From Phycisphaera sp. (GTDB lineage: Bacteria > Planctomycetota > Phycisphaerae > Phycisphaerales > SM1A02): a stretch of DNA of 64,000 nucleotides. Below the pieces are notes generated by a model. The model ran no database searches. It saw only the letters and a program-made list of their open reading frames with translations, and had not been told where the DNA came from. The stretch is taken from contig WGMP01000014.1 in assembly GCA_016124975.1 (NCBI GenBank), positions 1 through 64,000 on the forward strand. Reading direction: 5' to 3'. The position numbers and the translations under genes were made by a program. Numbering within the stretch: the first letter of the stretch is position 1; each line of letters opens with the position of its first letter. This document shows positions 1 to 64,000 of this stretch, in pieces.

Positions 1-320
1 CACCCCTGATTTTGGTGTCGCATGATTCTGATCGTCGGAGTACCTGGCCAAGTGTGCCAACAGACTTCAGTCTGCTGAAGGACACGCGTCGGAGTCGAAG
101 GCTGACATCATCCGTTCCGCATGCTGAAGCATGCGGGCACCCCTGATTTTGGTGTCGCATGATTCTGATCGTCGGAGTACCTGGCCAAGTGTGCCAACAG
201 ACTTCAGTCTGCTGAAGGACACGCGTCGGAGTCGAAGGCTGACACCACCCGTTCCGCGGACTTCGTCCACGGGCACCCCTGATTGTCGTGTCGCACGATT
301 CGGATCTTCGGAGGCGCCGT
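1..320. repeat. 137-bp direct repeat, about 2.3 copies, each carrying hairpins
   Basis: Unit 1 spans 1-137, unit 2 spans 138-273 and a third diverging unit starts at 274 and fades out near 320. The first two units are almost identical for about 107 bases, including a small hairpin CAGAC-TTCA-GTCTG at 61-74. Each unit ends in a second hairpin whose sequence differs between units: CCGCATGC-TGAA-GCATGCGG at 117-136 and CCGCGGAC-TTC-GTCCACGG (one mismatch) at 254-272. Both are followed by GGGCACCCCTGATT. No convincing coding region lies here; the short reading frames are not gene-like. The array may continue to the left of the window. Confidence 0.85.
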
Positions 321-335
321 GGTCTGAGCGGTCGC

Positions 336-1259
336 TCAGGCCTTCCGCATGATGAAGCAGTAGTTGAACCCGCGCAGGAAGAAGTTCCCCTCCTCCGCGG
401 CCTTGCGCCAGTTGCCGTAGCCGAGCTTCTTGTTGTGGCGCACCACCGAGATGATGTCGACGGGCGCAAGGTACTTCCGCATGATCGCGAAGAGCTCGAA
501 GCCGATCGGCATGAACTCCGCGCCCTTCAGCGCCTTGCCGTCGCGGTCGCGCCGCTTGCGCCACGAATCGCTCACATAGAGCCCCATGTAGCGCCCGGGC
601 TTGAGCACGCGGTGGATCTCGCGGATCACCTCCTCCATCGCGCGGTAGTAGGCGCGGCCCTCGTCGTCGCCGCCCGAGTCGAGCTTGCCGATGCAGCGCG
701 GGTCGTCGGAATAGTCGACATGCGTCGAGTACGGCGGATCGATGAACACGAAGTCGACGCTCTCGGCGTCGAGCGGCAGCTTGCGCGAGTCGTTCTTCCT
801 GATCTCGGGCCGCTGCGGATTGAGGTCGAAGCCGACGCCCTTGCGCTTGAGGTCGCGGCAGACATCGAGCGTGGTGCCCGACCCGCACATCGGATCGACG
901 ACCACGTCGCCTTCGCGCGTGTAGCGCGAGAGCAGCTGCCAGATCACCCACGACGGCGTCGCGCCCACATAGTCCTTGTCGCCCTGCATCGAGCCCGAGC
1001 CGACGACCGCGTCGCCCTCGATCTCGAGCTTGCGCGGCTCTTCGCCGCGCGAGAGCCGCTGCTTCCGCTGCGCCTCGCGCATCGCGGGGCTGTCGTAGTG
1101 CTGGCTCGGATACTCCCAGAGCGTGGTCGGGAAGATGCGCAGCGGCGGGCGCTCGTCGCGGCGGCGGGGCGCTGGACGGTCGGAGGATTCGCGAAACGGC
1201 TTCGGCACGCGCGGAGTGTACGGCTCAGGCGAAGAGGCCGTAGATCGCGCCCGACACAC
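336..1259 (-). CDS. DNA methyltransferase (N4-cytosine/N6-adenine type)
   Basis: This 307-residue protein has the SAM-binding motif DPMCGSGTT at residues 122-130 and the catalytic motif DPPY at 174-177, so it should transfer a methyl group from S-adenosylmethionine to an exocyclic base amine. Motif I precedes motif IV, the opposite order to the common beta-class enzymes. No restriction endonuclease gene is adjacent, so it looks like an orphan methylase. The start is uncertain: the ATG at 1259 lies inside the end of the chromate transporter gene (35-bp overlap), and a GTG at 1208 is an alternative giving 290 residues. Neither has a clear ribosome binding site. The C-terminal half (GYGNWRK, FNYCF) probably forms the target-recognition part; the target sequence cannot be read from here. 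Confidence 0.85.
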   Translation of the reverse strand: MCRARSTASSPEPYTPRVPKPFRESSDRPAPRRRDERPPLRIFPTTLWEYPSQHYDSPAMREAQRKQRLSRGEEPRKLEIEGDAVVGSGSMQGDKDYVGATPSWVIWQLLSRYTREGDVVVDPMCGSGTTLDVCRDLKRKGVGFDLNPQRPEIRKNDSRKLPLDAESVDFVFIDPPYSTHVDYSDDPRCIGKLDSGGDDEGRAYYRAMEEVIREIHRVLKPGRYMGLYVSDSWRKRRDRDGKALKGAEFMPIGFELFAIMRKYLAPVDIISVVRHNKKLGYGNWRKAAEEGNFFLRGFNYCFIMRKA

Positions 1260-2400
1260 CCGCGCCGATCACGAGGACGGGCGCCGCGATCGCGCTCCTC
1301 GCGCGAAAGACGACGACCCCGGCGAGGCCGATCAATGAAGGAGTCCACGCGCCGAAGAAGACGGGCCGCCGCGGCCAGCCGCCGCATGTCTCGATCACGA
1401 AGTGGAACGCGGCGCCGATGATGAGTCCGACCGCGGCAGCGCCGAGGAAGTCGAGCGCCTTCCGAGCGGGCGTCCACGACACGAGCCGCTCGAAGACGCC
1501 GAACCCGATGAAGGTGAAGAGGAACGCAGGAAGGAAGATCCCCGCCGTGAAGGCGAGCGCGCCCACGACTCCTCCGCCTTGGTATCCGACGAAGGTCCCG
1601 AAGATGACGAGCGGGGCGGGCAGCACGCTTGCGATCGCGATGCCGTCGAGGCACGCCTGCTGCGTCATCCATCCTCCGTCGCCCGCCGCCACCGAGGCGA
1701 CATAGGGAAGCGCCGTGTAGGCGCCACCGAAGGTGACGAGCCCCGCGACGAGCCCGTGCGCGAAGAGCTCGCCCGCGCCGCGTGGTTCGGCGGTGGCGAG
1801 CGTCTCCGCACCGCTCGCGCCGCCCGCTGCGAGCAGCGCGACGGCGAGCAGGCAGGCGAGGAAGACGACAACCATCGGCGACTTGTTCGCGTCGGACGCC
1901 GCGCGCCAGATCGGGAGAACGAGCTTGATCGCCGCGCGCACGATGAGCGCGCACGCAGCGACCTGCATCGCCGCCATCGCGCCCGCGACGGGTGGCGACG
2001 CGATGTCGAGCACGCCGTAAAGCGCGCTCGCCGCGAGCATGAGCACGAGACCGGGCAGCATGAAGCCGAGGCCCGCCGCGATTCCGCCGAGCCGCCCGCC
2101 GCGCACCGTGCCGAGATAGCAGCACATCTCGTGCGCCTCGGGGCCGGGAAGCACCTGGTAGACGCCGAGCGCGCGACGAAAGCGCTCCGCGTCGGTCCAC
2201 CCGCGGCGCTCGACGAACTCCTCGAGAAGCCCCTGGATCTGCGCGACGGGCCCGCCGAAGGCGCGGACGCCGAATGCGAGAAACGCGAGGAATATCGGTG
2301 CAAGCGCACGATGGACGGACACCGCGGCACTGTATCGGACGGAAACGGGGAGGATTCCCCGTGGTTCCGTTTGATTTCCATCAACTTGCGTTAGAGTCAT
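1225..2400 (-). CDS. chrA: chromate transporter (CHR family), single-chain
   Basis: A strongly hydrophobic protein of about 391 residues with the two-fold internal repeat typical of CHR-family chromate/sulfate transporters. The first half carries FGGPVAQIQGLLEEFVERRG and VLPGPEAHEM, and the second carries VTFGGAYTALPYV with GGWMTQQ. Known members export chromate from the cytoplasm; other anions are possible for uncharacterised ones. The start at 2400 faces the metalloprotease gene starting at 2404, leaving almost no room for a divergent promoter. A GTG at 2322 would trim 26 residues and fits family N-termini equally well. Its 3' end overlaps the methyltransferase gene, so the two are probably cotranscribed. 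Confidence 0.85.
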   Translation of the reverse strand: MTLTQVDGNQTEPRGILPVSVRYSAAVSVHRALAPIFLAFLAFGVRAFGGPVAQIQGLLEEFVERRGWTDAERFRRALGVYQVLPGPEAHEMCCYLGTVRGGRLGGIAAGLGFMLPGLVLMLAASALYGVLDIASPPVAGAMAAMQVAACALIVRAAIKLVLPIWRAASDANKSPMVVVFLACLLAVALLAAGGASGAETLATAEPRGAGELFAHGLVAGLVTFGGAYTALPYVASVAAGDGGWMTQQACLDGIAIASVLPAPLVIFGTFVGYQGGGVVGALAFTAGIFLPAFLFTFIGFGVFERLVSWTPARKALDFLGAAAVGLIIGAAFHFVIETCGGWPRRPVFFGAWTPSLIGLAGVVVFRARSAIAAPVLVIGAGVSGAIYGLFA

Positions 2401-2403
2401 CCC

Positions 2404-4668
2404 ATGCGAGTCCCTCTCCGCATGCCGCGCGTCCTCGCGCTCGCCGCAGTCTGCGCGTCGGCGGCGGTTGTGCGGCACGCGGAGGGCCGGGGCGAAGGCG
2501 CGCCGGTCGTCGATCTTTCGGTCGCTTCGATCGAGGTCTCGCAGGGCCTGCAGACCTCGACGAACTCGCTCGCCTTCGTCGCGCGCAACGCCACGAGCGT
2601 GCGCGTGAAGGTTTCGCTGAACGGTTCACCCGCGCCCGTCTCAGGCGTCGACGCCGTGCTGCGGGTCTACGCCGACGGCATCGAGATCCCCTCGTCGCCC
2701 GTCTACAGCACGAACGGCCCGATCGTGGCGCCCGTCAGTCCGAACAGCGCCTCGATCGACCACACGCTCAACTTCCTCTGCGCTCCGCCGCAGTCGGCCG
2801 CCGTCACCTTCACGGTCACCGTCAATCCCTTCCGCACCGTCGCGGAGACCAACCATGCGAACAACACGGCGTCGTTCGGCCCGCGTGCGTTCCTCTGCCG
2901 CAAGTTCGTCGATCTCGCCTATGTGCCGATCAACTATCCGCTCGCGGGCGGGCTGCCTTCGGCGGCGCTGATCGAGCCGGGAATGGGCGACCGCTTCCTC
3001 CGCGGCATCTTCAAGACGGGCGACTGGAACTACCACCGCTCTCCGCTGCCGCCGCTTCTCTGGACGCCCAACGTCAACAGCTCCGTGACGGCGCTCCTGA
3101 ACACGCTGAACGACATCCGCCAGAACCAGATTCCCGCGGCGGGATATGCCCGGCCCGACTTCGTCTACGGCTGGCTGCCTGGGAATCCCTTCAGCGGGAA
3201 CGGCGCCGCGATCAGCGTCGGCGGGTCGGTCGCGTTCGGGAACACGGAGCTCAGTCGATTCCAGCGGACCTTCGCCCACGAGATCGGGCATCTCTGGGGC
3301 CTCAACCACCACAACTCGACGATCGGCGTGACGGCGTTCGATGTCCAGCATCTCCTCCGAGAGCCGCTCGGGCTTGCGCAGGTGATGCCCGCGACCCGGC
3401 GCGATGTGATGGTCGCGGGGCTCACCACGCCCGACGCATGGGTCTGGGCGAACACCTACAACACGGCGATCGCAGATCCGCGCGCGCAGTGCGTCGATGG
3501 TCTCGGCGGCGATGGCGGCGAGGGCGATGGCCGCGCCGAGCCGCCTTCCGATGCGATCGATGTCCTGCGCATCGCGGGAACGCACGATCATCTCGCGCGC
3601 GAGGTGCGGCTGTTCCCCGCCGCGCTGCATGAGCGCGTCGCCCCGACGCGCGACGACCCGCGCGGCAATGTGGCGGTCGAGGGCTACGGCGCCGACGGCG
3701 CGCTCCTCGCCGCCGTGCGGGTCGACACGCGCACCTGCATCGAGTCCTGCGCGCAGGAAGGACACTTCCACGACGAGACCGTGCTCCTTGCCAATCTCCC
3801 GAAGGAGGTCGACGGCGCCGAGATCGTGCGCGTCGTCGTGCGCGAGGTCGGCCTCGGCGCCTCGGGGCGGGTGCTGGCGGAGGCGCAGCGGTCGCCGACG
3901 CAGCCCGAGATCGCCTCGTTCGCGGTCGCGCCCGCCGAGATCGGCCCGATCGGATTCGACCCAGCGGTCGATGCGCTTGCGGGCATGCTGCGCGCGGAGT
4001 GGTCCGTGACGGACGCAGACGGCGACCCGCTCGTCGTCGATCTCCTCTACAGCCCCGATGGCGGCGCCGCGTGGTTCCCCGTTGCGGTCGGCCTTGCGGA
4101 GAGCGCCTTCGAGTTCGACAGCGCGCATCTTCCCGCGAGCCGCGGCCGCAACGGCCTCTTCCGCATCGATGTCCGCGACGGCCTCGGCGAGACATCGTTC
4201 GTGCAGTCTGCCTCGAGCTTCGTCGGCGCGAACAGCCCGCCCGATGTCCACATCATCGGGCCGAACAACCCGACGGCGTTCCGGCAGGGCGCCACCGTCT
4301 TCCTGCACGGATCCGCGTGGGACATCGACGAGGAACTTCTGCCCGAGGAAGCGCTCGTCTGGTCAAGCTCGATCGACGGAACCCTCGGGACGGGTCGCCA
4401 GCTTCCCGTGCGCGACCTCGCCGTGGGCCTGCACCGCATCACCCTCCGCGCCACCGATGGCGAGGGCCTCGCCGCGGAGCGCTCGATCGAGATCACGGTC
4501 ACACAGCGCGAGTTCCACACGGGCGACCTCAACGGCGACGGCATCGTGGCCGCGCAGGATGTGGCCGCGCTTCTCTCGGCGTGGGGCAGGAACGGCCTCG
4601 AGGACCTCACCCTCGACGGCACGGTGGACTCCTGGGACCTGGTGCAGCTACTCTCGCGCTGGGAATGA
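2404..4668 (+). CDS. secreted metzincin-like metalloprotease with CARDB-like and dockerin domains
   Basis: A 754-residue exported protein. An N-terminal signal peptide (basic start, then LALAAVCASAAVV) precedes a CARDB-like beta-sandwich region at about 35-165. The zinc-site motif HEIGHLWGLNH starts at His292 and fits the metzincin pattern HExxHxxGxxH, with His292, His296 and His302 as likely ligands and Glu293 as the catalytic base. Later regions look like Ig-type domains (about 500-695). The C-terminus (about 705-754) is a dockerin-like segment with one good calcium loop, GDLNGDGIVAAQDV, and a degenerate second one. The protein probably acts outside the cytoplasm; the substrate is unknown. 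Its stop overlaps the start of the next gene (ATGA). Confidence 0.8.
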   Translation: MRVPLRMPRVLALAAVCASAAVVRHAEGRGEGAPVVDLSVASIEVSQGLQTSTNSLAFVARNATSVRVKVSLNGSPAPVSGVDAVLRVYADGIEIPSSPVYSTNGPIVAPVSPNSASIDHTLNFLCAPPQSAAVTFTVTVNPFRTVAETNHANNTASFGPRAFLCRKFVDLAYVPINYPLAGGLPSAALIEPGMGDRFLRGIFKTGDWNYHRSPLPPLLWTPNVNSSVTALLNTLNDIRQNQIPAAGYARPDFVYGWLPGNPFSGNGAAISVGGSVAFGNTELSRFQRTFAHEIGHLWGLNHHNSTIGVTAFDVQHLLREPLGLAQVMPATRRDVMVAGLTTPDAWVWANTYNTAIADPRAQCVDGLGGDGGEGDGRAEPPSDAIDVLRIAGTHDHLAREVRLFPAALHERVAPTRDDPRGNVAVEGYGADGALLAAVRVDTRTCIESCAQEGHFHDETVLLANLPKEVDGAEIVRVVVREVGLGASGRVLAEAQRSPTQPEIASFAVAPAEIGPIGFDPAVDALAGMLRAEWSVTDADGDPLVVDLLYSPDGGAAWFPVAVGLAESAFEFDSAHLPASRGRNGLFRIDVRDGLGETSFVQSASSFVGANSPPDVHIIGPNNPTAFRQGATVFLHGSAWDIDEELLPEEALVWSSSIDGTLGTGRQLPVRDLAVGLHRITLRATDGEGLAAERSIEITVTQREFHTGDLNGDGIVAAQDVAALLSAWGRNGLEDLTLDGTVDSWDLVQLLSRWE

Positions 4669-5876
4669 CCACGAACCAGACTCCGCCCGCCGCGCCCGCA
4701 TCGCACGATTCACGCCAGGCGACCCCCTCGAACGAGCCGCTCGACGCCATCGTCGTTGGCCTCGGCGCCATGGGCGCGTGCGCCCTCGCGGAGCTTGCGC
4801 GCCGCGGCAAGCGCGTGCTCGGCGTCGACCGCTTTGCGCCGCCCCATGACCTCGGCAGCTCGCACGGCGGAAGCCGCGTCATCCGTCTCTCGTACTTCGA
4901 GCACCCCGACTATGTGCCGCTCCTGCGCCGCGCCTACGAAGGCTTCGACCGTCTCGGCAAGGATGCCGGCGAGACGCTGCGCTTCGAGACGGGCCTCGTG
5001 ATGGGCGGCCCCACGGGCAACAAGGTCGCCGCGGGCATGCTGCGCAGCGCCGCTGCGCACGACCTCGCGGTCGACGCGATCGACGGTGGGCAGCTCATGA
5101 AGCGCCATCCGCAGTTCCGCGTGCCTGCGGACTGGGAACTTGTGTGCGAGGCGCGCGGCGGCTTTGTGCGGCCCGAAGCGACGATCCGCACGGCGCTGGC
5201 CGCAGCCCGCGCGGCGGGCGCGCGCATCGAGCTGAACGCACCGATCGACGCATGGCGCGCGGACGAGGCAGGCGTCTGGATTCGCACGATTCGCGGCGCA
5301 TTCTCCGCGAAGTCGCTCGTCCTCTCCGCGGGCGCGTGGATGCCTGCCCTCGTCGGCGACCGCATCGAAGGCCTCCGCCCCACGCGCGAGACGATCGCGT
5401 GGATCGACGACGCAGGCGACCCTTCATGGCAGATGGGCCAGATGCCCGTGTGGCTCTTCGACCGAGGCGGCAAGCCCGAGATCTACGGCGTTCCCGCGTT
5501 CCCGTCGATGGGCGAGCCGCGCGGCATGAAGGTCGGGCTCCATTGCCGCGGGCCCGAGGTCGAGCCCGAGGAGTCGCAGGAACTGCCCGACGGTGCGATC
5601 GTGGCGGAGACGCTCTCCGCCACGCGCGAGCGCGTGCCGTCGGCGGCGGGCCGCGCCTGCACGCATGCGAAGAACTGCCTCTACACGATGTCCGCCGACA
5701 ATCACTTCGTGGTCGGGCTCCATCCTGACCACGCGAATGTCGCGGTTGCCTGCGGGTTCAGCGGCCACGGCTTCAAGTTCGCCCCCGTGATCGGCGAGGC
5801 GCTCGCCGACCTCGCCATCGACCGCACGACGAAGCTCCCCATCGGTTTCCTGAGCCCCACCCGATACGGCGCGTGA
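4665..5876 (+). CDS. monomeric sarcosine oxidase / N-methyl-L-tryptophan oxidase-like flavoprotein
   Basis: A 403-residue cytoplasmic flavoenzyme of the MSOX/MTOX family, which oxidises N-methyl amino acids to the free amine, formaldehyde and hydrogen peroxide. The FAD-binding GxGxxG is VGLGAMG near residues 31-37. The family signature SHGGSRVIRLSYFEHPDYVPL-type segment follows. Cys338 in CLYTMSADNHFVVG matches the cysteine that binds FAD covalently in MSOX. The ATG overlaps the stop of the upstream protease gene (ATGA), which decides the start and suggests translational coupling, although a biochemical link to a secreted protease is not obvious. The substrate is not known from sequence. Confidence 0.85.
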   Translation: MTTNQTPPAAPASHDSRQATPSNEPLDAIVVGLGAMGACALAELARRGKRVLGVDRFAPPHDLGSSHGGSRVIRLSYFEHPDYVPLLRRAYEGFDRLGKDAGETLRFETGLVMGGPTGNKVAAGMLRSAAAHDLAVDAIDGGQLMKRHPQFRVPADWELVCEARGGFVRPEATIRTALAAARAAGARIELNAPIDAWRADEAGVWIRTIRGAFSAKSLVLSAGAWMPALVGDRIEGLRPTRETIAWIDDAGDPSWQMGQMPVWLFDRGGKPEIYGVPAFPSMGEPRGMKVGLHCRGPEVEPEESQELPDGAIVAETLSATRERVPSAAGRACTHAKNCLYTMSADNHFVVGLHPDHANVAVACGFSGHGFKFAPVIGEALADLAIDRTTKLPIGFLSPTRYGA

Positions 5877-5932
5877 GCCAAGCCCCGAGCACCAAGCCGC
5901 GCCCTAGCACCAAGCCGCGCCCTAGCACCAAA

Positions 5933-5951
5933 GGCGGCTGCCGCAGCCGCC
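5933..5951 (+). terminator. hairpin after the sarcosine-oxidase-like gene
   Basis: A perfect 8-bp stem GGCGGCTG / CAGCCGCC with loop CCG lies 57 bases past the stop codon. There is no U-tract, so it is a weak intrinsic terminator candidate or an RNA-stabilising hairpin. Confidence 0.4.
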
Positions 5952-6137
5952 GCCGCTCAAATCTCGCCGCCGCTCAAACCACCGTTTCTATTTCCCTGTG
6001 GGAAATAGAAAAGGGCCACTGCGAGATCGGCTTCGCAGTAGCCCCATGGGGGAAAAGATCTTGGTTGGGTGTCGCCCGCGACAGAGCCGCAATCGACTTA
6101 GGGAGAGTAACGAAACGGGGGGTCGATGTCCATCCCC

Positions 6138-6170
6138 GACGGGAAAAGTTTCTGCACTTTTTGACCCGTC
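6138..6170 (-). terminator. two-part hairpin after the ThuA gene
   Basis: Stem GACGGG / CCCGTC is stacked on stem AAAAGT / ACTTTT with loop TTCTGC and a TGA bulge. It begins 12 bases beyond the stop codon of the minus-strand ThuA gene and is the best placed terminator candidate for it. Confidence 0.45.
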
Positions 6171-6182
6171 TAGGTGATCTGC

Positions 6183-7118
6183 TCAGGGAGATGCAGGCGT
6201 CGGGGTCGGGCGTGCGTTCTCGCCCTTTCCGGCGGTTGGCAGCGCCTCCGACGGGTCTCCTGCGGGCGCATCGGCAACGGGTGGCTCGGCAAGGCCCGCG
6301 GCCCACAGGATGCCGCCCTTGAGGTGCTCTCGGAAGAGCGGCTCCGAGAAACTCTCCTTGGTGTGCCCGCCGCCCGTGTACCACGATCGCCCGCCCTCGA
6401 AGAGATGGAACCAGGCGATCGGATGGTCGTCGCCCATGTGCGCGCCGCGGATCGTGCTCGTGTCGAGGTTCGCGAGGACGCGGACGCGCCCGCGCGGGTT
6501 TGAGGTGTAGACATACCACTCGTCGGTCCGGTGCCAGTCGGCGGGCAGCATGACCGTCGAGGGATGCGAGCGGTCCTCGATGCGGATGCGCGCGGGCTGG
6601 ATGTCGGGGTGGGTCTTGAAGTAGGAGCCTACGAGCTGCCCGTACCAAGGCCAGGTGTGCTCGGTGTCGGCGGCCGCGTGGACGCCCGCGTAGCCGCCGC
6701 CCGCGCGGATGAAGCCCTCGAACGCCTTCTGCTCGGTCTCGTTCAGGATGTCGCCCGTGGTCGAGAGGAAGACGACCACCTTGTAGCGCGCGAGGTTGTC
6801 CGCGCTGAAGACGGAGGAATCCTCCGTGGCGTCCACATCGAGGTTCTCGGCGAGGATCTCCTTCAGACAGGCGATGCCGTCGGGGATCGAGTCGTGGCGG
6901 AAGCCGGCGGTCTTGGTGAAGACGAGCGCGCGGCCCTGCCTCGCCTTGGGCGCTTCGGGGGCGTCCTGCGCTGCGGGCACGGGCACGCCGCGCTCCGACT
7001 GCTGCGCGCCTGCGAATCCGAAGGCGGCGATGGCGCCTGCGCACAGCGTCGCGAGAACAAGTCGGGCGCGTGCGTGGGAATGCAAGAAGTGATCTTTCGG
7101 CTGGATCGTCGGCTGCAT
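6183..7118 (-). CDS. exported ThuA-domain protein
   Basis: A 311-residue protein with a signal peptide (LVLATLCAGAIAAFGFAGA) and a ThuA-like domain at about residues 60-270, a class I glutamine-amidotransferase-like fold first named from trehalose utilisation. Family features visible are ALVFTKTAGFRHDSI, VVVFLSTTGDIL, GGGYAGVHAAADTEH and SWYTGGGHTKESF. Planctomycetes carry many such exported proteins, often linked to carbohydrate breakdown, but the reaction is not established. The C-terminal 35 residues are low-complexity Pro/Ala-rich. The start at 7118 is chosen because it gives a normal signal peptide; no good ribosome binding site is seen. It is divergent from the histidine kinase gene, 70 bp away. 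Confidence 0.85.
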   Translation of the reverse strand: MQPTIQPKDHFLHSHARARLVLATLCAGAIAAFGFAGAQQSERGVPVPAAQDAPEAPKARQGRALVFTKTAGFRHDSIPDGIACLKEILAENLDVDATEDSSVFSADNLARYKVVVFLSTTGDILNETEQKAFEGFIRAGGGYAGVHAAADTEHTWPWYGQLVGSYFKTHPDIQPARIRIEDRSHPSTVMLPADWHRTDEWYVYTSNPRGRVRVLANLDTSTIRGAHMGDDHPIAWFHLFEGGRSWYTGGGHTKESFSEPLFREHLKGGILWAAGLAEPPVADAPAGDPSEALPTAGKGENARPTPTPASP

Positions 7119-7188
7119 GCGACGCAGGGTCGCGTGCGGTGGCGTTGAAGTCAAGGATCGGGGCTGCGATCGCGGCTGGAGACGCGCC

Positions 7189-9846
7189 ATGGAACGCTCG
7201 GTTACGCTCTCAGCCAACCCCTCGAGGAAGGACTCGCGCGCAGTGAACGGAAGCGGCGACAACCCTGCGGATCGGCCCTCGGGCGAGGAAGGCGTCGCCG
7301 TGCTGTGTGCGCGCGCCGCGGGCGCGTTGCGTGCGCAGTCGGGTGCGCTGTGGTGCCAAGTGCTCCTCTGGGAGGGTCCGAAAGCCGAATCCGAGCGCGG
7401 ATGGCGCTGCGACGAGCTGGGAACGACCGAGGCCGGGCCGCCGGGGCCGCATGAGGGCGGCGACGCCTCTCGTCGCTGCGTGCTCGAGCTTCCGCTTGGG
7501 CCGTTTGGCCGCGTGCTGCTTGGGTTCGGGGCGCATGGCCCCACGGGTTCCGCGAGAAAGGCGTTGGCGCGCGCGGCCGACGAACTCGCCGAGCTGTTGT
7601 CCGAGCGACTTCCCGCCGCAGAGCTTGCGTCCGCCATGCGGTGGCTCCGCGCGCGCAACGAAGTCGACCGCACGATCGCGCGCGGCTTCGCGGCCGTCCG
7701 CACGCTCGAGGAGCTCGGCCGCACCATCGCGGCCGTGTCCGACGAACTCTTCGTCGTCGAGTACTCGGGCATCTACTTCCTCGACCCAGACACGGGCCGT
7801 CTGCGCCTCGTGGGTGCGAAGGGCCTCGATGAGCATGAGCGCCGCGCTGCGGAGGAGACGGCGGAGGACAGGCACCCCGGATTCGTGCTCCGCACGGGGC
7901 AGGTGGTCGACATTCCCGACACCGCGCGCGCAGCGCCTGAGTTCGGCGCAGGACTGAGCTCGCACGGGAAGACCGTCCGATCGCGCCTCTACCTCCCCGT
8001 GCAGGTCGACGGCGTGGTGGTGGGCACCGTCGGGTTCGCGAGCGAGCACCTCGCGAACTTCACGCCGCGCCATCGGGAAGGCCTGTCGTTCCTCGCCGAC
8101 TTCGCGGGCCTCACCTATGCGCGTCTCGTGGCCGCGCGCGAGAACGAGCGCCGCGGCGCGCTGATCGTGGCCTCGCACGAGGCGGGTGCACGCGTGCTGG
8201 CGGCGCTCGACTGGCGCGAGGTCGCGACCGCCGTGCTCGCGCTCCTCGGCGACGCGCTCGACGCGGGGGCGCTCGCACTCATCGAGCTGCCGCACGGCTC
8301 CGCGGAAGGAGCGGTCCCCTCGGCCGCGGCCCGCGAGTTCGTGTGGCAGCCGTTCTTCGGCGAACCGTGGACGCTTGGCTCCGCCGTGCGCGAGGCGGCA
8401 AGGGCGGAAGGGGAGGCGCTGTCCGCCGGCCACGGCGTGGAGGTCGCGCTCGGCGACGCCCGAAGCCGGATCCTGCTCGAGCCCGTCGTCGTCGAGGGAA
8501 CGCTGTGGGGCGTCCTCTCCTTCGAGCGCCGTCGGTCGTCGCTGCGCGAGGCCGACCATGCAGAGCGCTCCGCGCTGCGCGGCCTCGCGAGCGCCTTCGC
8601 GATCGCGATCGCGCGCGAACGGCTCGAGGCGTCGCTTCGGCAACGGCAGCGGATGGAGGCCGTGGGCATGCTCGCCTCGGGGCTCGCGCGCGACTTCAAC
8701 AACGTGCTCTGGCCGATCATCCTCTACACCGAGATGCTCGACAGCGGCGTCGCCCTCGACGCGCGCATGCGTCAGATGCTGCACGAGATCCAGTCCTCCG
8801 CGCGCGCGGCAAGCGACATCGTGCAGCAGGTCCTCGCGCTGTCGCTTCCGCGCGACCGCGCGGTCGAGCTGGTGCCCGTGCCGCGCATCGCAGAGGAGTG
8901 CGCGGCGATCCTCGCGCGCACGGTCCCCGCGACGGTATCGCTCGAGACGGCGATCGAATCCGACGCAGGAAGCGTGCTCGCGGACGGCGGCGCGATCCAT
9001 CAGGCCATCATCAACCTCGTCACGCACGCCGTCGAGTCGCTCGCGGGCCGGACGGGGAAGGTACGGCTCTCGGCCGAGCGCGCGCACCACGCGGGCCACC
9101 GCGCGGTGCGCATCGTGGTCCGCGGCGGAAGCGACGGCGCCTCGGCGGGCGTCGGGCCATTCGTGCACTTCGACCCCTACGCCGCGGCCGCGACCGCGCA
9201 CGCTCCGCGCACGCAGGCGTCGGCGTCGCTCGGCCTCGGAATCGTGCACCGCGTGGTCACTGAGATGCGAGGTCGGATGCTGGTCGCCGAGGGCGAGCAC
9301 GGCGCGATCACGCTCGAGGTGACCCTTCCTGCAGCCGATGGGCAAGCGCCCGCGGCGGAGGTCGGCACGCCCGCGGCGGAGGTCGGCACGCCCGCGGCGG
9401 AGGTCGGCACGCCCGCGGCGGTGTCGACGCGCGAGCGATCGGGCGGCGCCGCAAAGACCGCGAAGTCGGTCATTCTCGTCGTGGACGACGACGCGGCGGT
9501 GCTCGGGGTCATGCAGACGCTTCTTTCCGCGCTCGGACACGAGGTGCTTGCTGCATCGTCGCCGCGCGAGGCGCTCGACACGCTCGCGTCGCGCGCGGGT
9601 GCCGTCGATCTCCTCGTGACCGACCTCACGATGCCTGTGATGACGGGCATCGAACTTGCCGAGGAGGCGCGCCGCAGGTCGCCCTCGCTGCGCGTCGTCT
9701 GCTGCACGGGCTATGGCGACGAGCGCGCCGAGCGGATGGCGAAGGCCGCGGGAATCTCAGCGTTCCTGCGCAAGCCCGTCGATCTCGACACGCTTGAGGA
9801 GACCGTGCGCACGGAACTCGGCGTGGCCGCCGCCGCGCGGCGCTGA
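7189..9846 (+). CDS. hybrid histidine-kinase-like protein: GAF domains, degenerate kinase core, intact receiver
   Basis: An 885-residue soluble signalling protein. GAF-type sensor regions occupy about 155-320 and 330-480, with a weaker one before them. The kinase core follows (about 485-715), then a Pro/Ala linker with a 7-residue repeat, then a response-regulator receiver (about 760-880). In the H-box the usual AHDFNN reads ARDFNN, so the phospho-acceptor His is Arg501. The N-box reads INLVTHAVESL with His for the second conserved Asn, and the G1 box lacks the DxGxG Asp. In contrast the receiver keeps its acidic pocket, the phospho-acceptor Asp812 (TDLTMP), the Thr (CCTGYGD) and the Lys (RKPVD). 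The start at 7189 is supported by GGAG seven bases upstream. It probably cannot autophosphorylate. Confidence 0.85.
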   Translation: MERSVTLSANPSRKDSRAVNGSGDNPADRPSGEEGVAVLCARAAGALRAQSGALWCQVLLWEGPKAESERGWRCDELGTTEAGPPGPHEGGDASRRCVLELPLGPFGRVLLGFGAHGPTGSARKALARAADELAELLSERLPAAELASAMRWLRARNEVDRTIARGFAAVRTLEELGRTIAAVSDELFVVEYSGIYFLDPDTGRLRLVGAKGLDEHERRAAEETAEDRHPGFVLRTGQVVDIPDTARAAPEFGAGLSSHGKTVRSRLYLPVQVDGVVVGTVGFASEHLANFTPRHREGLSFLADFAGLTYARLVAARENERRGALIVASHEAGARVLAALDWREVATAVLALLGDALDAGALALIELPHGSAEGAVPSAAAREFVWQPFFGEPWTLGSAVREAARAEGEALSAGHGVEVALGDARSRILLEPVVVEGTLWGVLSFERRRSSLREADHAERSALRGLASAFAIAIARERLEASLRQRQRMEAVGMLASGLARDFNNVLWPIILYTEMLDSGVALDARMRQMLHEIQSSARAASDIVQQVLALSLPRDRAVELVPVPRIAEECAAILARTVPATVSLETAIESDAGSVLADGGAIHQAIINLVTHAVESLAGRTGKVRLSAERAHHAGHRAVRIVVRGGSDGASAGVGPFVHFDPYAAAATAHAPRTQASASLGLGIVHRVVTEMRGRMLVAEGEHGAITLEVTLPAADGQAPAAEVGTPAAEVGTPAAEVGTPAAVSTRERSGGAAKTAKSVILVVDDDAAVLGVMQTLLSALGHEVLAASSPREALDTLASRAGAVDLLVTDLTMPVMTGIELAEEARRRSPSLRVVCCTGYGDERAERMAKAAGISAFLRKPVDLDTLEETVRTELGVAAAARR
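9349..9423 (+). repeat. 21-bp tandem repeat encoding a PAAEVGT linker
   Basis: Three identical 21-bp units (9349-9369, 9370-9390, 9391-9411) and a diverging fourth lie in frame inside the hybrid kinase gene. They encode PAAEVGT repeats that link the ATPase-like domain to the receiver. Copy number could vary without changing frame. Confidence 0.9.
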
Positions 9847-9856
9847 TGCGCAGGGC

Positions 9857-10129
9857 TCAGCGCTGTCGCGCGAGGAGATCCGCCTTGGCGGCCTGGTACT
9901 CCGTCTCGCTGAGCGCGCCGCAGTCGAACGCGGACTTCAGGTCGACGAGCTGCTTGCCGAGGGTCGGCGAGTCGACGCGGCTCGTGCCGCCGACCGCGAT
10001 GCAGCCTTGGAGCGCCGCCACGGCCGCGATGGCGGGAAGCGTGCGGCGCGCGCGCAGGAGGTCGTTGCGGCGGGCGGCGATGCGCTCGACCAGTGCGGCG
10101 GGGAAGCGGCGGGGGGGCGCGGTTGGCAT
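9857..10129 (-). CDS. small SHOCT-domain lipoprotein
   Basis: A 90-residue protein. After a basic N-terminus and a short hydrophobic stretch comes a lipobox, LQGC, suggesting export and lipid attachment at Cys43. The C-terminal 35 residues match the SHOCT pattern (LVDLKSAFDCGALSETEYQAAKADLL), a short helical domain found at the ends of many unrelated proteins with no known catalytic role. The gene is convergent with the hybrid kinase gene, ten bases apart. The long N-terminal region before the hydrophobic part is unusual for a signal peptide, so the true start could be internal. Confidence 0.65.
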   Translation of the reverse strand: MPTAPPRRFPAALVERIAARRNDLLRARRTLPAIAAVAALQGCIAVGGTSRVDSPTLGKQLVDLKSAFDCGALSETEYQAAKADLLARQR

Positions 10130-10150
10130 GGATCGGTCCGGGGAGGATGC

Positions 10151-10210
10151 GGAGGCGTCGTGGGACGGAGGCGTCGTGGGACGGAGGCGTCGTGGGACGG
10201 AGGCGTTCGA
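10151..10210. repeat. 16-bp tandem repeat
   Basis: GGAGGCGTCGTGGGAC is repeated three times exactly (10151-10198) with a partial fourth copy. It lies just upstream of the SHOCT gene (minus strand) and beyond the 3' end of the PQ-loop gene. Confidence 0.85.
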
Positions 10211-10219
10211 TCGAGCTCG

Positions 10220-10567
10220 TCAGACGCGGGCGCTCGCCTTGGGATTCCCGCCCTCGGGGTTTCGATACCGAATCGCCGCCGCCACGATGCAGAGATTGAG
10301 GAGCGCCGTTCCGAGGGCGCCCAGGATCGACTCGAGTTCACCGTATTTCTCGGTGTAGAGGAACAGGCAGATGTTCGCGATCGCGAAGGCGCTCCAGGCG
10401 GCGACAGAGACCCCCGCGGCGGTCTTGCGGCGGAGGATCACGACGAGCTGCAGCAGCGTCGCCCCCGGGAAGACGACTGCCGGAACCCATCCAGCAAGCT
10501 CGAGGAGCGCGGGAGGAAGGCCGTCTGCGAGGAGGAGGGTGGCGGACTCTGCGAGGGCGCTCGGCAT
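10220..10567 (-). CDS. PQ-loop / SemiSWEET-like small membrane protein
   Basis: A 115-residue protein with three predicted membrane segments (about 25-45, 52-75 and 82-105), the size of a SemiSWEET unit. The segment ATLLQLVVILRRKTAAGVS followed by an aromatic-rich helix resembles the PQ-loop family, which moves sugars or other small solutes as dimers. The strict Pro-Gln pair is not kept (Leu-Gln instead), so transport function is an inference. The ATG at 10567 faces the DUF1553 gene about 90 bp away. Confidence 0.6.
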   Translation of the reverse strand: MPSALAESATLLLADGLPPALLELAGWVPAVVFPGATLLQLVVILRRKTAAGVSVAAWSAFAIANICLFLYTEKYGELESILGALGTALLNLCIVAAAIRYRNPEGGNPKASARV

Positions 10568-10659
10568 CCTCCGAGTATCGGGACGGAGCGGGAAGTTCCT
10601 TGCACGGACTGGCCCCGCGGGGCTTGGGGCGTCACGCGACTGCGTATACCTTGTTCAAC

Positions 10660-13572
10660 ATGCCAGATGCCGCGCCGCGCCGATCCACCCCCAGCACCTT
10701 TGACGGGGGCCGATGGGCGAAGCGGGTGGCGGTGGCGGCAGGCGCGCTCGCGTTTGCGGTCGCGGCGGCAGGCCTCGCCACCCCGCGGTCCGCGCAGGAT
10801 GACGCAGGATCGGGCTCCCACGGGTCCGACGGCCTGAGCGAGGAGACGATTCTCCGGCGCGCGAACGCCGCGCGCGAGTCGTGGTGGGCCTACCGAACCC
10901 TCGAGAAGCCCGCCGCGCCCGCCGTGCGCGACACGGCGTGGGTCCGCAACGAGATCGACCGCTTCATCCTCGCGAGGCTCGAGGCGAAGGGCCTCGCCCC
11001 CGCGCCCGAGGCCGACCGCGCCACGCTCATCCGCCGCGCCAGCTTCGACCTGACGGGTCTCCCGCCCACGCCCGAGGAGCTCGACGCGTTCGTGGCCGAC
11101 GAGTCGCCCGACGCCTACGAACGGCTCATCGACCGCCTCCTTGCGAGCCCGCACTACGGCGAGAAGTGGGCGCGCCACTGGCTCGACCTCGTCCGCTATG
11201 CCGACACCAACGGCTTCGAGCGCGACAGCGACAAGAACGCCGCGTGGAAGTACCGCGACTTCGTGGTGCGCGCCTTCAACGACGACATGCCCTACGCGCG
11301 CTTCGTGAAGGCGCAGCTTGCGGGCGACGAGCTGCCCGACCGCGACTTCGACACGCTTGTTGCGACGGGCTTCTACCGCCTCGGCCTCTGGGATGACGAG
11401 GTGCCCGACCTCAAGCAGGCGCTCGCCGACGACCTCGACTCGATCGTCGACACAACCGCGCGCACCTTCCTCGGGATCAGCATGAACTGCGCGCGCTGCC
11501 ACGACCACAAGGGCGACCCGATCCTGCAGCGCGAGTACTACCAGTTTGCGGCGTTCTTCGCGGGCATCGCGCCCTACAAGGAGAGCCCGTTCAACTCGAT
11601 CGAGGCAGACAATGTCCTGCGCATGGTGCGCCGCGACTTCGGCCACGCGGACCCCGAGGCCGAGATCGCAGCGTTCATCGCGGGGCGCGAGGCGCTCGTC
11701 GGCGAGATCCGCGCGCTCGAGGAGAAGGCGGGGCTCGGCGCGGGAAGCGCGTCGGCCTTCCCAGACCGCGCGCCTGCGCAGGGTCTTGTCGCGCATCTCG
11801 CGTTCGAGGACGGCCCGTCGGCTTCGGCCGTGAACTCTGTCGCGGGCGGCAAGCCGGCGAAGGTCGTCGACGCGGGCTTCGGCTCGGAGGGCCGCATCGG
11901 CCGCGGGTTCCGCTTCGATGGCGGCGACGACCGCGTCGAGCTCGAGCGGCCGATCGGCGACGACTTCACCATCTCGTTCTTCTTTCGCACACGCGATGTC
12001 GGCGGCGGCTCTGACAGCGACCGCCGCTGGTTCCTCGGCAAGGGCCTCGTCGACGGCGAGGTGCCGGGCATCGTGCGCGACTTCGGCGTGTCGTTCATCT
12101 CCCACGGCTATGTGAGCGCGGGAACGGGCGACCCCGAGACCTTCCTGAGCTCTGGCCCCGGCCACAACGACGGCCGCTGGCACCATGTCGCCTTCACGCG
12201 CGAGCGGAAGTCGGGCGACCTCGTCCTCTATGTCGACGGCGCAGCGGTCGACCGCGCGCGCGGTTCGACCGCGCGGCTCGACACGCCGCGCAGGCTCGCG
12301 ATCGGCGCCATGCTTCCCGGCGGCGGCGCGTTCGCGGGCGAGATCGACGAAGTGCGCTTCTACGACCGCGCGCTGTCGGACGCCGAAGTGCGCGGCACCG
12401 CCCTCGGCCTCGCAGGCGCGGCGGCCGTGCGCGAGGCGCTCGTCGCGCGCGGGCTCGCGGATGACGCGGCCGCGCTCGACACGCTCCACGCGCGCCTTTC
12501 CGCGCTGCGACCGCCCGACTGGCAGGGCGAGACAGTGCTCGCAGTGCGCGAGCTCGCGCAGCCTGTGGACACCTTCGTCATGCTGCGCGGCAGCCCGCAT
12601 TCGCTTGGCGACAAGGTCGAGCCCGATGTCCCCGCGGTCGCCGCGCGCTTCAGGCCCGCGCCCGCCGTCAGGCCCGCGCACGGCGAGAGCTCGGGCCGCC
12701 GCCTCGCGCTCGCGGAGTGGATCGTCGACGGGCGCAACGCGCTCGCGTGGCGCACGGTCGCGAACCGCGTTTGGCAGCATCACTTCGGCGCGGGTCTCTC
12801 CGCCTCGACGAACGACTTCGGGCGCCTCGGCGAGGCGCCGACGCATCCCGAGCTTCTCGACCATCTCGCTGCGACCATGATCGCGAAGGGCGGCAGCTTC
12901 AAGGAGATGCACCGCCTGCTCATGACGAGCGCGGCCTACCGCATGTCGAGCGTGCCTTCGGCAGAGGCGCTTGCGAAGGACGCGCCCAACGAGCTCCTGA
13001 GCCGCTACCGCATGCGCCGCGTGTCGGCCGAGGAACTGCGCGACGCGATGCTCGTCGCGAACGGCACCATCAACACGCAGGTCGGCGGCCCGCCCGTCCT
13101 TCCGCCGATGCCCGAGGAAGTGCTCGCGACCTCGTCGCGGCCGGGCGAGGTGTGGCCTCTCACCGAGCCAGAGTCGTGGACGCGCCGCACGCTCTACATC
13201 AAGCTCAAGCGCTCGCTGCAGCACCCGCTCCTCACCTCGTTCGACCTCGCGGACCTCGACAGCCCGTGCCCGCAGCGCTTCACGACGGTCGTGCCCACGC
13301 AGTCGCTCTCGATGCTGAACGGCGACCTCACGAACGAAGAGGCCGCGAAGCTCGCGCGGCGCGTCGAGCGCGAGGCTCCGGGCGATGTGCGCGCGCAGAT
13401 CGTGCGCGCGCGCCGGCTCGCGAGCGGCCGCACGCCCGACGCGCGCGAGGTCGACGAGGCCGTCGCGTTCCTCGACGAGATCAAGGCGAAGGAAGGGCTG
13501 ACCGAGGAGCAGGCGATGGACAGCCTGTGCCTCGTCCTCTTCAACCTGAACGAGTTCCTGTACATCGACTGA
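10660..13572 (+). CDS. exported DUF1549 / LamG / DUF1553 planctomycete protein
   Basis: A 970-residue protein with an N-terminal hydrophobic signal or anchor (RVAVAAGALAFAVAAAGLA). A DUF1549 (PSCyt2) domain spans about 75-285 and includes a heme-type motif CARCH at Cys277-His281. A LamG/concanavalin-like domain lies at about 385-560, and DUF1553 (PSD1) at about 700-960 (GRRLALAEWIVDGRNALAWR, FGRLGEAPTHPELLDHLA). Many relatives also have an N-terminal PSCyt1 cytochrome domain, absent here. The family is abundant in Planctomycetota and is suspected to act on polysaccharides outside the cytoplasm, with no proven reaction. The start at 10660 is chosen over one 60 bases upstream because it gives a normal signal sequence. 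It is almost always paired with DUF1501, as here. Confidence 0.88.
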   Translation: MPDAAPRRSTPSTFDGGRWAKRVAVAAGALAFAVAAAGLATPRSAQDDAGSGSHGSDGLSEETILRRANAARESWWAYRTLEKPAAPAVRDTAWVRNEIDRFILARLEAKGLAPAPEADRATLIRRASFDLTGLPPTPEELDAFVADESPDAYERLIDRLLASPHYGEKWARHWLDLVRYADTNGFERDSDKNAAWKYRDFVVRAFNDDMPYARFVKAQLAGDELPDRDFDTLVATGFYRLGLWDDEVPDLKQALADDLDSIVDTTARTFLGISMNCARCHDHKGDPILQREYYQFAAFFAGIAPYKESPFNSIEADNVLRMVRRDFGHADPEAEIAAFIAGREALVGEIRALEEKAGLGAGSASAFPDRAPAQGLVAHLAFEDGPSASAVNSVAGGKPAKVVDAGFGSEGRIGRGFRFDGGDDRVELERPIGDDFTISFFFRTRDVGGGSDSDRRWFLGKGLVDGEVPGIVRDFGVSFISHGYVSAGTGDPETFLSSGPGHNDGRWHHVAFTRERKSGDLVLYVDGAAVDRARGSTARLDTPRRLAIGAMLPGGGAFAGEIDEVRFYDRALSDAEVRGTALGLAGAAAVREALVARGLADDAAALDTLHARLSALRPPDWQGETVLAVRELAQPVDTFVMLRGSPHSLGDKVEPDVPAVAARFRPAPAVRPAHGESSGRRLALAEWIVDGRNALAWRTVANRVWQHHFGAGLSASTNDFGRLGEAPTHPELLDHLAATMIAKGGSFKEMHRLLMTSAAYRMSSVPSAEALAKDAPNELLSRYRMRRVSAEELRDAMLVANGTINTQVGGPPVLPPMPEEVLATSSRPGEVWPLTEPESWTRRTLYIKLKRSLQHPLLTSFDLADLDSPCPQRFTTVVPTQSLSMLNGDLTNEEAAKLARRVEREAPGDVRAQIVRARRLASGRTPDAREVDEAVAFLDEIKAKEGLTEEQAMDSLCLVLFNLNEFLYID

Positions 13573-13574
13573 TT

Positions 13575-13622
13575 CCTGTTCTGACCCCTGTTCTGACCCC
13601 TGTTCTGACCCCTGTTCTGACT
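13575..13622. repeat. 12-bp tandem repeat between DUF1553 and DUF1501 genes
   Basis: CCTGTTCTGACC is repeated four times immediately after the DUF1553 stop codon. It fills most of the 87-bp spacer before the DUF1501 gene. No stem-loop is formed, and any effect on the downstream gene's leader is unknown. Confidence 0.85.
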
Positions 13623-13659
13623 CCCGCGACCGACCCCGCACTCCGAGCGAGACACGCAC

Positions 13660-15147
13660 ATGAGCGACCCACTCGACAAGCCCGCGAACACCTTCTGCGG
13701 CCGCACGCGCCGCGAGTTCCTCTGGCAGGCAGGCGGCGCGTTCACCTCTGTGGCGCTCGCGGGCATGCTCTCGAAGGACGGTTTCCTCGCGCGCCAGGCG
13801 CACGCGTTCGACGGCGTCACGCCGCTTGCGGGCGGCGTCGTCAACCCGATGGCCGCGAAGCCCGCGATGCTTCCCGGCAAGGCGAAGAGCGTGATCTTCA
13901 TCTTCTGCTACGGCGGCCCGAGCCATGTCGACACCTTCGACTACAAGCCCGATCTCTACAAGTTCGACGGCAAGACCATCAAGGTGAAGACGAAGGGCCG
14001 CGGCGGAGATCGTGACGAGGGCCGCGTGGTCGGGCCGAAGTGGAAGTTCCGCCAGTACGGCCAGTGCGGCGCGTGGGTGAGCGACCTCTTCCCGCACATC
14101 GCGACCTGCGTCGACGACATCGCGTTCATCAAGTCGATGTATGCAGACAGCCCGATCCACGGCAGCGCGATGCTGATGATGAACTCGGGGCGGCTCCTCG
14201 GCGGCCCCGCGATGGGCTCGTGGGTGAACTACGGCCTCGGCACGGTGAATCAGAACCTGCCCGGCTTCGTCGTCATGCTCGATAGCGCGGGCGGCCCGAT
14301 CTCGGGCGCGAAGAACTGGTCGAGCGGCTACATGCCCGCGATGTACCAGGGCACGGTCCTGCGCGGCGAAGGCCCGCCGATCCTCGACCTCGCGAACCCC
14401 GAGGGGCGCAGCGACGGCCTCCAGCGCGCGATGCTCGACCGGCTCAAGATGTGGAACACGCGCCACGCGCTTCTCCGTTCGGGGAACTCCGAGCTCGAGA
14501 GCCGCATCGAGAGCTACGAGCTCGCCTACCGCATGCAGTCGACGGCGCCCGAGGCGGTTGACATGTCGCTCGAGACGAAGGAGACGAAGGAGCTCTACGG
14601 CTGCGACGACGAACGCACGCGCGAGTTCGGAGACAAGTGCCTGCTCGCGCGCAGGCTCGTCGAGCGCGGCGTGCGCTTCGTCCAGATCTACTCGGGCGGC
14701 GGGCACAACGACGAGTCGTGGGACGCCCACGGCGACCTCAAGAAGAACCACGACTTCCACGCGGGTCGCACCGACAAGCCGATCGCGGGGCTCCTCAAGG
14801 ACCTCAAGCGACGCGGCCTCCTCGACGAGACGCTCGTGATCTGGGGCGGTGAGTTCGGCCGTCAGCCGACCGCCGAGTACGCAGAGGGCACGGGCCGCGA
14901 CCACAACTCGTTCGGCTTCACCATGTGGATGGCAGGCGGCGGCATCAAGGGCGGCGTGACCGTCGGCCAGACCGACGAACTCGGCGCAACGGGCGTCGAC
15001 GAGCGCTTCCATGTGAAGCACCTCCACGCGACCGCGCTCCAGTGCCTCGGCCTCGACCCGAACCATCTGACCTACTTCTACGCGGGCCTCGACCAGAAGC
15101 TCGTCGGCGTCGAGGGCGCGGAGCCGATTCGGGACATCATCATGTAG
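13660..15147 (+). CDS. Tat-exported DUF1501 protein (sulfatase-fold)
   Basis: A 495-residue protein with a twin-arginine signal (TRREFLWQAGG at residues 16-26) and the whole DUF1501 domain, which has an alkaline-phosphatase/sulfatase-like fold. Visible family blocks are IFIFCYGGPSHVDTFDYKP, DSPIHGSAMLMMNSG, GGGHNDESWDAHGDL and WGGEFGRQPTAEYAEGTGRDH, which hold the candidate metal ligands. It follows the DUF1549/DUF1553 gene by 87 bp on the same strand, the standard planctomycete pairing, so the two probably work together outside the cytoplasm. The substrate is unknown. The ATG at 13660 gives the normal Tat start. Confidence 0.88.
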   Translation: MSDPLDKPANTFCGRTRREFLWQAGGAFTSVALAGMLSKDGFLARQAHAFDGVTPLAGGVVNPMAAKPAMLPGKAKSVIFIFCYGGPSHVDTFDYKPDLYKFDGKTIKVKTKGRGGDRDEGRVVGPKWKFRQYGQCGAWVSDLFPHIATCVDDIAFIKSMYADSPIHGSAMLMMNSGRLLGGPAMGSWVNYGLGTVNQNLPGFVVMLDSAGGPISGAKNWSSGYMPAMYQGTVLRGEGPPILDLANPEGRSDGLQRAMLDRLKMWNTRHALLRSGNSELESRIESYELAYRMQSTAPEAVDMSLETKETKELYGCDDERTREFGDKCLLARRLVERGVRFVQIYSGGGHNDESWDAHGDLKKNHDFHAGRTDKPIAGLLKDLKRRGLLDETLVIWGGEFGRQPTAEYAEGTGRDHNSFGFTMWMAGGGIKGGVTVGQTDELGATGVDERFHVKHLHATALQCLGLDPNHLTYFYAGLDQKLVGVEGAEPIRDIIM

Positions 15148-15430
15148 GCGGTCGCGGCGTGACTGAAGCGCTCGCCGCGTGCTTGAGCGCTCGCGGCTGC
15201 GGCCGCTCCCTCTGGTGCTCGATGCCACGACGGCCCGTGGACGCGCGCGTGCGGCGGAGTTCGCGTTGAGTCGAACCAGACGCGCATCGATCCTCTGACA
15301 CGGCTCGCTGGATGCGACGGCCGTGACGAAAGATGCTGCACGAATCACGGTAGAGTGCTGTGTACAGAGAGTGGCTGTGTGGCGTCGAGAACTGCCCGGG
15401 GTTTCCCGAAACATCAGCGGAGCCGCAACC

Positions 15431-16216
15431 GTGACGACCTCCCCGATCTCGGTTCATCTGAAGGCAGTCGGCCTGCGACGCAGGCTGCGTGCGCGCGCGG
15501 CCGCGGTGGCCACGGCGCTTGTGGCGGCTTCCCTCGCGGGATGCCACGGATCCTCGGCCCAGACAAGTCGAAACTCCTCGCGCGAAGGCGAGCCCGCTGG
15601 CGCGATCGAGGTCGTCTCTCGGTCAGCGAACGCGCCCGAGGCTGCGCAGCCCGTGCTCCCCTCGATTCCCGACGCCACCATCAGGATCCGACCGGTCGCG
15701 TTGCTCGGGCCCGTGCGCGACTCATTGGAGGGCGTGGCGTTCGGTGTCCACTCGGACAGCGCGGAGGCGCAGGCATTGCGTGATCGCTACACGCGCGACG
15801 GGGGCTATCGCGCGCTGATCCAGTTGCTGTTGATCGTCGATGGAGCCGCGGACGAAGTGCGCGACCTCGCTCGATCGATTCGGATCGTGACGATGACGCG
15901 TGAGCTCGTCCGTGCGTTCGACCCTCGGACCGGAGAGCGGCTGACCGCGGAGCCGCGGCTCTACTCGAGGATGATCAGTTTCTCACCCGACTTCGTGTCC
16001 GCACCGATCTCCCCGTGGGAGTCCGATCAGCTCGCGCCGCGCCTCGAGCGGAGCATCGCCGCGATCGACATCGAACTCCTGGCGGTTCCCCGCCCAGGCA
16101 CGCGCCTCCGGCTCGACCTGAGCCCGCTCGCGCGTCGATTCGAGCGGTCGGCAGAGGACGGACCCGCGGTCGAGTTCACGGTGGAGAGCATCGAGCTCGA
16201 GCTTCTCGATCCGTGA
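15431..16216 (+). CDS. putative lipoprotein of unknown function
   Basis: A protein of 261 residues if started at the GTG at 15431. This start puts a basic segment (LRRRLRARAAA) and a hydrophobic stretch before a lipobox LAGC, with Cys38 as the lipidated residue. A GTG at 15323 in the same frame would add 36 residues that spoil the signal peptide. The mature part begins with a Ser-rich linker and continues as a soluble domain with alternating hydrophobic strands (TIRIRPVALLGPV, LIQLLLIVDG, IELLAVPRPGTRLRLDL). I do not recognise the family. The 283 bases before it hold no gene. Confidence 0.6.
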   Translation: MTTSPISVHLKAVGLRRRLRARAAAVATALVAASLAGCHGSSAQTSRNSSREGEPAGAIEVVSRSANAPEAAQPVLPSIPDATIRIRPVALLGPVRDSLEGVAFGVHSDSAEAQALRDRYTRDGGYRALIQLLLIVDGAADEVRDLARSIRIVTMTRELVRAFDPRTGERLTAEPRLYSRMISFSPDFVSAPISPWESDQLAPRLERSIAAIDIELLAVPRPGTRLRLDLSPLARRFERSAEDGPAVEFTVESIELELLDP

Positions 16217-16346
16217 GCCGCGGCCGCGGAGGGTGCCGAATCATCACCGACATGCATGAACCCGCGCATTCGCGCGCGTGCTGCCGCAGCGTCCTGCGTG
16301 CGGGCTTCGGCTCCAGCGGGCGATTCTTCCGCATACACTCGCCGCC

Positions 16347-17636
16347 ATGACGCTTTCCCCCGTCGCACCCTCCGAGCGCCTTCGCGGCGTCGACATCGCC
16401 CGCGGCATCGCGCTCCTCGGGATCCTGTTCGTCAACGCGCGGTTCTTCTTCGGGCCGTTCGGGTTCGTGATGGAGCCGTCCGCCGCGATCGACGGGTCAG
16501 CCCGCGAGGCGGCGGACACTGCGGCGTGGTTCTTCGTCGAGACCTTCTGCACCTACAAGTTCATCTCGCTCTTCTCGATGCTGTTCGGGTTCGGGCTCGC
16601 CATGCAGGCGGCGCGCGCGCGTGCGGCGGGGGAGAGCCCGTGGTCGCTCGGCCTGCGCAGGCTCGCCCTGCTGGCCGCGATCGGCGTCGCGCACTGGTCG
16701 CTCGTCTGGTACGGCGACATCCTGCTGATCTACGCGCTTCTCGGCGTGTTCGTCCTCCTCGCGACCGACTGCTCGCTGCGCACGCTGCGATGGGTCGTCG
16801 CGGGCGTCGCCTGCGTCTCGGCGTTCCTGGCGCTCGTCGGCGGGGCGTTGATCGGCGTAGGCATGGCGTTCGACGCGGCGCAGCCAGCGCCTGCGGAGAT
16901 CGCGGCGTCGGACCTCACCGCGCGCGGGTTCACGGCCATCATGGAGGCCACGGGCGACCCCTATTCGCCCGTATGGATCGAGGCGGAGCGCGCCGCGTTC
17001 CGCGAGGGCCCGTTCCTCGACGCCTTGGTCTTCCGCGCCGTGATCTACGCCTATGGCTTCATCGCGGCGCTCTTCAGCTATGGCTGGCACGCGCTCTTCA
17101 TGATGCTCTGCGGCGTCTACGCCTTCAAGGCGGGGCTCTTCTCCACCGAGGGATCCGCGCTCCGCCGCAGGATCGTGCTGCCCGCGCTCGCGATCGGCCT
17201 CGCGCTCACGCTGCTCGGCACCCTGCCGAACCTTCTCTTCGGGTTCGAGCACATCGCGGTGCGCGTGGCGCAGACGACGCTCGTCGCCCTCGGCGCGATG
17301 GTGCTTCCGTTCGCCTATGCCGCGATCATCGTCGAATGGGGCCCGCGGCTGCCTGCGTTCCTCGCCGTGCCGCTCGAGCGCACGGGGCGGATGTCGTTCA
17401 CGGTCTATCTCTCGGAGTCGATCGTCTGCACGGCGCTCGCCTCGTGGTGGGGCCTTGCGTGGTTCGGCACCATCGACGACGCGCAGGCCGTGCTCATCGC
17501 GTTCTCGGTGTGGCTTGCGCTCGTCCTCTTCGCGACGGCGTGGCTTTCGGTCTTCCGCATCGGCCCGTTCGAGTGGCTCTGGCGCACGGCGACCTACCTC
17601 GGGAACACGGGGCCGTCGCGGCCAAATCCCGCCTGA
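16347..17636 (+). CDS. DUF418 membrane protein (YeiB-like)
   Basis: A 429-residue multi-pass membrane protein. The start RLRGVDIARGIALLGILFVN is the typical N-terminus of YeiB/DUF418 proteins, and the C-terminal DUF418 domain (GRMSFTVYLSESIVCTALAS onwards) is present. About ten membrane segments are visible. Relatives resemble acyltransferase-3-like membrane proteins; no reaction is proven. The ATG at 16347 is preferred over one 69 bases upstream because the family begins near this point. The next gene (SDR) starts 41 bp after the stop on the same strand, so it may be cotranscribed with the sugar operon. Confidence 0.85.
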   Translation: MTLSPVAPSERLRGVDIARGIALLGILFVNARFFFGPFGFVMEPSAAIDGSAREAADTAAWFFVETFCTYKFISLFSMLFGFGLAMQAARARAAGESPWSLGLRRLALLAAIGVAHWSLVWYGDILLIYALLGVFVLLATDCSLRTLRWVVAGVACVSAFLALVGGALIGVGMAFDAAQPAPAEIAASDLTARGFTAIMEATGDPYSPVWIEAERAAFREGPFLDALVFRAVIYAYGFIAALFSYGWHALFMMLCGVYAFKAGLFSTEGSALRRRIVLPALAIGLALTLLGTLPNLLFGFEHIAVRVAQTTLVALGAMVLPFAYAAIIVEWGPRLPAFLAVPLERTGRMSFTVYLSESIVCTALASWWGLAWFGTIDDAQAVLIAFSVWLALVLFATAWLSVFRIGPFEWLWRTATYLGNTGPSRPNPA

Positions 17637-17677
17637 CGGTTCGACTTCGCGGCCGCACCCTGTAGGATGACCGCCTC

Positions 17678-18442
17678 ATGCAGGCTCCGAACTTCCGTCT
17701 CGATGGCAAGGTCGCGCTCGTCACGGGCTCTTCGAAGGGCCTCGGCAAGGCGATGGCCTTCGCGCTCGGCGCGGCGGGCGCCAAGGTCGCCTTCAACTAC
17801 GCGAACGGGAAGGACTGGGCCGAGAAGACCTTCGCCGAGTACGAGGCCGCGGGCTACAAGGGCGGGCTCTTCCGCGCGAGCGTGATCGACGAGGCCGAGG
17901 TCGCGCGCCTGAACGCCGAGATCGCGGCGAAGCTGGGCCCCGTCGACATCCTTGTCCTGAACGCGACCCCCGCGCAGCCCCTCAAGCCGATCGAGCAGTA
18001 CGACTGGGAGTTCTACCAGTCGATGCTCGACTTCTTCGTGAAGAGCCCGTATCTCCTCGCACGCGCGACGCTGCCGCACATGAAGGCGCAGCGGTGGGGC
18101 CGCATCATCAACATCACGAGCGAGGTCTTCAACCGCGGCCTGGCGCCGTTCAGCGCCTATGTCGCCGCGAAGGGCGCGCAGGTCGGCTGGTCGCGCTCGA
18201 TGGCGAACGAGCTCGCGCCGTTCAACATCACCGTCAACATGATCGCGCCCGGCTGGATTCCCGTCGAGCGCCACGAGAACGACCCCGAGCACGAGAAGGA
18301 GGCGTATCGCCGCCTCATCCCCATGGGCCGATGGGGCGTGCCGAGCGACTGCGGGGGCGCGTGCGTCTTCCTCGCGAGCGACGCCGCTGGGTTCATCACC
18401 GGCCAAGACATCCATGTGAACGGCGGCATGACCGTCGTCTGA
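17678..18442 (+). CDS. SDR-family NAD(P)-dependent oxidoreductase
   Basis: A 254-residue classical short-chain dehydrogenase/reductase. The cofactor motif TGSSKGLG sits near residues 16-23. The catalytic region has Ser in ITSEVFNRG and the YxxxK pair in YVAAKGA, and the C-terminus GFITGQDIHVNGGMTVV is typical. It starts a run of sugar-transport genes, with the binding-protein gene 32 bp downstream. It therefore probably oxidises or reduces the sugar or polyol brought in by that transporter. The substrate is inferred from context only. Confidence 0.88.
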   Translation: MQAPNFRLDGKVALVTGSSKGLGKAMAFALGAAGAKVAFNYANGKDWAEKTFAEYEAAGYKGGLFRASVIDEAEVARLNAEIAAKLGPVDILVLNATPAQPLKPIEQYDWEFYQSMLDFFVKSPYLLARATLPHMKAQRWGRIINITSEVFNRGLAPFSAYVAAKGAQVGWSRSMANELAPFNITVNMIAPGWIPVERHENDPEHEKEAYRRLIPMGRWGVPSDCGGACVFLASDAAGFITGQDIHVNGGMTVV

Positions 18443-18474
18443 ACGGGTCGAGACCGAATAGAGAGGAAACCCCC

Positions 18475-19548
<1,074 letters not shown>

Positions 19549-19566
19549 GCGCGTCTGTCGCCTCGC

Positions 19567-21099
19567 ATGCAGCATGAGCGTCCCGTTCTCCTCAGCGTGC
19601 GCGGCGTCGGCAGGCGCTACGCGGGCGTCGTCGCGCTTTCGGGCATCGACCTCGACATCCGCGGCGGCGAGGTGCTTGGAATCGTCGGCGAGAACGGCGC
19701 CGGCAAGTCGACGCTCCTCAAGATCCTCTCGGGTGTGGTGCAGCCTAGCGAAGGCGCGCTTGCCGTCGCCGATGCATCGGGCGCGCTCGCGGAGGTCTCG
19801 CTCGACGGCGTGCGCGCCGCGACCGACGCGGGCATCGCGCTCGTCCACCAGGAGCTGAGCCTCGCGGAGAACCTCGATGTCGCGGGCGCGATCCACCTCG
19901 GCCGCGAGCCGTCGAGGCTCGGCTTCCTCGACCGCACGAGGATGCGCGCGGACAGCGCGAAATGGCTCGCGCGCGTGGGCCTTTCGATCGACCCAGGCAC
20001 CCTCTGCGGCACGCTGCGCATCGCGGAGCGGCAGCTCGTCGAGATCGCGAAGGCGCTCTCGACCGAGTCGCGCGTTCTGATCCTCGACGAGCCGACCTCG
20101 AGCCTGACCATGCGCGAGACGGAGCGGCTGCTTGAGATCATGGACGAACTTCGCCGCGCGGGGGTCGCCGTCGTCTTCGTGTCGCACCATCTCGACGAGG
20201 TGATTCGGATCGCGGACCGCGTGGTGATCCTGCGGGACGGCCGCAGGACGGGTGAACTCGCGCGCGGCGAGCTCGACCGCGCCACGATCGAGCGCCTGAT
20301 GGTCGGGCGCGACATCGCGCGGGTCGAGCGCGGCGCGGCGGGCGCCGACGCGAAGGTGCGGCTCGAGGTCGACGGCGTGGTGACCGCGCATCGGCGCCGC
20401 ACGCCCGCATCCTTCCGTGCGCGCGCGGGCGAGATCGTCGGCCTCGCGGGGCTCGTCGGATCGGGCCGCACCGAGCTCCTCGAGGCGATCGCGGGCGTCG
20501 CCCCGCATGGCGGAGAGGTGAGGCTCGACGGCCGCGCGCTTGCGCAGGGCGTGCCCGAACGCGTGCGCGCTGGCGTGGCGATCGTCCCCGAGGACCGCGC
20601 GCGCAACGGGCTCTTCCTCGAGGACTCGGTCGCCGTCAACATGTCGCTTGCGTGGATCGACCGCGCGAGCCGCGCGCGGCTCGTCGATGCGCGCGGCGAG
20701 CGCGGCCTCGTGGCGCGGATGATCTCTCGCATGCAGCTGCGCCCGCCACAGCCCACGCGGCGGGTGCAGACCCTGTCGGGCGGAAACCAGCAGAAGTCTG
20801 TCATCGGGCGCTGGCTCGCGGTCGACCCTGCGGTCCTCCTCCTCGACGAGCCGACCCGCGGAGTCGATGTCGGCGCGCGCGCCGAGATCCATGCAGAGGT
20901 GCGGCGGCTCGCCGCGCAGGGGAGCGCCGTGGTGTTCGCCTCGAGCGAGCTCGAGGAGGTGCTCCTTCTTGCAGACCGCATCCTCGTGATGCACGAGGGC
21001 GCCATCGCGGGCGAGCTCTCCTCCCACGAGGCCAGCGAAATCGCGATCATGCAGCTTGCGACGGGTGGCGCGTCGGCTCTGAAGAAGGCCGCAACATGA
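19567..21099 (+). CDS. sugar ABC transporter ATP-binding protein (RbsA-like, two ABC domains)
   Basis: A 510-residue fused double ATPase of the carbohydrate-uptake CUT2 type. Domain 1 (about 7-240) has Walker A GENGAGKST and Walker B VLILDEPTSSLT, with the relaxed signature LRIAERQ usual for this family. Domain 2 (about 255-500) has a degenerate Walker A (GLVGSGRTE) with a good LSGGNQQK signature and LLLDEPTRGVDVGA. Domain 1 therefore probably does most hydrolysis. It starts 18 bp after the binding-protein gene, and its stop overlaps the permease start. Confidence 0.92.
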   Translation: MQHERPVLLSVRGVGRRYAGVVALSGIDLDIRGGEVLGIVGENGAGKSTLLKILSGVVQPSEGALAVADASGALAEVSLDGVRAATDAGIALVHQELSLAENLDVAGAIHLGREPSRLGFLDRTRMRADSAKWLARVGLSIDPGTLCGTLRIAERQLVEIAKALSTESRVLILDEPTSSLTMRETERLLEIMDELRRAGVAVVFVSHHLDEVIRIADRVVILRDGRRTGELARGELDRATIERLMVGRDIARVERGAAGADAKVRLEVDGVVTAHRRRTPASFRARAGEIVGLAGLVGSGRTELLEAIAGVAPHGGEVRLDGRALAQGVPERVRAGVAIVPEDRARNGLFLEDSVAVNMSLAWIDRASRARLVDARGERGLVARMISRMQLRPPQPTRRVQTLSGGNQQKSVIGRWLAVDPAVLLLDEPTRGVDVGARAEIHAEVRRLAAQGSAVVFASSELEEVLLLADRILVMHEGAIAGELSSHEASEIAIMQLATGGASALKKAAT

Positions 21100-22082
21100 A
21101 AAAAGCGCTCGGCATCATCGGCATCTTCATCGCGGTCTTCCTGCTCGCGTCGCTCTACGGCGAGAACTTCCTCACGGGCATCAACCTGATGCAGCTGACG
21201 CAGCGGACGGCGCTCTACGCGATCATCGCGCTCGGGGCGGCGCTCGTGATCGTGACGGGCGGCATCGACCTCTCGATCGGCTCGGTGGTGTGCCTCGCGG
21301 GCATCATGACGCCGTGGCTCCTCGTCGAGCACGAGTGGTCGCCGTGGGCGGTGGTGCCGACGGTGCTCGCGACCTCGGCCGCGATCGGCCTCTTCCACGG
21401 GCTCCTCATCACCAGGCTCAGGCTGCAGCCGTTCCTCGTGACCTTGTGCGGGCTCCTTCTCTATCGCGGCATCGCGCGGTGGATGACGGGCGACCAGACG
21501 CAGGGCTTCATGGGAGAGCATGGCGAGCTGCGAAAGCTCGCGACGGGGCGCTTCGAGATCCCGGGCGTCGAGAACTTCCTGCTGCCGGCGACCGTGATTC
21601 CCGCGGGCATCCTCGCGATCATGCTGGGGATCTTCTACTCGCGCACCGTGTGGGGCCGCTGGCTCCTCGCGACGGGCCGCAACGAAAGCGCAGCGCGCTA
21701 CTCGGGCATTCCCACGGCGTGGCTCGTCACGGGCTCGTATGTCGGCTGCAGCCTGCTCGCGGGCTTCGGCGGCATGCTCTTCATCTTCGACCTGAGCAGC
21801 GCGCAGCCGTCCGACTTCGGGAACTTCTACGAGCTCTACGCGATCGCGGCGGCCGTGCTCGGCGGCTGCAGCCTGCGCGGCGGCGAGATCAGCATCACGG
21901 GCGTCGTCTTCGGCGCGGCCACGCTGCAGGTCCTCCGCAACACCATCACGCTCGTCGGGCTCTCGTCGCAGATCGAGTTCGCCGTGATCGGCGCCGTGCT
22001 CCTCGTGGGCGTCGCCGCCGACGAAGGCGTGCGCCGATTCATGGCGAAGCGCCTCGAGCGTTCGCCCGCGCCCTCGGGCTGA
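21096..22082 (+). CDS. sugar ABC transporter permease (RbsC-like)
   Basis: A 328-residue membrane protein with about nine segments and the RbsC-family signature GGIDLSIGSVVCLAGI near residue 50. It also carries the conserved RYSGIPTAWLVTGSYV block and the C-terminal AAVLGGCSLRGGEISITGV block. As a dimer it would form the channel for the upstream binding protein and ATPase. The ATG at 21096 overlaps the ATPase stop (ATGA), indicating translational coupling. Confidence 0.92.
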   Translation: MKKALGIIGIFIAVFLLASLYGENFLTGINLMQLTQRTALYAIIALGAALVIVTGGIDLSIGSVVCLAGIMTPWLLVEHEWSPWAVVPTVLATSAAIGLFHGLLITRLRLQPFLVTLCGLLLYRGIARWMTGDQTQGFMGEHGELRKLATGRFEIPGVENFLLPATVIPAGILAIMLGIFYSRTVWGRWLLATGRNESAARYSGIPTAWLVTGSYVGCSLLAGFGGMLFIFDLSSAQPSDFGNFYELYAIAAAVLGGCSLRGGEISITGVVFGAATLQVLRNTITLVGLSSQIEFAVIGAVLLVGVAADEGVRRFMAKRLERSPAPSG

Positions 22083-22148
22083 ACGCGCTCGGCCGAGCGC
22101 CCCGCGATACCCTTCCGCACTTCCCTCCACCCCGCTTCAGGAGAACCC

Positions 22149-23375
22149 ATGCAAGTACCAGCCACTCTCGCGCTCTTGGCGCCGTTCGCCCTCGCGGCCT
22201 TCGCGTTCGCGCAGCAGGAGCCCGCCGTCGCCCCCTCGCCGAACTCGGTACAGCCCGCGGCGGGCATCACCATGAAGGAGTGGGGCTCCGTCGACGGCAA
22301 GCCCGTCCACCTCTGGACCCTCCGCAACGCGAAGGGGATGGAGGCCGAGATCACCGACTACGGCACGATCATCGTCTCGCTCAAGGTTGCCGACCGGAAC
22401 GGGGTCTTCGGTGACATCGTGCTCGGTCGCCCGAGCGTCGCCGACTATGTCGAGCGGACCCAGTACTTCGGCTGCACCGCGGGCCGCTGCGCGAACCGCA
22501 TCGCGAAGGGCCGTTTCTCGATCGACGGCACCGAGTACACGCTCGCGACGAACAACGGCGCGAACCACCTCCACGGCGGCAACAAGGGCTTCGACAAGGT
22601 GGTGTGGAAGGGCGAGGCCAGGATGACCGAGTCGGGCCCTTCGATCACCTTCACCTATCGCTCGCCCGATGGCGAGGAGGGTTACCCGGGCAATCTCGAT
22701 GCCACGGTCGTCTACACCCTCACCGACGCGAACGAGCTGCGCGTCGACATGACGGCGACCACCGACAAGCCCACGCCCGTCAACCTCGCGCACCACACCT
22801 ACTGGAACCTCTCGGGCCACGGATCGGGCGACATCCTCGGGCATCTGCTGATGATCCCCGCGAGCCGCTACACGCCCGTCGACGCCTCGCTCATCACGAC
22901 GGGCGAGATCGCGACCGTGAAGGGGACGCCGCTCGACTTCACGGCGATCAAGCCCATTGGCCGCGACTTCGGCATGGTGCCCCCGACGGGCGACGACCCG
23001 GGCGGGCTCGACCACAACCTCGTGCTCGACAAGACGCCCGTCCAGAACGGGCTCTGGCTCTCGGCGCTCCTGATGGACCCGAAGTCGGGGCGCACGATGG
23101 AAGTCTGGTCGAACCAGCCGGGGATCCAGCTCTACACGGGCAACTTCCTTGACGGCATCCCTGGGAAGGACGGCGCTGTCTACCAGAAGCACGGCGCGCT
23201 CTGCCTCGAGACGCAGGCGTTCCCCGACAGCGTGAACAAGCGCAACGCCGACGGCACGATGAAGGAGGGCTGGCCCGAGGTCGTGCTGCGGCCTGGCGAG
23301 ACCTACCGGCACTCGATGGTGCACCGCTTCTCGGTGGCGGGCGTCGCGCGGGCGCCGCGGCCTGCGGCGCCGTGA
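22149..23375 (+). CDS. galM: exported aldose 1-epimerase (galactose mutarotase)
   Basis: A 408-residue enzyme that interconverts the alpha and beta anomers of aldoses. The family blocks GRCANRIAKGRF, NNGANHLHGGNKGF, NLAHHTYWNL (catalytic His region) and LETQAFPDSVN (catalytic Glu region) are all present. An N-terminal signal peptide (LALLAPFALAAFAFAQ) indicates export, unlike the cytoplasmic enterobacterial GalM. It follows the ABC permease by 66 bp with its own strong site (AGGAG, five bases before ATG). It may prepare the sugar for the binding protein in the periplasm. Confidence 0.92.
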   Translation: MQVPATLALLAPFALAAFAFAQQEPAVAPSPNSVQPAAGITMKEWGSVDGKPVHLWTLRNAKGMEAEITDYGTIIVSLKVADRNGVFGDIVLGRPSVADYVERTQYFGCTAGRCANRIAKGRFSIDGTEYTLATNNGANHLHGGNKGFDKVVWKGEARMTESGPSITFTYRSPDGEEGYPGNLDATVVYTLTDANELRVDMTATTDKPTPVNLAHHTYWNLSGHGSGDILGHLLMIPASRYTPVDASLITTGEIATVKGTPLDFTAIKPIGRDFGMVPPTGDDPGGLDHNLVLDKTPVQNGLWLSALLMDPKSGRTMEVWSNQPGIQLYTGNFLDGIPGKDGAVYQKHGALCLETQAFPDSVNKRNADGTMKEGWPEVVLRPGETYRHSMVHRFSVAGVARAPRPAAP

Positions 23376-23441
23376 CGCACGGTCGCGCGTGAGCCGCCAA
23401 GGAGCTTGAATCGCGCTCGGCGGGACCATTCAAACGCAAAG

Positions 23442-23473
23442 GAACGGCGCGCAGCGGGTGCTGCGCGCCGTTC
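23442..23473 (-). terminator. strong hairpin between aldose epimerase and PEP-CTERM gene
   Basis: A 14-bp perfect stem (GAACGGCGCGCAGC with its complement) and four-base loop lies between the convergent genes. Read on the minus strand it is followed by CCTTTGCGTTTG, so it best serves the minus-strand PEP-CTERM gene, but it may work both ways. Confidence 0.75.
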
Positions 23474-23505
23474 TACATGCAGGGGGAGGTGAAGGGAGGC
23501 GATCG

Positions 23506-24177
23506 TCAGCGACGACGACGGGCCGTGAGCCCCGCGGTGCCCGCGAGGGCGAGGAGCGCCATCGCGCCGGGGGCGGGGATGGCCGTGAAGCTCGCGTTGT
23601 AGCTGGCAAGGGCTGCGCCACCGTTGCCGACGCTGGCATCGGCGCGGATCTCAAGGCGATAGGAGCGGCCTGAGTCGAGCGACACATTGCCCGAGGCGAT
23701 GCTGTCGTCCGAAAGCGCGAGGCGCACGGTGTTCGTGGTGAGGTCGGTGAGGACGACCGAGACGAAGGCTGCGCCGCCCGTCTCGGTTTCGCTCAGACCG
23801 ACGATCCACGAGACATCGAGGATCGACGAGCCATCGAAGCCCTGGGCCACGAAGGTGATGTCGACGAGGCTCAGCGACACGACCGCGAGGTTGGCCGAGC
23901 CCGCGAGCGCTTGCGCGGCTCCCGAGAAGTCCATCTCTTCGGCGGTGATGCTCGAACCGTGGTTGGCGAGGCCCGAGTAGCCCGCGCCCGAGAGCGAGGC
24001 GGACCCGAACCAGACGCCGCCTGCGGTCGAGGAGTCGGAATCCGAGGCCCCTGCAGCGGTGACGCTCACGGAACGAAGCGTGGAGGAATAAACAAAGCCT
24101 GCAGCGGCCTGCTGGGAGAGTGCCCCCAGAGCCACCGCGGCGGCCGCAAAAGCGGCAGCGCGTGTGATGGAACCCAT
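23506..24177 (-). CDS. PEP-CTERM-like exported protein
   Basis: A 223-residue exported protein. The signal peptide (AAAFAAAAVALGALSQQAAAG) is followed by a Ser/Gly/Ala-rich beta-strand domain. The tail has IPAPG, a hydrophobic stretch and RRRR, matching the tripartite PEP-CTERM sorting signal, which directs proteins to an exosortase for cleavage and anchoring. The central domain has no recognisable family. GGGAG lies nine bases before the ATG. The leader upstream is long and structured. Confidence 0.82.
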   Translation of the reverse strand: MGSITRAAAFAAAAVALGALSQQAAAGFVYSSTLRSVSVTAAGASDSDSSTAGGVWFGSASLSGAGYSGLANHGSSITAEEMDFSGAAQALAGSANLAVVSLSLVDITFVAQGFDGSSILDVSWIVGLSETETGGAAFVSVVLTDLTTNTVRLALSDDSIASGNVSLDSGRSYRLEIRADASVGNGGAALASYNASFTAIPAPGAMALLALAGTAGLTARRRR

Positions 24178-24195
24178 TTTCCAGACTCCCTACAT

Positions 24196-24219
24196 GAAGG
24201 CGAGTTCCCGCTCGCCTTC
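24196..24219 (-). promoter_or_regulatory. leader hairpin just upstream of the PEP-CTERM ribosome binding site
   Basis: A 9-bp perfect stem GAAGGCGAG / CTCGCCTTC with six-base loop ends six bases before the GGGAG ribosome binding site of the gene starting at 24177. On the plus strand it would be followed by CCCTTTTT and look like a terminator, but no plus-strand gene precedes it. A role in translation or RNA stability is possible. Confidence 0.45.
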
Positions 24220-24240
24220 CCCTTTTTCCAGGCTTGACAC

Positions 24241-24322
24241 CGCCCCCGAAAGAGCTGCGGCAGAGCCAGGTCTCAAACCACGACCGCAGGCCTGCTGGCT
24301 TCCAGCAGGGTCGGTCGGGGCG
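24241..24322. ncRNA. candidate structured RNA with a three-way junction (331-bp gene-free spacer 24178-24508)
   Basis: Three mutually compatible stems can be drawn. P1 is 24241-24249 with 24315-24322 (eight pairs, one bulge). P2 is CTGCGG 24255-24260 with CCGCAG 24284-24289. P3 is CCTGCTGG 24291-24298 with CCAGCAGG 24302-24309 (loop CTT). They form a closed three-way junction inside the spacer between two minus-strand genes, so the RNA could be the leader of the PEP-CTERM gene or the tail of the oxidase gene. I do not match it to a known riboswitch class. The rest of the 24178-24508 spacer shows no gene. Confidence 0.4.
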
Positions 24323-24508
24323 AAAGTACCACGCGTGCGGGCGAAGCCAAGAAAACTGGGTGGGAAATCGCGCAAATCAACGCATTCCCAACCGCGGCTT
24401 CACGGGGAACGGAGCGAAGGCGTCCTGATTTGGGGGCTTGGAGCGCCCAAAAGGCGCTGTTATCGCCCTATGACGGCCGACGGGCGATGGCGGTCCCTGT
24501 TCGTCAGC

Positions 24509-25627
24509 TCAGCGTCGGACGAGGTCCTTGCCGAGCTCGCGAAGTTCGGCAAGGTTCCGTACCCCCGAAAGGGCGAGGGCGAGGTCGAACTCAGCCGTGA
24601 CGATCGCGAGGGCGCGCGTCACGCCCGCCTCGCCACCCGCCCCGAGTCCCCAAAGGATGGGGCGACCGAGCGCGATCGTGTCGGCGCCGAGGGCGATGGC
24701 GCGCAGGACATCGACGCCGCGCCGCACGCCGCCGTCGACGATGACGGTCGCCTTCGGGCGACCCGATCCTCGCACGGCGTCGGCGCAGCTCGGAAGCACC
24801 TCCGCCGTCGATGGGGCGCCATCGAGCTGGCGACCTCCGTGGTTCGAGATCCAGACGCCCGCCGCGCCCGCATCGAGCGCACGCCTGCAGTCGTCGGGCC
24901 TGCAGAGTCCCTTGGCGACCACGGGAAGCCTGGTCGCCGCTGCGATCGCCTCGAAGTCACGCCAGCTGGCGCTCGGGTCGATCGTCCACGAGAGCGCGCC
25001 TCCCATGCCGACGCCGCTGTGGCCCGTCGGCCCGCCCGGCCGCTCAAGGTTCGGGAGCCGAAGGCCATCGGGCACGCGGAAGCCATTGCGGATGTCGCGC
25101 TCGCGAGTCCCCCACATGGGCGTGTCGGCCGTGACGGCGAGGCCATCGAACCCCGCAGCTTCCGCCCGTGCGATGAGCGCGCGCGTGGCGTCGCGGTCTG
25201 CGGAGATGTAGATCTGCATCCACAGCGGCGCCGTGGTCGCTGCGCGCACTTCCTCGAGCGGCGTCGTCGAGAGGCTCGAGAGGCACATGGGGATCCCCGC
25301 TGCGCTCGAGGCGCGGGCGGTCGCGCACTCGCCGTCCGCGTGTGCGAGCCGCTGCATGGCGGTCGGCGCCACGAAGAGGGGCGACGGGACGCGCGCTCCG
25401 AAGAACTCGCCCACGGTGGAGCGCGCGGAGACATCGACGAAGCCGCGGAAGTGCACCGTGAGCTCGCGCCACGAGCTTTCGTTCCTCGCAAGCGTCCGCT
25501 CGTCCCACGCGCCCGAGCGGTAGTAGTCCCACGCGGTCCGCTCGATGCGCTCGCGCGCGAGGGACTCGAGGTCTGCAAGCGAGACGGCCTTGGCGAGTTC
25601 AGCGACGGGATCCTGTGATGGGTGCAT
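24509..25627 (-). CDS. FMN-dependent alpha-hydroxy-acid oxidase/dehydrogenase
   Basis: A 372-residue enzyme of the glycolate oxidase / L-lactate dehydrogenase (LldD) / lactate oxidase family, which oxidises L-2-hydroxy acids to 2-oxo acids with FMN. The active-site signature SNHGGRQLDG carries the catalytic His263 and Arg266, Lys239 lies in VVAKG, and phosphate-binding VIVDGGVRRG and ALGRP follow. No membrane-binding insertion is visible, so it may be soluble. The start at 25627 matches family N-termini (LADLESLARERI); the upstream 43 codons of open frame belong to a dispersed repeat. The substrate is not certain. Confidence 0.88.
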   Translation of the reverse strand: MHPSQDPVAELAKAVSLADLESLARERIERTAWDYYRSGAWDERTLARNESSWRELTVHFRGFVDVSARSTVGEFFGARVPSPLFVAPTAMQRLAHADGECATARASSAAGIPMCLSSLSTTPLEEVRAATTAPLWMQIYISADRDATRALIARAEAAGFDGLAVTADTPMWGTRERDIRNGFRVPDGLRLPNLERPGGPTGHSGVGMGGALSWTIDPSASWRDFEAIAAATRLPVVAKGLCRPDDCRRALDAGAAGVWISNHGGRQLDGAPSTAEVLPSCADAVRGSGRPKATVIVDGGVRRGVDVLRAIALGADTIALGRPILWGLGAGGEAGVTRALAIVTAEFDLALALSGVRNLAELRELGKDLVRR

Positions 25628-25639
25628 GGTCCGCGCGGA

Positions 25640-25810
25640 GGATAACGCGCACTGGTGTGGCGCGAAGCGCCCGGCCTCCAGCCTGAGAGCGTGCGGGGCG
25701 TTCGATTCCGCCATCACCAGAGGTGATGCCGCGCGGCACAGGCTGCGACGGCGCAAGCGGCCTGCTCGCGCTTCGCTCCGCTCCGCGCTCGGCGTCGGGG
25801 CCGCGAGCCT
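25640..25810 (-). repeat. dispersed hairpin repeat, reverse-oriented copy
   Basis: This region is the reverse complement of the block at about 40229-40380. The 23-base core CGCCATCACCAGAGGTGATG with flanks (25706-25730 area) matches exactly, and similarity continues on both sides, including the GAGCGCGGAGCGAAGC-type segment. Both copies even encode a similar peptide (ASPLVMA then AP..A..L.AGR), but only because the DNA is repeated. The core CATCACC/GGTGATG is a palindrome. Confidence 0.8.
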
Positions 25811-25827
25811 GATCGCTCCGAGACGCG

Positions 25828-25859
25828 CACAGGCGCACCGCCGTCGCGGTGCGCCTGTG
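25828..25859 (-). terminator. 14-bp hairpin after a PEP-CTERM gene
   Basis: Perfect stem CACAGGCGCACCGC / GCGGTGCGCCTGTG with loop CGTC lies 48 bases past the stop of the minus-strand gene ending at 25908. No clear U-tract follows. Confidence 0.6.
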
Positions 25860-25907
25860 GTGTTGCCTCTGTCGAGCTTCCGTCGTGCGGAACTTGGAAG
25901 CTCCGCC

Positions 25908-26711
25908 TCAGCGGCGTCGGCGGATCCCCATGACGCCGCCGAGCGCGAGCAGCGCGACAGAACCGGGAGAGGGAATCAGCTGCGCGTTGAAGTTCTGGCC
26001 GTCGAGGTAGCTCTGTCCCTGAATCGTCCAGTTCGTCAGCCAGTTGTAGCTCGCGAGGTTCGGATCCGTGCCGTACTGCGCGTTCAGGCCGCGCACGGGG
26101 TGGAACCAGATGCCGATCTTCTCGGCGAACGCCACGCCCGTCCACTCGTCGCCCTGGGCGCTTGGGTAGAGCGGCACATGGTTCTGGATGACGCTCGCGT
26201 CCATCTCGAGATAGAAGCGTCGCGTCGTGCCCGAATCGGACGCGTACATCTGCGTGACGGGGCTCGTTCCCGCAGTGTTGAGCGAGCTCCAGATGCGGTC
26301 GGGAGCCTGCACGCCCGTATCGGGCGAGCCGTCCATGTAGCTGCTCGCTCCGTTGATGCCGTTGTAGTTGTAGACCGTGACGCGTGGCATGACGGATGTC
26401 TCGTCGACGATGTTCGACGCGTCGAAATAGATGAGCGCCAGTTCGCCCGCGTGTCCCTTCGGGTTCGGCCCTGGCGAGATCGCGAGCCAGTAGCCCACGG
26501 TCTGCCCGCCGACCGAGGTGTTCATCGTCACATCCCACAGGAAGCGGTTCGTGGTCGGGTTGAACTCGGCGCGGATCGACTGGATGCGGCCTGCGCCTTC
26601 GTTGGTTCCGTGCTGGCCGTGGGTGAAGTCGTAGCGGTAGAACACCTCTGCGTGCGCGGACGCGGAGATGGCGGAAAGCGCCGTGAGCGCAAGGACGGTC
26701 GTGCGGACCAT
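25908..26711 (-). CDS. PEP-CTERM-like exported protein, paralogue of the next gene
   Basis: A 267-residue exported protein with a signal peptide (TTVLALTALSAISASAHA) and a tail of IPSPG, hydrophobic stretch and RRRR. The central domain is clearly related along its whole length to the protein encoded at 27054-27848. Shared blocks are FLWDVT, AISPGPNPKGHAGELA with IYFDA, VYNYNG, APDRI, and IQNHVPLYP with QGDEWTG. It looks like a beta-sandwich surface protein; no function is known to me. AGGAG about ten bases upstream supports the start at 26711. The 342-base spacer behind it holds a 9-bp repeat array and the neighbour's terminator but no gene. Confidence 0.82.
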   Translation of the reverse strand: MVRTTVLALTALSAISASAHAEVFYRYDFTHGQHGTNEGAGRIQSIRAEFNPTTNRFLWDVTMNTSVGGQTVGYWLAISPGPNPKGHAGELALIYFDASNIVDETSVMPRVTVYNYNGINGASSYMDGSPDTGVQAPDRIWSSLNTAGTSPVTQMYASDSGTTRRFYLEMDASVIQNHVPLYPSAQGDEWTGVAFAEKIGIWFHPVRGLNAQYGTDPNLASYNWLTNWTIQGQSYLDGQNFNAQLIPSPGSVALLALGGVMGIRRRR

Positions 26712-26898
26712 GATTCTCTTCTCCTCCTCTTTTGATTGGTTCGTGAAACGAACGGAGAGCCGTTCGGGCGCCGCAGCGGGTGCTCCCGCCGAGGTCGCAG
26801 CCGAACCTACCCCACAATGGGGATGTGGCAAGCCGGCCGCGCGCGTCTTTCCGCACATCACGCGGGCTGTGATTGAATGAGTGATTCTCTCGCGCCAA

Positions 26899-26973
26899 GC
26901 CGTACAGACGCTACAGACGCTACAGACCGCACAAGCCGCATAGGCCGCACAAGCCGCACAGATCGCACAGACC
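26899..26973. repeat. 9-bp degenerate tandem repeat
   Basis: Eight consecutive 9-base units of the form NNCGCACAR (for example ACGCTACAG twice, then GCCGCACAA) lie about 190 bases upstream of the start of the PEP-CTERM gene at 26711. Units differ at two to three positions, so this is an old or selected array rather than a fresh expansion. Confidence 0.8.
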
Positions 26974-26993
26974 GACTCCACACGATTGACAAA

Positions 26994-27020
26994 CGCGGCC
27001 GTCCTCGTCGGACGGCCGCG
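26994..27020 (-). terminator. intrinsic terminator of the second paralogous PEP-CTERM gene
   Basis: An 11-bp perfect stem CGCGGCCGTCC / GGACGGCCGCG with loop TCGTC begins 34 bases after the stop at 27054. On the minus strand it is followed by TTTGTC, a short U-rich run. Confidence 0.75.
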
Positions 27021-27053
27021 TCGTGCGCTTGTTCTGTGGACCGATCCGCGGGG

Positions 27054-27848
27054 TCAGCGGCGCCTGCGTCCGACAAGGCCGACGACGGCGAGCGCCGCGA
27101 GCGATGCAGGAGCGGGAACGAACTGGGTGTTGAGGTTCGAGGTGTCGAGCCAGCCGTGGTTCGCGTAGCTCCAGCCCGTGAGGTAGTTGAAGTTGCCCTG
27201 CGACGGGTCGGTGCCGTAGGTCGCGTTCAGCCCGCCGAAGTGGGAGAACCAGACGCCGATCTTGCTGCCGAAGGCGAGGCCCGTCCAGTCGTCGCCCTGC
27301 GGGTTCGGATAGAGCGGCGTGTGGTTCTGCACGATGCTCGCGTCGAACTCAAGGACGAAGCGGCGCGTGTTGCCCGTGTCGGTGGCGGAGAGCTGCGAGA
27401 TCACGCTCGAGGCGCCCGCATCGAGCGAGCTGAAGATGCGGTCGGGTGCCTGCGTGCCCGCGGCGGGCGAGCCGTCGAACCAGCTCGAGTTCGCGTTGAG
27501 GCCGTTGTAGTTGTAGACGGTGAACTTCGGCGTCACCGTCATGTCGTCGCCGAGGTTCGTGGCGTCGAAGTAGATGATCGCAAGCTCGCCCGCGTGGCCC
27601 TTCGGGTTCGGGCCCGGCGAGACGGCGAGCCAGAAGCCGCGCGTCACCACGCTCGAGACATCGAAGGTGACATCCCAGAGGAAGCGGTTCGAGTCGGCGT
27701 CGAACTCGGCCTTGATGGTGTCGATGCGGCCTGCGGCGGGATTGGTGGGGGCCTGGCCGTAGGCGAAGTTGAACTGGTGGAAGCCTGCGGACGCGCTTCC
27801 CGATGAGGCGAGTGCGAGCAGCACGGCCGCGGTCGATCTCTTCAGCAT
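27054..27848 (-). CDS. PEP-CTERM-like exported protein, tandem paralogue
   Basis: A 264-residue paralogue of the protein encoded just downstream at 25908-26711. The signal peptide (TAAVLLALASSGSASAG) precedes the same domain (FLWDVTFDVS, AVSPGPNPKGHAGELA with IYFDA, VYNYNGLN, APDRI, QNHTPLYP with QGDDWTG), and it ends in VPAPA, a hydrophobic stretch and RRRR. AGGAG seven bases before the ATG at 27848 fixes the start. Each copy has its own terminator, so the pair is probably expressed as separate units that could differ in regulation. Confidence 0.82.
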   Translation of the reverse strand: MLKRSTAAVLLALASSGSASAGFHQFNFAYGQAPTNPAAGRIDTIKAEFDADSNRFLWDVTFDVSSVVTRGFWLAVSPGPNPKGHAGELAIIYFDATNLGDDMTVTPKFTVYNYNGLNANSSWFDGSPAAGTQAPDRIFSSLDAGASSVISQLSATDTGNTRRFVLEFDASIVQNHTPLYPNPQGDDWTGLAFGSKIGVWFSHFGGLNATYGTDPSQGNFNYLTGWSYANHGWLDTSNLNTQFVPAPASLAALAVVGLVGRRRR

Positions 27849-28005
27849 GGATGAACTCCTCGATCGGCGCGCTCGCGCTCGCCCGCCACGCGCGGATGCG
27901 ACGGCGCACGCTGTCCGATCACGGGCGAAGCGCGAGGCAACCCTCGGCCTTGTCAGGAGTTCGATGCGGATTGGCAATTCCTTCGTTCTCGGTCTCGCCC
28001 AGCGG

Positions 28006-28248
28006 TCAGGGCCCGGAGTCCGAGAGGCTCTCGGCCGCGATCCAGGGCCAGCCCTCGAGGGGGTTCGGCTCGGCCGCGATCTCGGCGGAGCCTTCGGAGT
28101 CGTCGCCTGTGGACCCGCCGACGAACGCATCGTCGCGCGATGCGTCGGAGGGCGCGAGGCACAGCGCAAGCAGCGCGATGGCGGCCCAGCGGATGTTGCG
28201 CCAGGCCAGGCTTGGCTTGGCTGCGCGGCGACGGGGAGGGGAACTCAT
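28006..28248 (-). CDS. small exported or membrane-anchored protein, unknown
   Basis: An 80-residue reading frame with strong G/C bias at third codon positions. It has a basic start (SSPPRRRAAKPSLAWRNIR), one hydrophobic segment (WAAIALLALCLA) and an acidic tail (SRDDAFVGGSTGDDSEGSAE, then LEGWPWIAAESL). It has the look of a small secreted or single-span protein. I do not recognise it. It lies between a PEP-CTERM gene and a zinc-ribbon membrane protein on the same strand. No ribosome binding site is evident. Confidence 0.45.
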   Translation of the reverse strand: MSSPPRRRAAKPSLAWRNIRWAAIALLALCLAPSDASRDDAFVGGSTGDDSEGSAEIAAEPNPLEGWPWIAAESLSDSGP

Positions 28249-28387
28249 GAGGCCAACAGTCGAAACTCGCGCCGCGGCGGCAAGCGAATCCCGGTCATGG
28301 CGCCGCACGAGGCGCGACGGTGGGCGGGGCAGATGCGACAACCCGCAAGGGGCGACCGTCGTCGCCCTGGCGCGCGGCTCGGGTGGC

Positions 28388-29002
28388 TCAGGGCAACACC
28401 CATGCGAGCAGTGCGAGAGCGCCGAACAACACGATCATGGCGCACACGATCGTCGCCAGCGCAGAGACCACGAACAGGGTGCCTGCGAGGTAGCCGCAGT
28501 GGCGGATGGACGCGCGGAGCGGATGGCGTCGGGGAAGGACCTGGTCGGTCAGAAGGAACGCGAAGCTCGACGATCGGACGGAAAACTGGGTCGTGAAGAG
28601 GCAGAGTCCGAACATGGCGATCCACCAGATCAGCGTGTCGAGGACCCTCAGCGGATGGAAGTCGTGCACAAGAAGCACGCCGACGCAGAACGCGGGCACA
28701 AGCAGGGGCCGGGCGAGGTAGACGGCCATGGTCTTGATGGACGGAGTCTCAAGCAGGCGATGCGACGACCTCTCGTTGTACGGCGTGCCGCATTCGGGAC
28801 AGATGCCGGGCGTCGGCAGGCCCGCGACCGTGAATCCGCAGAGATCGCAGCAGGGCGCGGCGCGCGGCAGCAGGAAGGGCGGGCGCTTGTACAGCGTGAT
28901 GCGGATCTCGTCGGGAGCGTGCAGGGGAAGGCTCGCGTGTTCAGCGTCGCGCTGCGCCGCGTCGGAGGGCTCTGCCGATGGATGATCGGTGGTGTCGGTC
29001 AT
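28388..29002 (-). CDS. zinc-ribbon membrane protein, unknown function
   Basis: A protein of 204 residues from the ATG at 29002. A zinc ribbon near residues 51-72 (CDLCGFTVAGLPTPG with CPECG) is followed by a short linker and about four membrane segments (VYLARPLLVPAFCVGVLLV, LIWWIAMFGLCLF, GYLAGTLFVVSALATIVCAM, LFGALALLAWVLP). The layout matches the protein at 30867-31391, so the two are probably members of one family. An in-frame ATG at 29110 would add 36 residues including a MADP repeat. The cysteines suggest metal binding on the cytoplasmic side; the role is unknown. Confidence 0.7.
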   Translation of the reverse strand: MTDTTDHPSAEPSDAAQRDAEHASLPLHAPDEIRITLYKRPPFLLPRAAPCCDLCGFTVAGLPTPGICPECGTPYNERSSHRLLETPSIKTMAVYLARPLLVPAFCVGVLLVHDFHPLRVLDTLIWWIAMFGLCLFTTQFSVRSSSFAFLLTDQVLPRRHPLRASIRHCGYLAGTLFVVSALATIVCAMIVLFGALALLAWVLP

Positions 29003-29143
29003 GCGCTGACGGCGGTGGCCATCGGCGGGCGGCGCACCCGACGGCTTGAGGATTTCTGCCGTGTTCTCTGCGGTGCTCTCCGCCATGGGGTCCGCCATGG
29101 GGTCCGCCATGCACCGAGAGATCCGTTCTGTGTAGAAAAGGGC

Positions 29144-29172
29144 TTGACAGGGGGGAGGGAATGGGCGAATAT
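29144..29172 (+). promoter_or_regulatory. candidate sigma-70-type promoter of the Cys-rich gene
   Basis: A consensus -35 element TTGACA (29144-29149) is followed after 17 bases by GAATAT (29167-29172), a partial -10 match. The start codon of the next gene lies about 20 bases downstream. Such a clear -35 is unusual in this very GC-rich window. Confidence 0.45.
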
Positions 29173-29192
29173 CGTTGATATACGGAGGAAAA

Positions 29193-29627
29193 ATGCTCAG
29201 AAACTCGCTCGGATTTTGCGTGATCGGATTGGGTGGCGTCGTTGCTGGTGAGTCCGTCCTGCTTGCACAGGTCGTTCCTGACTGCTTCGACTGCACGCGG
29301 ACGGACCTCGTCAAGACCTGTAACGGCGGCGCTTTCGACTGGTGTGATCAGAGTGTCGTCGTGGGTGACGATTGCCTTGAAATCTGCGCAGACGCATGCT
29401 CGCCGGTGGTCGTTCGCTGGTGCCCAGAGCGCGTGAGCGGGGATGATGCGCGCGAGATTCCAAGCTGCGCTGATTGGGGTTCCACGCAGTTGTTCGCATT
29501 ATGTCTCCTGCGTGACCCGGAGTATCCGTGCTCCTGCGACTTCAACGACCCCAACGCTGTTCTCGCACTCTATCCTTGCGCCCTCGCCGTTCCACTGAGG
29601 AGCGTTCGGTCCTGTCAATACCAGTGA
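29193..29627 (+). CDS. Cys-rich secreted protein, unknown function
   Basis: A 144-residue protein with an N-terminal hydrophobic signal (LGFCVIGLGGVVAGESVLLAQ) and a mature part very rich in cysteine (CFDCTRTDLVKTC, WCDQ, CLEICADAC, WCPER, CADW, CLLRDPEYPCSCDF, YPCA, SCQYQ). These probably form disulfides outside the cytoplasm. I recognise no family. Codon use is looser than in neighbours, with many A/T-ending codons, and the surrounding DNA is less GC-rich, so the gene may be a recent arrival. GGAGG four bases before the ATG at 29193 is an excellent ribosome binding site. Confidence 0.7.
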   Translation: MLRNSLGFCVIGLGGVVAGESVLLAQVVPDCFDCTRTDLVKTCNGGAFDWCDQSVVVGDDCLEICADACSPVVVRWCPERVSGDDAREIPSCADWGSTQLFALCLLRDPEYPCSCDFNDPNAVLALYPCALAVPLRSVRSCQYQ

Positions 29628-29760
29628 TGGAAGCCTTCTCGGCTTGTCAGACAGCGCCTTGCGCAACGGAGGACCCTGAACCGAGGCGGACACCTGTGAA
29701 TCGGCCGTGCAGCCCGCGCGGCGGGGACTGTCCGCGAGAACTCTTACTGAAGGGAAAGTC

Positions 29761-30735
29761 ATGTCATGGAATACAGATAGAGGATCGATCGAGACAGTAT
29801 GTCCGAACCACTGCGCGCGTCGCCGAGCCCGATTGGCGCTGGTGGCCTCGGTGGCCTCGATGGTCGCGTGGGTCGGAGGCCTTGCCGCTCTCACGGAGGC
29901 AGTGCACGCGATGGACGACGGGCCGAGGTCTCGTGAGGAGATCGTGGAGCGTGTCCGCGGCGGCAGGGCGGCGATGCCCGCGTTCCATCTGACGGCCACG
30001 GTCGCCACGCAGCGCATGGGTGCGAACGGGGATGCATCCTCCCCTGCGCAGGTCGTCGAGCGCACGCGTGAAGAGACGGTCCTCTGCGAGCCGAAGGTCG
30101 CCGCGCGGATCGAGCGTTCGGTCGACGGAGATCGGCAGGTCGTGGCGAGCGACGGCGCGCGGCACCTTCGCTACGCGATCCTGCGGGGGCTTGGCGATGG
30201 GCCCGACGAGGTGGGGGGCTCGACCTCTCGCGATGCGAAGGCGCTCAAGGTCCAGAACGAGCGCTCGATGGCGGATCTCCTCATGAACTGGCCTCTCATG
30301 GACGAGGTGCTGGCGCGCGCGGATGGCGTCGAGCCGACGAACGGCCTGGTGGCGTGGCTCTCGCAGCCCGAGGTCGTGATCGACGCCGCGCCCGTCGTCA
30401 TCGACGGCGTCTCCTGCGTCCGCGCGGTCCGCGGTTCCGCCGATGGCCGCTCGCGCGTCGAGTATGTGCTTGACCCGAGCGCGGGATGGCTTCCGCGGCG
30501 CCATCAGGTCTTCTCGGGCGACGCGCTTGTCTTGTCACGCGAGGTGCATGAATTCCACGCCATCGGCTCGGGCGCGTTCCTGCCCGTGCGAGCGACGGAG
30601 CGCAACATCAGCCAGGGCGTCACCGTCGAGTTCGAGGTGAAGCGCGACGCAGAGGGCAACTACCGTGCGGGAATCCTCGCGGACGCCACCACGATCGCAG
30701 CGGCGCCTGCGGGCGCGGTTCTGGCCGAGGAGTGA
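29761..30735 (+). CDS. exported protein of unknown function, possibly LolA-fold
   Basis: A 324-residue protein with an unusually long basic N-terminus before the hydrophobic segment (LALVASVASMVAWVGGLAAL). The mature part starts SREEIVERVRGGRAAMPAFHLTA and continues as alternating strands ending VLSREVHEFHAIGSGAFLPV and VTVEFEVKRDAEGNYRAG. This order is reminiscent of LolA/outer-membrane-lipoprotein-sorting folds that bind lipid, but no diagnostic motif is seen, so this is only a suggestion. The first 30 bases share the lower GC of the upstream gene. The ATG at 29761 is preceded by AAGGGAAAG. Confidence 0.65.
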   Translation: MSWNTDRGSIETVCPNHCARRRARLALVASVASMVAWVGGLAALTEAVHAMDDGPRSREEIVERVRGGRAAMPAFHLTATVATQRMGANGDASSPAQVVERTREETVLCEPKVAARIERSVDGDRQVVASDGARHLRYAILRGLGDGPDEVGGSTSRDAKALKVQNERSMADLLMNWPLMDEVLARADGVEPTNGLVAWLSQPEVVIDAAPVVIDGVSCVRAVRGSADGRSRVEYVLDPSAGWLPRRHQVFSGDALVLSREVHEFHAIGSGAFLPVRATERNISQGVTVEFEVKRDAEGNYRAGILADATTIAAAPAGAVLAEE

Positions 30736-30768
30736 CTCGGCCCGCGCGGCATGACTGCGATTGAACCT

Positions 30769-30803
30769 CGACGACCCGGGCGCGCCCAGCGCCCGGGTCG
30801 TCG
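30769..30803. terminator. bidirectional terminator hairpin
   Basis: A perfect 15-bp stem (CGACGACCCGGGCGC and complement) with loop GCCCA sits between convergent genes ending at 30735 and 30867. It is the most stable hairpin in this part of the window. Confidence 0.75.
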
Positions 30804-30866
30804 GCTTCTGCGGGCGACACAGCCTGCGACGAGGGATGCATCCGGCCGCGATCCAGCGATCAGCGA

Positions 30867-31391
30867 TCAGCGCCCAGCGCCCAAGGACCCAGCGATCAGC
30901 AGCACGAGCATCGCGACCAAGAGCGCGAACCCGACCGCGAGGCTGATGACGCCGACGATGGCCGCAAGCCCCGAGCCGAGGCAGCCGAGGATGCGGTGCG
31001 AAGGGAGTTCGGTCGTGCTCCTGCTTCCGCCGAGCGCAAGGGCCTCGATGAGGTTGATCGCGCGCCACGAGGCCCACGCGAAGGCGCAGCAGGCCGCGAA
31101 GGCGGGAACGAGCGCGACGGTGTCGATGAGGCTCGGCGCTGAGCCGAGCGTGAGCGCGCACGCGAGGCACGCCGCCGCCGCGACGGCGAGCGGCAGGGCG
31201 AGATGCAGCGCGATCCGTGCCGCGCTCGGCGGCTGCGAGCGGTAGACCGAGTCCGGCTCGTATGCAGAGCCGCACTCGGGGCAGGTGCCTTGCGGAGGCA
31301 AGCCCTCCAGGAGGAACCTGCACGCCGGGCACGCGGCGCCGCCCGAGCGCGCGAAGAGGGGATGGTGGACGCGCTCGTCGGCCATTGACAT
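30867..31391 (-). CDS. zinc-ribbon membrane protein, second family member
   Basis: A 174-residue protein with a zinc ribbon near the N-terminus (CPACRFLLEGLPPQG with CPECG), then Tyr-rich linker and about four membrane segments (IALHLALPLAVAAAACLACA and others). The pattern Cys-x2-Cys, GLP, G-x-CPECG followed by membrane helices is shared with the protein at 28388-29002. Alternative start codons lie at 31391 and 31385; the first has AGAGTGG directly upstream. The gene's 3' end overlaps a short repeated stretch (CAGCGATCAGCGATCAGCG). Function unknown. Confidence 0.7.
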   Translation of the reverse strand: MSMADERVHHPLFARSGGAACPACRFLLEGLPPQGTCPECGSAYEPDSVYRSQPPSAARIALHLALPLAVAAAACLACALTLGSAPSLIDTVALVPAFAACCAFAWASWRAINLIEALALGGSRSTTELPSHRILGCLGSGLAAIVGVISLAVGFALLVAMLVLLIAGSLGAGR

Positions 31392-31417
31392 CCACTCTAC
31401 CGCGCGGCGCGTCGCGA

Positions 31418-32542
31418 TCAGGCGCGTGCCGCGCGCGGATAGTCGTTGTAGCCGCGCGCGTCGTCGCCGTAGAAGGTGGTGTCGTCCCACGGGGCGAGCG
31501 CATCGCCTGCGGCGAGGCGCTCGGGAAGATCGGGGTTCGAGATCGCGAGCTTTCCGAAGGCGATCGCATCGCCGAGGCCCGCGTCGAGGTCGGCTTGCGC
31601 CGCGGCGACATCGGCGCCGTAGCCGTTCAGGACGACCGCGCCCGCGAAGCGCTCCTTCATCTCGCGGCAGAGGCGGTCGGTGAAGGGGCCCTTCCATCCG
31701 TCCTTCGGCCAGTAGTGGTTGAAGAGGTGGAGGTAGGACAGGCGGCGCTTGCCGAGCTCCTCTGCGACGCGGCGCATGCACTCCTCGTCGTCGGGTGAAG
31801 CGGGAAGGTCGTTCGCGCTTCCCATCGGCGAGAGCCGCACGCCGACGCGCGCGTATCCGAATGCGGCCGCCGTTGCGTCGACGACCTCGAGCAGAAGCCG
31901 CATGCGGTTGTCGATGGCGCCGAAGCCCTGGCCGCCCCAGGCGTCGGTGCGGGTGTTGAGGCTTCCCGAGAGGAACTGGTTGATGAGGTAGGAATTCGCG
32001 GCGTGGACCTCGACGCCGTCGAAGCCCGCGCGCTTCGCGCAGCGGGCGGCGTGGGCGAAGTCCTCGACGACGCGCGGCATCTCGGCGGTCTCGAGCGCGC
32101 GCGGCATGCTCGCCTCGACGCGCTCGCGGCGGCCGTCCTCGTGTCGGATGCTGACATAGCCCTTCGACTTCTCAGCGACGCACGAGACGGGCGGCTGGCC
32201 GTTCGGCTGGTGCGCGACATGGCTCACGCGGCCGACATGCCAGAGCTGGAGAAAGATGCGCCCGCCCGCCGCGTGCACGCGGTCTGTGACAAGCCTCCAG
32301 CCCGCGACCTGTTCGTCGGAGTAGATCCCGGGCGTGTTCGGATAGCCCTTTCCTTCGGGCGAGATCTGCGTGGCCTCGCTGATGAGGAGGCCGAACGAGG
32401 CGCGCTGCGCGTAGTGCTCGGCCTGCAGTTCGCCAGGGACATCGCCCGGCGCCTTCGCGCGCTGGCGGGTGAGGGGCGCCATGAAGACGCGGTTCGGGCA
32501 GTCGAGGTCGCGGAGCGTGATCGAGTCGAGGAGGGCGGGCAT
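31418..32542 (-). CDS. old yellow enzyme family ene-reductase
   Basis: A 374-residue FMN enzyme of the OYE/NemA family, which reduces activated C=C bonds, nitro groups or nitrate esters with NADPH. Characteristic blocks are NRVFMAPLTRQRA, QLWHVGRVSH, FDGVEVHAANSYLINQFLSG (the HxxN substrate pair) and VGVRLSPMG. Length is normal for the family. The start at 32542 gives the expected N-terminus (LLDSITLRDLDCPNRVFMAP). It is divergent from the efflux operon and may help detoxify electrophiles. Confidence 0.9.
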   Translation of the reverse strand: MPALLDSITLRDLDCPNRVFMAPLTRQRAKAPGDVPGELQAEHYAQRASFGLLISEATQISPEGKGYPNTPGIYSDEQVAGWRLVTDRVHAAGGRIFLQLWHVGRVSHVAHQPNGQPPVSCVAEKSKGYVSIRHEDGRRERVEASMPRALETAEMPRVVEDFAHAARCAKRAGFDGVEVHAANSYLINQFLSGSLNTRTDAWGGQGFGAIDNRMRLLLEVVDATAAAFGYARVGVRLSPMGSANDLPASPDDEECMRRVAEELGKRRLSYLHLFNHYWPKDGWKGPFTDRLCREMKERFAGAVVLNGYGADVAAAQADLDAGLGDAIAFGKLAISNPDLPERLAAGDALAPWDDTTFYGDDARGYNDYPRAARA

Positions 32543-32633
32543 GGGAGGTCGGGATTCGTAACCGAATCCGCATGGATGCGCAGCGGCGGCGGAGCGACCG
32601 CAGAAGGTGGTGGAAGTTTCGTACGATGCGTCG

Positions 32634-34160
32634 ATGTCCCGACTGAGGCATCGCGATCGATGGCTGCGCGCGGCGGCACCCGCCGTGGTCGCTTCGCTTG
32701 TCCTGTGGGCGCCTTCGTGCATGGTCGGGCCCGATGCGGCGCCCGAGGTCGATGCGCCTCGGCCCGAGGCCGTTCCCGCGCCCGCGCGCGAGGGCGTTTC
32801 GGCGGACCAGCCCGTCGCGCCTCGCTGGTGGGAGTTGGTCGACGACCCGACGCTGCATGCGCTGATCGCGCGCGCGGAGGAGCGGAACACCTCGCTCGAG
32901 GCTGCGCTCGGCGCGGTGCGCGCCGCGTATGCGGGCGTCGGCGTGAGCGAGTCGCAGCTCTGGCCCACGGTCGGCTTCGGTGCCCAGTATGCGCGCACGC
33001 TGACGAACATCGCGCAGCTGGCGGCCGACGGGGTGCGGAGCGAGCCCTACAACATGTATGCCTACGGAATCGGCATGCCGTCGTGGGAGATCGACCTCTG
33101 GGGGTCGGTGAAGCGGCAGGTCGAGGTCGCGAAGGCCGACGCAGCGAAGCAGGTCGAGCTGATGCGCGACGCGCTCGTCTCGGTGCGCGCGCAGGTGGGC
33201 GCCGTGTATGGCCAGCTGCGCACGCTCGAGGAGCGGCGCGCGGTGCTCGCGCGCAGCGTCGAGGTCTATGCGTCGATCCGCGACACCGTCAAGGCGCGTT
33301 ACGACGCGGGCGTGGTGACGGGGCTCGACCTCGCGCGCGTCGAGGCGCAGCTTGACGCAGCGCGCGCGCAGCTGCCGCAGGTCGACGCCGGAATCGCGGG
33401 CACCTTGGCGCAGCTCGCCGTCTTGTGCGGCGCGGAGCCTGCGGAGATCGCCGGGCTCGTCGCCGCGCGCGACGCGGAGGCCGTTGCGCGCGCGATTCCC
33501 GAAGTCCCCGATGTCGTCGGCGTCGGTCTTCCCGCCGATCTCATCGAGCGCCGCCCCGATGTGCGTGCCGCGCGCGAGGAGCTGCGCGCGGCCACCGAGC
33601 GCATCGGCATCGCGCAGGCCGCGAAGCTGCCGTCGATCAGCATCTCGGGCAACTTCTACATCGCCGCGAACACCTTCTCGGGGCTCGGCGACCTCGCCAA
33701 CAAGGCCTACACGATCGGCCCCGCGATCTGGTGGCCGATCTTCGAGGGCGGGCGGCTCGATGCGCAGGCCGCGCAGCAGAAGGCGCTCGCGGAGGCCGCG
33801 CTTGCGCGCTATCGCGGCGCCGTGCTCGAGGCGATCGCTGATCTCTCGGCGTCGACTGGCGACTTCGTCGAGTCGCGCGAGGGCGTGCGCCTCGCAGGCA
33901 CCGCGCGCGCGAGCGCCCGCCGCGCGCGCGAGCTTGCGGAGAAGCAGTTCGACGCGGGCGTGACCGACATCACGGTCCTTCTCGACGTGCGCAGGCAGGA
34001 GCTCGACGCCGAGCGCGCCGAGGTCGAGGCGCGCGGCATCGTGCTCCAGTCGTTCGTCTCGCTCTGCCGCTCGCTCGGAGGCGGATGGAGCGACGAGGAC
34101 CTCGACCGCGCGGCCGCGAAGGACGCGGAACCCGTCATCTCGTTGGAGTCACGCGAATGA
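32634..34160 (+). CDS. RND efflux outer-membrane lipoprotein (NodT/OprM family)
   Basis: A 508-residue outer-membrane factor. After the signal segment (AAPAVVASLVLWAPSC) a lipid-attachment Cys leads into CMVGPDA, the usual start of mature NodT-type proteins. Long helical repeats typical of the TolC-like periplasmic tunnel follow (ALIARAEERNTSLEAALGAV, LIERRPDVRAAREELRAATE, FDAGVTDITVLLDVRRQEL). It would form the exit duct for the adaptor and pump encoded next. Its stop overlaps the adaptor's start codon (ATGA). Here the outer-membrane gene comes first in the operon, whereas it is often last. Confidence 0.9.
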   Translation: MSRLRHRDRWLRAAAPAVVASLVLWAPSCMVGPDAAPEVDAPRPEAVPAPAREGVSADQPVAPRWWELVDDPTLHALIARAEERNTSLEAALGAVRAAYAGVGVSESQLWPTVGFGAQYARTLTNIAQLAADGVRSEPYNMYAYGIGMPSWEIDLWGSVKRQVEVAKADAAKQVELMRDALVSVRAQVGAVYGQLRTLEERRAVLARSVEVYASIRDTVKARYDAGVVTGLDLARVEAQLDAARAQLPQVDAGIAGTLAQLAVLCGAEPAEIAGLVAARDAEAVARAIPEVPDVVGVGLPADLIERRPDVRAAREELRAATERIGIAQAAKLPSISISGNFYIAANTFSGLGDLANKAYTIGPAIWWPIFEGGRLDAQAAQQKALAEAALARYRGAVLEAIADLSASTGDFVESREGVRLAGTARASARRARELAEKQFDAGVTDITVLLDVRRQELDAERAEVEARGIVLQSFVSLCRSLGGGWSDEDLDRAAAKDAEPVISLESRE

Positions 34161-35485
34161 ACCACATGCAGACGAACGAAGCAAGGGTCTCGCGCGCACG
34201 GATCGCGGCGATCACGCTCGGCGCGGCGCTTTCCGCGACCCTTCTCGCGACGGCGGTCTCGTGCGGCGGCCCCGCCGCGCCGCCGATGCGGCCGAGCGAG
34301 ATCTCCGTGCGCACGGCGGTCGCAGAGGCGCGCACGCTTCGCCGCTCGAAGACCTTTCCAGGCGTCACGGCGTCGGTGCGGCCGGTCGAACTGAGCGCGC
34401 GCGTCCAGGGCTTCCTTGCGGCGCAGCATGTGAAGGACGGCGAGCGCGTCGCGGCGGGCACGCTCGTCTACTCGATCGACCCGCGGCCCTACGAGGTCGC
34501 GCTCGATGCAGCGAACGCAGAACACGGCCGCGCGCAGGCGCAGGTCGCGTCGGCGGAGGCCGCCGTCGCGCAGGCCGAGGCGCAGCTGGCGCAGGCCGAG
34601 GCGCAGGTGTCGGGTGCGCGCGCCGGCCGCGATCTCGCGGCGCGCGATGTCGACCGCAACAGGCCGCTTGTCGAGAGCGGCGCGATCTCGCGGCAGGCGT
34701 TCGACCAGTACGAGTCGCGCCTCGCAGAGGCGGAGTCGCAACTTGCGACCGCAGAGGCCGCCGTGCGCACCGCAGCCGCGCAGCGCGACCGCGCGAAGAG
34801 CGACACCGTGGTCGCAGAGGCCGCGGTTGCGTCGGCCGTCGCGCAGCGCGAGAACGCCGAGCTCAATCTCTCGTACTGCGCCGTCGCGGCGCCGATGGAC
34901 GGCCTTCTCGGAAAGTCGCTCGTGTCGGAAGGGCAGATGGTGGGACCGGGCTACACGGTCGCGCTGAACACGCTCGTCCAGACCGACCCGATGTGGGTCC
35001 AGTTCAGCCCGAGCGCGACCGAGTGGCCCGCGCTCGCCGCGCTTCTGGCGCAGGGTGCCGTCGAGGCGACGGTCGCCTATGGCGGCAATGCGTCGATCTC
35101 TGCGAAGGGAAGCATCGTGTTCGCGGCGAACGCGGTCGATCCGTCGACCTCGACCATCATGATGCGCGCGGAGTTTCCGAACCCCGCTGGCACCTTCCGC
35201 GCGGGCACCTACGCGCTCGTCACGGTCGACCTCGGCGAACTCAAGGCACCCGCTGTGCTCGTGCCTGTCGAGGCGCTCGTGCCGCAGGAATCGGAGTTCT
35301 TCGTGTGGCGCGTGAAGTCCGACGCGACGGTCGAGCGCGTCAAGGTCGAGGTCGCGGTGCGCGACGAGGGCTTCGTGGGGATCGTCGGCGGAGTCGCAGC
35401 GGGCGACCGCATCGTGACGGCGGGCGTGCAGAAGCTCTCCGTCGGGTCGAAGGTCGTCGAGGCGCCCGCGCGCAGCGGGAACTAA
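34157..35485 (+). CDS. RND efflux periplasmic adaptor lipoprotein
   Basis: A 442-residue membrane-fusion protein. A signal segment ends in AVSC (Cys36, probably lipidated). The lipoyl/barrel-sandwich halves flank a long Ala/Glu/Gln coiled-coil hairpin (AQVASAEAAVAQAEAQLAQA and on), and the segments PVELSARVQGFLAAQHVKDG and AAPMDGLLGKSLVSEGQMVG are classic. It bridges the inner-membrane pump and the outer-membrane channel. The ATG at 34157 overlaps the upstream stop, and the pump gene starts nine bases after its end. Confidence 0.9.
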   Translation: MNHMQTNEARVSRARIAAITLGAALSATLLATAVSCGGPAAPPMRPSEISVRTAVAEARTLRRSKTFPGVTASVRPVELSARVQGFLAAQHVKDGERVAAGTLVYSIDPRPYEVALDAANAEHGRAQAQVASAEAAVAQAEAQLAQAEAQVSGARAGRDLAARDVDRNRPLVESGAISRQAFDQYESRLAEAESQLATAEAAVRTAAAQRDRAKSDTVVAEAAVASAVAQRENAELNLSYCAVAAPMDGLLGKSLVSEGQMVGPGYTVALNTLVQTDPMWVQFSPSATEWPALAALLAQGAVEATVAYGGNASISAKGSIVFAANAVDPSTSTIMMRAEFPNPAGTFRAGTYALVTVDLGELKAPAVLVPVEALVPQESEFFVWRVKSDATVERVKVEVAVRDEGFVGIVGGVAAGDRIVTAGVQKLSVGSKVVEAPARSGN

Positions 35486-35494
35486 GGAGCGCGC

Positions 35495-38400
35495 ATGTCG
35501 GGCGGGTCACTCTCGCGGTTCTTCATCTCGCGGCCGATCTTCGCGACGGTCATTGCGCTGATCACGCTCCTCGCGGGCGTGGCCACGATGCTCACGCTGC
35601 CGATCGCGCAGTTCCCCACGATCGCGCCTCCCACGGTGCAGGTGTCGGCGATCTACAACGGCGCCGACGCGGAGACCGTCGCGCAGGCCGTGACGCTGCC
35701 GCTCGAGAAGCAGATCAACGGCGTGCAGGGCATGCTGTACATGAGCTCGAACTCGACGAACACGGGCCAGAGCATCATCACCGTGACCTTCGAGGTGGGC
35801 TACGACCTGAACATCGCGGCGGTCGACGTGCAGAACCGCGCGCAGCAGGCCTTCGCGCAGCTGCCGCCCGAGGTGCAGCAGCTCGGCGTCACCGTCACCA
35901 AGCAGTCGACGAACATGACGCTCGTCGCGACGCTGCGCTCGCCCGACGGCGCCTACGACACGCGCGCGCTCACGAACCTCGCGGACATCTCGATCGTGCC
36001 CGCGCTCCAGCGCCTCGAGGGCGTCGGACAGGTGACGATCTTCGGCCTCGAGGAGTACGCGATGCGCGTCTGGCTCGACCCTCCGAAGCTCGCGGCGCTC
36101 GGGATCTCGAGCGCGGAGGTCGCGCAGGCCGTGCAGCGGCAGAACAAGCAGGCCGCGATCGGCTCGCTCGGCGCGCAGCCGAGCGCGGGGGCTCCCGCCT
36201 TCACGGTGAGCCTCGTCACGAAGGGGCGCCTCACGAGCGTCGAGGAGTTCGAGGACATCGTGGTGCGCGCGGGCGAGGACGGCGCGATCGTGCGGATCCG
36301 CGACCTCGGCCGCGTCGAGATCGGGTCGTATCTCTACTCGAGCACCTCGCACTTCAACGGCAAGGGCGCCGCGCTGATCGGTGTCTACCAGCTGCCCGAC
36401 GCGAACGCGTTCGCGGTCGCGCAGTCGGTGCGCGAGGAGCTCGACCGCCTCGCGCCGCTCCTGCCGCCGGGCGTCACGCACGAGGTCGCCTTCGACACCA
36501 CGCTCTTCGTCTCCGCGTCGCTCGAGGAGCTCGTCCACACGCTCGTCGAGGCTGCGATCCTCGTCCTCCTCGTCATCTTCATCTTCCTGCAGGACTGGCG
36601 CGCCACGCTCATCCCGATGATCGCGATCCCCGTGTCGATCGTGGGCACCTTCGCGGCGATGGCGGTGTTTGGCTTCTCGATCAACACGCTCACGCTCCTC
36701 GGCCTCGTGCTTGCGATCGGCCTCGTCGTCGACGACTCGATCATCGTCGTCGAGAACGTGCACCACCAGCTCGAGCAGGGGGCGACAGACCTCAAGGACG
36801 CGGCCGGCAAGGCGATGGACCAGGTCACGGGGCCGATCATCGCGACGAGCCTCGTGCTTCTCGCGGTGTTCATTCCCGCGGCGCTGATGCCGGGAATCAC
36901 GGGGCAGCTCTACAACCAGTTCGCGCTGACGATCGCGTTCTCGATCGCGCTCTCGTCTGTGAACTCGCTCACGCTGTCGCCCGCGCTCTGCGCCATCTTC
37001 CTGAAGCCTGGCGCGCATCAGACGCGCTTCAAGCCGTTCGTCGTCTTCAACCGCGTCTTCGACGCGTTCCGCGAGCGCTACGGCAGCGTCGTCCACTGGT
37101 CGGGCAAGCACTGGTACGCCGTCGCGGCGGCGTTCGTCGTCGCCGTCGGCGCGATCGGCCTTCTTCTCGCGCGCACGCCGACGGCGTTCATCCCGAACGA
37201 GGACCAGGGCTACTACTTCGTCGCGGTGCAGCTGCCTCCGGGCGCGAGCCTGCCGCGCACGCTCGCTGTGTCGGAGGAGGCGCGCGCCATCATCGCCGCC
37301 GATCCATCGGTCGAGGACGTGCTCCAGATCGAGGGCTTCAACTTCCTCACGGGCACGCAGCAGACGAACTCCGCGTTCCTCATCGCGATCCTCAAGCCGT
37401 GGAGCGAGCGCGACCCGATCACCGAGAACGCGCGCGCCATCATCGTGCGCGCGTTCCCGAAGCTCGTCGCGATTCCCGAGGGCAGCGTGTTCCCCGTACC
37501 GCCGCCGCCGATCCAGGGGCTCGGCACGGTCGGCGGCTGGCAGCTGCAGCTCCAGGACACGAAGGGCGGCAGCTTCACCGACTTCGCTGTGGTCGCGCGC
37601 GCGTTCATGGAGGAGGCGGGGAAGCGGCCCGAGCTTTCGGGCCTCAACTCGCCGTTCACGGACTCCGTGCCCGTCGCGCGCCTCGCGATCGACCGCTCGA
37701 AGGCCGAGCTCGTCGGCGTCTCGATGAGCGACATCTTCTCCGCGCTCGGGCAGTCGCTCGGCCAGTCGTTCGTGAACAACTTCAACCTCTACGGCCAGGT
37801 CTACAACGTGATGATCCAGGCCGAGGCGGGCGCGCGCCTCGACCCCGTCGACATCGAGGCGATCCATGTGCGCAACCGCGACGGGAAGATGGTGCCGATG
37901 TCGGCGCTCGCGAGCGTCACGATCGGCGTCGCGCCCGACAACGCCACGCACTACAACGGCTTCAACACCATCCAGGTGAACGGAAACGCAGGCGCGGGCT
38001 ACAGCTCGGGCGACGCGATCGCGGCGGTCGCCGAGGTGGCGGCCGCCACGCTTCCCGAGGGCTTCACCTACGAGTGGACGGGCACGACCTACCAGGAGAT
38101 CGAGTCGGGCGGATACGCGCCGCTCATCTTCGGACTCGCGCTTCTTGCGGTGTTCCTGCTGCTTTCCGCGCAGTACGAGTCGTGGGCGCTGCCCTTCAAT
38201 GTGCTGCTCTCGGTCGCGTTCGCGGTGCTCGGCGCGCTCGTCGCGATCCGCCTCATGGGCCGCTCGCTCGATGTCTATGCGCAGATCGGGCTCGTGATGC
38301 TCGTCGGCCTCGCGGCGAAGAACGCGATCATGATCACGGAGTTCGCGGCGGAGCGGTACTACGCGGGCGAGTCGGTGCTCGACGCCGCGGTGAACGCGTC

Positions 38401-38653
38401 GAAGCTTCGCCTACGGCCGATCCTGATGACGAGCTTCTCGTTCATCCTCGGCATCCTGCCGCTTGCGATCGCGACGGGCGCGGGCGCGCAGAGCCGCCAG
38501 TCGATCGGCATCGTGGTGCTTGGCGGCATGCTCGGCGCGGTCGTCGTCGACCAGATCGTGGTGCCCACGCTCTTCGTGATGATCATGGGCCTGCGGGAGA
38601 AGCTCTTCGGCCGCCCGAAGCGCGCGCCCGCCGCGCCCGCGTCGGCGCACTGA
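35495..38653 (+). CDS. RND multidrug efflux permease (HAE1/AcrB type)
   Basis: A 1052-residue inner-membrane proton-drug antiporter with the normal HAE1 length. FFISRPIFATVIALITLLAG starts TM1. The proton-relay acidic pair is Asp413-Asp414 in GLVVDDSIIVVENV, and the partner Lys942 lies in GLAAKNAIMI. FTDSVPVARLAIDRSKAEL and the YxEWTGxxYQE-like segment of the porter domain are present. AAGGAG five bases upstream supports the start. Together with the two upstream genes it makes a complete tripartite efflux pump. No regulator gene is adjacent. Confidence 0.93.
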   Translation: MSGGSLSRFFISRPIFATVIALITLLAGVATMLTLPIAQFPTIAPPTVQVSAIYNGADAETVAQAVTLPLEKQINGVQGMLYMSSNSTNTGQSIITVTFEVGYDLNIAAVDVQNRAQQAFAQLPPEVQQLGVTVTKQSTNMTLVATLRSPDGAYDTRALTNLADISIVPALQRLEGVGQVTIFGLEEYAMRVWLDPPKLAALGISSAEVAQAVQRQNKQAAIGSLGAQPSAGAPAFTVSLVTKGRLTSVEEFEDIVVRAGEDGAIVRIRDLGRVEIGSYLYSSTSHFNGKGAALIGVYQLPDANAFAVAQSVREELDRLAPLLPPGVTHEVAFDTTLFVSASLEELVHTLVEAAILVLLVIFIFLQDWRATLIPMIAIPVSIVGTFAAMAVFGFSINTLTLLGLVLAIGLVVDDSIIVVENVHHQLEQGATDLKDAAGKAMDQVTGPIIATSLVLLAVFIPAALMPGITGQLYNQFALTIAFSIALSSVNSLTLSPALCAIFLKPGAHQTRFKPFVVFNRVFDAFRERYGSVVHWSGKHWYAVAAAFVVAVGAIGLLLARTPTAFIPNEDQGYYFVAVQLPPGASLPRTLAVSEEARAIIAADPSVEDVLQIEGFNFLTGTQQTNSAFLIAILKPWSERDPITENARAIIVRAFPKLVAIPEGSVFPVPPPPIQGLGTVGGWQLQLQDTKGGSFTDFAVVARAFMEEAGKRPELSGLNSPFTDSVPVARLAIDRSKAELVGVSMSDIFSALGQSLGQSFVNNFNLYGQVYNVMIQAEAGARLDPVDIEAIHVRNRDGKMVPMSALASVTIGVAPDNATHYNGFNTIQVNGNAGAGYSSGDAIAAVAEVAAATLPEGFTYEWTGTTYQEIESGGYAPLIFGLALLAVFLLLSAQYESWALPFNVLLSVAFAVLGALVAIRLMGRSLDVYAQIGLVMLVGLAAKNAIMITEFAAERYYAGESVLDAAVNASKLRLRPILMTSFSFILGILPLAIATGAGAQSRQSIGIVVLGGMLGAVVVDQIVVPTLFVMIMGLREKLFGRPKRAPAAPASAH

Positions 38654-38738
38654 AGTTCGGAATTCGCCTTCGTGCGAGGCGCGTCCGCGCGCGCCGCGCT
38701 GTATCTTGGCCGCTCTCGCACAACCACAGGAGAACCCG

Positions 38739-40034
38739 ATGCGCGACCAGACCCGCCGTGACTTCCTCGCCACCACCGCAGCGATCGGCGCAGCAGGACT
38801 CGTTGCCCCGCTCGGGTTCGCGGGCTGGCGCCAGGACGCCGCCCGGTCCGCCGCGAAGGTCCGCGTCGGCCTCGTCGGCTGCGGCGGCCGCGGCTCTGGC
38901 GCCGCGAACGACACGCTGACGGCGAACCCGAACGTCGAGCTCGTCGCCATGTGCGACATCGACCTCGAGAAGGCCCGCGGCGTGCGCGACGCGCTCAAGG
39001 AAGCGCACTCCGAGCGCGCCAATGTGCCCGACGACCGCATTTTCGGCGGCCTCGACGGCTACCAGAAGCTGCTCGCGCTGGCCGACGTCGACCTCGTGAT
39101 CCTGGCGACCGCGCCGGGCTTCCGCCCCGTGCACATCGCGGCCGCCGTTGCGGCGAAGAAGCACATCTTCGCCGAGAAGCCCGTGTGCGTCGATGTCGCG
39201 GGCTACCACGCGTGCTGCGCCGCGCACGACCAGGCCGCGAAGCAGGGAACCGCCATCGTGACGGGCACGCAGTACCGCCGCCAGACGAGCTTCATCGAGG
39301 GAATCAAGCGGATCCGCGAAGGCATGATCGGCGAGGTCGTCGGCATGACGGCGCGCTACTGCTCGAACGGCATCTGGTACCGCGACCGCAAGCCCGGCAT
39401 GAGCGATATGGAGTACCAGATCTGGAACTGGATGCACTTCATCTGGCTCTCCGGCGACCAGATCACCGAGCAGGCCGTGCACAACATCGATGTGATCCAC
39501 TGGGTGATGGGCGGCCCGCCCGTGCGCGCCTTCGCGTCGGGCAGCCGCTGGAACCGCCCTGCGGACAGCGAGATGTGGGATTCGATGTCGGTCGACTTCG
39601 AGTTCGCGGGCGGGAAGATCTGTTCGTTCGACGCGCGCCACTGGTCGAACTCCGACAACCAGTTCGACAATGTGGTCTATGGCTCGAAGGGCATCGCGTA
39701 CCTGCGCGCGTTCGACGGCGGCAGCACGATCACAGACCGCGATGGCAAGGAGCTGTGGACGACGAAGGGCTCGATCGGTGCGGCGTATCGCCAGGAGCAC
39801 AAGGAGCTCGTCGAGTCGATCGTCGCGGGAACGCCGATCGTCGAGCTGCGGCAGACCGCCGAGAGCTCGCTGATGGCCGTGATGGGCCGAGAGGCCGCGT
39901 ACTCGGGGCAGACCGCGACCTGGGACTTCATGACGAAGCAGTCGAAGCTCGACCTGATGCCGAAGGTGGTCGCGATTCCGGGCGACGCGCCCACGCCGTT
40001 CGTGCGAAAGCCCGGCGAGTATCGGCTGCAGTGA
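38739..40034 (+). CDS. Tat-exported Gfo/Idh/MocA family oxidoreductase
   Basis: A 431-residue protein with a twin-arginine signal (TRRDFLATTAAIGAAGLVAP) followed by the NAD(P)-binding domain (VGLVGCGGRGSG, HIFAEKPVCVD) and the alpha/beta domain (QAVHNIDVIHWVMGGPPVRA). Family members oxidise or rearrange sugars and inositols with bound NAD(P). Exported versions with tightly bound cofactor are common in Planctomycetes. AGGAG with a six-base spacer fixes the start at 38739. It follows the efflux pump by 85 bp but is unlikely to share its function. Confidence 0.88.
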   Translation: MRDQTRRDFLATTAAIGAAGLVAPLGFAGWRQDAARSAAKVRVGLVGCGGRGSGAANDTLTANPNVELVAMCDIDLEKARGVRDALKEAHSERANVPDDRIFGGLDGYQKLLALADVDLVILATAPGFRPVHIAAAVAAKKHIFAEKPVCVDVAGYHACCAAHDQAAKQGTAIVTGTQYRRQTSFIEGIKRIREGMIGEVVGMTARYCSNGIWYRDRKPGMSDMEYQIWNWMHFIWLSGDQITEQAVHNIDVIHWVMGGPPVRAFASGSRWNRPADSEMWDSMSVDFEFAGGKICSFDARHWSNSDNQFDNVVYGSKGIAYLRAFDGGSTITDRDGKELWTTKGSIGAAYRQEHKELVESIVAGTPIVELRQTAESSLMAVMGREAAYSGQTATWDFMTKQSKLDLMPKVVAIPGDAPTPFVRKPGEYRLQ

Positions 40035-40095
40035 CGGCGCGGCGGGGGACTGCCTCGGACGCCACGACTGCGAGCTTGGCGCACGCGGCGTTCGC

Positions 40096-40512
40096 GGCCG
40101 CCACTACCCCCTGCTGCGCAGGGGGATAGTGCCACACGGCACGCCAGCCTTCTCCAGCGTCGTCCGCTCCGACTTCGCTGCGCTCCGTCGTCGTCGGTGC
40201 GCAGCGTCGTCGCGCGCATGGCGTCGCCGAGTGCGGAGCGAAGCTCTCAAGTACCAGAGGGAGCCGCCGCAGTGGCGACCGCCCGAACTCGTGTGGCATC
40301 ACCTCTGGTGATGGCGGCAACGAGCGCACCGAACGCCTTCAGCCTGCAGGCTGGACGCACGCCCTTCGTGCGAGGCCGCCACTACCCCTGCTGCGCAGGG
40401 GATAGTGCCACACGATACGACTGGCGACTCCTGCGGCGGTCGCTCCGACTTCGCTGCGCTCCGTCGTCGTGGGCGCCCAAGTCGCGCCGAGCGCGGAGCG
40501 AAGCGCCTCAGC
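40096..40512. repeat. dispersed hairpin repeats, two direct copies plus a shared core (473-bp gene-free region)
   Basis: The gene-free region 40035-40507 is made of repeats. GGCCGCCACTACC, a C-rich hairpin and GATAGTGCCACAC occur at 40096-40137 and 40374-40413. The hairpin stem is CCCCCTGC/GCAGGGGG in the first and CCCCTGC/GCAGGGG in the second, one pair shorter on both arms. Each is followed by CGCTCCGACTTCGCTGCGCT (near 40165 and 40441) and a GAG(T/C)GCGGAGCGAAGC segment. Between them lies the palindromic core GCATCACCTCTGGTGATG at 40297-40314, and further hairpins at 40341-40354 (CAGCCTGCAGGCTG) and 40357-40373. The core block recurs inverted at 25640-25810. Confidence 0.85.
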
Positions 40513-41908
40513 TCCAGCTGGCGAGAAGCATCGTGAGATCGGTTCCGTCGACGACTCCGTCGCCGTCGATGTCCGTCGCGCACCCATCACACACACCCCA
40601 CGCGGCGAGGAGGATCGTGAGATCGCTCGCACCGACGACTCCGTCGCCGTCGAGGTCGGCGGGATTCGCCGCGGCCGTAAAAGTGGCACCGAGCGCGAGC
40701 GCCGCGCCTGCGCCGTCGCGCACGCGCACGGCGTCGATCGTGGCGGTTCCCGTCGTGGGCGCGGCCGAGGCGACGCGCACGGTGAACACAGCGCTCGCAC
40801 CCGCCGCGAGTTCCGCGCTCTCCGCGGGTTCGAACGACACGGCGAACGCGGCGCCCGCGGCGCGCGGCTTGATCGCAGTCGCATCGGGGCCGATGTTCGT
40901 GACGGTGAGCGTGGTCGCCAGTTCGGTGCCGGCCTCGCCCTTCAGCGATGCGCTTGCGAGCGACGCCGTCGTTCGTGCGTCGCGCGTGGCGACGGTGCCC
41001 GCGACCGCTGGGCCTGCGCCCCACACTGTGGCATAGTCGTTGGCGTCGCCGCGCAGGTGCGTGTCGAAGAACTCGAGGAGCAGCGCGCGCGTCTTCGCCA
41101 GCTGTTCCGCGCGCGAGATCGATCCCGAGTCGCACGCGATGATCGCATTGTCGATGAATCCGCAGTGCGAGCCGCCCGTGATCGAGACGAACTGCCGAGG
41201 CGCGTCGCACGCCGCGTACTGGTTCTGCGTGGTCGACGGCGCCACGATCGAGTCCTGCGAGCCGACGATGAAGCGCGCGGGGCGCTGCACATTGCCCGCA
41301 GCGGCCGCCGCAGACGGGTTTGTCTCGGCCGCCGCGAGCGTGGCCATGCACTTGACGCGCGCGTCGGCCGCCGCCGCGAGCGCCGCGGCGCCGCCTCCCA
41401 TCGAGTGGCCCGACACCGCGAACGCGTTCTGGTCGACGGCGTTCGCGAGCCAGCTCGACTTCGCCGCATCCTGCTGCTCGAGCCAGGTGAGGCAGTGGCG
41501 GATGTCGAGCGCGAAGTTCGCGTGGTTCGGGAAGAGTCCGCCCTCGCTCGTCGTCGCGATCACGATGTAGCCGTGGCTCGCGAGATGATCCATCGTCGAG
41601 TCGTAGAGATCGACCGCGCTGAGGAAGCCGTGGCCGAAGCTGATGGCGGGCGCAGGGCCCGCCGCCGATGCAAACGGCGCATTCGCGGCGGAGGATGTCG
41701 CGGGATAGCGGATCTGCGCCGAGAAGGTCGAGCCGCTTGGCCGCGACACCGTGACGGTGCGCTGCGAGACGGGGAATGGCCCGGGCTGCGAGTTGTCTGC
41801 GAAGGCGAGCGAGGCGCAGAGGCCCGCAGCACACGAGGAGAGGGCAAGGGCAGCGGCGAGGTACGGAGTGCGCGCGGCGGCTTCCCGGTCGAGTCGAGTG
41901 CGGCTCAT
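40508..41908 (-). CDS. secreted PETase/cutinase-like alpha/beta hydrolase with C-terminal dockerin
   Basis: A 466-residue exported hydrolase. The signal peptide (AAALALSSCAAGLCASLAFA) is followed by a catalytic domain (about 41-290) resembling polyesterase-lipase-cutinase enzymes. Visible are the opening QRTVTVSRPSGSTFSAQIRY, oxyanion region FGHGFLSA, nucleophile elbow GHSMGGG with Ser169, Asp219 in SQDSIVAPS and His248 in GGSHCGF, the same order and spacing style as PETase-type enzymes. A beta-sandwich linker (about 310-410) precedes a dockerin pair (ADLDGDGVVGASDL and TDIDGDGVVDGTDL) joined by CDGC. It probably cleaves esters of lipids or polyesters such as cutin outside the cell; the true substrate is unknown. 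No ribosome binding site is obvious for the ATG at 41908. Confidence 0.82.
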   Translation of the reverse strand: MSRTRLDREAAARTPYLAAALALSSCAAGLCASLAFADNSQPGPFPVSQRTVTVSRPSGSTFSAQIRYPATSSAANAPFASAAGPAPAISFGHGFLSAVDLYDSTMDHLASHGYIVIATTSEGGLFPNHANFALDIRHCLTWLEQQDAAKSSWLANAVDQNAFAVSGHSMGGGAAALAAAADARVKCMATLAAAETNPSAAAAAGNVQRPARFIVGSQDSIVAPSTTQNQYAACDAPRQFVSITGGSHCGFIDNAIIACDSGSISRAEQLAKTRALLLEFFDTHLRGDANDYATVWGAGPAVAGTVATRDARTTASLASASLKGEAGTELATTLTVTNIGPDATAIKPRAAGAAFAVSFEPAESAELAAGASAVFTVRVASAAPTTGTATIDAVRVRDGAGAALALGATFTAAANPADLDGDGVVGASDLTILLAAWGVCDGCATDIDGDGVVDGTDLTMLLASWS

Positions 41909-41976
41909 GGGACGAGTATCGCACGCGCCGCCCGTCGGATGCGGCGCGAACCGTGGAATGATCTGCGAAACGCTGT

Positions 41977-42012
41977 GTGGGCGGGGTCGACACATCGATC
42001 AACCCCGCCCAC
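41977..42012 (-). terminator. hairpin after a PEP-CTERM gene
   Basis: An 11-bp stem GTGGGCGGGGT / ACCCCGCCCAC with a 14-base loop lies 26 bases beyond the stop of the minus-strand gene ending at 42038. No U-tract follows. Confidence 0.55.
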
Positions 42013-42037
42013 GGCGCTGGGAGCGTTCCGCGAGATT

Positions 42038-42643
42038 TCAGCGACGACGCCTGCTCCGCCCGAGAACAGCCGCGAAGAGCGGCGCGGCGAGCGTCGCGGG
42101 TCCGGGCAGCGTGGAGGTCACCTTGTCGGAGCCTCCGTCCTCGAAGCCACGGAAGCGCGCCACGAACCCGACGCCTGTGGATTCATCGAAGAAGTCGTGT
42201 GCGCCGAGACCTGCGAGGATTTCCGCGTCGCCGCCGACCGAGAAGCCGAAGCTCCAGGTCGAGCCGACCGCGAGCCCGACGAGGGGCGAGCCGCCGCCGA
42301 GCCAGTCGCCCCCCAGCGCCGCGCCATAGTCGAACACGCCGAAAGGAGCGGCGCTTGCGCTGAAGATGGCGGACCAGCCCGCTTGCGCGCCGTCGTACTC
42401 GACCTTCACATCGGGGGCGACATTGAAGACGAATCCCGTCAGATAGCCGCCGTTCGCGACGGGCGATGTGTTCATCAGCGTGACCGTCAGCGAGCCTGCG
42501 TTGCCGCCGAGGTAGGTCCACTCCATAGAACCCGTGAAGGCGCCGAGGCCCTCGAGGCCTGGATCGCTCACGAACGAGATCGTCGATGCGTGCGCCGAAG
42601 TCGCGGCGACAAGCACCGCCGCTGCCATGGACAAATGCTTCAT
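42038..42643 (-). CDS. PEP-CTERM-like exported protein
   Basis: A 201-residue exported protein with a signal peptide (LSMAAAVLVAATSAHAS). The domain contains GSLTVTLMNTSPVANGGYLT, GFVFNVAPDVKVEY and FVARFRGFEDGGSDKV, features I associate with a recurrent PEP-CTERM protein type in marine Planctomycetes and Verrucomicrobia. The tail has PGPAT, a hydrophobic stretch and SRRRR. GGGAGAG is placed well before the ATG at 42643. It is divergent from the sialidase gene. No enzymatic function is expected. Confidence 0.82.
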   Translation of the reverse strand: MKHLSMAAAVLVAATSAHASTISFVSDPGLEGLGAFTGSMEWTYLGGNAGSLTVTLMNTSPVANGGYLTGFVFNVAPDVKVEYDGAQAGWSAIFSASAAPFGVFDYGAALGGDWLGGGSPLVGLAVGSTWSFGFSVGGDAEILAGLGAHDFFDESTGVGFVARFRGFEDGGSDKVTSTLPGPATLAAPLFAAVLGRSRRRR

Positions 42644-42873
42644 GTTTCTCTCCCTCACTCGCTTCCGAAGGTGCACCCGAGCCGGTGCATGCGTGCGGCG
42701 ACGCAGCCTCTCCGCGCCGCTCGCCCGCATGGATTGCCTCGACCGTAGGGCGTGCGGCTCGAGAGACAAGCGTGTCCGCGCGATGCGTGAGCCGATCGGG
42801 GGAATCGCGAAACTTTCCGTGCGGAGATGTGTCGCGGCCTTCTTCCCGCGCATCGTGCGACATACTGCGCGGC

Positions 42874-44115
42874 ATGCGCAATCCACTCTCCTTCGCCGTA
42901 TCCGAAGCCGCACGCGTGTGGCTGCTTGCGGCGGCGGTCGTCGCGACGACGCCCGCCGTGCACGCGCTGCAGCCCGACGCCGCATCGCCGGCCGCCACCA
43001 TGTCGCGACTTGACGCGCCCGTCTTCGCGGCGGGCGAGGGCGGCCATCCCTTCTATCGCATTCCCGCTGCGACGCGTCTTGCAGGTGGCGCGCATCGGGG
43101 ACGCATCCTCGCCTTCGCGGAGGGGCGCGGCACGCTCGCCGACAACGGCGCGAACGACATCGTGCTGCGCACGAGCGACGACCTCGGCGCGACCTGGTCG
43201 CCCGTGCGCACCATTTGCGACATCGCAGGGCGTTCGCTCAACAATCCGTGCGTGGCCGAGGTGCGCGACGGACGGCACGCAGGGCGCGTGATCCTGATGT
43301 TCCAGTCATATCCCGAGGGTTGCGGCGAAGGGTGCGTCGCGGAGGGATACGAGTCGACGGGCGAGAAGGACACGATCTGCCGCACGCTCGTGATGCATTC
43401 GGACGATGGCGGCGCGACATGGAGCGCGCCGCGCGAGGTGACGCGCGAGGTAAAGCGCGCGGTCGGCGCGACGAGCGTGGCCACGGGCCCTGGCGTCGGC
43501 ATCCAGCTGGCGAACGGCGCGCATGCGGGCCGCGTCGTCATGCCGTTCAACGAAGGACCGTACGACCGCTGGCGCGTGTATGCGGCCTTCAGCGACGACG
43601 GCGGCGACAGCTGGCGGATCGGCGCGGTCGCGCCGAATCCTCCGAAGGGACTCGGGAACGAGGTGCAGATGTTCGAGCGCGCCGACGGTGCCGTCGTCCT
43701 CAACGCGCGGCAGCATCTCGGCGCGAAGCGGCGCACGGCCGCCGTGTCGACCGACGGCGGCGCGACCTGGTCGCAGCTGGCCGATGTGCCCGAGCTTCCA
43801 GACCCACAGTGCATGGGCGGCGTCCTTGGGCTCGGCGGAGGAACCGTCGTCTTCACGGGATGCGACAGCGAGTCGCGCCGCGCGCTCGGCACGGTGTGGA
43901 TCTCGCGCGACGACGGCCGCAGGTGGCCTGAGAAGGTGCTCATCGAGCCCGAAGGCTTCGCCTACAGCGTGCCCGTCGACCTTGGGCGCGTTGCGGATGG
44001 ACGACACGAGATCGGCGTCCTGTACGAGGGCGCTGGATACAGGCGCATCGATTTCGTGCGCGTGCGGCTGCCTGCGGCGCCGCCCACCGCGCCGCAGCCG
44101 TCGGACGGAATCTAG
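42874..44115 (+). CDS. exported exo-alpha-sialidase (BNR-repeat neuraminidase)
   Basis: A 413-residue six-bladed propeller enzyme that releases terminal sialic acids from glycoconjugates. The FRIP-type motif appears as FYRIP with Arg62. Five Asp-box copies are visible (SDDLGATWS, SDDGGATWS, SDDGGDSWR, STDGGATWS and SRDDGRRWP). NNPCVAEV, the acid GNEVQMFE and the tyrosine region LYEGAGYRRID complete the active-site set. An N-terminal signal peptide (VWLLAAAVVATTPAVHA) shows export. The start at 42874 is chosen from this signal. The YceI gene follows 52 bp downstream. Confidence 0.9.
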   Translation: MRNPLSFAVSEAARVWLLAAAVVATTPAVHALQPDAASPAATMSRLDAPVFAAGEGGHPFYRIPAATRLAGGAHRGRILAFAEGRGTLADNGANDIVLRTSDDLGATWSPVRTICDIAGRSLNNPCVAEVRDGRHAGRVILMFQSYPEGCGEGCVAEGYESTGEKDTICRTLVMHSDDGGATWSAPREVTREVKRAVGATSVATGPGVGIQLANGAHAGRVVMPFNEGPYDRWRVYAAFSDDGGDSWRIGAVAPNPPKGLGNEVQMFERADGAVVLNARQHLGAKRRTAAVSTDGGATWSQLADVPELPDPQCMGGVLGLGGGTVVFTGCDSESRRALGTVWISRDDGRRWPEKVLIEPEGFAYSVPVDLGRVADGRHEIGVLYEGAGYRRIDFVRVRLPAAPPTAPQPSDGI

Positions 44116-44167
44116 AGCCCACCACGACTCCCCCTGTACCATGACCACCCGTTTCGCAGGAGACTCC

Positions 44168-44818
44168 ATGAAGCACCGCGCAGTCCTCGCCCTTTCGCTC
44201 CTTTCGCTCGCATCGCTTGCTCTCGGCTCGCTCGGAGCGGCCACGGTCGCTCCGAAGGCGCAGGGCGCGCCCGCCGCGGGTTCCGCGGCCGTTGCCCCCT
44301 CGACGATCACGCTCGACCCCGTCCACTCGATGGCGGTCTTCCGCATCCAGCACCTTGGCGCAGGCTTCTTCTGGGGCCGCTTCAACGAGGTCGCGGGCAC
44401 CGTGCGCTGGCCGCTCGACGACAGCGCCGCGCCGTCCTTCGATGTCGTCGCTGAGGTGAAGAAGGTCGACACGGGGAGCGCGAAGCTCGACGGAAATCTG
44501 CAGGGGCCGAGCTTCTTCAACGAGGCCGAGTTCCCCACGATCTCCTTCAAGTCGACGGGCGCCACGCGCGTCGGCGAGCGCCGTTACACGGTCACGGGCG
44601 ACCTCACGCTGCGTGGCGTCACGAAGCCGATCGAGGTCGACTGCGTCGTCACGGGGATTGGCAAGGGGCCTGCGGGCCAGAAGGTCGGCTTCGAGTGCAC
44701 CTTCGCGCTGAAGCGCAGCGACTACGGGATGAAGTGGGGGATCGACGCGCCGAAGGGCGCGCTCGGCGACGAGGTGAAGATGATCATCGCGCTCGAGGGC
44801 GATGTGGCGAAGGAGTGA
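44168..44818 (+). CDS. YceI-family periplasmic protein
   Basis: A 216-residue exported protein. After the signal peptide (VLALSLLSLASLALGSLGAA) comes the YceI lipocalin-like domain (STITLDPVHSMAVFRIQHLG, RWPLDD, LQGPSFFNEAEFPTISFKS, VTGDLTLRGVTKPIEV, DYGMKWGIDAPKGALGDEV). Family members bind long-chain isoprenoids such as ubiquinone precursors. AGGAG five bases upstream supports the ATG. The next gene begins 30 bases after the stop. Confidence 0.92.
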   Translation: MKHRAVLALSLLSLASLALGSLGAATVAPKAQGAPAAGSAAVAPSTITLDPVHSMAVFRIQHLGAGFFWGRFNEVAGTVRWPLDDSAAPSFDVVAEVKKVDTGSAKLDGNLQGPSFFNEAEFPTISFKSTGATRVGERRYTVTGDLTLRGVTKPIEVDCVVTGIGKGPAGQKVGFECTFALKRSDYGMKWGIDAPKGALGDEVKMIIALEGDVAKE

Positions 44819-44848
44819 GCGAGGCGGGTTCGCCGCAGGAGCCATGCG

Positions 44849-45829
44849 ATGAGCGAGATCGCGCAATACATCCTCAGCGTCATCGTGATCCCCGCGGCGG
44901 TGGCGGGAGTGCTCGCCGTCGTGGTCGTGCTCGTGGTCGCGCTTTGGGCGCGACGCACGGGCGGCGCCCGCATGGCGCTTCTCGAAGGCGGGCTCGCGTT
45001 CGCGCTGATGGCGGCGTTCGCGCTCAGCTTCACGCGCGAGCTCGGCTGGAACGCCATCCTGCGGCAGCTCTTCGCGCTTGAGAACGACGACGCGCCGTTC
45101 GAACGCTGGCACCGACTCGGCCTGGCGGCGCTCGGTGCCGCGGTCGCGGGCTGGGTGCTCACGGCCGCGCGAGCGGCCGCGGTGCGCGGGCTCGAGGGCT
45201 GGCTCACGGTCGTCGCGGTCCTTCTTGCGGCGCTGTGGGCCGCGTTCTTCGTGCGCTTTCCAGCGATGGACGCGGGCTGGCAGGTCGCGCAGGGCGCGCT
45301 CGTGGCCGCGAGTGCGCTCGGATATGCCGTCTGCGCGCGCGGCGCCGCGCTGTGGGTGGCGTGGGGCGTCTTCGGCGTTCTCGCCATGCTGAGCGGCCTC
45401 GGCGGATTCGCGTCGCTCTCGGTCATGTGCGGCGCGGCGAGCCTCGGCGCATTCGTGATCGCCGTGGTCGTCGCGACGCTCGGTGGGCGCGCGCGCCACG
45501 ACCGGCGCGCGCCGGTCGTGTCGGCGGGTGGTGCGGTCGCCCTCGCGCTCGGCACGCTCACGGCGCTCGCCGCGACCTGCGGCTTCGCCTATGCGCAGGA
45601 CGACTTCCCCAAGTGGGCCTGGTTTGTCGCGGCGCTGCTTCCTTTCGGCGGCTACGCGTTCGCGCCCAAGGCAGACCGCGCGCCCTCGACGGGCGCGTCG
45701 ACCTTCTGGCGTTTCCTCGGCGCGGCGATTCTCGCGCTTGGTCTCCTCGCGAGCGTGGGACTCGCGCTTCGACCCGACGCGGCCGATGCAGGCGACGACG
45801 GCGCGGACCTGATGGAGATGTATGGCTGA
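44849..45829 (+). CDS. multi-pass membrane protein, unknown function
   Basis: A 326-residue integral membrane protein with about nine hydrophobic segments (SVIVIPAAVAGVLAVVVVLV, GGLAFALMAAFALSF, GLAALGAAVAGWVL, WLTVVAVLLAALWAAFF and others) and an acidic C-terminus (ADAGDDGADLMEMYG). I recognise no family signature. GGAG nine bases upstream supports the start. Position 30 bases after YceI on the same strand suggests cotranscription, perhaps linking both to the cell envelope. The 197 bases after it hold nothing recognisable. Confidence 0.7.
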   Translation: MSEIAQYILSVIVIPAAVAGVLAVVVVLVVALWARRTGGARMALLEGGLAFALMAAFALSFTRELGWNAILRQLFALENDDAPFERWHRLGLAALGAAVAGWVLTAARAAAVRGLEGWLTVVAVLLAALWAAFFVRFPAMDAGWQVAQGALVAASALGYAVCARGAALWVAWGVFGVLAMLSGLGGFASLSVMCGAASLGAFVIAVVVATLGGRARHDRRAPVVSAGGAVALALGTLTALAATCGFAYAQDDFPKWAWFVAALLPFGGYAFAPKADRAPSTGASTFWRFLGAAILALGLLASVGLALRPDAADAGDDGADLMEMYG

Positions 45830-46026
45830 AGCCGCGTCGCCGCGTGCACGCCTGCATCTACGGGCGGACGCGGGCGGCGATCGTACGGAACACTCTTCGC
45901 GGTGGGTTCCCTCATCGAAGCGCCATCCGGGAGGGGCGCTCGACCGCGCCGGCGGTGCGGCCCTATGTTGCGGACGCTGGATTTCTCAGTGGAATCCGCG
46001 TGATCGCCGCCTGAAGGAGGAACGAC

Positions 46027-46497
46027 ATGGGCACCGCAGCATCTGAACTCGCGCAGTCACTGCCGATGGGCCTCGCCGGGGCGCCGCTCGCGGCGGTCGA
46101 ATCGATGTCGCGCGCGGAGGTCGTCGAGTGGCTCCTCGCCGCGGCGCTTCTCGTGATCGGCGCGAGCCTCGCGCTTCGTCCGCGCGTCTGGATCCGCGCC
46201 TTCGCGGCCGTCGCGTCGCATCCGCTCACGCCGCTTCTCGGCGGGCTCTATGCGCTTCTCGTTGGCCTCGTGATCGTGGTGCTCCACAACCTCTGGGTCG
46301 CGGACCTTCGGGTGCTCGTCACCATCCTCGGCTGGCTCGCGGTCGCAAGCGGCGTGACGATGCTGCTCGCGCCAGAGGTCTACATGATGGTGCTGCGGCG
46401 GATTCCGCTGACCACGAGGCTCGTGGCGATCCGCGGTGTCGTGCGCATGGTGCTCGGGGGCGCGATCCTCTCGTATCTGCTGACACACGCGGGTTGA
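46027..46497 (+). CDS. small membrane protein, unknown function
   Basis: A 156-residue protein with four predicted membrane segments (EWLLAAALLVIGASLAL, LLGGLYALLVGLVIVVLH, VLVTILGWLAVASGVTMLL and MVLGGAILSYLL). Spacing is regular and the protein is alanine- and leucine-rich. No family is assigned. GGAGG with a six-base spacer before the ATG is a strong translation signal. It lies 37 bases before the oligopeptidase gene on the same strand. Confidence 0.7.
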   Translation: MGTAASELAQSLPMGLAGAPLAAVESMSRAEVVEWLLAAALLVIGASLALRPRVWIRAFAAVASHPLTPLLGGLYALLVGLVIVVLHNLWVADLRVLVTILGWLAVASGVTMLLAPEVYMMVLRRIPLTTRLVAIRGVVRMVLGGAILSYLLTHAG

Positions 46498-46534
46498 CGC
46501 CACGCCGCCGTGGCGGGGCTATCCTCCGCGCGCC

Positions 46535-48709
46535 ATGCGCGACCACCCATCATCGACGCCCCTCTCCCGCCTCGGCCCCGCATCCGTCGTCCTTCTCCTC
46601 GGCGCGTGCACCGCACGGCCGCCCGTGGCCGACATGCGGCCGCACACCGTCGCAAGCCCGCACGGCGACCGCGTCGACGAGTACTACTGGCTGCGCGACG
46701 ACGACTCGGAGAAGAAGCGTCCCGACATCATGCGCTACCTCGAGGCGGAGAAGGCTTACTGCGACGCCATGGCCGCGCCGCTCAAGCCGCTGCGGGAGGC
46801 GCTTGTCGCCGAGATGCGCGCGCGCATCAAGGAGGACGACTCGACCGTGCCCGCGTTCGACCGAGGCGCGTGGTACTGGACGCAGTACGAGACGGGCGCC
46901 GAGTATCCGAAGGTCTACCGCCAGAAGGGCAGCGTGAACGGGCCCGATGCGGGCGCGCCCGCGGAGCTTCTCCTCGACGGCCCCGCGCTTGCGAAGGGCG
47001 AGGACTACTTCCGCATCGGCGACTATTCGGTGAGCGACGACGGCCGCTATCTCGCGTGGACCCAGGACACGAGCGGCCGCCGCATCCACACGCTCTTCAT
47101 CAAGGATCTCGCGACTGGCGAGGTGCTTCCCAACCCGATCACGCCGACGCTCGAGTCGGTCGAGTGGGCCGCCGACAGCCGCACGGTCTTCTACATCCGC
47201 CAGGATCCCGTGCTGCTCCAAAGCGGCCCCGTCTACCGGCACGCCATCGGCACGCCACCCACGGGCGATGCGCTCGTCTACGACGAGCCCGACAAGACGC
47301 TCTTCACGGGCATCGGCACGAGCGCGTCGGACGAGTACCTCGTCATCCACATCGAGGGCTACGAGACGAACGAGATGCGCGCCGTGCCGCGCGCTCAGCC
47401 CGACGCGCCCGTGCGCACCGTGCTGCCGCGCGTCGACGGCGTGCGCAACTACGCCGATCACATCAAGGGCCGCTGGGTGATCCGCACCAACGACGCCGCG
47501 CGGAACTTCCGCGTGGTGTCGGTCGAGGACGCGCGCGCAGCCGACCGAAGCGCGTGGCGCGAGATCGTGCCGCACCGCGCCGACGCGGCGGTCGACGAGG
47601 TCGTTCTTCTCGATGGCGCGATCGTGCTCGAGGAGCGCGTGGAGGCGAACGCGCAGATCCGCGTGCTGCCGTGGGACGCACAGGGCGGGGCGGGCGCCGC
47701 GGGATTCGTCGTGCCGACCCGCGAGGACGCCTTCGCGATGACCCTCGGCGAGAACCTCGACAGCGCGCTCCCGTTCGTGCGCGTCGAGTACACCTCGATG
47801 ACCACGCCGCGCACGACGATCGACATCGACCTCGCGTCGGGCGCGCAGACGGTGCGCAAGGTGCAGCCCGTGCCCGGATACGACCGGTCGCAGTACGCAA
47901 GCGCGCGCCTCTGGGCGCCGAGCCGCGACGGAAAGCGCATTCCCATCTCGATCGTGTGGCGGAAGGACGCCTACGCGAAGGACGGCACGCGTCCGCTCGT
48001 CGTCGACGCCTACGGCGCCTACGGCTTCCCGAGCGACGCCGAGTTCTCGAGCGGCGATGTCTCCCTCCTCGACCGCGGCTTCGCCATCGCGACCGCGCAT
48101 GTCCGCGGCGGCGCCGACCTCGGTCAGGACTGGTACGAGGACGGCCGCCTCATGAACAAGCGGAACACCTTCAACGACTTCGTCGATGCGACCGACTTCC
48201 TCGTGCGCGAGGGATACGGCGCAAAGGACAAGGTGTTCGCGCGCGGCGGCTCCGCGGGTGGGCTCCTCATGGGCGTCGTCGCCAACGAGGCGGGCGACCG
48301 CTACCGCGGCATGCTCCTCGCCGTGCCGTTCGTCGACGCGCTCACCACGATGCTCGACGAGACGATCCCGCTGACGACGAACGAGTGGACGCAGTGGGGC
48401 GACCCGCGCGAGAAGGAGGCGTACGACTACATCCTCTCCTACTCGCCCTACGACAACATCGAGGCGAAGCCCTATCCCGCGATGCTCGTCACCACGGGCC
48501 TGTGGGACTCGCAGGTCCAGTACTACGAGCCCGCGAAGTATGTGGCGCGGCTGCGGCGGCTCAAGACCGACACGAACCCGCTCCTCTTCCACATCAACCT
48601 CGAGGCGGGCCACGGCGGCCAGTCAGGGCGCTTCGAGCGGCTGAAGGAGGCCGCGCTCGTGCAGGCGTTCTTCATCGACCTCGCGGGGCTCGCCGGCACC
48701 GAGCGCTGA
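46535..48709 (+). CDS. oligopeptidase B-like S9A serine peptidase, probable lipoprotein
   Basis: A 724-residue prolyl-oligopeptidase family enzyme with a seven-bladed propeller (about 80-450) and a C-terminal alpha/beta hydrolase domain. The catalytic triad is Ser573 in GGSAGG, Asp658 in TGLWDSQVQY and His693 in EAGHGGQ. The start DEYYWLRDD (residues 48-56) and the GGADLGQDWYEDGR block are family hallmarks, and the sequence fits oligopeptidase B, which cuts short peptides after basic residues. A short N-terminal lipobox (LLLGAC) suggests it is exported and lipidated, unlike cytoplasmic E. coli PtrB. Confidence 0.9.
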   Translation: MRDHPSSTPLSRLGPASVVLLLGACTARPPVADMRPHTVASPHGDRVDEYYWLRDDDSEKKRPDIMRYLEAEKAYCDAMAAPLKPLREALVAEMRARIKEDDSTVPAFDRGAWYWTQYETGAEYPKVYRQKGSVNGPDAGAPAELLLDGPALAKGEDYFRIGDYSVSDDGRYLAWTQDTSGRRIHTLFIKDLATGEVLPNPITPTLESVEWAADSRTVFYIRQDPVLLQSGPVYRHAIGTPPTGDALVYDEPDKTLFTGIGTSASDEYLVIHIEGYETNEMRAVPRAQPDAPVRTVLPRVDGVRNYADHIKGRWVIRTNDAARNFRVVSVEDARAADRSAWREIVPHRADAAVDEVVLLDGAIVLEERVEANAQIRVLPWDAQGGAGAAGFVVPTREDAFAMTLGENLDSALPFVRVEYTSMTTPRTTIDIDLASGAQTVRKVQPVPGYDRSQYASARLWAPSRDGKRIPISIVWRKDAYAKDGTRPLVVDAYGAYGFPSDAEFSSGDVSLLDRGFAIATAHVRGGADLGQDWYEDGRLMNKRNTFNDFVDATDFLVREGYGAKDKVFARGGSAGGLLMGVVANEAGDRYRGMLLAVPFVDALTTMLDETIPLTTNEWTQWGDPREKEAYDYILSYSPYDNIEAKPYPAMLVTTGLWDSQVQYYEPAKYVARLRRLKTDTNPLLFHINLEAGHGGQSGRFERLKEAALVQAFFIDLAGLAGTER

Positions 48710-48855
48710 GGCGCCCGCGCACCCGAAATCCTCCGCTTCGTCCGAGATTCGGCGCAGCCTTCGCGCGGCGATTTCGCACGGTTTGCGCGGACGCCACGCT
48801 ATCCTTGTCGATACTTCCAGAGGCGCCTCCGCGCCGATCCTGCAAGGAGCGATCC

Positions 48856-50577
48856 ATGACCACCTTCGCGTCACAGTCCGACTCGGGCACCCGTCTCGTC
48901 GCCAAGCGCGACCTCCAGAACCGCCTCTTCGCGGCGCTCTCCGCGATGTTCGCGAAGGAAGTGCCGCTCTACGACAAGGCGCTCCTCGTCAACATGGCGT
49001 GCAACAGGGCCATCTGCGCGCTCCTCGCGAAGCTGCACGTCGGGTTCTCGCTCTCCGACGAGGAGCTCGAGCGCACGAGCGGCGAGCGCCACGGCGCCAT
49101 CCGCATCGGCCGACCCGACGAGTACCGCTGGATCGGCCGCCTCTTCTCGTGCTTCGAGATGGAGCCGCACAACTTCTACGACATGACCTGCGTCGGAGCG
49201 AAGAGCCAGCCGATCATCGCGACGGCGTTCCGCTCGACGCTGCGGCCCGAGCACCGCGTGTTCTCGTCGGTGCTCATGACCGACTACTTCGACCCAGAGA
49301 CCCGCGCGCGCATCGAGGCGCTGCTTGCGAAGCGCACGGTCTTCAGCGACCGCGCCAAGGCGCTCATCGAGAAGAGCGAGCGTCAGGGCGGCCTCGAGGC
49401 GGCCGACGCGGACGAACTGATCCGCGAGTGCACCGAGCGAATCTTCAAGTGGACGGGGAAGGCCCGCGACCACGCGCTCTACAAGGAGCTCTCGGCCGCG
49501 GGATTCAAGATCGCGGCCGACATCGCCTGCTTCCAGTCGCATCACCTGAACCACCTCACGCCGAACACCTTCTCGATCGACCTCTACACCGCGGCCATGA
49601 AGCACTGCCTCGGCGAGACCGACGCGGCGTGGTTCCGCGCGCGAGCAGAGACCGTCCTCGGCCGCCTCGTGACGCAGGCCGACCACGACTCCATGAAGCT
49701 GCACTTCAAGCATGTGCCGCTCGAGGAGATCGCGACCTACCGCCGCGGAACCGTCACGCAGGCCGAGGTCGCCGCGTTCGCCGCCGAACTGACGGCCACG
49801 CTCGCGGGCCCGGACTACGCGCTTTCGAAGCTCAAGCACGCGGGCTTCAAGGACTTCACCGAGGGCCCGAGCGAGGACACGCCTGTCCTCCTGCGCCAGG
49901 ACGCCTACAAGGCGCTGACGGAACCCGTCCAGTTCACCGAGGACGACGGCTCGGTCGTCGACGCCACGCACACCGCGCGCTTCGGTGAGATCGAGGAGCG
50001 CTTCTACGCCTGCACGCCCGCGGGCCGCGCGCTCTACGACGCGTGCCTCGCCGAGGCCGACGCCGCGCGCGAGAAGGATCCGTCGCTTCCGAAGCGCGAC
50101 ATGGCGGCGTACGAGTCGCTCTATGCGAAGCCGTTCGCGCCGTTCGCGAAGAACTTCGAGGGCCTCATCCGACAGGGCCATGTCTACGCGCGCTACCTGC
50201 CGACCGAGAAGGGCGCCGCCGCCGCCAAGTCGGGCGCGATCGCCACGACGGATCTGCTTGAGCTCGCGAAGCAGGGCTTCGTCGAGTACGAGGGCCTGCG
50301 CTATGAGGACTTCCTCCCCGTGAGCGCGGCGGGCATCTTCGCGTCGAACCTGCAGCAGTACGGCACCAAGTCGACGGCGGCCGTGAAGCCGACCTACTCG
50401 CAGGCGCTCCTCGAGGAGATCCTCGGGAAGCGCATCATCGATGCGACGGTCGTCTATGCGGGCGTCGAGGCCGAGTCGAAGCTCGAGACCTACGCGAAGC
50501 TCGGAATGCTGGCGAAGGTCCCCGCCGCCGAGAGGGCGGAGCTTGAGGCGCGGCTCGCCGCCTACCGCGCGATCTGA
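48856..50577 (+). CDS. DUF1338 / HglS (YdcJ)-like VOC-fold dioxygenase
   Basis: A 573-residue protein with the DUF1338 signature QSHHLNHLTPNTFSIDLYT around His229-His233. HglS members use iron to convert 2-oxoadipate into D-2-hydroxyglutarate in lysine breakdown. His229/His230 are candidate metal ligands. This protein is over 100 residues longer than typical HglS/YdcJ, with extra sequence in the C-terminal half, so the substrate may differ. No other lysine-catabolism gene lies nearby. AAGGAG eight bases before the ATG at 48856 sets the start. Confidence 0.78.
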   Translation: MTTFASQSDSGTRLVAKRDLQNRLFAALSAMFAKEVPLYDKALLVNMACNRAICALLAKLHVGFSLSDEELERTSGERHGAIRIGRPDEYRWIGRLFSCFEMEPHNFYDMTCVGAKSQPIIATAFRSTLRPEHRVFSSVLMTDYFDPETRARIEALLAKRTVFSDRAKALIEKSERQGGLEAADADELIRECTERIFKWTGKARDHALYKELSAAGFKIAADIACFQSHHLNHLTPNTFSIDLYTAAMKHCLGETDAAWFRARAETVLGRLVTQADHDSMKLHFKHVPLEEIATYRRGTVTQAEVAAFAAELTATLAGPDYALSKLKHAGFKDFTEGPSEDTPVLLRQDAYKALTEPVQFTEDDGSVVDATHTARFGEIEERFYACTPAGRALYDACLAEADAAREKDPSLPKRDMAAYESLYAKPFAPFAKNFEGLIRQGHVYARYLPTEKGAAAAKSGAIATTDLLELAKQGFVEYEGLRYEDFLPVSAAGIFASNLQQYGTKSTAAVKPTYSQALLEEILGKRIIDATVVYAGVEAESKLETYAKLGMLAKVPAAERAELEARLAAYRAI

Positions 50578-50945
50578 ACGCCGGCGTCTGGATGTCTCGC
50601 CGCATGCCGAGGCACGCCTCCTCGGCGGAGATGTGCCGCGATCTCCGTGCACCCTCGTGCCCGCGCAACGAGCGGGGCGCGGTCGTGGATGCAGCGTCCG
50701 AGACCTTCGGTGGTTCACGCGCCTGATGGGCGCTTGGTTCCGAGAGCCTCGTCGGTTCCGCTTCTGCACCCGCACTTCGGGCCCGGCAGAGGACAGCGCG
50801 CCATCCGCTCGGGTTTCGCCTCGTATCCTGAGCGGCTCGACTTGGCCGCCAGCCGTTCGGGCCTATCTTTGTCGTTCCCGCGCGGTGCGTCTGTCGTGTC
50901 GCTTCGAGCTGCCGCGCGTCCTTCGGTTCCAGAGAGAGAGACTGC
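50578..50945. other. gene-free spacer of 368 bases
   Basis: No convincing gene is seen here. A 7-bp hairpin (GCCGAGG / CCTCGGC, 50606-50626) about 30 bases after the DUF1338 stop may help terminate that transcript. The remainder should contain the promoter of the PEP-CTERM gene at 50946, but I see no clear -35/-10 pair. A GAGAGAGAG run just before that gene acts as its ribosome binding site. Confidence 0.5.
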
Positions 50946-51650
50946 ATGACTTCCACCAGATCTTGCGTGCGCGCCGCAGCGACGCTCGCCGTGGGCGCCG
51001 TGACGAGCCTCGTGTGCTCCACGGGCGCCGATGCCGCCATCACCGACTTCTACGAGACCTTCGCCTCGGGCGCGCAGAATTGGCGCAACTCGAACGGCGC
51101 GGCCATCCTCAACTGGACGGCCTCGGGCGGCCCCGACGGCGGCGCCTATGTGACGAGCGTCTTCAACCTGAGCGCCACCAGCGCGGGCGGATTCCCGCCG
51201 ACCGTGATCCGCGCCCAGTCGAACTTCGGCTCGTCGGGCGGCGGCTATGTCGGCAATTGGATCGCGGCGGGGGTGACGGGCGTCTCGTTCCAGTTCCGTC
51301 ACAATCTCTCGGAGGCGATCACGGTGACGGGGCGATTCGCGACCCCCGTCAACAACCCGGGGGCGTCCGTCGTCTCGTCGATCACCGTCGCCCCGAACAC
51401 CTGGACGCTCGTCAGCTTCGACCTCCGCGAGGGAAGCCCCGACTTCGTCTCGCTCGGCGGCGGCACCTACGCGGGCATCTTCTCGAACATCGGGAACATG
51501 CAGCTCGGGTTCACCGTGCCCGCGCCGCTCGCGGGGCAGAACATCGACGCGAGCTTCGACCTGACCAACTTCGCGGTCGTCCCGACGCCCGCGTCGGCGG
51601 CGGTCGGGCTCCTGGCGGCGGCGGGCCTCCGCGGCCGTCGGCGGCGCTGA
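50946..51650 (+). CDS. PEP-CTERM-like exported protein
   Basis: A 234-residue exported protein with a signal peptide (AAATLAVGAVTSLVCSTGADA) and a laminin/concanavalin-like beta-rich domain (ITDFYETFASGAQNWRN, VTGVSFQFRHNLSEAITV, WTLVSFDLREGS). It ends in VPTPA, a hydrophobic stretch and RRRR. The opening FYETFASGAQNWR resembles carbohydrate-binding-type exported domains, but this is only a fold-level impression. Its own strong terminator follows. Confidence 0.8.
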   Translation: MTSTRSCVRAAATLAVGAVTSLVCSTGADAAITDFYETFASGAQNWRNSNGAAILNWTASGGPDGGAYVTSVFNLSATSAGGFPPTVIRAQSNFGSSGGGYVGNWIAAGVTGVSFQFRHNLSEAITVTGRFATPVNNPGASVVSSITVAPNTWTLVSFDLREGSPDFVSLGGGTYAGIFSNIGNMQLGFTVPAPLAGQNIDASFDLTNFAVVPTPASAAVGLLAAAGLRGRRRR

Positions 51651-51703
51651 TCAGGCCCCCGTGCGGGTGACACGGGAGACGATTCCATCAAGGTTTCATG
51701 TTC

Positions 51704-51738
51704 GCGCGCCCTCCCGTGACAGGGGGGGCGCGCTTTTT
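51704..51738 (+). terminator. intrinsic terminator
   Basis: A 12-bp stem GCGCGCCCTCCC / GGGGGGGCGCGC (one G-U pair), six-base loop and a run of five T follow the PEP-CTERM gene ending at 51650. It is a textbook Rho-independent terminator. Confidence 0.9.
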
Positions 51739-51895
51739 GCGTCTCTCTCCTCGGAGCGGGCCGTTGCCTGCTCCGCCCGATGTTCGCGTGGCGGCTTCTC
51801 TCGCCGCGGTGGTGCGGGCTCCCCTGACTTCCCACCCGTTTCCGGGGTGTGGATCGGCACAAATGCGGCGACATGCGCCGCCGGAGGTCATTCTG

Positions 51896-52591
51896 ATGGT
51901 CGGTCTTTCGATGCTCTCTCACCGCCGCGGCGCACTCGCAGCCGCCGGCGCACTCTGCGCCTTCGTCGCTTCGGCCGCGTCCGCGTCCGTGACGATCAGC
52001 GGCCCCGGCGCCCCCGTCGATCCGTTCGCGCAGGTGTCCTCCGCCATGGCGTGGATCGACGCGAACGGCGGCGGCGCCGCGTATTCCGTCACCGCGGGCC
52101 CGATCGCGGGGCGCTATTCGGCCTTCGAGATGGCCGACAACACCACGCTGAACTGGGGCTTCTCGCCCGGCCTCCTCGAGATCGAGGGCACCCTCCGCGT
52201 GCGCTCCACCTCGAGCCTCACCGTCGAGCTCGGCGGAACCGACAACTCCGACGCCGTCGGCTCCGGCGCTGTCGAATACGACACGATTCTCTGCACCGAC
52301 TGGGTGAACTTCGAAGGCAAGCTGAAGCTCGTCCTCGTCGATGGCTTCGTGCCGACCGTTGGCGACAGCTTCGAGGTCATCGCCTCGGGCGCCTACATCG
52401 TCCTCGCTTCGACCGCCACGGTCGAGGGCCCCGCGGTCGGTCCGGGCCTCTCGTGGCAGCTCTCGGTCGGCCCGAGCTCGTTCACGGGCACGCACTACGC
52501 GGGCGAGTCGCTCTTCGTGACGCTCGTGCCCGCGCCGGGCGCGGTTGCGCTCCTCGGCCTCGCGGGCCTCGTCGGCCGCCGTCGCCGCTGA
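51896..52591 (+). CDS. PEP-CTERM-like exported protein
   Basis: A 231-residue exported protein. GGAGG nine bases before the ATG at 51896 decides the start, and the signal peptide is GALAAAGALCAFVASAASAS. The domain (GFSPGLLEIEGTLRVRSTSS, LTVELGGTDNSDA, FVPTVGDSFEVIASG) has the strand pattern of the beta-helix/autotransporter-like PEP-CTERM proteins in which GD-type turns recur. The tail has VPAPG, a hydrophobic stretch and RRRR. No function is known. Confidence 0.82.
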   Translation: MVGLSMLSHRRGALAAAGALCAFVASAASASVTISGPGAPVDPFAQVSSAMAWIDANGGGAAYSVTAGPIAGRYSAFEMADNTTLNWGFSPGLLEIEGTLRVRSTSSLTVELGGTDNSDAVGSGAVEYDTILCTDWVNFEGKLKLVLVDGFVPTVGDSFEVIASGAYIVLASTATVEGPAVGPGLSWQLSVGPSSFTGTHYAGESLFVTLVPAPGAVALLGLAGLVGRRRR

Positions 52592-52632
52592 CGCATCGCC
52601 TGTCAAGAGCAATGCCTGTCAAGCACAATCGA

Positions 52633-52671
52633 AGGGCCAGACGGTTCCGCCGTCTGGCCCTCTTTCTTTCC
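52633..52671 (+). terminator. intrinsic terminator
   Basis: A perfect 12-bp stem AGGGCCAGACGG / CCGTCTGGCCCT with loop TTCCG is followed by CTTTCTTTCC. It lies between the PEP-CTERM gene ending at 52591 and the convergent sulfotransferase gene. Confidence 0.9.
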
Positions 52672-52711
52672 GTGTGGGAGCGAAGCCGGCGTTCCAGCAA
52701 GGCGCGGGCGC

Positions 52712-54175
52712 CTACGCCTTCACGATCCTGCGCTCGTGTGCCGCGACAAGCGGCTCCCACGATGCGTCGAAGGCCCATTCGTAGTTCCGCCACCGCCCGA
52801 TCGAGCTGCGGTTGATCGGCTGCCGCACCTGCGCGTGCGAGAGCGTGAAGGCGCCGCGCGTGTTCCCTTCGGGCGCGAGCACGCGCTCGTCCATCTCGAG
52901 GCCCATGCGGGAGAGGCAGCGCTCCGCGTGTCCACGCGGATTCTCGACGAGGTTCTCATAGACGATCGACTCGTGCGAGAGCCCGAGGTTCGCAAGCGCC
53001 ACGGGCACGAGCTCGCGCTCGACCTCGATGATCCTGCGGATCGACTCGAAGCTCTGGGTCCACGCATAGGCGAGCGGGTTGAAGAACGAAAGGAAGATGC
53101 TCGTCGCCATGTCCCGCGGGTCGCGCTCCACGTTGATGCAGACGGCGCCGGGCATCGTGGCCGCGAGCTGAGGCAGGCAGCGCCAGGTGCGAAGCGACTT
53201 GTCGAAGGTCCAGCGCGCGCCATCCTTGCGGATCTGCCGCGCGCCCTCGATGTAGCGCTGCTGCGCCGCCTTCAGCACACCCGCGGGCACATTCTCGGGA
53301 AAGCGCGCGTCGTTCGAGAAGGGGTCGAGCGTGCGGCAGAGCGCGTCAAGCCCGTCGAACTCGCCGATGCCGCCGATCGCGGGATGGCGGTCAAGCATCT
53401 GCTCGAGGAGCGTGGTGCCCGAGCGCGGCATGGCGACGACGAACGCGCATCCGTCGACGCGCGGCGCGCGCTCCTCCATCGGCGCCGCGCGCACCTTCAT
53501 CGCGCGGGTCTGCGCCCGCAGCGGCGCGACGATCGATTCGATCTCGAACGGTGCGCCTGTCGACGCATGCGCCTCGCGCGCGAGGTCGAACGCCTCGCGG
53601 AAGCGCGACTTCTTGTCGAGGAGCCGCACGGCCTCGAAGCCCGCGACGCGCCGCAGGGGCAGGGGATGCGCGCTGCGGAGGATGGCCTTCATGTCCGCGA
53701 CGCCGCCCTCGAAGTCGTCGAGGACGCGCACGCGCGCAAGCATCAGGAGCGCGCGTGGATCCTTGGTCCATGCGCCGCCGCCCTTCACGAACTCGCGTAG
53801 CGCGTCGTTTCGGTCGGCGTAGAAGAGCGCGTCGAGGAGGTTGATCGCGGCCTCGACCGCATGGGGACCCTTGCCGACCGCGATCGGGCGCAGGCGATCA
53901 ATCGCGGCGTCGATCTTGCCGAGCCTGTGGTCGAGGTTGGCGCGGATCAGATTCGCGTGCTCGTCCCTCGGCGAAAGCTCGAGCGCGAGCGCGCAGTCCG
54001 CCTCCGCGTCGACGAAGTTGCGCAGCCGCAGGTTTGCGCGGCAACGCGCCAGCCGGGCGAGGAAGCTCTTCGGCGACTGCGCGAGGAACGCGTTCGCGGC
54101 CTGGAGCGCTCCCTCCGCGTCCCCTGACGCGAGCAGCCGTTCGATGCGGTCGATGGGAGTCTCTCGGGTGGCCAT
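52712..54175 (-). CDS. TPR-repeat sulfotransferase
   Basis: A 487-residue protein. The N-terminal half (about 5-210) is made of helical TPR repeats (AEGALQAANAFLAQSPKS, FVDAEADCALALELSPRDEH). The C-terminal half is a PAPS-dependent sulfotransferase. The 5'-phosphosulfate loop is PRSGTTLLEQM at 250-260, and the 3'-phosphate element is ERDPRDMATSIFLSFF with NRSSIGRW near the end. It should move sulfate from PAPS to an unknown protein or glycan, with the TPR part choosing partners. It is divergent from the ATP-grasp gene across a tandem repeat array. Confidence 0.88.
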   Translation of the reverse strand: MATRETPIDRIERLLASGDAEGALQAANAFLAQSPKSFLARLARCRANLRLRNFVDAEADCALALELSPRDEHANLIRANLDHRLGKIDAAIDRLRPIAVGKGPHAVEAAINLLDALFYADRNDALREFVKGGGAWTKDPRALLMLARVRVLDDFEGGVADMKAILRSAHPLPLRRVAGFEAVRLLDKKSRFREAFDLAREAHASTGAPFEIESIVAPLRAQTRAMKVRAAPMEERAPRVDGCAFVVAMPRSGTTLLEQMLDRHPAIGGIGEFDGLDALCRTLDPFSNDARFPENVPAGVLKAAQQRYIEGARQIRKDGARWTFDKSLRTWRCLPQLAATMPGAVCINVERDPRDMATSIFLSFFNPLAYAWTQSFESIRRIIEVERELVPVALANLGLSHESIVYENLVENPRGHAERCLSRMGLEMDERVLAPEGNTRGAFTLSHAQVRQPINRSSIGRWRNYEWAFDASWEPLVAAHERRIVKA

Positions 54176-54184
54176 GGGGCGACT

Positions 54185-54300
54185 ATACGGCGTGTGCGGC
54201 ATGTGGTGGGCACGCCGCCGCGATGGGCTGCACGCCGCCGCGATGGGCTACACGCCGCCGCGATGGGCTGCACGCCGCCGCGATGGGCTACACGCCGTAT
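54185..54300. repeat. 20-bp tandem array flanked by a 10-bp inverted repeat in a divergent promoter region
   Basis: Four 20-base units CACGCCGCCGCGATGGGCTR (54211-54290) alternate strictly between G and A at the last base, giving a 40-bp super-unit, and a partial fifth follows. ATACGGCGTG at 54185-54194 and its exact complement CACGCCGTAT at 54291-54300 bracket the array. It fills nearly all of the space between the sulfotransferase start (54175) and the ATP-grasp start (54311). Confidence 0.9.
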
Positions 54301-54310
54301 CCTCGCGGCG

Positions 54311-55156
54311 ATGCGCGTCGCCCTCGTCACGGCATCCACCCTTCCGCGGCCCGATCCAGACCTTCCGCTCCTCGCCGCGGAGTTCCGTGCGCGGGGCGTG
54401 GAGGCGTCGGTGGTCGTCTGGGACGATCCGACGGCGCGCTGGGAGGATTTCGATCTCGCCATCGTGCGATCGACCTGGGACTACCTCGAGAAGCTCGCGC
54501 GTTTCGAGGCGTGGATCGACCGCGCGGCGCGCGCGACGCGGCTCGTCAACGCAGCGTCCGTCCTGCGCTGGAACATCCACAAGCGCTATCTGCTTGCGCT
54601 CGCCGACGCGGGTGCGCCCGTCGTTCCGACCGTGCTCGTCGAGGCGGGTTCCGATCCCGACTGGGACGCGCTCTTCGCGCGCTTCGGCGAACTCGTGCTG
54701 AAGCCCGCCGTCTCCGCGGGAAGCTTCGGCACGGTCCGCGTCCCGACGGGCGACGCCGGCGCCGCCCGTGCGCACCTCGCGCGCCATCGCGGCCGAGATT
54801 TCCTGGTGCAGCCGCTCCTCCGCTCGGTCGTCGAGGTCGGCGAGTCGAACTTGGTCTGCTTCGGCGGCAGGTTCTCGCACGCGGTCCGTAAGGGCGCCCG
54901 CTGGGAGGGGGATGCGGAGCAGTCACGCGAGCGGATCGATCCCGCCGCCGACGAACTCGCGGCCGCCGTCGCTGTCTTCGAGGCCCTCGGCAGCCTCGGA
55001 CTCGGTCGACCCCACTACGCGCGCATCGACCTCGCCCGCGGCCCCGAGGGCGCGCCACTCCTCATGGAGGCGGAGCTGCTCGAGCCTGCGCTCTTCCTTG
55101 ACCGAGCGCCCGCCGCCGCGGCGGGGCTCGTCGACGCCGTGCTTCACGGGTCCTGA
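54311..55156 (+). CDS. ATP-grasp family protein (RimK/glutathione-synthetase-like)
   Basis: A 281-residue ATP-dependent ligase candidate. Family features are the N-terminal IVRSTWDYLEKLARFEAW, the ATP-binding LVLKPAVSAGSFGTVRV, the QPLLRSVVEVGESNLVCFGG strand with FSHAVRKGARW, and the metal-binding EAELLEPALFL near the C-terminus. Relatives join a carboxylate to an amine or thiol with acyl-phosphate chemistry; the substrates here are unknown. The ATG at 54311 follows directly after the repeat array, and the upstream reading frame is only repeat sequence. Confidence 0.82.
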   Translation: MRVALVTASTLPRPDPDLPLLAAEFRARGVEASVVVWDDPTARWEDFDLAIVRSTWDYLEKLARFEAWIDRAARATRLVNAASVLRWNIHKRYLLALADAGAPVVPTVLVEAGSDPDWDALFARFGELVLKPAVSAGSFGTVRVPTGDAGAARAHLARHRGRDFLVQPLLRSVVEVGESNLVCFGGRFSHAVRKGARWEGDAEQSRERIDPAADELAAAVAVFEALGSLGLGRPHYARIDLARGPEGAPLLMEAELLEPALFLDRAPAAAAGLVDAVLHGS

Positions 55157-55462
55157 GCGCAGCCGCGGCTGCAACGGATGGTTTCGGGGAGGTGCGTTCG
55201 GGCTTCACTCGGTCGGCACGCGGCGCCAAGTGGCGGTAACAGCGTCCGCAGCGGCTTCAGGGTGCTTGCGGAAGACGAATCTCCCGAATCATCGGAAAGA
55301 CCTGAACGAGCGACACCGCGCTTTGCGCCTTCATCGCCACCGACCCTTGCGTGGGGCGTCGGGGATACGAGTGTTGTGTCATGCCCTGTTCAGACGGCGA
55401 GTCGTTCGTCGCCTGAAGGATCGCGCCCACGCGCACAATCAAAGATCGGAATCGAGCCACCC
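55157..55462. other. gene-free spacer of 306 bases with a leader hairpin
   Basis: No gene is supported. A palindrome GCAGCCGCGGCTGC lies just after the ATP-grasp stop (55159-55172). A hairpin with 11 pairs and one mismatch (TTCAGACGGCGA / TCGTCGCCTGAA, 55389-55417) sits about 45 bases before the next start codon and would be part of that gene's leader. Confidence 0.5.
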
Positions 55463-56152
55463 ATGAAGTTGAACCACTGCCTTGTTCCCGTGCTCCTCTG
55501 CGGTGCCGTCGTGTCTGTCTCCGAGGCCAGCATGGTCGATGTCTTCTGCCCCGGCGTCGGCGTCGGCCGCAATGTGACCGTCACGCAGGGCTCCACGAAC
55601 TACAACGTGTTCGCAGGCCAGATCCGCCTCGTGCTCTCGAACAGCACGGGCCAGCCCTTCGACACCAACTGGTTCTCGTTCTGCACGGAGCTCGCGCAGA
55701 ACATCCACATCAACGGTCCCGTCCGCACCTACCAGGTGACGGCCGTCTCCGACCTGCCCACGCCCGGGACGGGCATGGGCACCGCGCGCGCCGACGCGCT
55801 CGCCCGCATGTACTTCTCCGCGAACGGCGCCCAGTTCGGCACGAACGCCGACTACGCGGCGGCGTTCCAGATCGCGGTGTGGGAAATCGTGAACGACTTC
55901 GACGGCACGCTTGCGAGCCTCGATCTCGCGGCGGGCAACTTTCGCGGCAACATCGCCCCGGCCATCTCCGCAAACTTCTCGTCGCTCTTCGCGGCTGCGT
56001 CGAATGCGGGCGGCAACATGAACGCGATCCTCGGCCTCGGGAACACGAGCTTCCAGGATCAGATCATCGATGTCACCAACGGCATCCCCTCGCCCGGCGC
56101 CATGGCGCTTCTCGCCCTCGCGGGCTTCACGGGCCTGCGTCGCCGTCGCTGA
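55463..56152 (+). CDS. PEP-CTERM-like exported protein
   Basis: A 229-residue exported protein with a signal peptide (CLVPVLLCGAVVSVSEAS). The domain (FAGQIRLVLSNSTG, FCTELAQNIHING, FQIAVWEIVNDFDGTLASLD) has the FC-E...AFQ-A-WEI pattern seen in a recurrent thioester-like/choice-of-anchor class of surface proteins. The Cys in WFSFCTEL and the Gln in FQIAVWEI could form an internal thioester, but this is inference. The tail has IPSPG, a hydrophobic stretch and RRRR. The start at 55463 fits the signal peptide. Confidence 0.8.
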   Translation: MKLNHCLVPVLLCGAVVSVSEASMVDVFCPGVGVGRNVTVTQGSTNYNVFAGQIRLVLSNSTGQPFDTNWFSFCTELAQNIHINGPVRTYQVTAVSDLPTPGTGMGTARADALARMYFSANGAQFGTNADYAAAFQIAVWEIVNDFDGTLASLDLAAGNFRGNIAPAISANFSSLFAAASNAGGNMNAILGLGNTSFQDQIIDVTNGIPSPGAMALLALAGFTGLRRRR

Positions 56153-56191
56153 ATCGGCGCGCTGCACCCAACGCATCATCTGCGCATCATC

Positions 56192-56229
56192 CGCGCGGCC
56201 TCCGAAACTCGGGGGCCGCGCGTCTTTTT
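56192..56229. terminator. intrinsic terminator between convergent genes
   Basis: A 14-pair stem (CGCGCGGCCTCCGA / TCGGGGGCCGCGCG, one G-U) with loop AAC is followed by TCTTTTT. It ends the PEP-CTERM transcript and may also serve the minus-strand phosphatase gene ending at 56240. Confidence 0.9.
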
Positions 56230-56239
56230 CCCGCGCGAG

Positions 56240-57622
56240 TCACTCGGCGGCGCGCGGATCGCGCGGCGCACCCGGTTCCCGCCCGAAGAGCGCGACATAC
56301 ATGATGCGATAGAGGTCGGTGTTGTCGAGGTTGCCGCGGACGAGTTCGGACGCGGGCCCCGCCGCGCGCACGATGACGGGATCGCCGCCGTCCTGATGGC
56401 TCGCCCACGCGACGGCGAAGGGGAGCCGCACGCCGTTCCGATCGGCTGCCGCGAGGAACGGCACGGTGCCCGCGCCATCGACGCCGTCGAGCGCGGCGCC
56501 GTCGCCTGGAAGCGTCGCGGGCAGCGGCTTGTCGCGCACGATCACGCCGCCAGACTCGGGCATGGCCACGACCTGCGGCCGCGAGGCGTCGCTGTCGGCG
56601 GCGACGAGGACGAGCGTGGCGGGATTCGCGGCGCGGTGCGCCTCGGCGATCGCGATGACCTCGTCCGCGCGCCGAAGCGCCTCGAGAAGCCCTGAGGCGT
56701 TGTTCGTGTTGGAGAAGTTGTCGGTGCCTTCCTCCTCGACGACGAGCATGAACCCGTCGGGATCGGCCGCGAGCACGCGCAGCGCGGCGCGCGTCATCTC
56801 GCCGACGGTCGGGTGCGCCGCTGGATAGGGCACGAGGCCGCGCTCGCGGAGCGACTCCTCGCCGCGGTCGTTGTAGGTGTCCGTCTCGGCGAAGAGGCCG
56901 AGGAGGTGCGTGGTTCCTGCGGGAACCGCCGCCAGTTCCTCGCGCGTGAAGACGACGGCGTAGCCAGCGGCGCGCGCCTCCGCGACGAGATCGCGACCGT
57001 CGTCGCGGCGGCCGACGCCGTGCCGGCCCGCGACGCCCTTCGGCAAGAACAGCGCCTCGCCGCCGCCGAGGATGACCTCGGCCTTCGACTCGAGCAGCTG
57101 GCGCACGATCTCGGTGGTCATCGAGCGCTTGGGAACGCTCGCGAGGAAGCAGGCGGTGCCGGGTTCGGCGAGGTGGCCCGAGTTCACGACTCCGACCGCG
57201 CGTCCCGCGCGCGCCGCCTCGCGCATGATGCTGAGCCGCTCGCCCGACGCGGCGACGGGGATCTCCGCGCCATCCATGCCGAAGCTGTCCTGGGGCACCT
57301 TGACGCCATAGGCGTGCACCGTGCCGCCCGAGTGGCTCGAGGGCGCGAGGCTGTCGCGCATGTGCGGTCGATAGGTCGCCATCGCGGGGAGCCTGTCCCA
57401 CGCGAGCTCGCCGTCGGGGCCGGCTGCGTGGATGCGCAGAAGTCCCCAGTGCCCGAGGCCCGTTCCGTCGGGGTGGATGAAGATGACGCTCGTGTGCGGA
57501 GGAGCGTCCGCACGCGGAGCATCGTCGCCCAAAGCGACGCCCGACATGGGTGACAGCGCTGCGGCGGCGAAGACTGCAAGACGCGGGAGGCTTGATGCAA
57601 GGGCTGAGGGCGAGCGCATCAC
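56240..57622 (-). CDS. alkaline-phosphatase-like exported protein with altered metal ligands
   Basis: A 460-residue exported protein (signal AVFAAAALSPMSGVALG) with the alkaline phosphatase fold. The metal-site strand is SVIFIHPDGTG and the likely nucleophile is a Ser in SSHSGGTVHAYGVK. The classical blocks are changed: MVEGxxIDxxxHxND reads VVEEEGTDNFSNTNNA (Asn for His), and TADHxxGG reads AADSDASRP (Ser for His). The last His is present in WASHQDGG. Zinc binding may therefore differ from PhoA, perhaps using other metals or acting on other esters. I believe this altered form is a conserved subfamily in related bacteria. Confidence 0.75.
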   Translation of the reverse strand: MMRSPSALASSLPRLAVFAAAALSPMSGVALGDDAPRADAPPHTSVIFIHPDGTGLGHWGLLRIHAAGPDGELAWDRLPAMATYRPHMRDSLAPSSHSGGTVHAYGVKVPQDSFGMDGAEIPVAASGERLSIMREAARAGRAVGVVNSGHLAEPGTACFLASVPKRSMTTEIVRQLLESKAEVILGGGEALFLPKGVAGRHGVGRRDDGRDLVAEARAAGYAVVFTREELAAVPAGTTHLLGLFAETDTYNDRGEESLRERGLVPYPAAHPTVGEMTRAALRVLAADPDGFMLVVEEEGTDNFSNTNNASGLLEALRRADEVIAIAEAHRAANPATLVLVAADSDASRPQVVAMPESGGVIVRDKPLPATLPGDGAALDGVDGAGTVPFLAAADRNGVRLPFAVAWASHQDGGDPVIVRAAGPASELVRGNLDNTDLYRIMYVALFGREPGAPRDPRAAE

Positions 57623-57681
57623 CCAAGCGTAATCGAAACGCAGCGACCGTCTGCTCGCGAGAGCGTGCCGATCGAGGGTCG

Positions 57682-59880
57682 TCAGCCTCTCGTCGGCGCC
57701 TTCACGCCCGCGATCTTGCGCAGCGCCTCGACCGCGGGGTCGACCTGCTCCTTGCCGCGCAGCGTGATGGTCTCCTTGCCTTCGAACGACGCGAGCAGCT
57801 GCTCGGCCCAGCGCTTCTTCGCGGGACGCGCCACCGTCTTCGCCCAGCCGTTGATCTCGGCCGCGAACCGTTGCGAGGCGCGGCGGTCCTTGCCGCGCTC
57901 GGGCGACGCGAGATAGGACGCGATCTCCGCCTGGCAGCGTGCCACGAATCCGTCGTCGCCGCCGACGCCGCGCCAGCAGCGCGCGAGGAGCTCGCCGTTC
58001 GTCGAGCCCTGCCGCTCGAGCGCCTCGAGCAGCCTCGCGTGCTCCTCGGGCGTCGCGGGCGCGGGCAGCGCGGCGACGCGTGCATGCGCGAGGTCGCGCA
58101 CGGTCGAGCGGTAGAGCGCGTGCTGCTTGTCATCGGTCGCCTTCGCGAACCTGTCCGCGCAGGCGTCGGCGATCGCAAGCGCGGACTTCGCGTCGGGCGC
58201 CGCGTCGAGCGCTGCGGTGATGGCCGCGAGGGCGAATGCACTCTCGGCGAGCGCCGCCTTCACGAACCCCACGCACTCGCGCGCACGGTCGTCGGGCGAG
58301 AGCGCGTTGAACGCGCGCACCATGGCGAGGCTCTCGACATACTCGGCGAACCCCGCGTTCACGCCCCACGCGACCGACTGGTGGAACACCATCGGCCTGC
58401 GGCCGCCCTTGTCGTCGTAGTTCCAGCCCGCGTGCACGGTGGTGACCTCGTCGCCGCCCGTCGCATACTGTCCGCCCTTGCAGCGGAACTCCTTCGCCTT
58501 CGCGTCGTACTCCATGAACACGATCGCGCAGTGGCCAGGCTGCCCCGCGGTCGACGCAGGCTGCCCCACGATGCGGTGCGTGCGCGCGCCGATGTTCCCC
58601 ATCGTGCCGCACACGCCGCCGTCCTTCCACATCATCTGGATCGAGCCGTAGCTGAACGCGATCGGCGCCACGCGCCGCGCGCTCTGCATGTCGAACTGCT
58701 GCGCGATGTCGCCGATGTACTCGCCGTAGGTGCGGAACTCGCCGTCGTCGCGGAACCGCGTCCAGATGTCCTCGCGCTCGCGTAGCGGCTGGTCGTCGGC
58801 CGCGAGCATCATGAGGACGGGCCACGGCGCGTTCAGCGGGAAGCGGGGCCACTCGCGCGCGGCGCGGACTTCATCGGGGAACCCGTGGCGGTCGTTGCGG
58901 ATGAACCACGCCATCGACTCGGCGGCGGTGGGGGCGCGGTCGCGCGCGGCGGGCATGCGGCCCTTTGCGCGATAGGCGCCGTGGAAGAGCTCGTGCGCGG
59001 CGGCGATCCGCTCGCGCAGCGACTTGTCCGAGACCGCGTCGGTGGAGCCCCAGTGGACGGCACGGTCGCCGCAGTCGATCTTCACATCGGGGTGGCCGTG
59101 CGCGGCCATGTGCTCGTTGAACTCCTGCTGAAGCGTGCGCGACGCGATCACATCGGCGGCGCGCAGCGGGCGCTTGACCATCTTCTTCACGCTGACGGCC
59201 GCGCGCTGCGGCTTCGCGATGCCGCGCTCGTCGTACTCGAGCGGCGGGAGCTCCTTCACCTCGACCTCTTCCTCGATCTCGGGATGGTCCTCGAGGAAGT
59301 TGACGATGTGGTCGTCGCGGTCGAGCGGGCGCGACGGGTCCTTGGTGTCGACGCGCACGCGCGGGTCGCCTGGAATCTCGAGCACGAGCGGCGCGCGGGG
59401 CGAGACATCGGGAAGCGTCTCGGGCGCGGTCGCGCCGTCTGCGTCGTTCCACGGCGTTCCCTGCTCGCCCCGCCTTGCATACGAGTCCTGCATCGCGAAC
59501 GCGAGCGCGAGCTGCGTGTAGTCGCGCCGCACCGTGTCCTCGCCGAGATCGATCTCGAGCGAGCGCAGCTTGAGGAGGACGGGCAGCGGGTCGGCGCGGC
59601 AGCCGTAGACGGTGGTGCGCACGATGGGCGTGCGGTCGACCCACGCGAGGAAATCCTTCGGAAGCGCGATGCCGCGCTCCTGCAACGCGTCGCGCGTGCG
59701 CGCCTCGGCTGCGTCGAGGTAGGCCTCGGTGCGGCTCGACCAGCTCGACTCGCTCGCGGCTGTCGCGACGGCCTCCGACGCCGCGGGCGCGGTCGTCCCG
59801 ATGATCGGAGCAAGAAGGGCGATGGCGAGGAGCGGAAGCCGAAGGACCGTGCGCATGCGCGGCATGGTATCGCAGCGCAT
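57682..59880 (-). CDS. exported transglutaminase-like (Cys-His) protein, unknown function
   Basis: A 732-residue exported protein with a signal peptide (TVLRLPLLAIALLAPIIGTT). The region QMMWKDGGVCGTMGNIGA followed by QPGHCAIVFMEY resembles transglutaminase-like cysteine hydrolase folds, with Cys424 as nucleophile and His450 as base. A third residue downstream is not identified with certainty. The N-terminal half has an unrecognised domain and a Pro/Glu-rich linker near 195-215; the C-terminal third is helical. Its ATG at 59880 overlaps the stop of the polyketide synthase gene (TGATG), so it is translationally coupled to that operon. Nearby ATGs at 59865 and 59856 are alternatives. Confidence 0.65.
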   Translation of the reverse strand: MRCDTMPRMRTVLRLPLLAIALLAPIIGTTAPAASEAVATAASESSWSSRTEAYLDAAEARTRDALQERGIALPKDFLAWVDRTPIVRTTVYGCRADPLPVLLKLRSLEIDLGEDTVRRDYTQLALAFAMQDSYARRGEQGTPWNDADGATAPETLPDVSPRAPLVLEIPGDPRVRVDTKDPSRPLDRDDHIVNFLEDHPEIEEEVEVKELPPLEYDERGIAKPQRAAVSVKKMVKRPLRAADVIASRTLQQEFNEHMAAHGHPDVKIDCGDRAVHWGSTDAVSDKSLRERIAAAHELFHGAYRAKGRMPAARDRAPTAAESMAWFIRNDRHGFPDEVRAAREWPRFPLNAPWPVLMMLAADDQPLREREDIWTRFRDDGEFRTYGEYIGDIAQQFDMQSARRVAPIAFSYGSIQMMWKDGGVCGTMGNIGARTHRIVGQPASTAGQPGHCAIVFMEYDAKAKEFRCKGGQYATGGDEVTTVHAGWNYDDKGGRRPMVFHQSVAWGVNAGFAEYVESLAMVRAFNALSPDDRARECVGFVKAALAESAFALAAITAALDAAPDAKSALAIADACADRFAKATDDKQHALYRSTVRDLAHARVAALPAPATPEEHARLLEALERQGSTNGELLARCWRGVGGDDGFVARCQAEIASYLASPERGKDRRASQRFAAEINGWAKTVARPAKKRWAEQLLASFEGKETITLRGKEQVDPAVEALRKIAGVKAPTRG

Positions 59881-60935
59881 CAGCGCACCAAGAGCATCTC
59901 GCCGACGAGCCCGGGGCCGAACGCGAGCCCGACCCATGGCCGCGGCGCGTCTTCACGCATGAGGCGTTCGAGGATGAAGAGGAGCGTCGCGCTCGACATG
60001 TTTCCGTGGTCGCGCAGGATGGCGCGGCTCGCGTCTCCTGCGGAGGCCGCGAGCCCGAGCGACTCGAGCACGGACTCGATCACGCGCGGGCCGCCTGGAT
60101 GGATCGCCCACGCGCCGATCTCGTCGACCCGGAGCCCGTGCGTCGCCAGCGCCGTGGCCGCCCACGCGCCGACCTCGCCGCGCAAGATGTCGGGAACGCG
60201 CGCGCCGAGGGTCATCTCGAAGCCGTGATCGCCGATCGTCCACGCCATCTCGTCCTCCGTGCCCGCGAGAAGAAGCGAATGCGTGGCGGCGAGGCGCGGC
60301 GCGTGCGCGCGCGATCGCGCCGTGCCATCGACGATCGCGGCGGCCGCGCCATCGCCGAAGAGGGTGTTCGCGATGAGGCGATCGATGCGCGCGTCGTGGT
60401 GGAAGTGCGCCGAGCACACCTCGGCGCAGCAGACGAGGACGCGCGCGGACGGGTCGGTCGCCGCCAGCGCCCGCGCGACGCCGAGCGCGTTCACGGCCGC
60501 GTGGCAGCCCATGAAGCCGATGTTGACGCGCGCCACCGCACGCGGAAGACCGAGCCGCTCGATCAGGTGCGCGTCGACCCCCGGCGACTCGAAGCCCGTG
60601 CACGACGCCGTCACGACATGGGTGATGGTCGCGGGCTCGGCTTCGCCATGCGCAAGCGCTGCGCGGCACGCGCGCTCGGCCATCGCGCGCGCGGCCTGCG
60701 ACCAGAGCCGCATGCGCGCGGCCGTGCCAGGCGCATCGCGGCCTGCGTAGAAGGGCGGCTCCGTCGCTGCGGCCGCGCCGCGCGAGTCGATCGCGCTTCG
60801 CTCGGCGAGGCGCGCAAGCAGCGCGCGGCTCGCCTCGGGCGGCGCGATCGCATCGGCGAACGCAAGCCACGCGTCGCGCGTCAGGCGCTCCTCGGGAGTC
60901 GCGGTGCCGATCGACCGGATCGAGGGGTCCGTCAC
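59880..60935 (-). CDS. type III polyketide synthase (chalcone-synthase-like)
   Basis: A 351-residue thiolase-fold enzyme with the complete type III PKS triad: Cys144 in GFMGCHAAVNALG, His279 in AIHPGGPRVI and Asn312 in HGNMSSAT. It would extend an acyl-CoA starter with malonyl-CoA and cyclise the product to a pyrone, resorcinol or phloroglucinol. The GTG start at 60935 overlaps the upstream stop (GTGA), a strong sign of coupling. With a methyltransferase and flavoprotein in the same operon the product is likely a methylated or oxidised phenolic lipid, as in srsABC-type clusters. The starter is unknown. Confidence 0.92.
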   Translation of the reverse strand: MTDPSIRSIGTATPEERLTRDAWLAFADAIAPPEASRALLARLAERSAIDSRGAAAATEPPFYAGRDAPGTAARMRLWSQAARAMAERACRAALAHGEAEPATITHVVTASCTGFESPGVDAHLIERLGLPRAVARVNIGFMGCHAAVNALGVARALAATDPSARVLVCCAEVCSAHFHHDARIDRLIANTLFGDGAAAAIVDGTARSRAHAPRLAATHSLLLAGTEDEMAWTIGDHGFEMTLGARVPDILRGEVGAWAATALATHGLRVDEIGAWAIHPGGPRVIESVLESLGLAASAGDASRAILRDHGNMSSATLLFILERLMREDAPRPWVGLAFGPGLVGEMLLVR

Positions 60936-62029
60936 GGGAGCACCGCCCCTTCGAGCCGCGCCGCGAGACGCTCGAACGGCCGCGGTGCGCGCGAACCGAT
61001 TGCGATCGCGGCGGCGACGAGCGCAGGGCTGCGGAGGATTCGCGCGATCGCACGGCAGCGCCACTTCGGCCGCGCCACGAGCGCCGCGTGGCGCGCGGCC
61101 CACGCGAGGTGCGCCTCCGCGTCGCGGGCGGCGAGTTCGCCCGCCGCGAGCCCCGTCGCGATCGCCCACGACATCCCCTCGCCCGTGAACGGCTCGACAT
61201 AGCCGGCCGCGTCGCCTGCGACGAGAATGCCCGGGGCCGCAAGTCGCGCGCGCACGCGGGTCAGCTGCGGCGTGCCGCGCCAGCGCGCGCGCGTGAACGC
61301 GTCGGCGTCGTGCGCCACCCCCGCGAGGAGCCCGCGCGCGCACGCCGCAACGCTTCCCGCGCTCCTGAGCGCCGCGGGCGCCACCGCGGCGGCGATGTCG
61401 ATCTCGCCCGAAGGAAGCCGCACCGCGCCGATGTATCCCTCGCGCGCGACATGCATGTGGACCTCGCCTCTGGGGCAATCGAGCGAGCCGCTCGGAAGAA
61501 GCGCGCCGAAGCCCATCATGCTTCGCGGCGCGATCCGCCAGTCGAAACCGGGCACGCCATCGAGCGCGCCGCCCTGCAGCCCGTCGGCGACGATGACTGT
61601 GCGCGCGTCGAGCGTCGACACGCGCTCGCCGCGCGTCAGCTGCACCGAGCGATCAGGCTCGATGCGTGCGGATGTCTCGAAGCGAACCTCGGCCCCCGCG
61701 CGCCGAGCCGCGTCGACGAGCCGCGCATCGAGATCCTCGCGCGCGATCGCGACGCCCGCCTCTCGCCGCAGCGTCATCGCGCGCACGCCGCTCACGACGC
61801 GGATCGCGCGCAGCGGCGTCGCGCCAGCGAGCGCATCGCCCGCGCCCGCCGCCGCAAGCGCCGCGATCCCCGACTCCGCGAGGCAGCAGCCGCAGACCTT
61901 CGCCCGCGGAAACGCGGCGCGCTCGACGAGCACCACGCGCGCCCCCGCGCGGGCCGCAGCGAGCGCGGCGCACGCGCCGGCAGGCCCGGCGCCGATCACG
62001 GCGACCTCGCAGCGTTCGCGCGCGGTCAT
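60932..62029 (-). CDS. FAD-dependent oxidoreductase (geranylgeranyl-reductase/hydroxylase-like)
   Basis: A 365-residue flavoprotein. The FAD-binding VIGAGPAGACAAL lies at residues 12-24, VCGCCLAESG matches the KxCGGGL block of geranylgeranyl reductase relatives, and GDAAGYVEPFTGEGMSWAI is the classic second FAD motif. It may reduce or hydroxylate the polyketide made by the adjacent synthase. Its ATG at 62029 overlaps the methyltransferase stop (ATGA) and its own stop overlaps the synthase start (GTGA). An in-frame ATG at 62053 is less likely. Confidence 0.88.
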   Translation of the reverse strand: MTARERCEVAVIGAGPAGACAALAAARAGARVVLVERAAFPRAKVCGCCLAESGIAALAAAGAGDALAGATPLRAIRVVSGVRAMTLRREAGVAIAREDLDARLVDAARRAGAEVRFETSARIEPDRSVQLTRGERVSTLDARTVIVADGLQGGALDGVPGFDWRIAPRSMMGFGALLPSGSLDCPRGEVHMHVAREGYIGAVRLPSGEIDIAAAVAPAALRSAGSVAACARGLLAGVAHDADAFTRARWRGTPQLTRVRARLAAPGILVAGDAAGYVEPFTGEGMSWAIATGLAAGELAARDAEAHLAWAARHAALVARPKWRCRAIARILRSPALVAAAIAIGSRAPRPFERLAARLEGAVLP

Positions 62030-62754
62030 GCGCGCCTCCACCAGAGCGTCCATCGCGCGGGCCAGGCCGCGCGCACTTCCACCCCATGAAGCCCTGCGTC
62101 GCGCGCGAGCGACGCGATCTCGGAACGCGTGAAGGCGGCGCGCACGCTCGCGGTGGCATCGTGATGCACGATCGGCGATCGGCTCAGCGCGCGCGAGCCG
62201 AGCCACGCAAGCAGGAGCCCGCCGCGCGTCCGGTCGAGGTCGGTGACGCCGACCGCGCGCGACGCCGCGGCCGCCATGTGGCCGAGCACGCGCGTCGCGT
62301 CGGCGGGGTCGCAATGGTGGAGGAAGAGCGAGCAGGTCGCGACATCGCCCTCGCAGGGAAGCGGCGCCGCGACGGCGTCGGCCTCGAGCGTCGTCGCCGC
62401 GACATCGGCCGCGCGCGCCGCCGCCGCCGCGATCTCAAGCGCATGTCCGCTGCGGTCGCACAGCACCCACTCGATGCGGAGCCCCTCGCGCCGCGCCCAC
62501 GCCGACATCGCGATCGGCGCGTCGCCCGCCCCCGTCGCGACATCGACCACGCGCAGCGCGCGTCCCGCTCGGTTCACCTCGCGCGCGTGCGCCGCGATTC
62601 CGCGCCAGAGCAGCCGATGGCTGCGCGACCACGCGTTGAGCCGCATGAGGCCCGCCAACGCACGGTCATGCGCGGCCCCGTCGAGCCCTGGGTCGTCCAT
62701 CAGCTCGGGAACTCGTCTTCGAATGCGCAGGTCGGTCGCGGCGGCGGTCGGCAC
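62026..62754 (-). CDS. class I SAM-dependent methyltransferase
   Basis: A 242-residue methyltransferase. Motif I is VVDVATGAGDAPI at about 69-81, and VTDLDRTRGGLLLAWLGSRA and the RSEIASLARDAGL element fit class I enzymes. The start VPELMDDPGLDGAAHDRALAG is characteristic of methyltransferases found beside bacterial type III PKS genes. I choose the GTG at 62754; a GTG at 62769 is possible. It is the first gene of the operon and probably O- or C-methylates the polyketide product. The 286 bases before it contain a small hairpin (62842-62860) and must hold the operon promoter, which I cannot pinpoint. Confidence 0.85.
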   Translation of the reverse strand: MPTAAATDLRIRRRVPELMDDPGLDGAAHDRALAGLMRLNAWSRSHRLLWRGIAAHAREVNRAGRALRVVDVATGAGDAPIAMSAWARREGLRIEWVLCDRSGHALEIAAAAARAADVAATTLEADAVAAPLPCEGDVATCSLFLHHCDPADATRVLGHMAAAASRAVGVTDLDRTRGGLLLAWLGSRALSRSPIVHHDATASVRAAFTRSEIASLARDAGLHGVEVRAAWPARWTLWWRRA

Positions 62755-63040
62755 GCGGGAGCGTAGCACCCAAGCCGCGCGCGCCCGCGGCCCACATCTA
62801 GGACCGTGCCGTCGGTCATGCCTGGGCCTTCGCGTGTCCGCACAGGCGTGTAGCGCCTGTCGCGGGCCCGTCCGCGGGCCCATCCACAAGCCTCGGAGGC
62901 CCGCACGCACCTGCGCGAAGCGGGTCGACCCAGGAAAATCGCCATGACCCCCGCGGTTCGACCAAGCAGTCGCGGCGCTTTTCCTGTCTTCGCTCGACGG
63001 GCCGTCTCGTTCGGCCGCGCTTCATCGAACGGAGCTCTTC

Positions 63041-64000
63041 ATGCAGTCGCAGATCGAATCCCCGCGTGGTCCTGGCCGTGTTACCCGTGCGCTGGCGGCG
63101 CCCGTTGCCGCGCTTGCCCTGCTCGCTTCTCCCCTGGCCGCGCTGGCGCAGTCCTCCTGCGATGCGGACCTCAACCGCGACGGCATCGTCTCTGGCGAGG
63201 ACCTGACCCAACTTCTCGTCAGCTGGGGGTCGTGCGCTGGTTGCAGCGCCGACATCGATGACGACGGCACCGTGAACGGCACCGACCTCGCGTCGCTCCT
63301 GATCCTCTGGGGCGAGAGCTGCGTGCTCGGCCCGAACATCACCTCGATCTCGCCCGCGAGCGGACCTCGGTGGGGCGGAACCGAGGTGATCGTCACGGGA
63401 AGCAATCTGAGCGGCGTGCAGTCGGTCACGCTTGGCGGCAACGCCGCGGTCGTGCTCTGGTGGACGGACAACCAAATCGGGCTGCTGACCGCCGCGGGCG
63501 AACCAGGGGTCGTCGACCTCACGGTCACCGCACCCTCCGGCTCGGCGACGGCCGACGGTGTCTTCACCTACACCGCGACCGAGGCGCCCTCGTGGGCCAC
63601 CGTGCTCGAGGAGACCCCCGATCCGAAGGTCGTCACCGATCCTGCGGTGCGCGCCGCGATCGAGTCGAGCGGCCTCCCGTGGCGCGTGCTCGCGGGCGCA
63701 GGTGGGCTCCAAGGCGAACCGATCGAGATGATCTTGATCCCAGGCGGCACCTTCGAGATGGGCTGCTCGCAGCCGCCGGCGCTCAAAGGCGCCGAATGCC
63801 CGGCCGATGCGCTCCCCGTCCACACCGTGACGCTGCGACCGTTCTACATGTCGCGCACCGAGATCACGCAGTCGCAGTGGACTTCGTACGGGTTCTCCAA
63901 CTTCTCGATCTTCAGCGGCCCCGGCTACCCCGATGCGGACAACCAGCCCGTCGAGAACATCATCCACGACGGCGCGACCAGCTTCGCGTCCTTCACGGGC
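63041..64000 (+). CDS. secreted dockerin-IPT-sulfatase-modifying-factor-like protein (3' end outside window)
   Basis: At least 320 residues, open to the window edge. A signal peptide (APVAALALLASPLAALA) is followed by an N-terminal dockerin pair at about 40-92 (ADLNRDGIVSGEDL and ADIDDDGTVNGTDL, joined by SCAGCS). An IPT/TIG beta-sandwich follows at about 98-178 (ITSISPASGPRWGGTEVIVT). From about 228 a formylglycine-generating-enzyme/SUMF1-type domain begins (MILIPGGTFEMG, HTVTLRPFYMSRTEITQSQW). In such proteins the FGE-like domain may be non-catalytic and sugar- or protein-binding; the active-site cysteines would lie beyond the edge. GGAG six bases before the ATG sets the start. Confidence 0.85.
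   Translation, partial: MQSQIESPRGPGRVTRALAAPVAALALLASPLAALAQSSCDADLNRDGIVSGEDLTQLLVSWGSCAGCSADIDDDGTVNGTDLASLLILWGESCVLGPNITSISPASGPRWGGTEVIVTGSNLSGVQSVTLGGNAAVVLWWTDNQIGLLTAAGEPGVVDLTVTAPSGSATADGVFTYTATEAPSWATVLEETPDPKVVTDPAVRAAIESSGLPWRVLAGAGGLQGEPIEMILIPGGTFEMGCSQPPALKGAECPADALPVHTVTLRPFYMSRTEITQSQWTSYGFSNFSIFSGPGYPDADNQPVENIIHDGATSFASFTG

Follow-up and report, generated by a model that had tools for sequence, protein, structure and literature searches.

A planctomycete serine hydrolase of the polyesterase-lipase-cutinase superfamily with a lineage-wide dockerin tag

PETases of types I and II are recognized by an aromatic pair in subsite I, Tyr/Phe87 with Trp185 (PMC5785972; PMC12442448), and the W185A substitution in IsPETase is reported to leave about 5% of the activity on BHET (Joo et al. 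2018, PMC5785972). Type II enzymes are further described by a GWSMG box (PMC12442448), and type III enzymes by a GHSQG box with Thr/Tyr in subsite I (Turak et al. 2025, PMC12442448; R75estA paper, PMC13396203) and by an insertion after the subsite I Tyr (PMC12442448; PMC13396203). HaloPETase1 is reported to degrade PET with Thr and Tyr in place of the classical clamp (PMC12442448). The M5 motif of PETases combines GGGG, [PG]-G-[YF], a Met after the catalytic Ser and DxDxR(Y)xxFxC (PMC12224614), and enzymes with motifs M1-M4, including some from Planctomycetota and Phycisphaerales, are described as unable to degrade PET by the authors' own assays (Alam et al. 2025, PMC12224614). The literature consulted on PETases or polyester hydrolases of Planctomycetota held no characterised planctomycete PETase, and a 2026 review presents planctomycete PETases as an overlooked possibility (PMC12976661). 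The 'planctosome', a cohesin/dockerin system, was put forward for freshwater planctomycetes in 2019 (PMC6461901). The literature consulted on PETase together with dockerin held engineered uses or reviews and no natural example of the fusion.

The window analyzed here is a stretch of 64,000 nucleotides from a draft genome of Phycisphaera sp. (contig WGMP01000014.1). It contains a hydrolase gene with the following features:

40508..41908, minus strand: whole gene, product of 466 aa made up of export leader, serine alpha/beta-hydrolase, Ig-like domain and dockerin
41795..41908, minus strand: putative Sec-type export leader, residues 1-38 (...LCASLAFA/DN), recognized by eye
41039..41788, minus strand: PF12740 (PETase-like) alpha/beta-hydrolase domain, residues 41-290, from Pfam and solved-structure alignments
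41402..41404, minus strand: Ser169, predicted nucleophile (GHSMGGG), in 58/58 planctomycete rows and aligned to the catalytic Ser of six solved polyesterases
41252..41254, minus strand: Asp219, predicted triad acid (QDSIVAPS), in 58/58 planctomycete rows
41165..41167, minus strand: His248, predicted triad base (GGSHCGF), in 58/58 planctomycete rows
41327..41329, minus strand: Ala194, aligned to the IsPETase Trp185 position; Ala in 34/35 and Leu in 1/35 clade rows
41132..41164, minus strand: Cys249 to Cys259, invariant in 35/35 clade rows, with Cys249 adjoining the catalytic His
40679..40990, minus strand: Ig-like beta-sandwich, residues about 307-410, from an all-beta model with block pLDDT 75-93 for residues 311-410
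40511..40663, minus strand: type I ('GC-type') dockerin, residues 416-466, with two calcium loops, from PF00404, NF041540 and a same-genome dockerin profile

Gene, neighborhood and superfamily

The reading frame opens with an ATG at 41908, the stop codon being counted within 40508-41908. An alternative ATG at 41995 would give a product of 495 aa, and the start at 41908 is preferred because it places the leader at the N-terminus. Orthologues with a readable start also carry a hydrophobic leader ahead of the hydrolase domain, and the esterase is apparently exported, going by the putative leader judged by eye. Between hydrolase and dockerin lies the Ig-like domain, probably a spacer, in which the Pfam protein scan gives a weak match to PF22544 (E 0.11). 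AlphaFold2 models from 6 and 7 sequences reached mean pLDDT values of 59.5 and 50.9, with low values around the triad and along the latter half of the catalytic domain. When the weak first model was searched with Foldseek, polyester hydrolases and cutinases topped the best 50 rows, with TM-scores to the model of 0.24-0.28.

Six of the nine neighboring genes scanned could be assigned: an AcrB-type pump, a Gfo/Idh/MocA oxidoreductase, a BNR/sialidase-like protein, YceI, a prolyl oligopeptidase and a 2-oxoadipate dioxygenase/decarboxylase-type protein. The three without a family lie before the BNR/sialidase-like gene (one) and after YceI (two). No terephthalate genes are recognizable among the nine (three of them without a family), and a PET-catabolism operon was rejected for want of such neighbors. 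The neighborhood is partly conserved in genus-mates: within flanks of at most 5 kb, 6/8 tested neighbors accompany the orthologue in L006, several do so in L007 and L009 and fewer in L008, and none of the eight was seen in L010 or L011. A promoter/terminator scan found nothing. Copies of a dispersed repeat of ~90 bases lie at 40114-40203 and 40391-40487 (83% identical, 13 genome matches), both between the hydrolase gene and the oxidoreductase gene. Elsewhere in the window, positions 59880-62910 (minus strand) hold, by eye, a cluster of type III polyketide synthase-like, FAD monooxygenase-like and methyltransferase-like proteins.

Among Pfam families, PF12740 (PETase) leads with 57.3 bits for the whole protein, followed by chlorophyllase (40.7), Abhydrolase_5 (39.6), PAF-AH (38.2) and DLH (23.1); the curated PF12740 cut-off of 28 bits is exceeded by the whole protein and by the domain alone (59.8). 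Thirteen family members scanned in the same way match PF12740 in 13/13 cases, chlorophyllase in 12/13 and PAF-AH in 11/13. PF12740 is nevertheless a loose label and weak evidence when taken alone; matches occur in 10/14 control genomes, above the cut-off in 4/14, and this genome has five, of which the one above the cut-off is this gene. In NCBIfam the sole match is sub-threshold, to the BHET hydrolase BdeA (33 bits, cut-off 520). The first phmmer matches among solved structures are GlacPETase (3e-13) and then 9k0h and 9hl5 (4e-13), whose printed sequences are identical and represent the type III enzyme HaloPETase1. A 13-row family profile retrieved 219 distinct PDB sequences at E <= 0.001 (best 1.7e-26), and nearly all of the best 60 of these 219 are named as PET, polyester or cutinase hydrolases, the remainder of the 60 as alpha/beta hydrolase, lipase, Ple629 or dienelactone hydrolase.

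As a yardstick, PF12740 scores for fragments of solved enzymes run from 329 bits for the engineered PETase 8d1d, which we take to be an IsPETase variant, through 234 for the CtPL variant 8ian and 122 for GlacPETase, down to 69 for 9k0h (HaloPETase1), next to 60 for the domain of this protein. HaloPETase1 thus scores just slightly higher, and distance alone is therefore no decisive argument against PET activity. The protein belongs to the polyesterase-lipase-cutinase (PF12740) superfamily as a distant relative of PETases. An identity as dienelactone hydrolase was rejected, DLH (23 bits) lying far behind PF12740. The earlier note, made from the sequence of this locus, had placed the enzyme closest to polyester hydrolases and named a clearly separated best profile match to a non-polyesterase family, such as dienelactone hydrolase, as an outcome that would speak against this; PF12740 and the solved polyester hydrolases lead instead, and the placement stands.

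Active site and clade

Published PETase markers were read from an alignment of 35 rows of the protein's clade (the window's own included, the frame-shifted L030 excluded), 23 other planctomycete homologues and six solved polyesterases. Ser, Asp and His fall on the catalytic triad of the solved polyesterases, as in PETases of types I and II, and are invariant in 35/35 clade rows and 23/23 other homologues. Met follows the catalytic Ser in 35/35 clade rows. Phe occupies the Tyr87 position in 34 of the 35 and Tyr in 1 (F95 in this protein), and the Ile208 position is Ile in 34 and Val in 1 (here Ile221). The Trp185 position, by comparison, is without an aromatic residue in 35/35 clade rows, where the six solved polyesterases read W/W/W/W/F/Y; a conserved x-T-x-P-S insertion follows Ala194, and no aromatic residue occurs within residues 186-210. 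The subsite I pair of types I and II is accordingly represented by F95, with Ala194 for Trp. At this same site the 23 other planctomycete homologues include Tyr in 6 cases and Trp in 1, and the loss of the aromatic is therefore a feature of the clade and not of the phylum.

Clade rows have HGF or HGY in place of [PG]G[YF] (HGF here), Ala (22) or Cys (13) as the fourth Gly of GGGG (GGGA here), and the protein has DANDYATVW in place of DxDxR(Y)xxFxC; the M5 PETase motif is thus represented by its Met, alongside the triad, with GGGG, [PG]-G-[YF] and DxDxR(Y)xxFxC absent. The C-terminal disulfide pair of types I and II is absent, no Cys lying between C259 and C440 of the dockerin. Absent too is the second disulfide of type II, C203-C239 in IsPETase numbering, with G216 and G250 at those positions in this protein and non-Cys residues in the clade rows. 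The nucleophile box is GHSMG, which is type I-like and not the GWSMG of type II, and with F95 and Ala194 the protein likewise departs from the GHSQG box and Thr/Tyr subsite of type III. Both [PG]G[YF] and the Met are also lacking in 9k0h, one of the six solved polyesterases. The His-Gly turn is invariant in 58/58 planctomycete rows, and such a turn is common in lipases and esterases. Cys249, Cys259 and, in the insertion after the Trp185 site, Thr196 and Pro198 are clade-wide in 35/35 rows, and the two cysteines could possibly form a clade-specific disulfide.

These results divide the earlier proposal of a PETase-like active site. The triad S169/D219/H248, its motif contexts and the GFLSA turn (residues 94-98) are all present and align with polyesterase triads (58/58 invariant). 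The aromatic clamp, which the note wished to see superposed on that of PETase, is there in part: F95 holds the Tyr87 position, and the Trp185 position has Ala194. A functional PETase is not supported by this active site, as half of the clamp is missing and the protein matches neither a published PETase type (I-III) nor the M5 motif.

Set beside PETases of types I, IIa and IIb (LCC, PE-H, IsPETase), the protein shares the superfamily, the triad, the Met after Ser and the Ile at the 208 position, and with type I the GHSMG box; it is unlike them in having Ala at the Trp185 site, HGF and not [PG]G[YF], GGGA and not GGGG, neither the C-terminal disulfide pair nor C203-C239, and an added Ig-like domain and dockerin. 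With type III PETases (HaloPETase1, PmC, dsPETase05, R75estA) it has in common remoteness from the PF12740 core (69 versus 60 bits), an incomplete classical clamp and an insertion after the Trp185 site, but its box is GHSMG and not GHSQG, F95/Ala194 stand in place of Thr/Tyr, and its cysteines are others. The M1-M4 'pseudo-PETases' (PMC12224614), compared here by description only, resemble it in superfamily, in partial PETase motifs and presumably in lineage, and our protein is likely the same kind of enzyme; dockerin and cohesin go unmentioned in the main text of that paper, whereas a dockerin is present here. The supposition that this lineage had no reported polyesterases was overtaken by the same paper, which in 2025 reported M1-M4 motif sequences from Planctomycetota and Phycisphaerales and called them unable to degrade PET (PMC12224614).

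In a midpoint-rooted tree of 64 rows, built with no outgroup, the six solved polyesterases form one group (96/84), separate from the protein's clade (93/84, just under the tool's star); L055, L056, L057, L073, 9k0h and GlacPETase have long branches, and their placement is unsure. Because the dockerin-less L010, L011 and L057 nest inside the clade, there may have been more than one loss or gain of the dockerin. The catalytic domain is matched at E <= 1e-10 in 46/181 genomes of the family and, in a second survey, in 61/392 genomes sampled from the phylum, this genome being included in both counts. Loci were fetched for 30 match rows from each survey, three of them shared, and the dockerin locus counts below cover those alone. 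The named relatives are planctomycete draft genomes, some with lake or pond in their titles (L006-L011); these six belong to the 12 loci of one search, the other six of which match just within residues 306-466. A scan of viral contigs and tblastn against plasmids returned no further relatives.

Dockerins and cohesins in the genus

The C-terminus carries two calcium-loop repeats, DLDGDGVVGASDL and DIDGDGVVDGTDL. The PF00404 score narrowly misses its cut-off of 22.9 in the protein scan (22.7 bits) and passes it in the genome scan (25.2 bits); NF041540 ('GC-type dockerin') gives 24.3 and 30.5 bits in two scans (cut-off 29), and a profile built from the genome's other dockerins recovers this one at E = 3.2e-19. 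Solved dockerins match weakly (best E 0.0096). The match is not chance, and the domain is a type I dockerin, where the earlier note had proposed a dockerin-like calcium domain. The note's further expectation, that the fusion would be unusual, is reversed: a dockerin is the rule in this lineage, occurring at 34/36 clade loci (L018-L053, counting that of the window). The idea that the fusion is peculiar to this enzyme was rejected on this count together with the 64 PF00404 and 71 NF041540 matches in the genome (overlapping sets, with several matches per protein possible). The 36 loci divide into 33 with an in-frame dockerin, L030 with the dockerin in another frame past a frameshift, and L021 and L023, whose contigs end first; in L042 the frame continues oddly after most of the dockerin, and the matches in L050 (1.5e-7) and L052 (7.6e-4) are weak. 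None of the 23 other loci (L010, L011, L054-L074) has a dockerin.

The dockerin is a general, mostly C-terminal tag of the lineage, borne by many unrelated proteins. Nearly all distinct two-loop dockerins (38/39) end at most 8 residues from the stop codon, the 39 being those visible by motif in 49 fetched loci, with the window's copy excluded and one-loop dockerins left out, including that of L128, which is not C-terminal; L119 and L132 have no motif. Among ten dockerin-locus proteins run against Pfam are a subtilase, an alpha-amylase, two FG-GAP proteins and an RCC1 protein; PF00404 was found at 1e-5 in nine of the ten, and five have no other family.

Other arrangements were also seen. Dockerins lie far from the C-terminus in L127 and L128, and at 63041-64000 (plus strand) of the window an N-terminal dockerin is followed by IPT-like and formylglycine-generating-enzyme-like regions (family names by eye). 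In other planctomycete families (L054-L074), many of these hydrolases end in a different module of ~120 aa (LYFQA...VP-like) where this lineage has the dockerin.

Cohesins are distributed differently. Pfam finds no PF00963 cohesin in this genome at E <= 1; across the 41 genomes searched, PF00963 occurs in 14, including 12/15 genus-mates, and dockerins in 40, and 17/27 cohesin-less genomes, this one included, have at least 20 dockerin matches. An eight-row model of full-length cohesin proteins gave three matches in this genome, all in the model's dockerin-like parts, and a cohesin-only model of seven rows was therefore built. This genus-trained model matches in 12/16 genomes of the genus, 1 to 13 times each. 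Its rows come from seven of the twelve, which therefore match by construction, and the other five are independent (G076, G080, G081, G084, G086). The model has no match in this genome (best E 0.3) or in G075, G079 and G085. Dockerin matches number 41-80 across all 16 genomes, and in the cohesin-less four they number 64 (this genome), 41, 69 and 46. These four are drafts, 97.59% complete in our case and 78, 93 and 82% in the others, and missing or poorly binned regions could explain the absence. Genus-mate cohesin proteins (L076-L084) have in common a terminal motif with one calcium loop, LRRMGxG...ADINxDGWVDTxDI...W, which reads as an adaptor-like half-dockerin, and the full-length model finds no full counterpart of such a protein in this genome. 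For most members of the genus, a cohesin scaffold is a plausible partner of the dockerin; no such scaffold, the mark of a cellulosome or planctosome, is detectable in this draft.

Readings of the enzyme and its tag

We read the protein, with a probability of roughly 0.7, as a serine carboxylesterase of the PF12740 superfamily that carries a lineage-wide dockerin attachment tag and belongs to a planctomycete clade separate from PETase types I-III; a general esterase or lipase so tagged is most likely. Following established superfamily chemistry, Ser169, His248 and Asp219 would form a charge relay that cleaves esters by way of an acyl-enzyme and its subsequent attack by water, and the backbone NH groups of F95 and M170 would supply the oxyanion hole. 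With one wall of the aromatic clamp absent, aliphatic or lipid-like substrates are favored over PET; PET activity appears unlikely, and acylglycerols, aliphatic polyesters and ester-decorated algal or detrital material would be likely substrates. Through the dockerin, many otherwise unrelated proteins may be tethered to a partner on the cell surface or within the extracellular matrix.

The same evidence can be turned toward a genuine polyesterase of a further non-canonical type. Such an enzyme would work at the cell surface on cutin and aliphatic polyesters, perhaps on PET as well, and the x-T-x-P-S loop and Cys249-Cys259 would take the place of the known clamp and disulfides. Polyester hydrolases are the best PDB sequence matches and, from the weak model, also the top Foldseek rows, and in this protein a Met follows the catalytic Ser and Ile221 holds the place of IsPETase Ile208. 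That type III PETases degrade PET without the classical clamp and with an insertion after the subsite I Tyr, and that 9k0h lacks [PG]G[YF] and the Met, is why we keep some room for this reading, which we consider unlikely given the non-aromatic Trp185 site throughout the clade, the separate grouping of solved polyesterases in the tree and the reported inability of M1-M4 enzymes, including those of Planctomycetota and Phycisphaerales, to degrade PET (PMC12224614). An esterase of chlorophyllase or PAF-acetylhydrolase type, acting on algal pigment or phospholipid esters, would account for the second and fourth Pfam matches (40.7 and 38.2 bits), recurrent in 12/13 and 11/13 members, and for the invariant His-Gly turn; PF12740 leads chlorophyllase by 17 bits, however, and chlorophyllase is the runner-up for the fragment of the proven PETase HaloPETase1 too, so that we hold this reading to be very improbable.

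The dockerin raises a separate question, whether the protein is a client of the 'planctosome', in which degradative enzymes would be assembled on the surface by cohesins. The Nemodlikiaceae planctosome (PMC6461901) is similar in its non-cellulosomal dockerins on degradative enzymes of freshwater planctomycetes, but its clients are described as Zn peptidases with a cohesin adaptor, and no cohesin is detectable in this genome. The published hypothesis, the PF00963 cohesins of 12/15 genus-mates and the genus-trained model's matches in 12/16 genomes (five independent) argue for such a complex; the failure of Pfam and of both cohesin models to find a cohesin here, and the 17/27 cohesin-less genomes that keep at least 20 dockerin matches, argue against it, and we put it tentatively at a little below even odds. 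A compound reading, in which the dockerin of the genus is a cohesin-independent attachment or sorting tag, acquired or ancestral, on dozens of proteins and the hydrolase a non-canonical type of polyesterase displayed by it, seems to us distinctly doubtful.

Under the preferred reading of a tagged general esterase or lipase, the enzyme is a caution against taking every PF12740 match for a plastic degrader, since the published markers fail across the whole clade. The dockerin system is the more useful lead, and the contrast of dockerins without cohesins is more surprising than the enzyme. With dockerins in all 16 genomes, cohesin model matches in 12 and none in four, the genus offers a natural comparison for the targets of non-cellulosomal dockerins.
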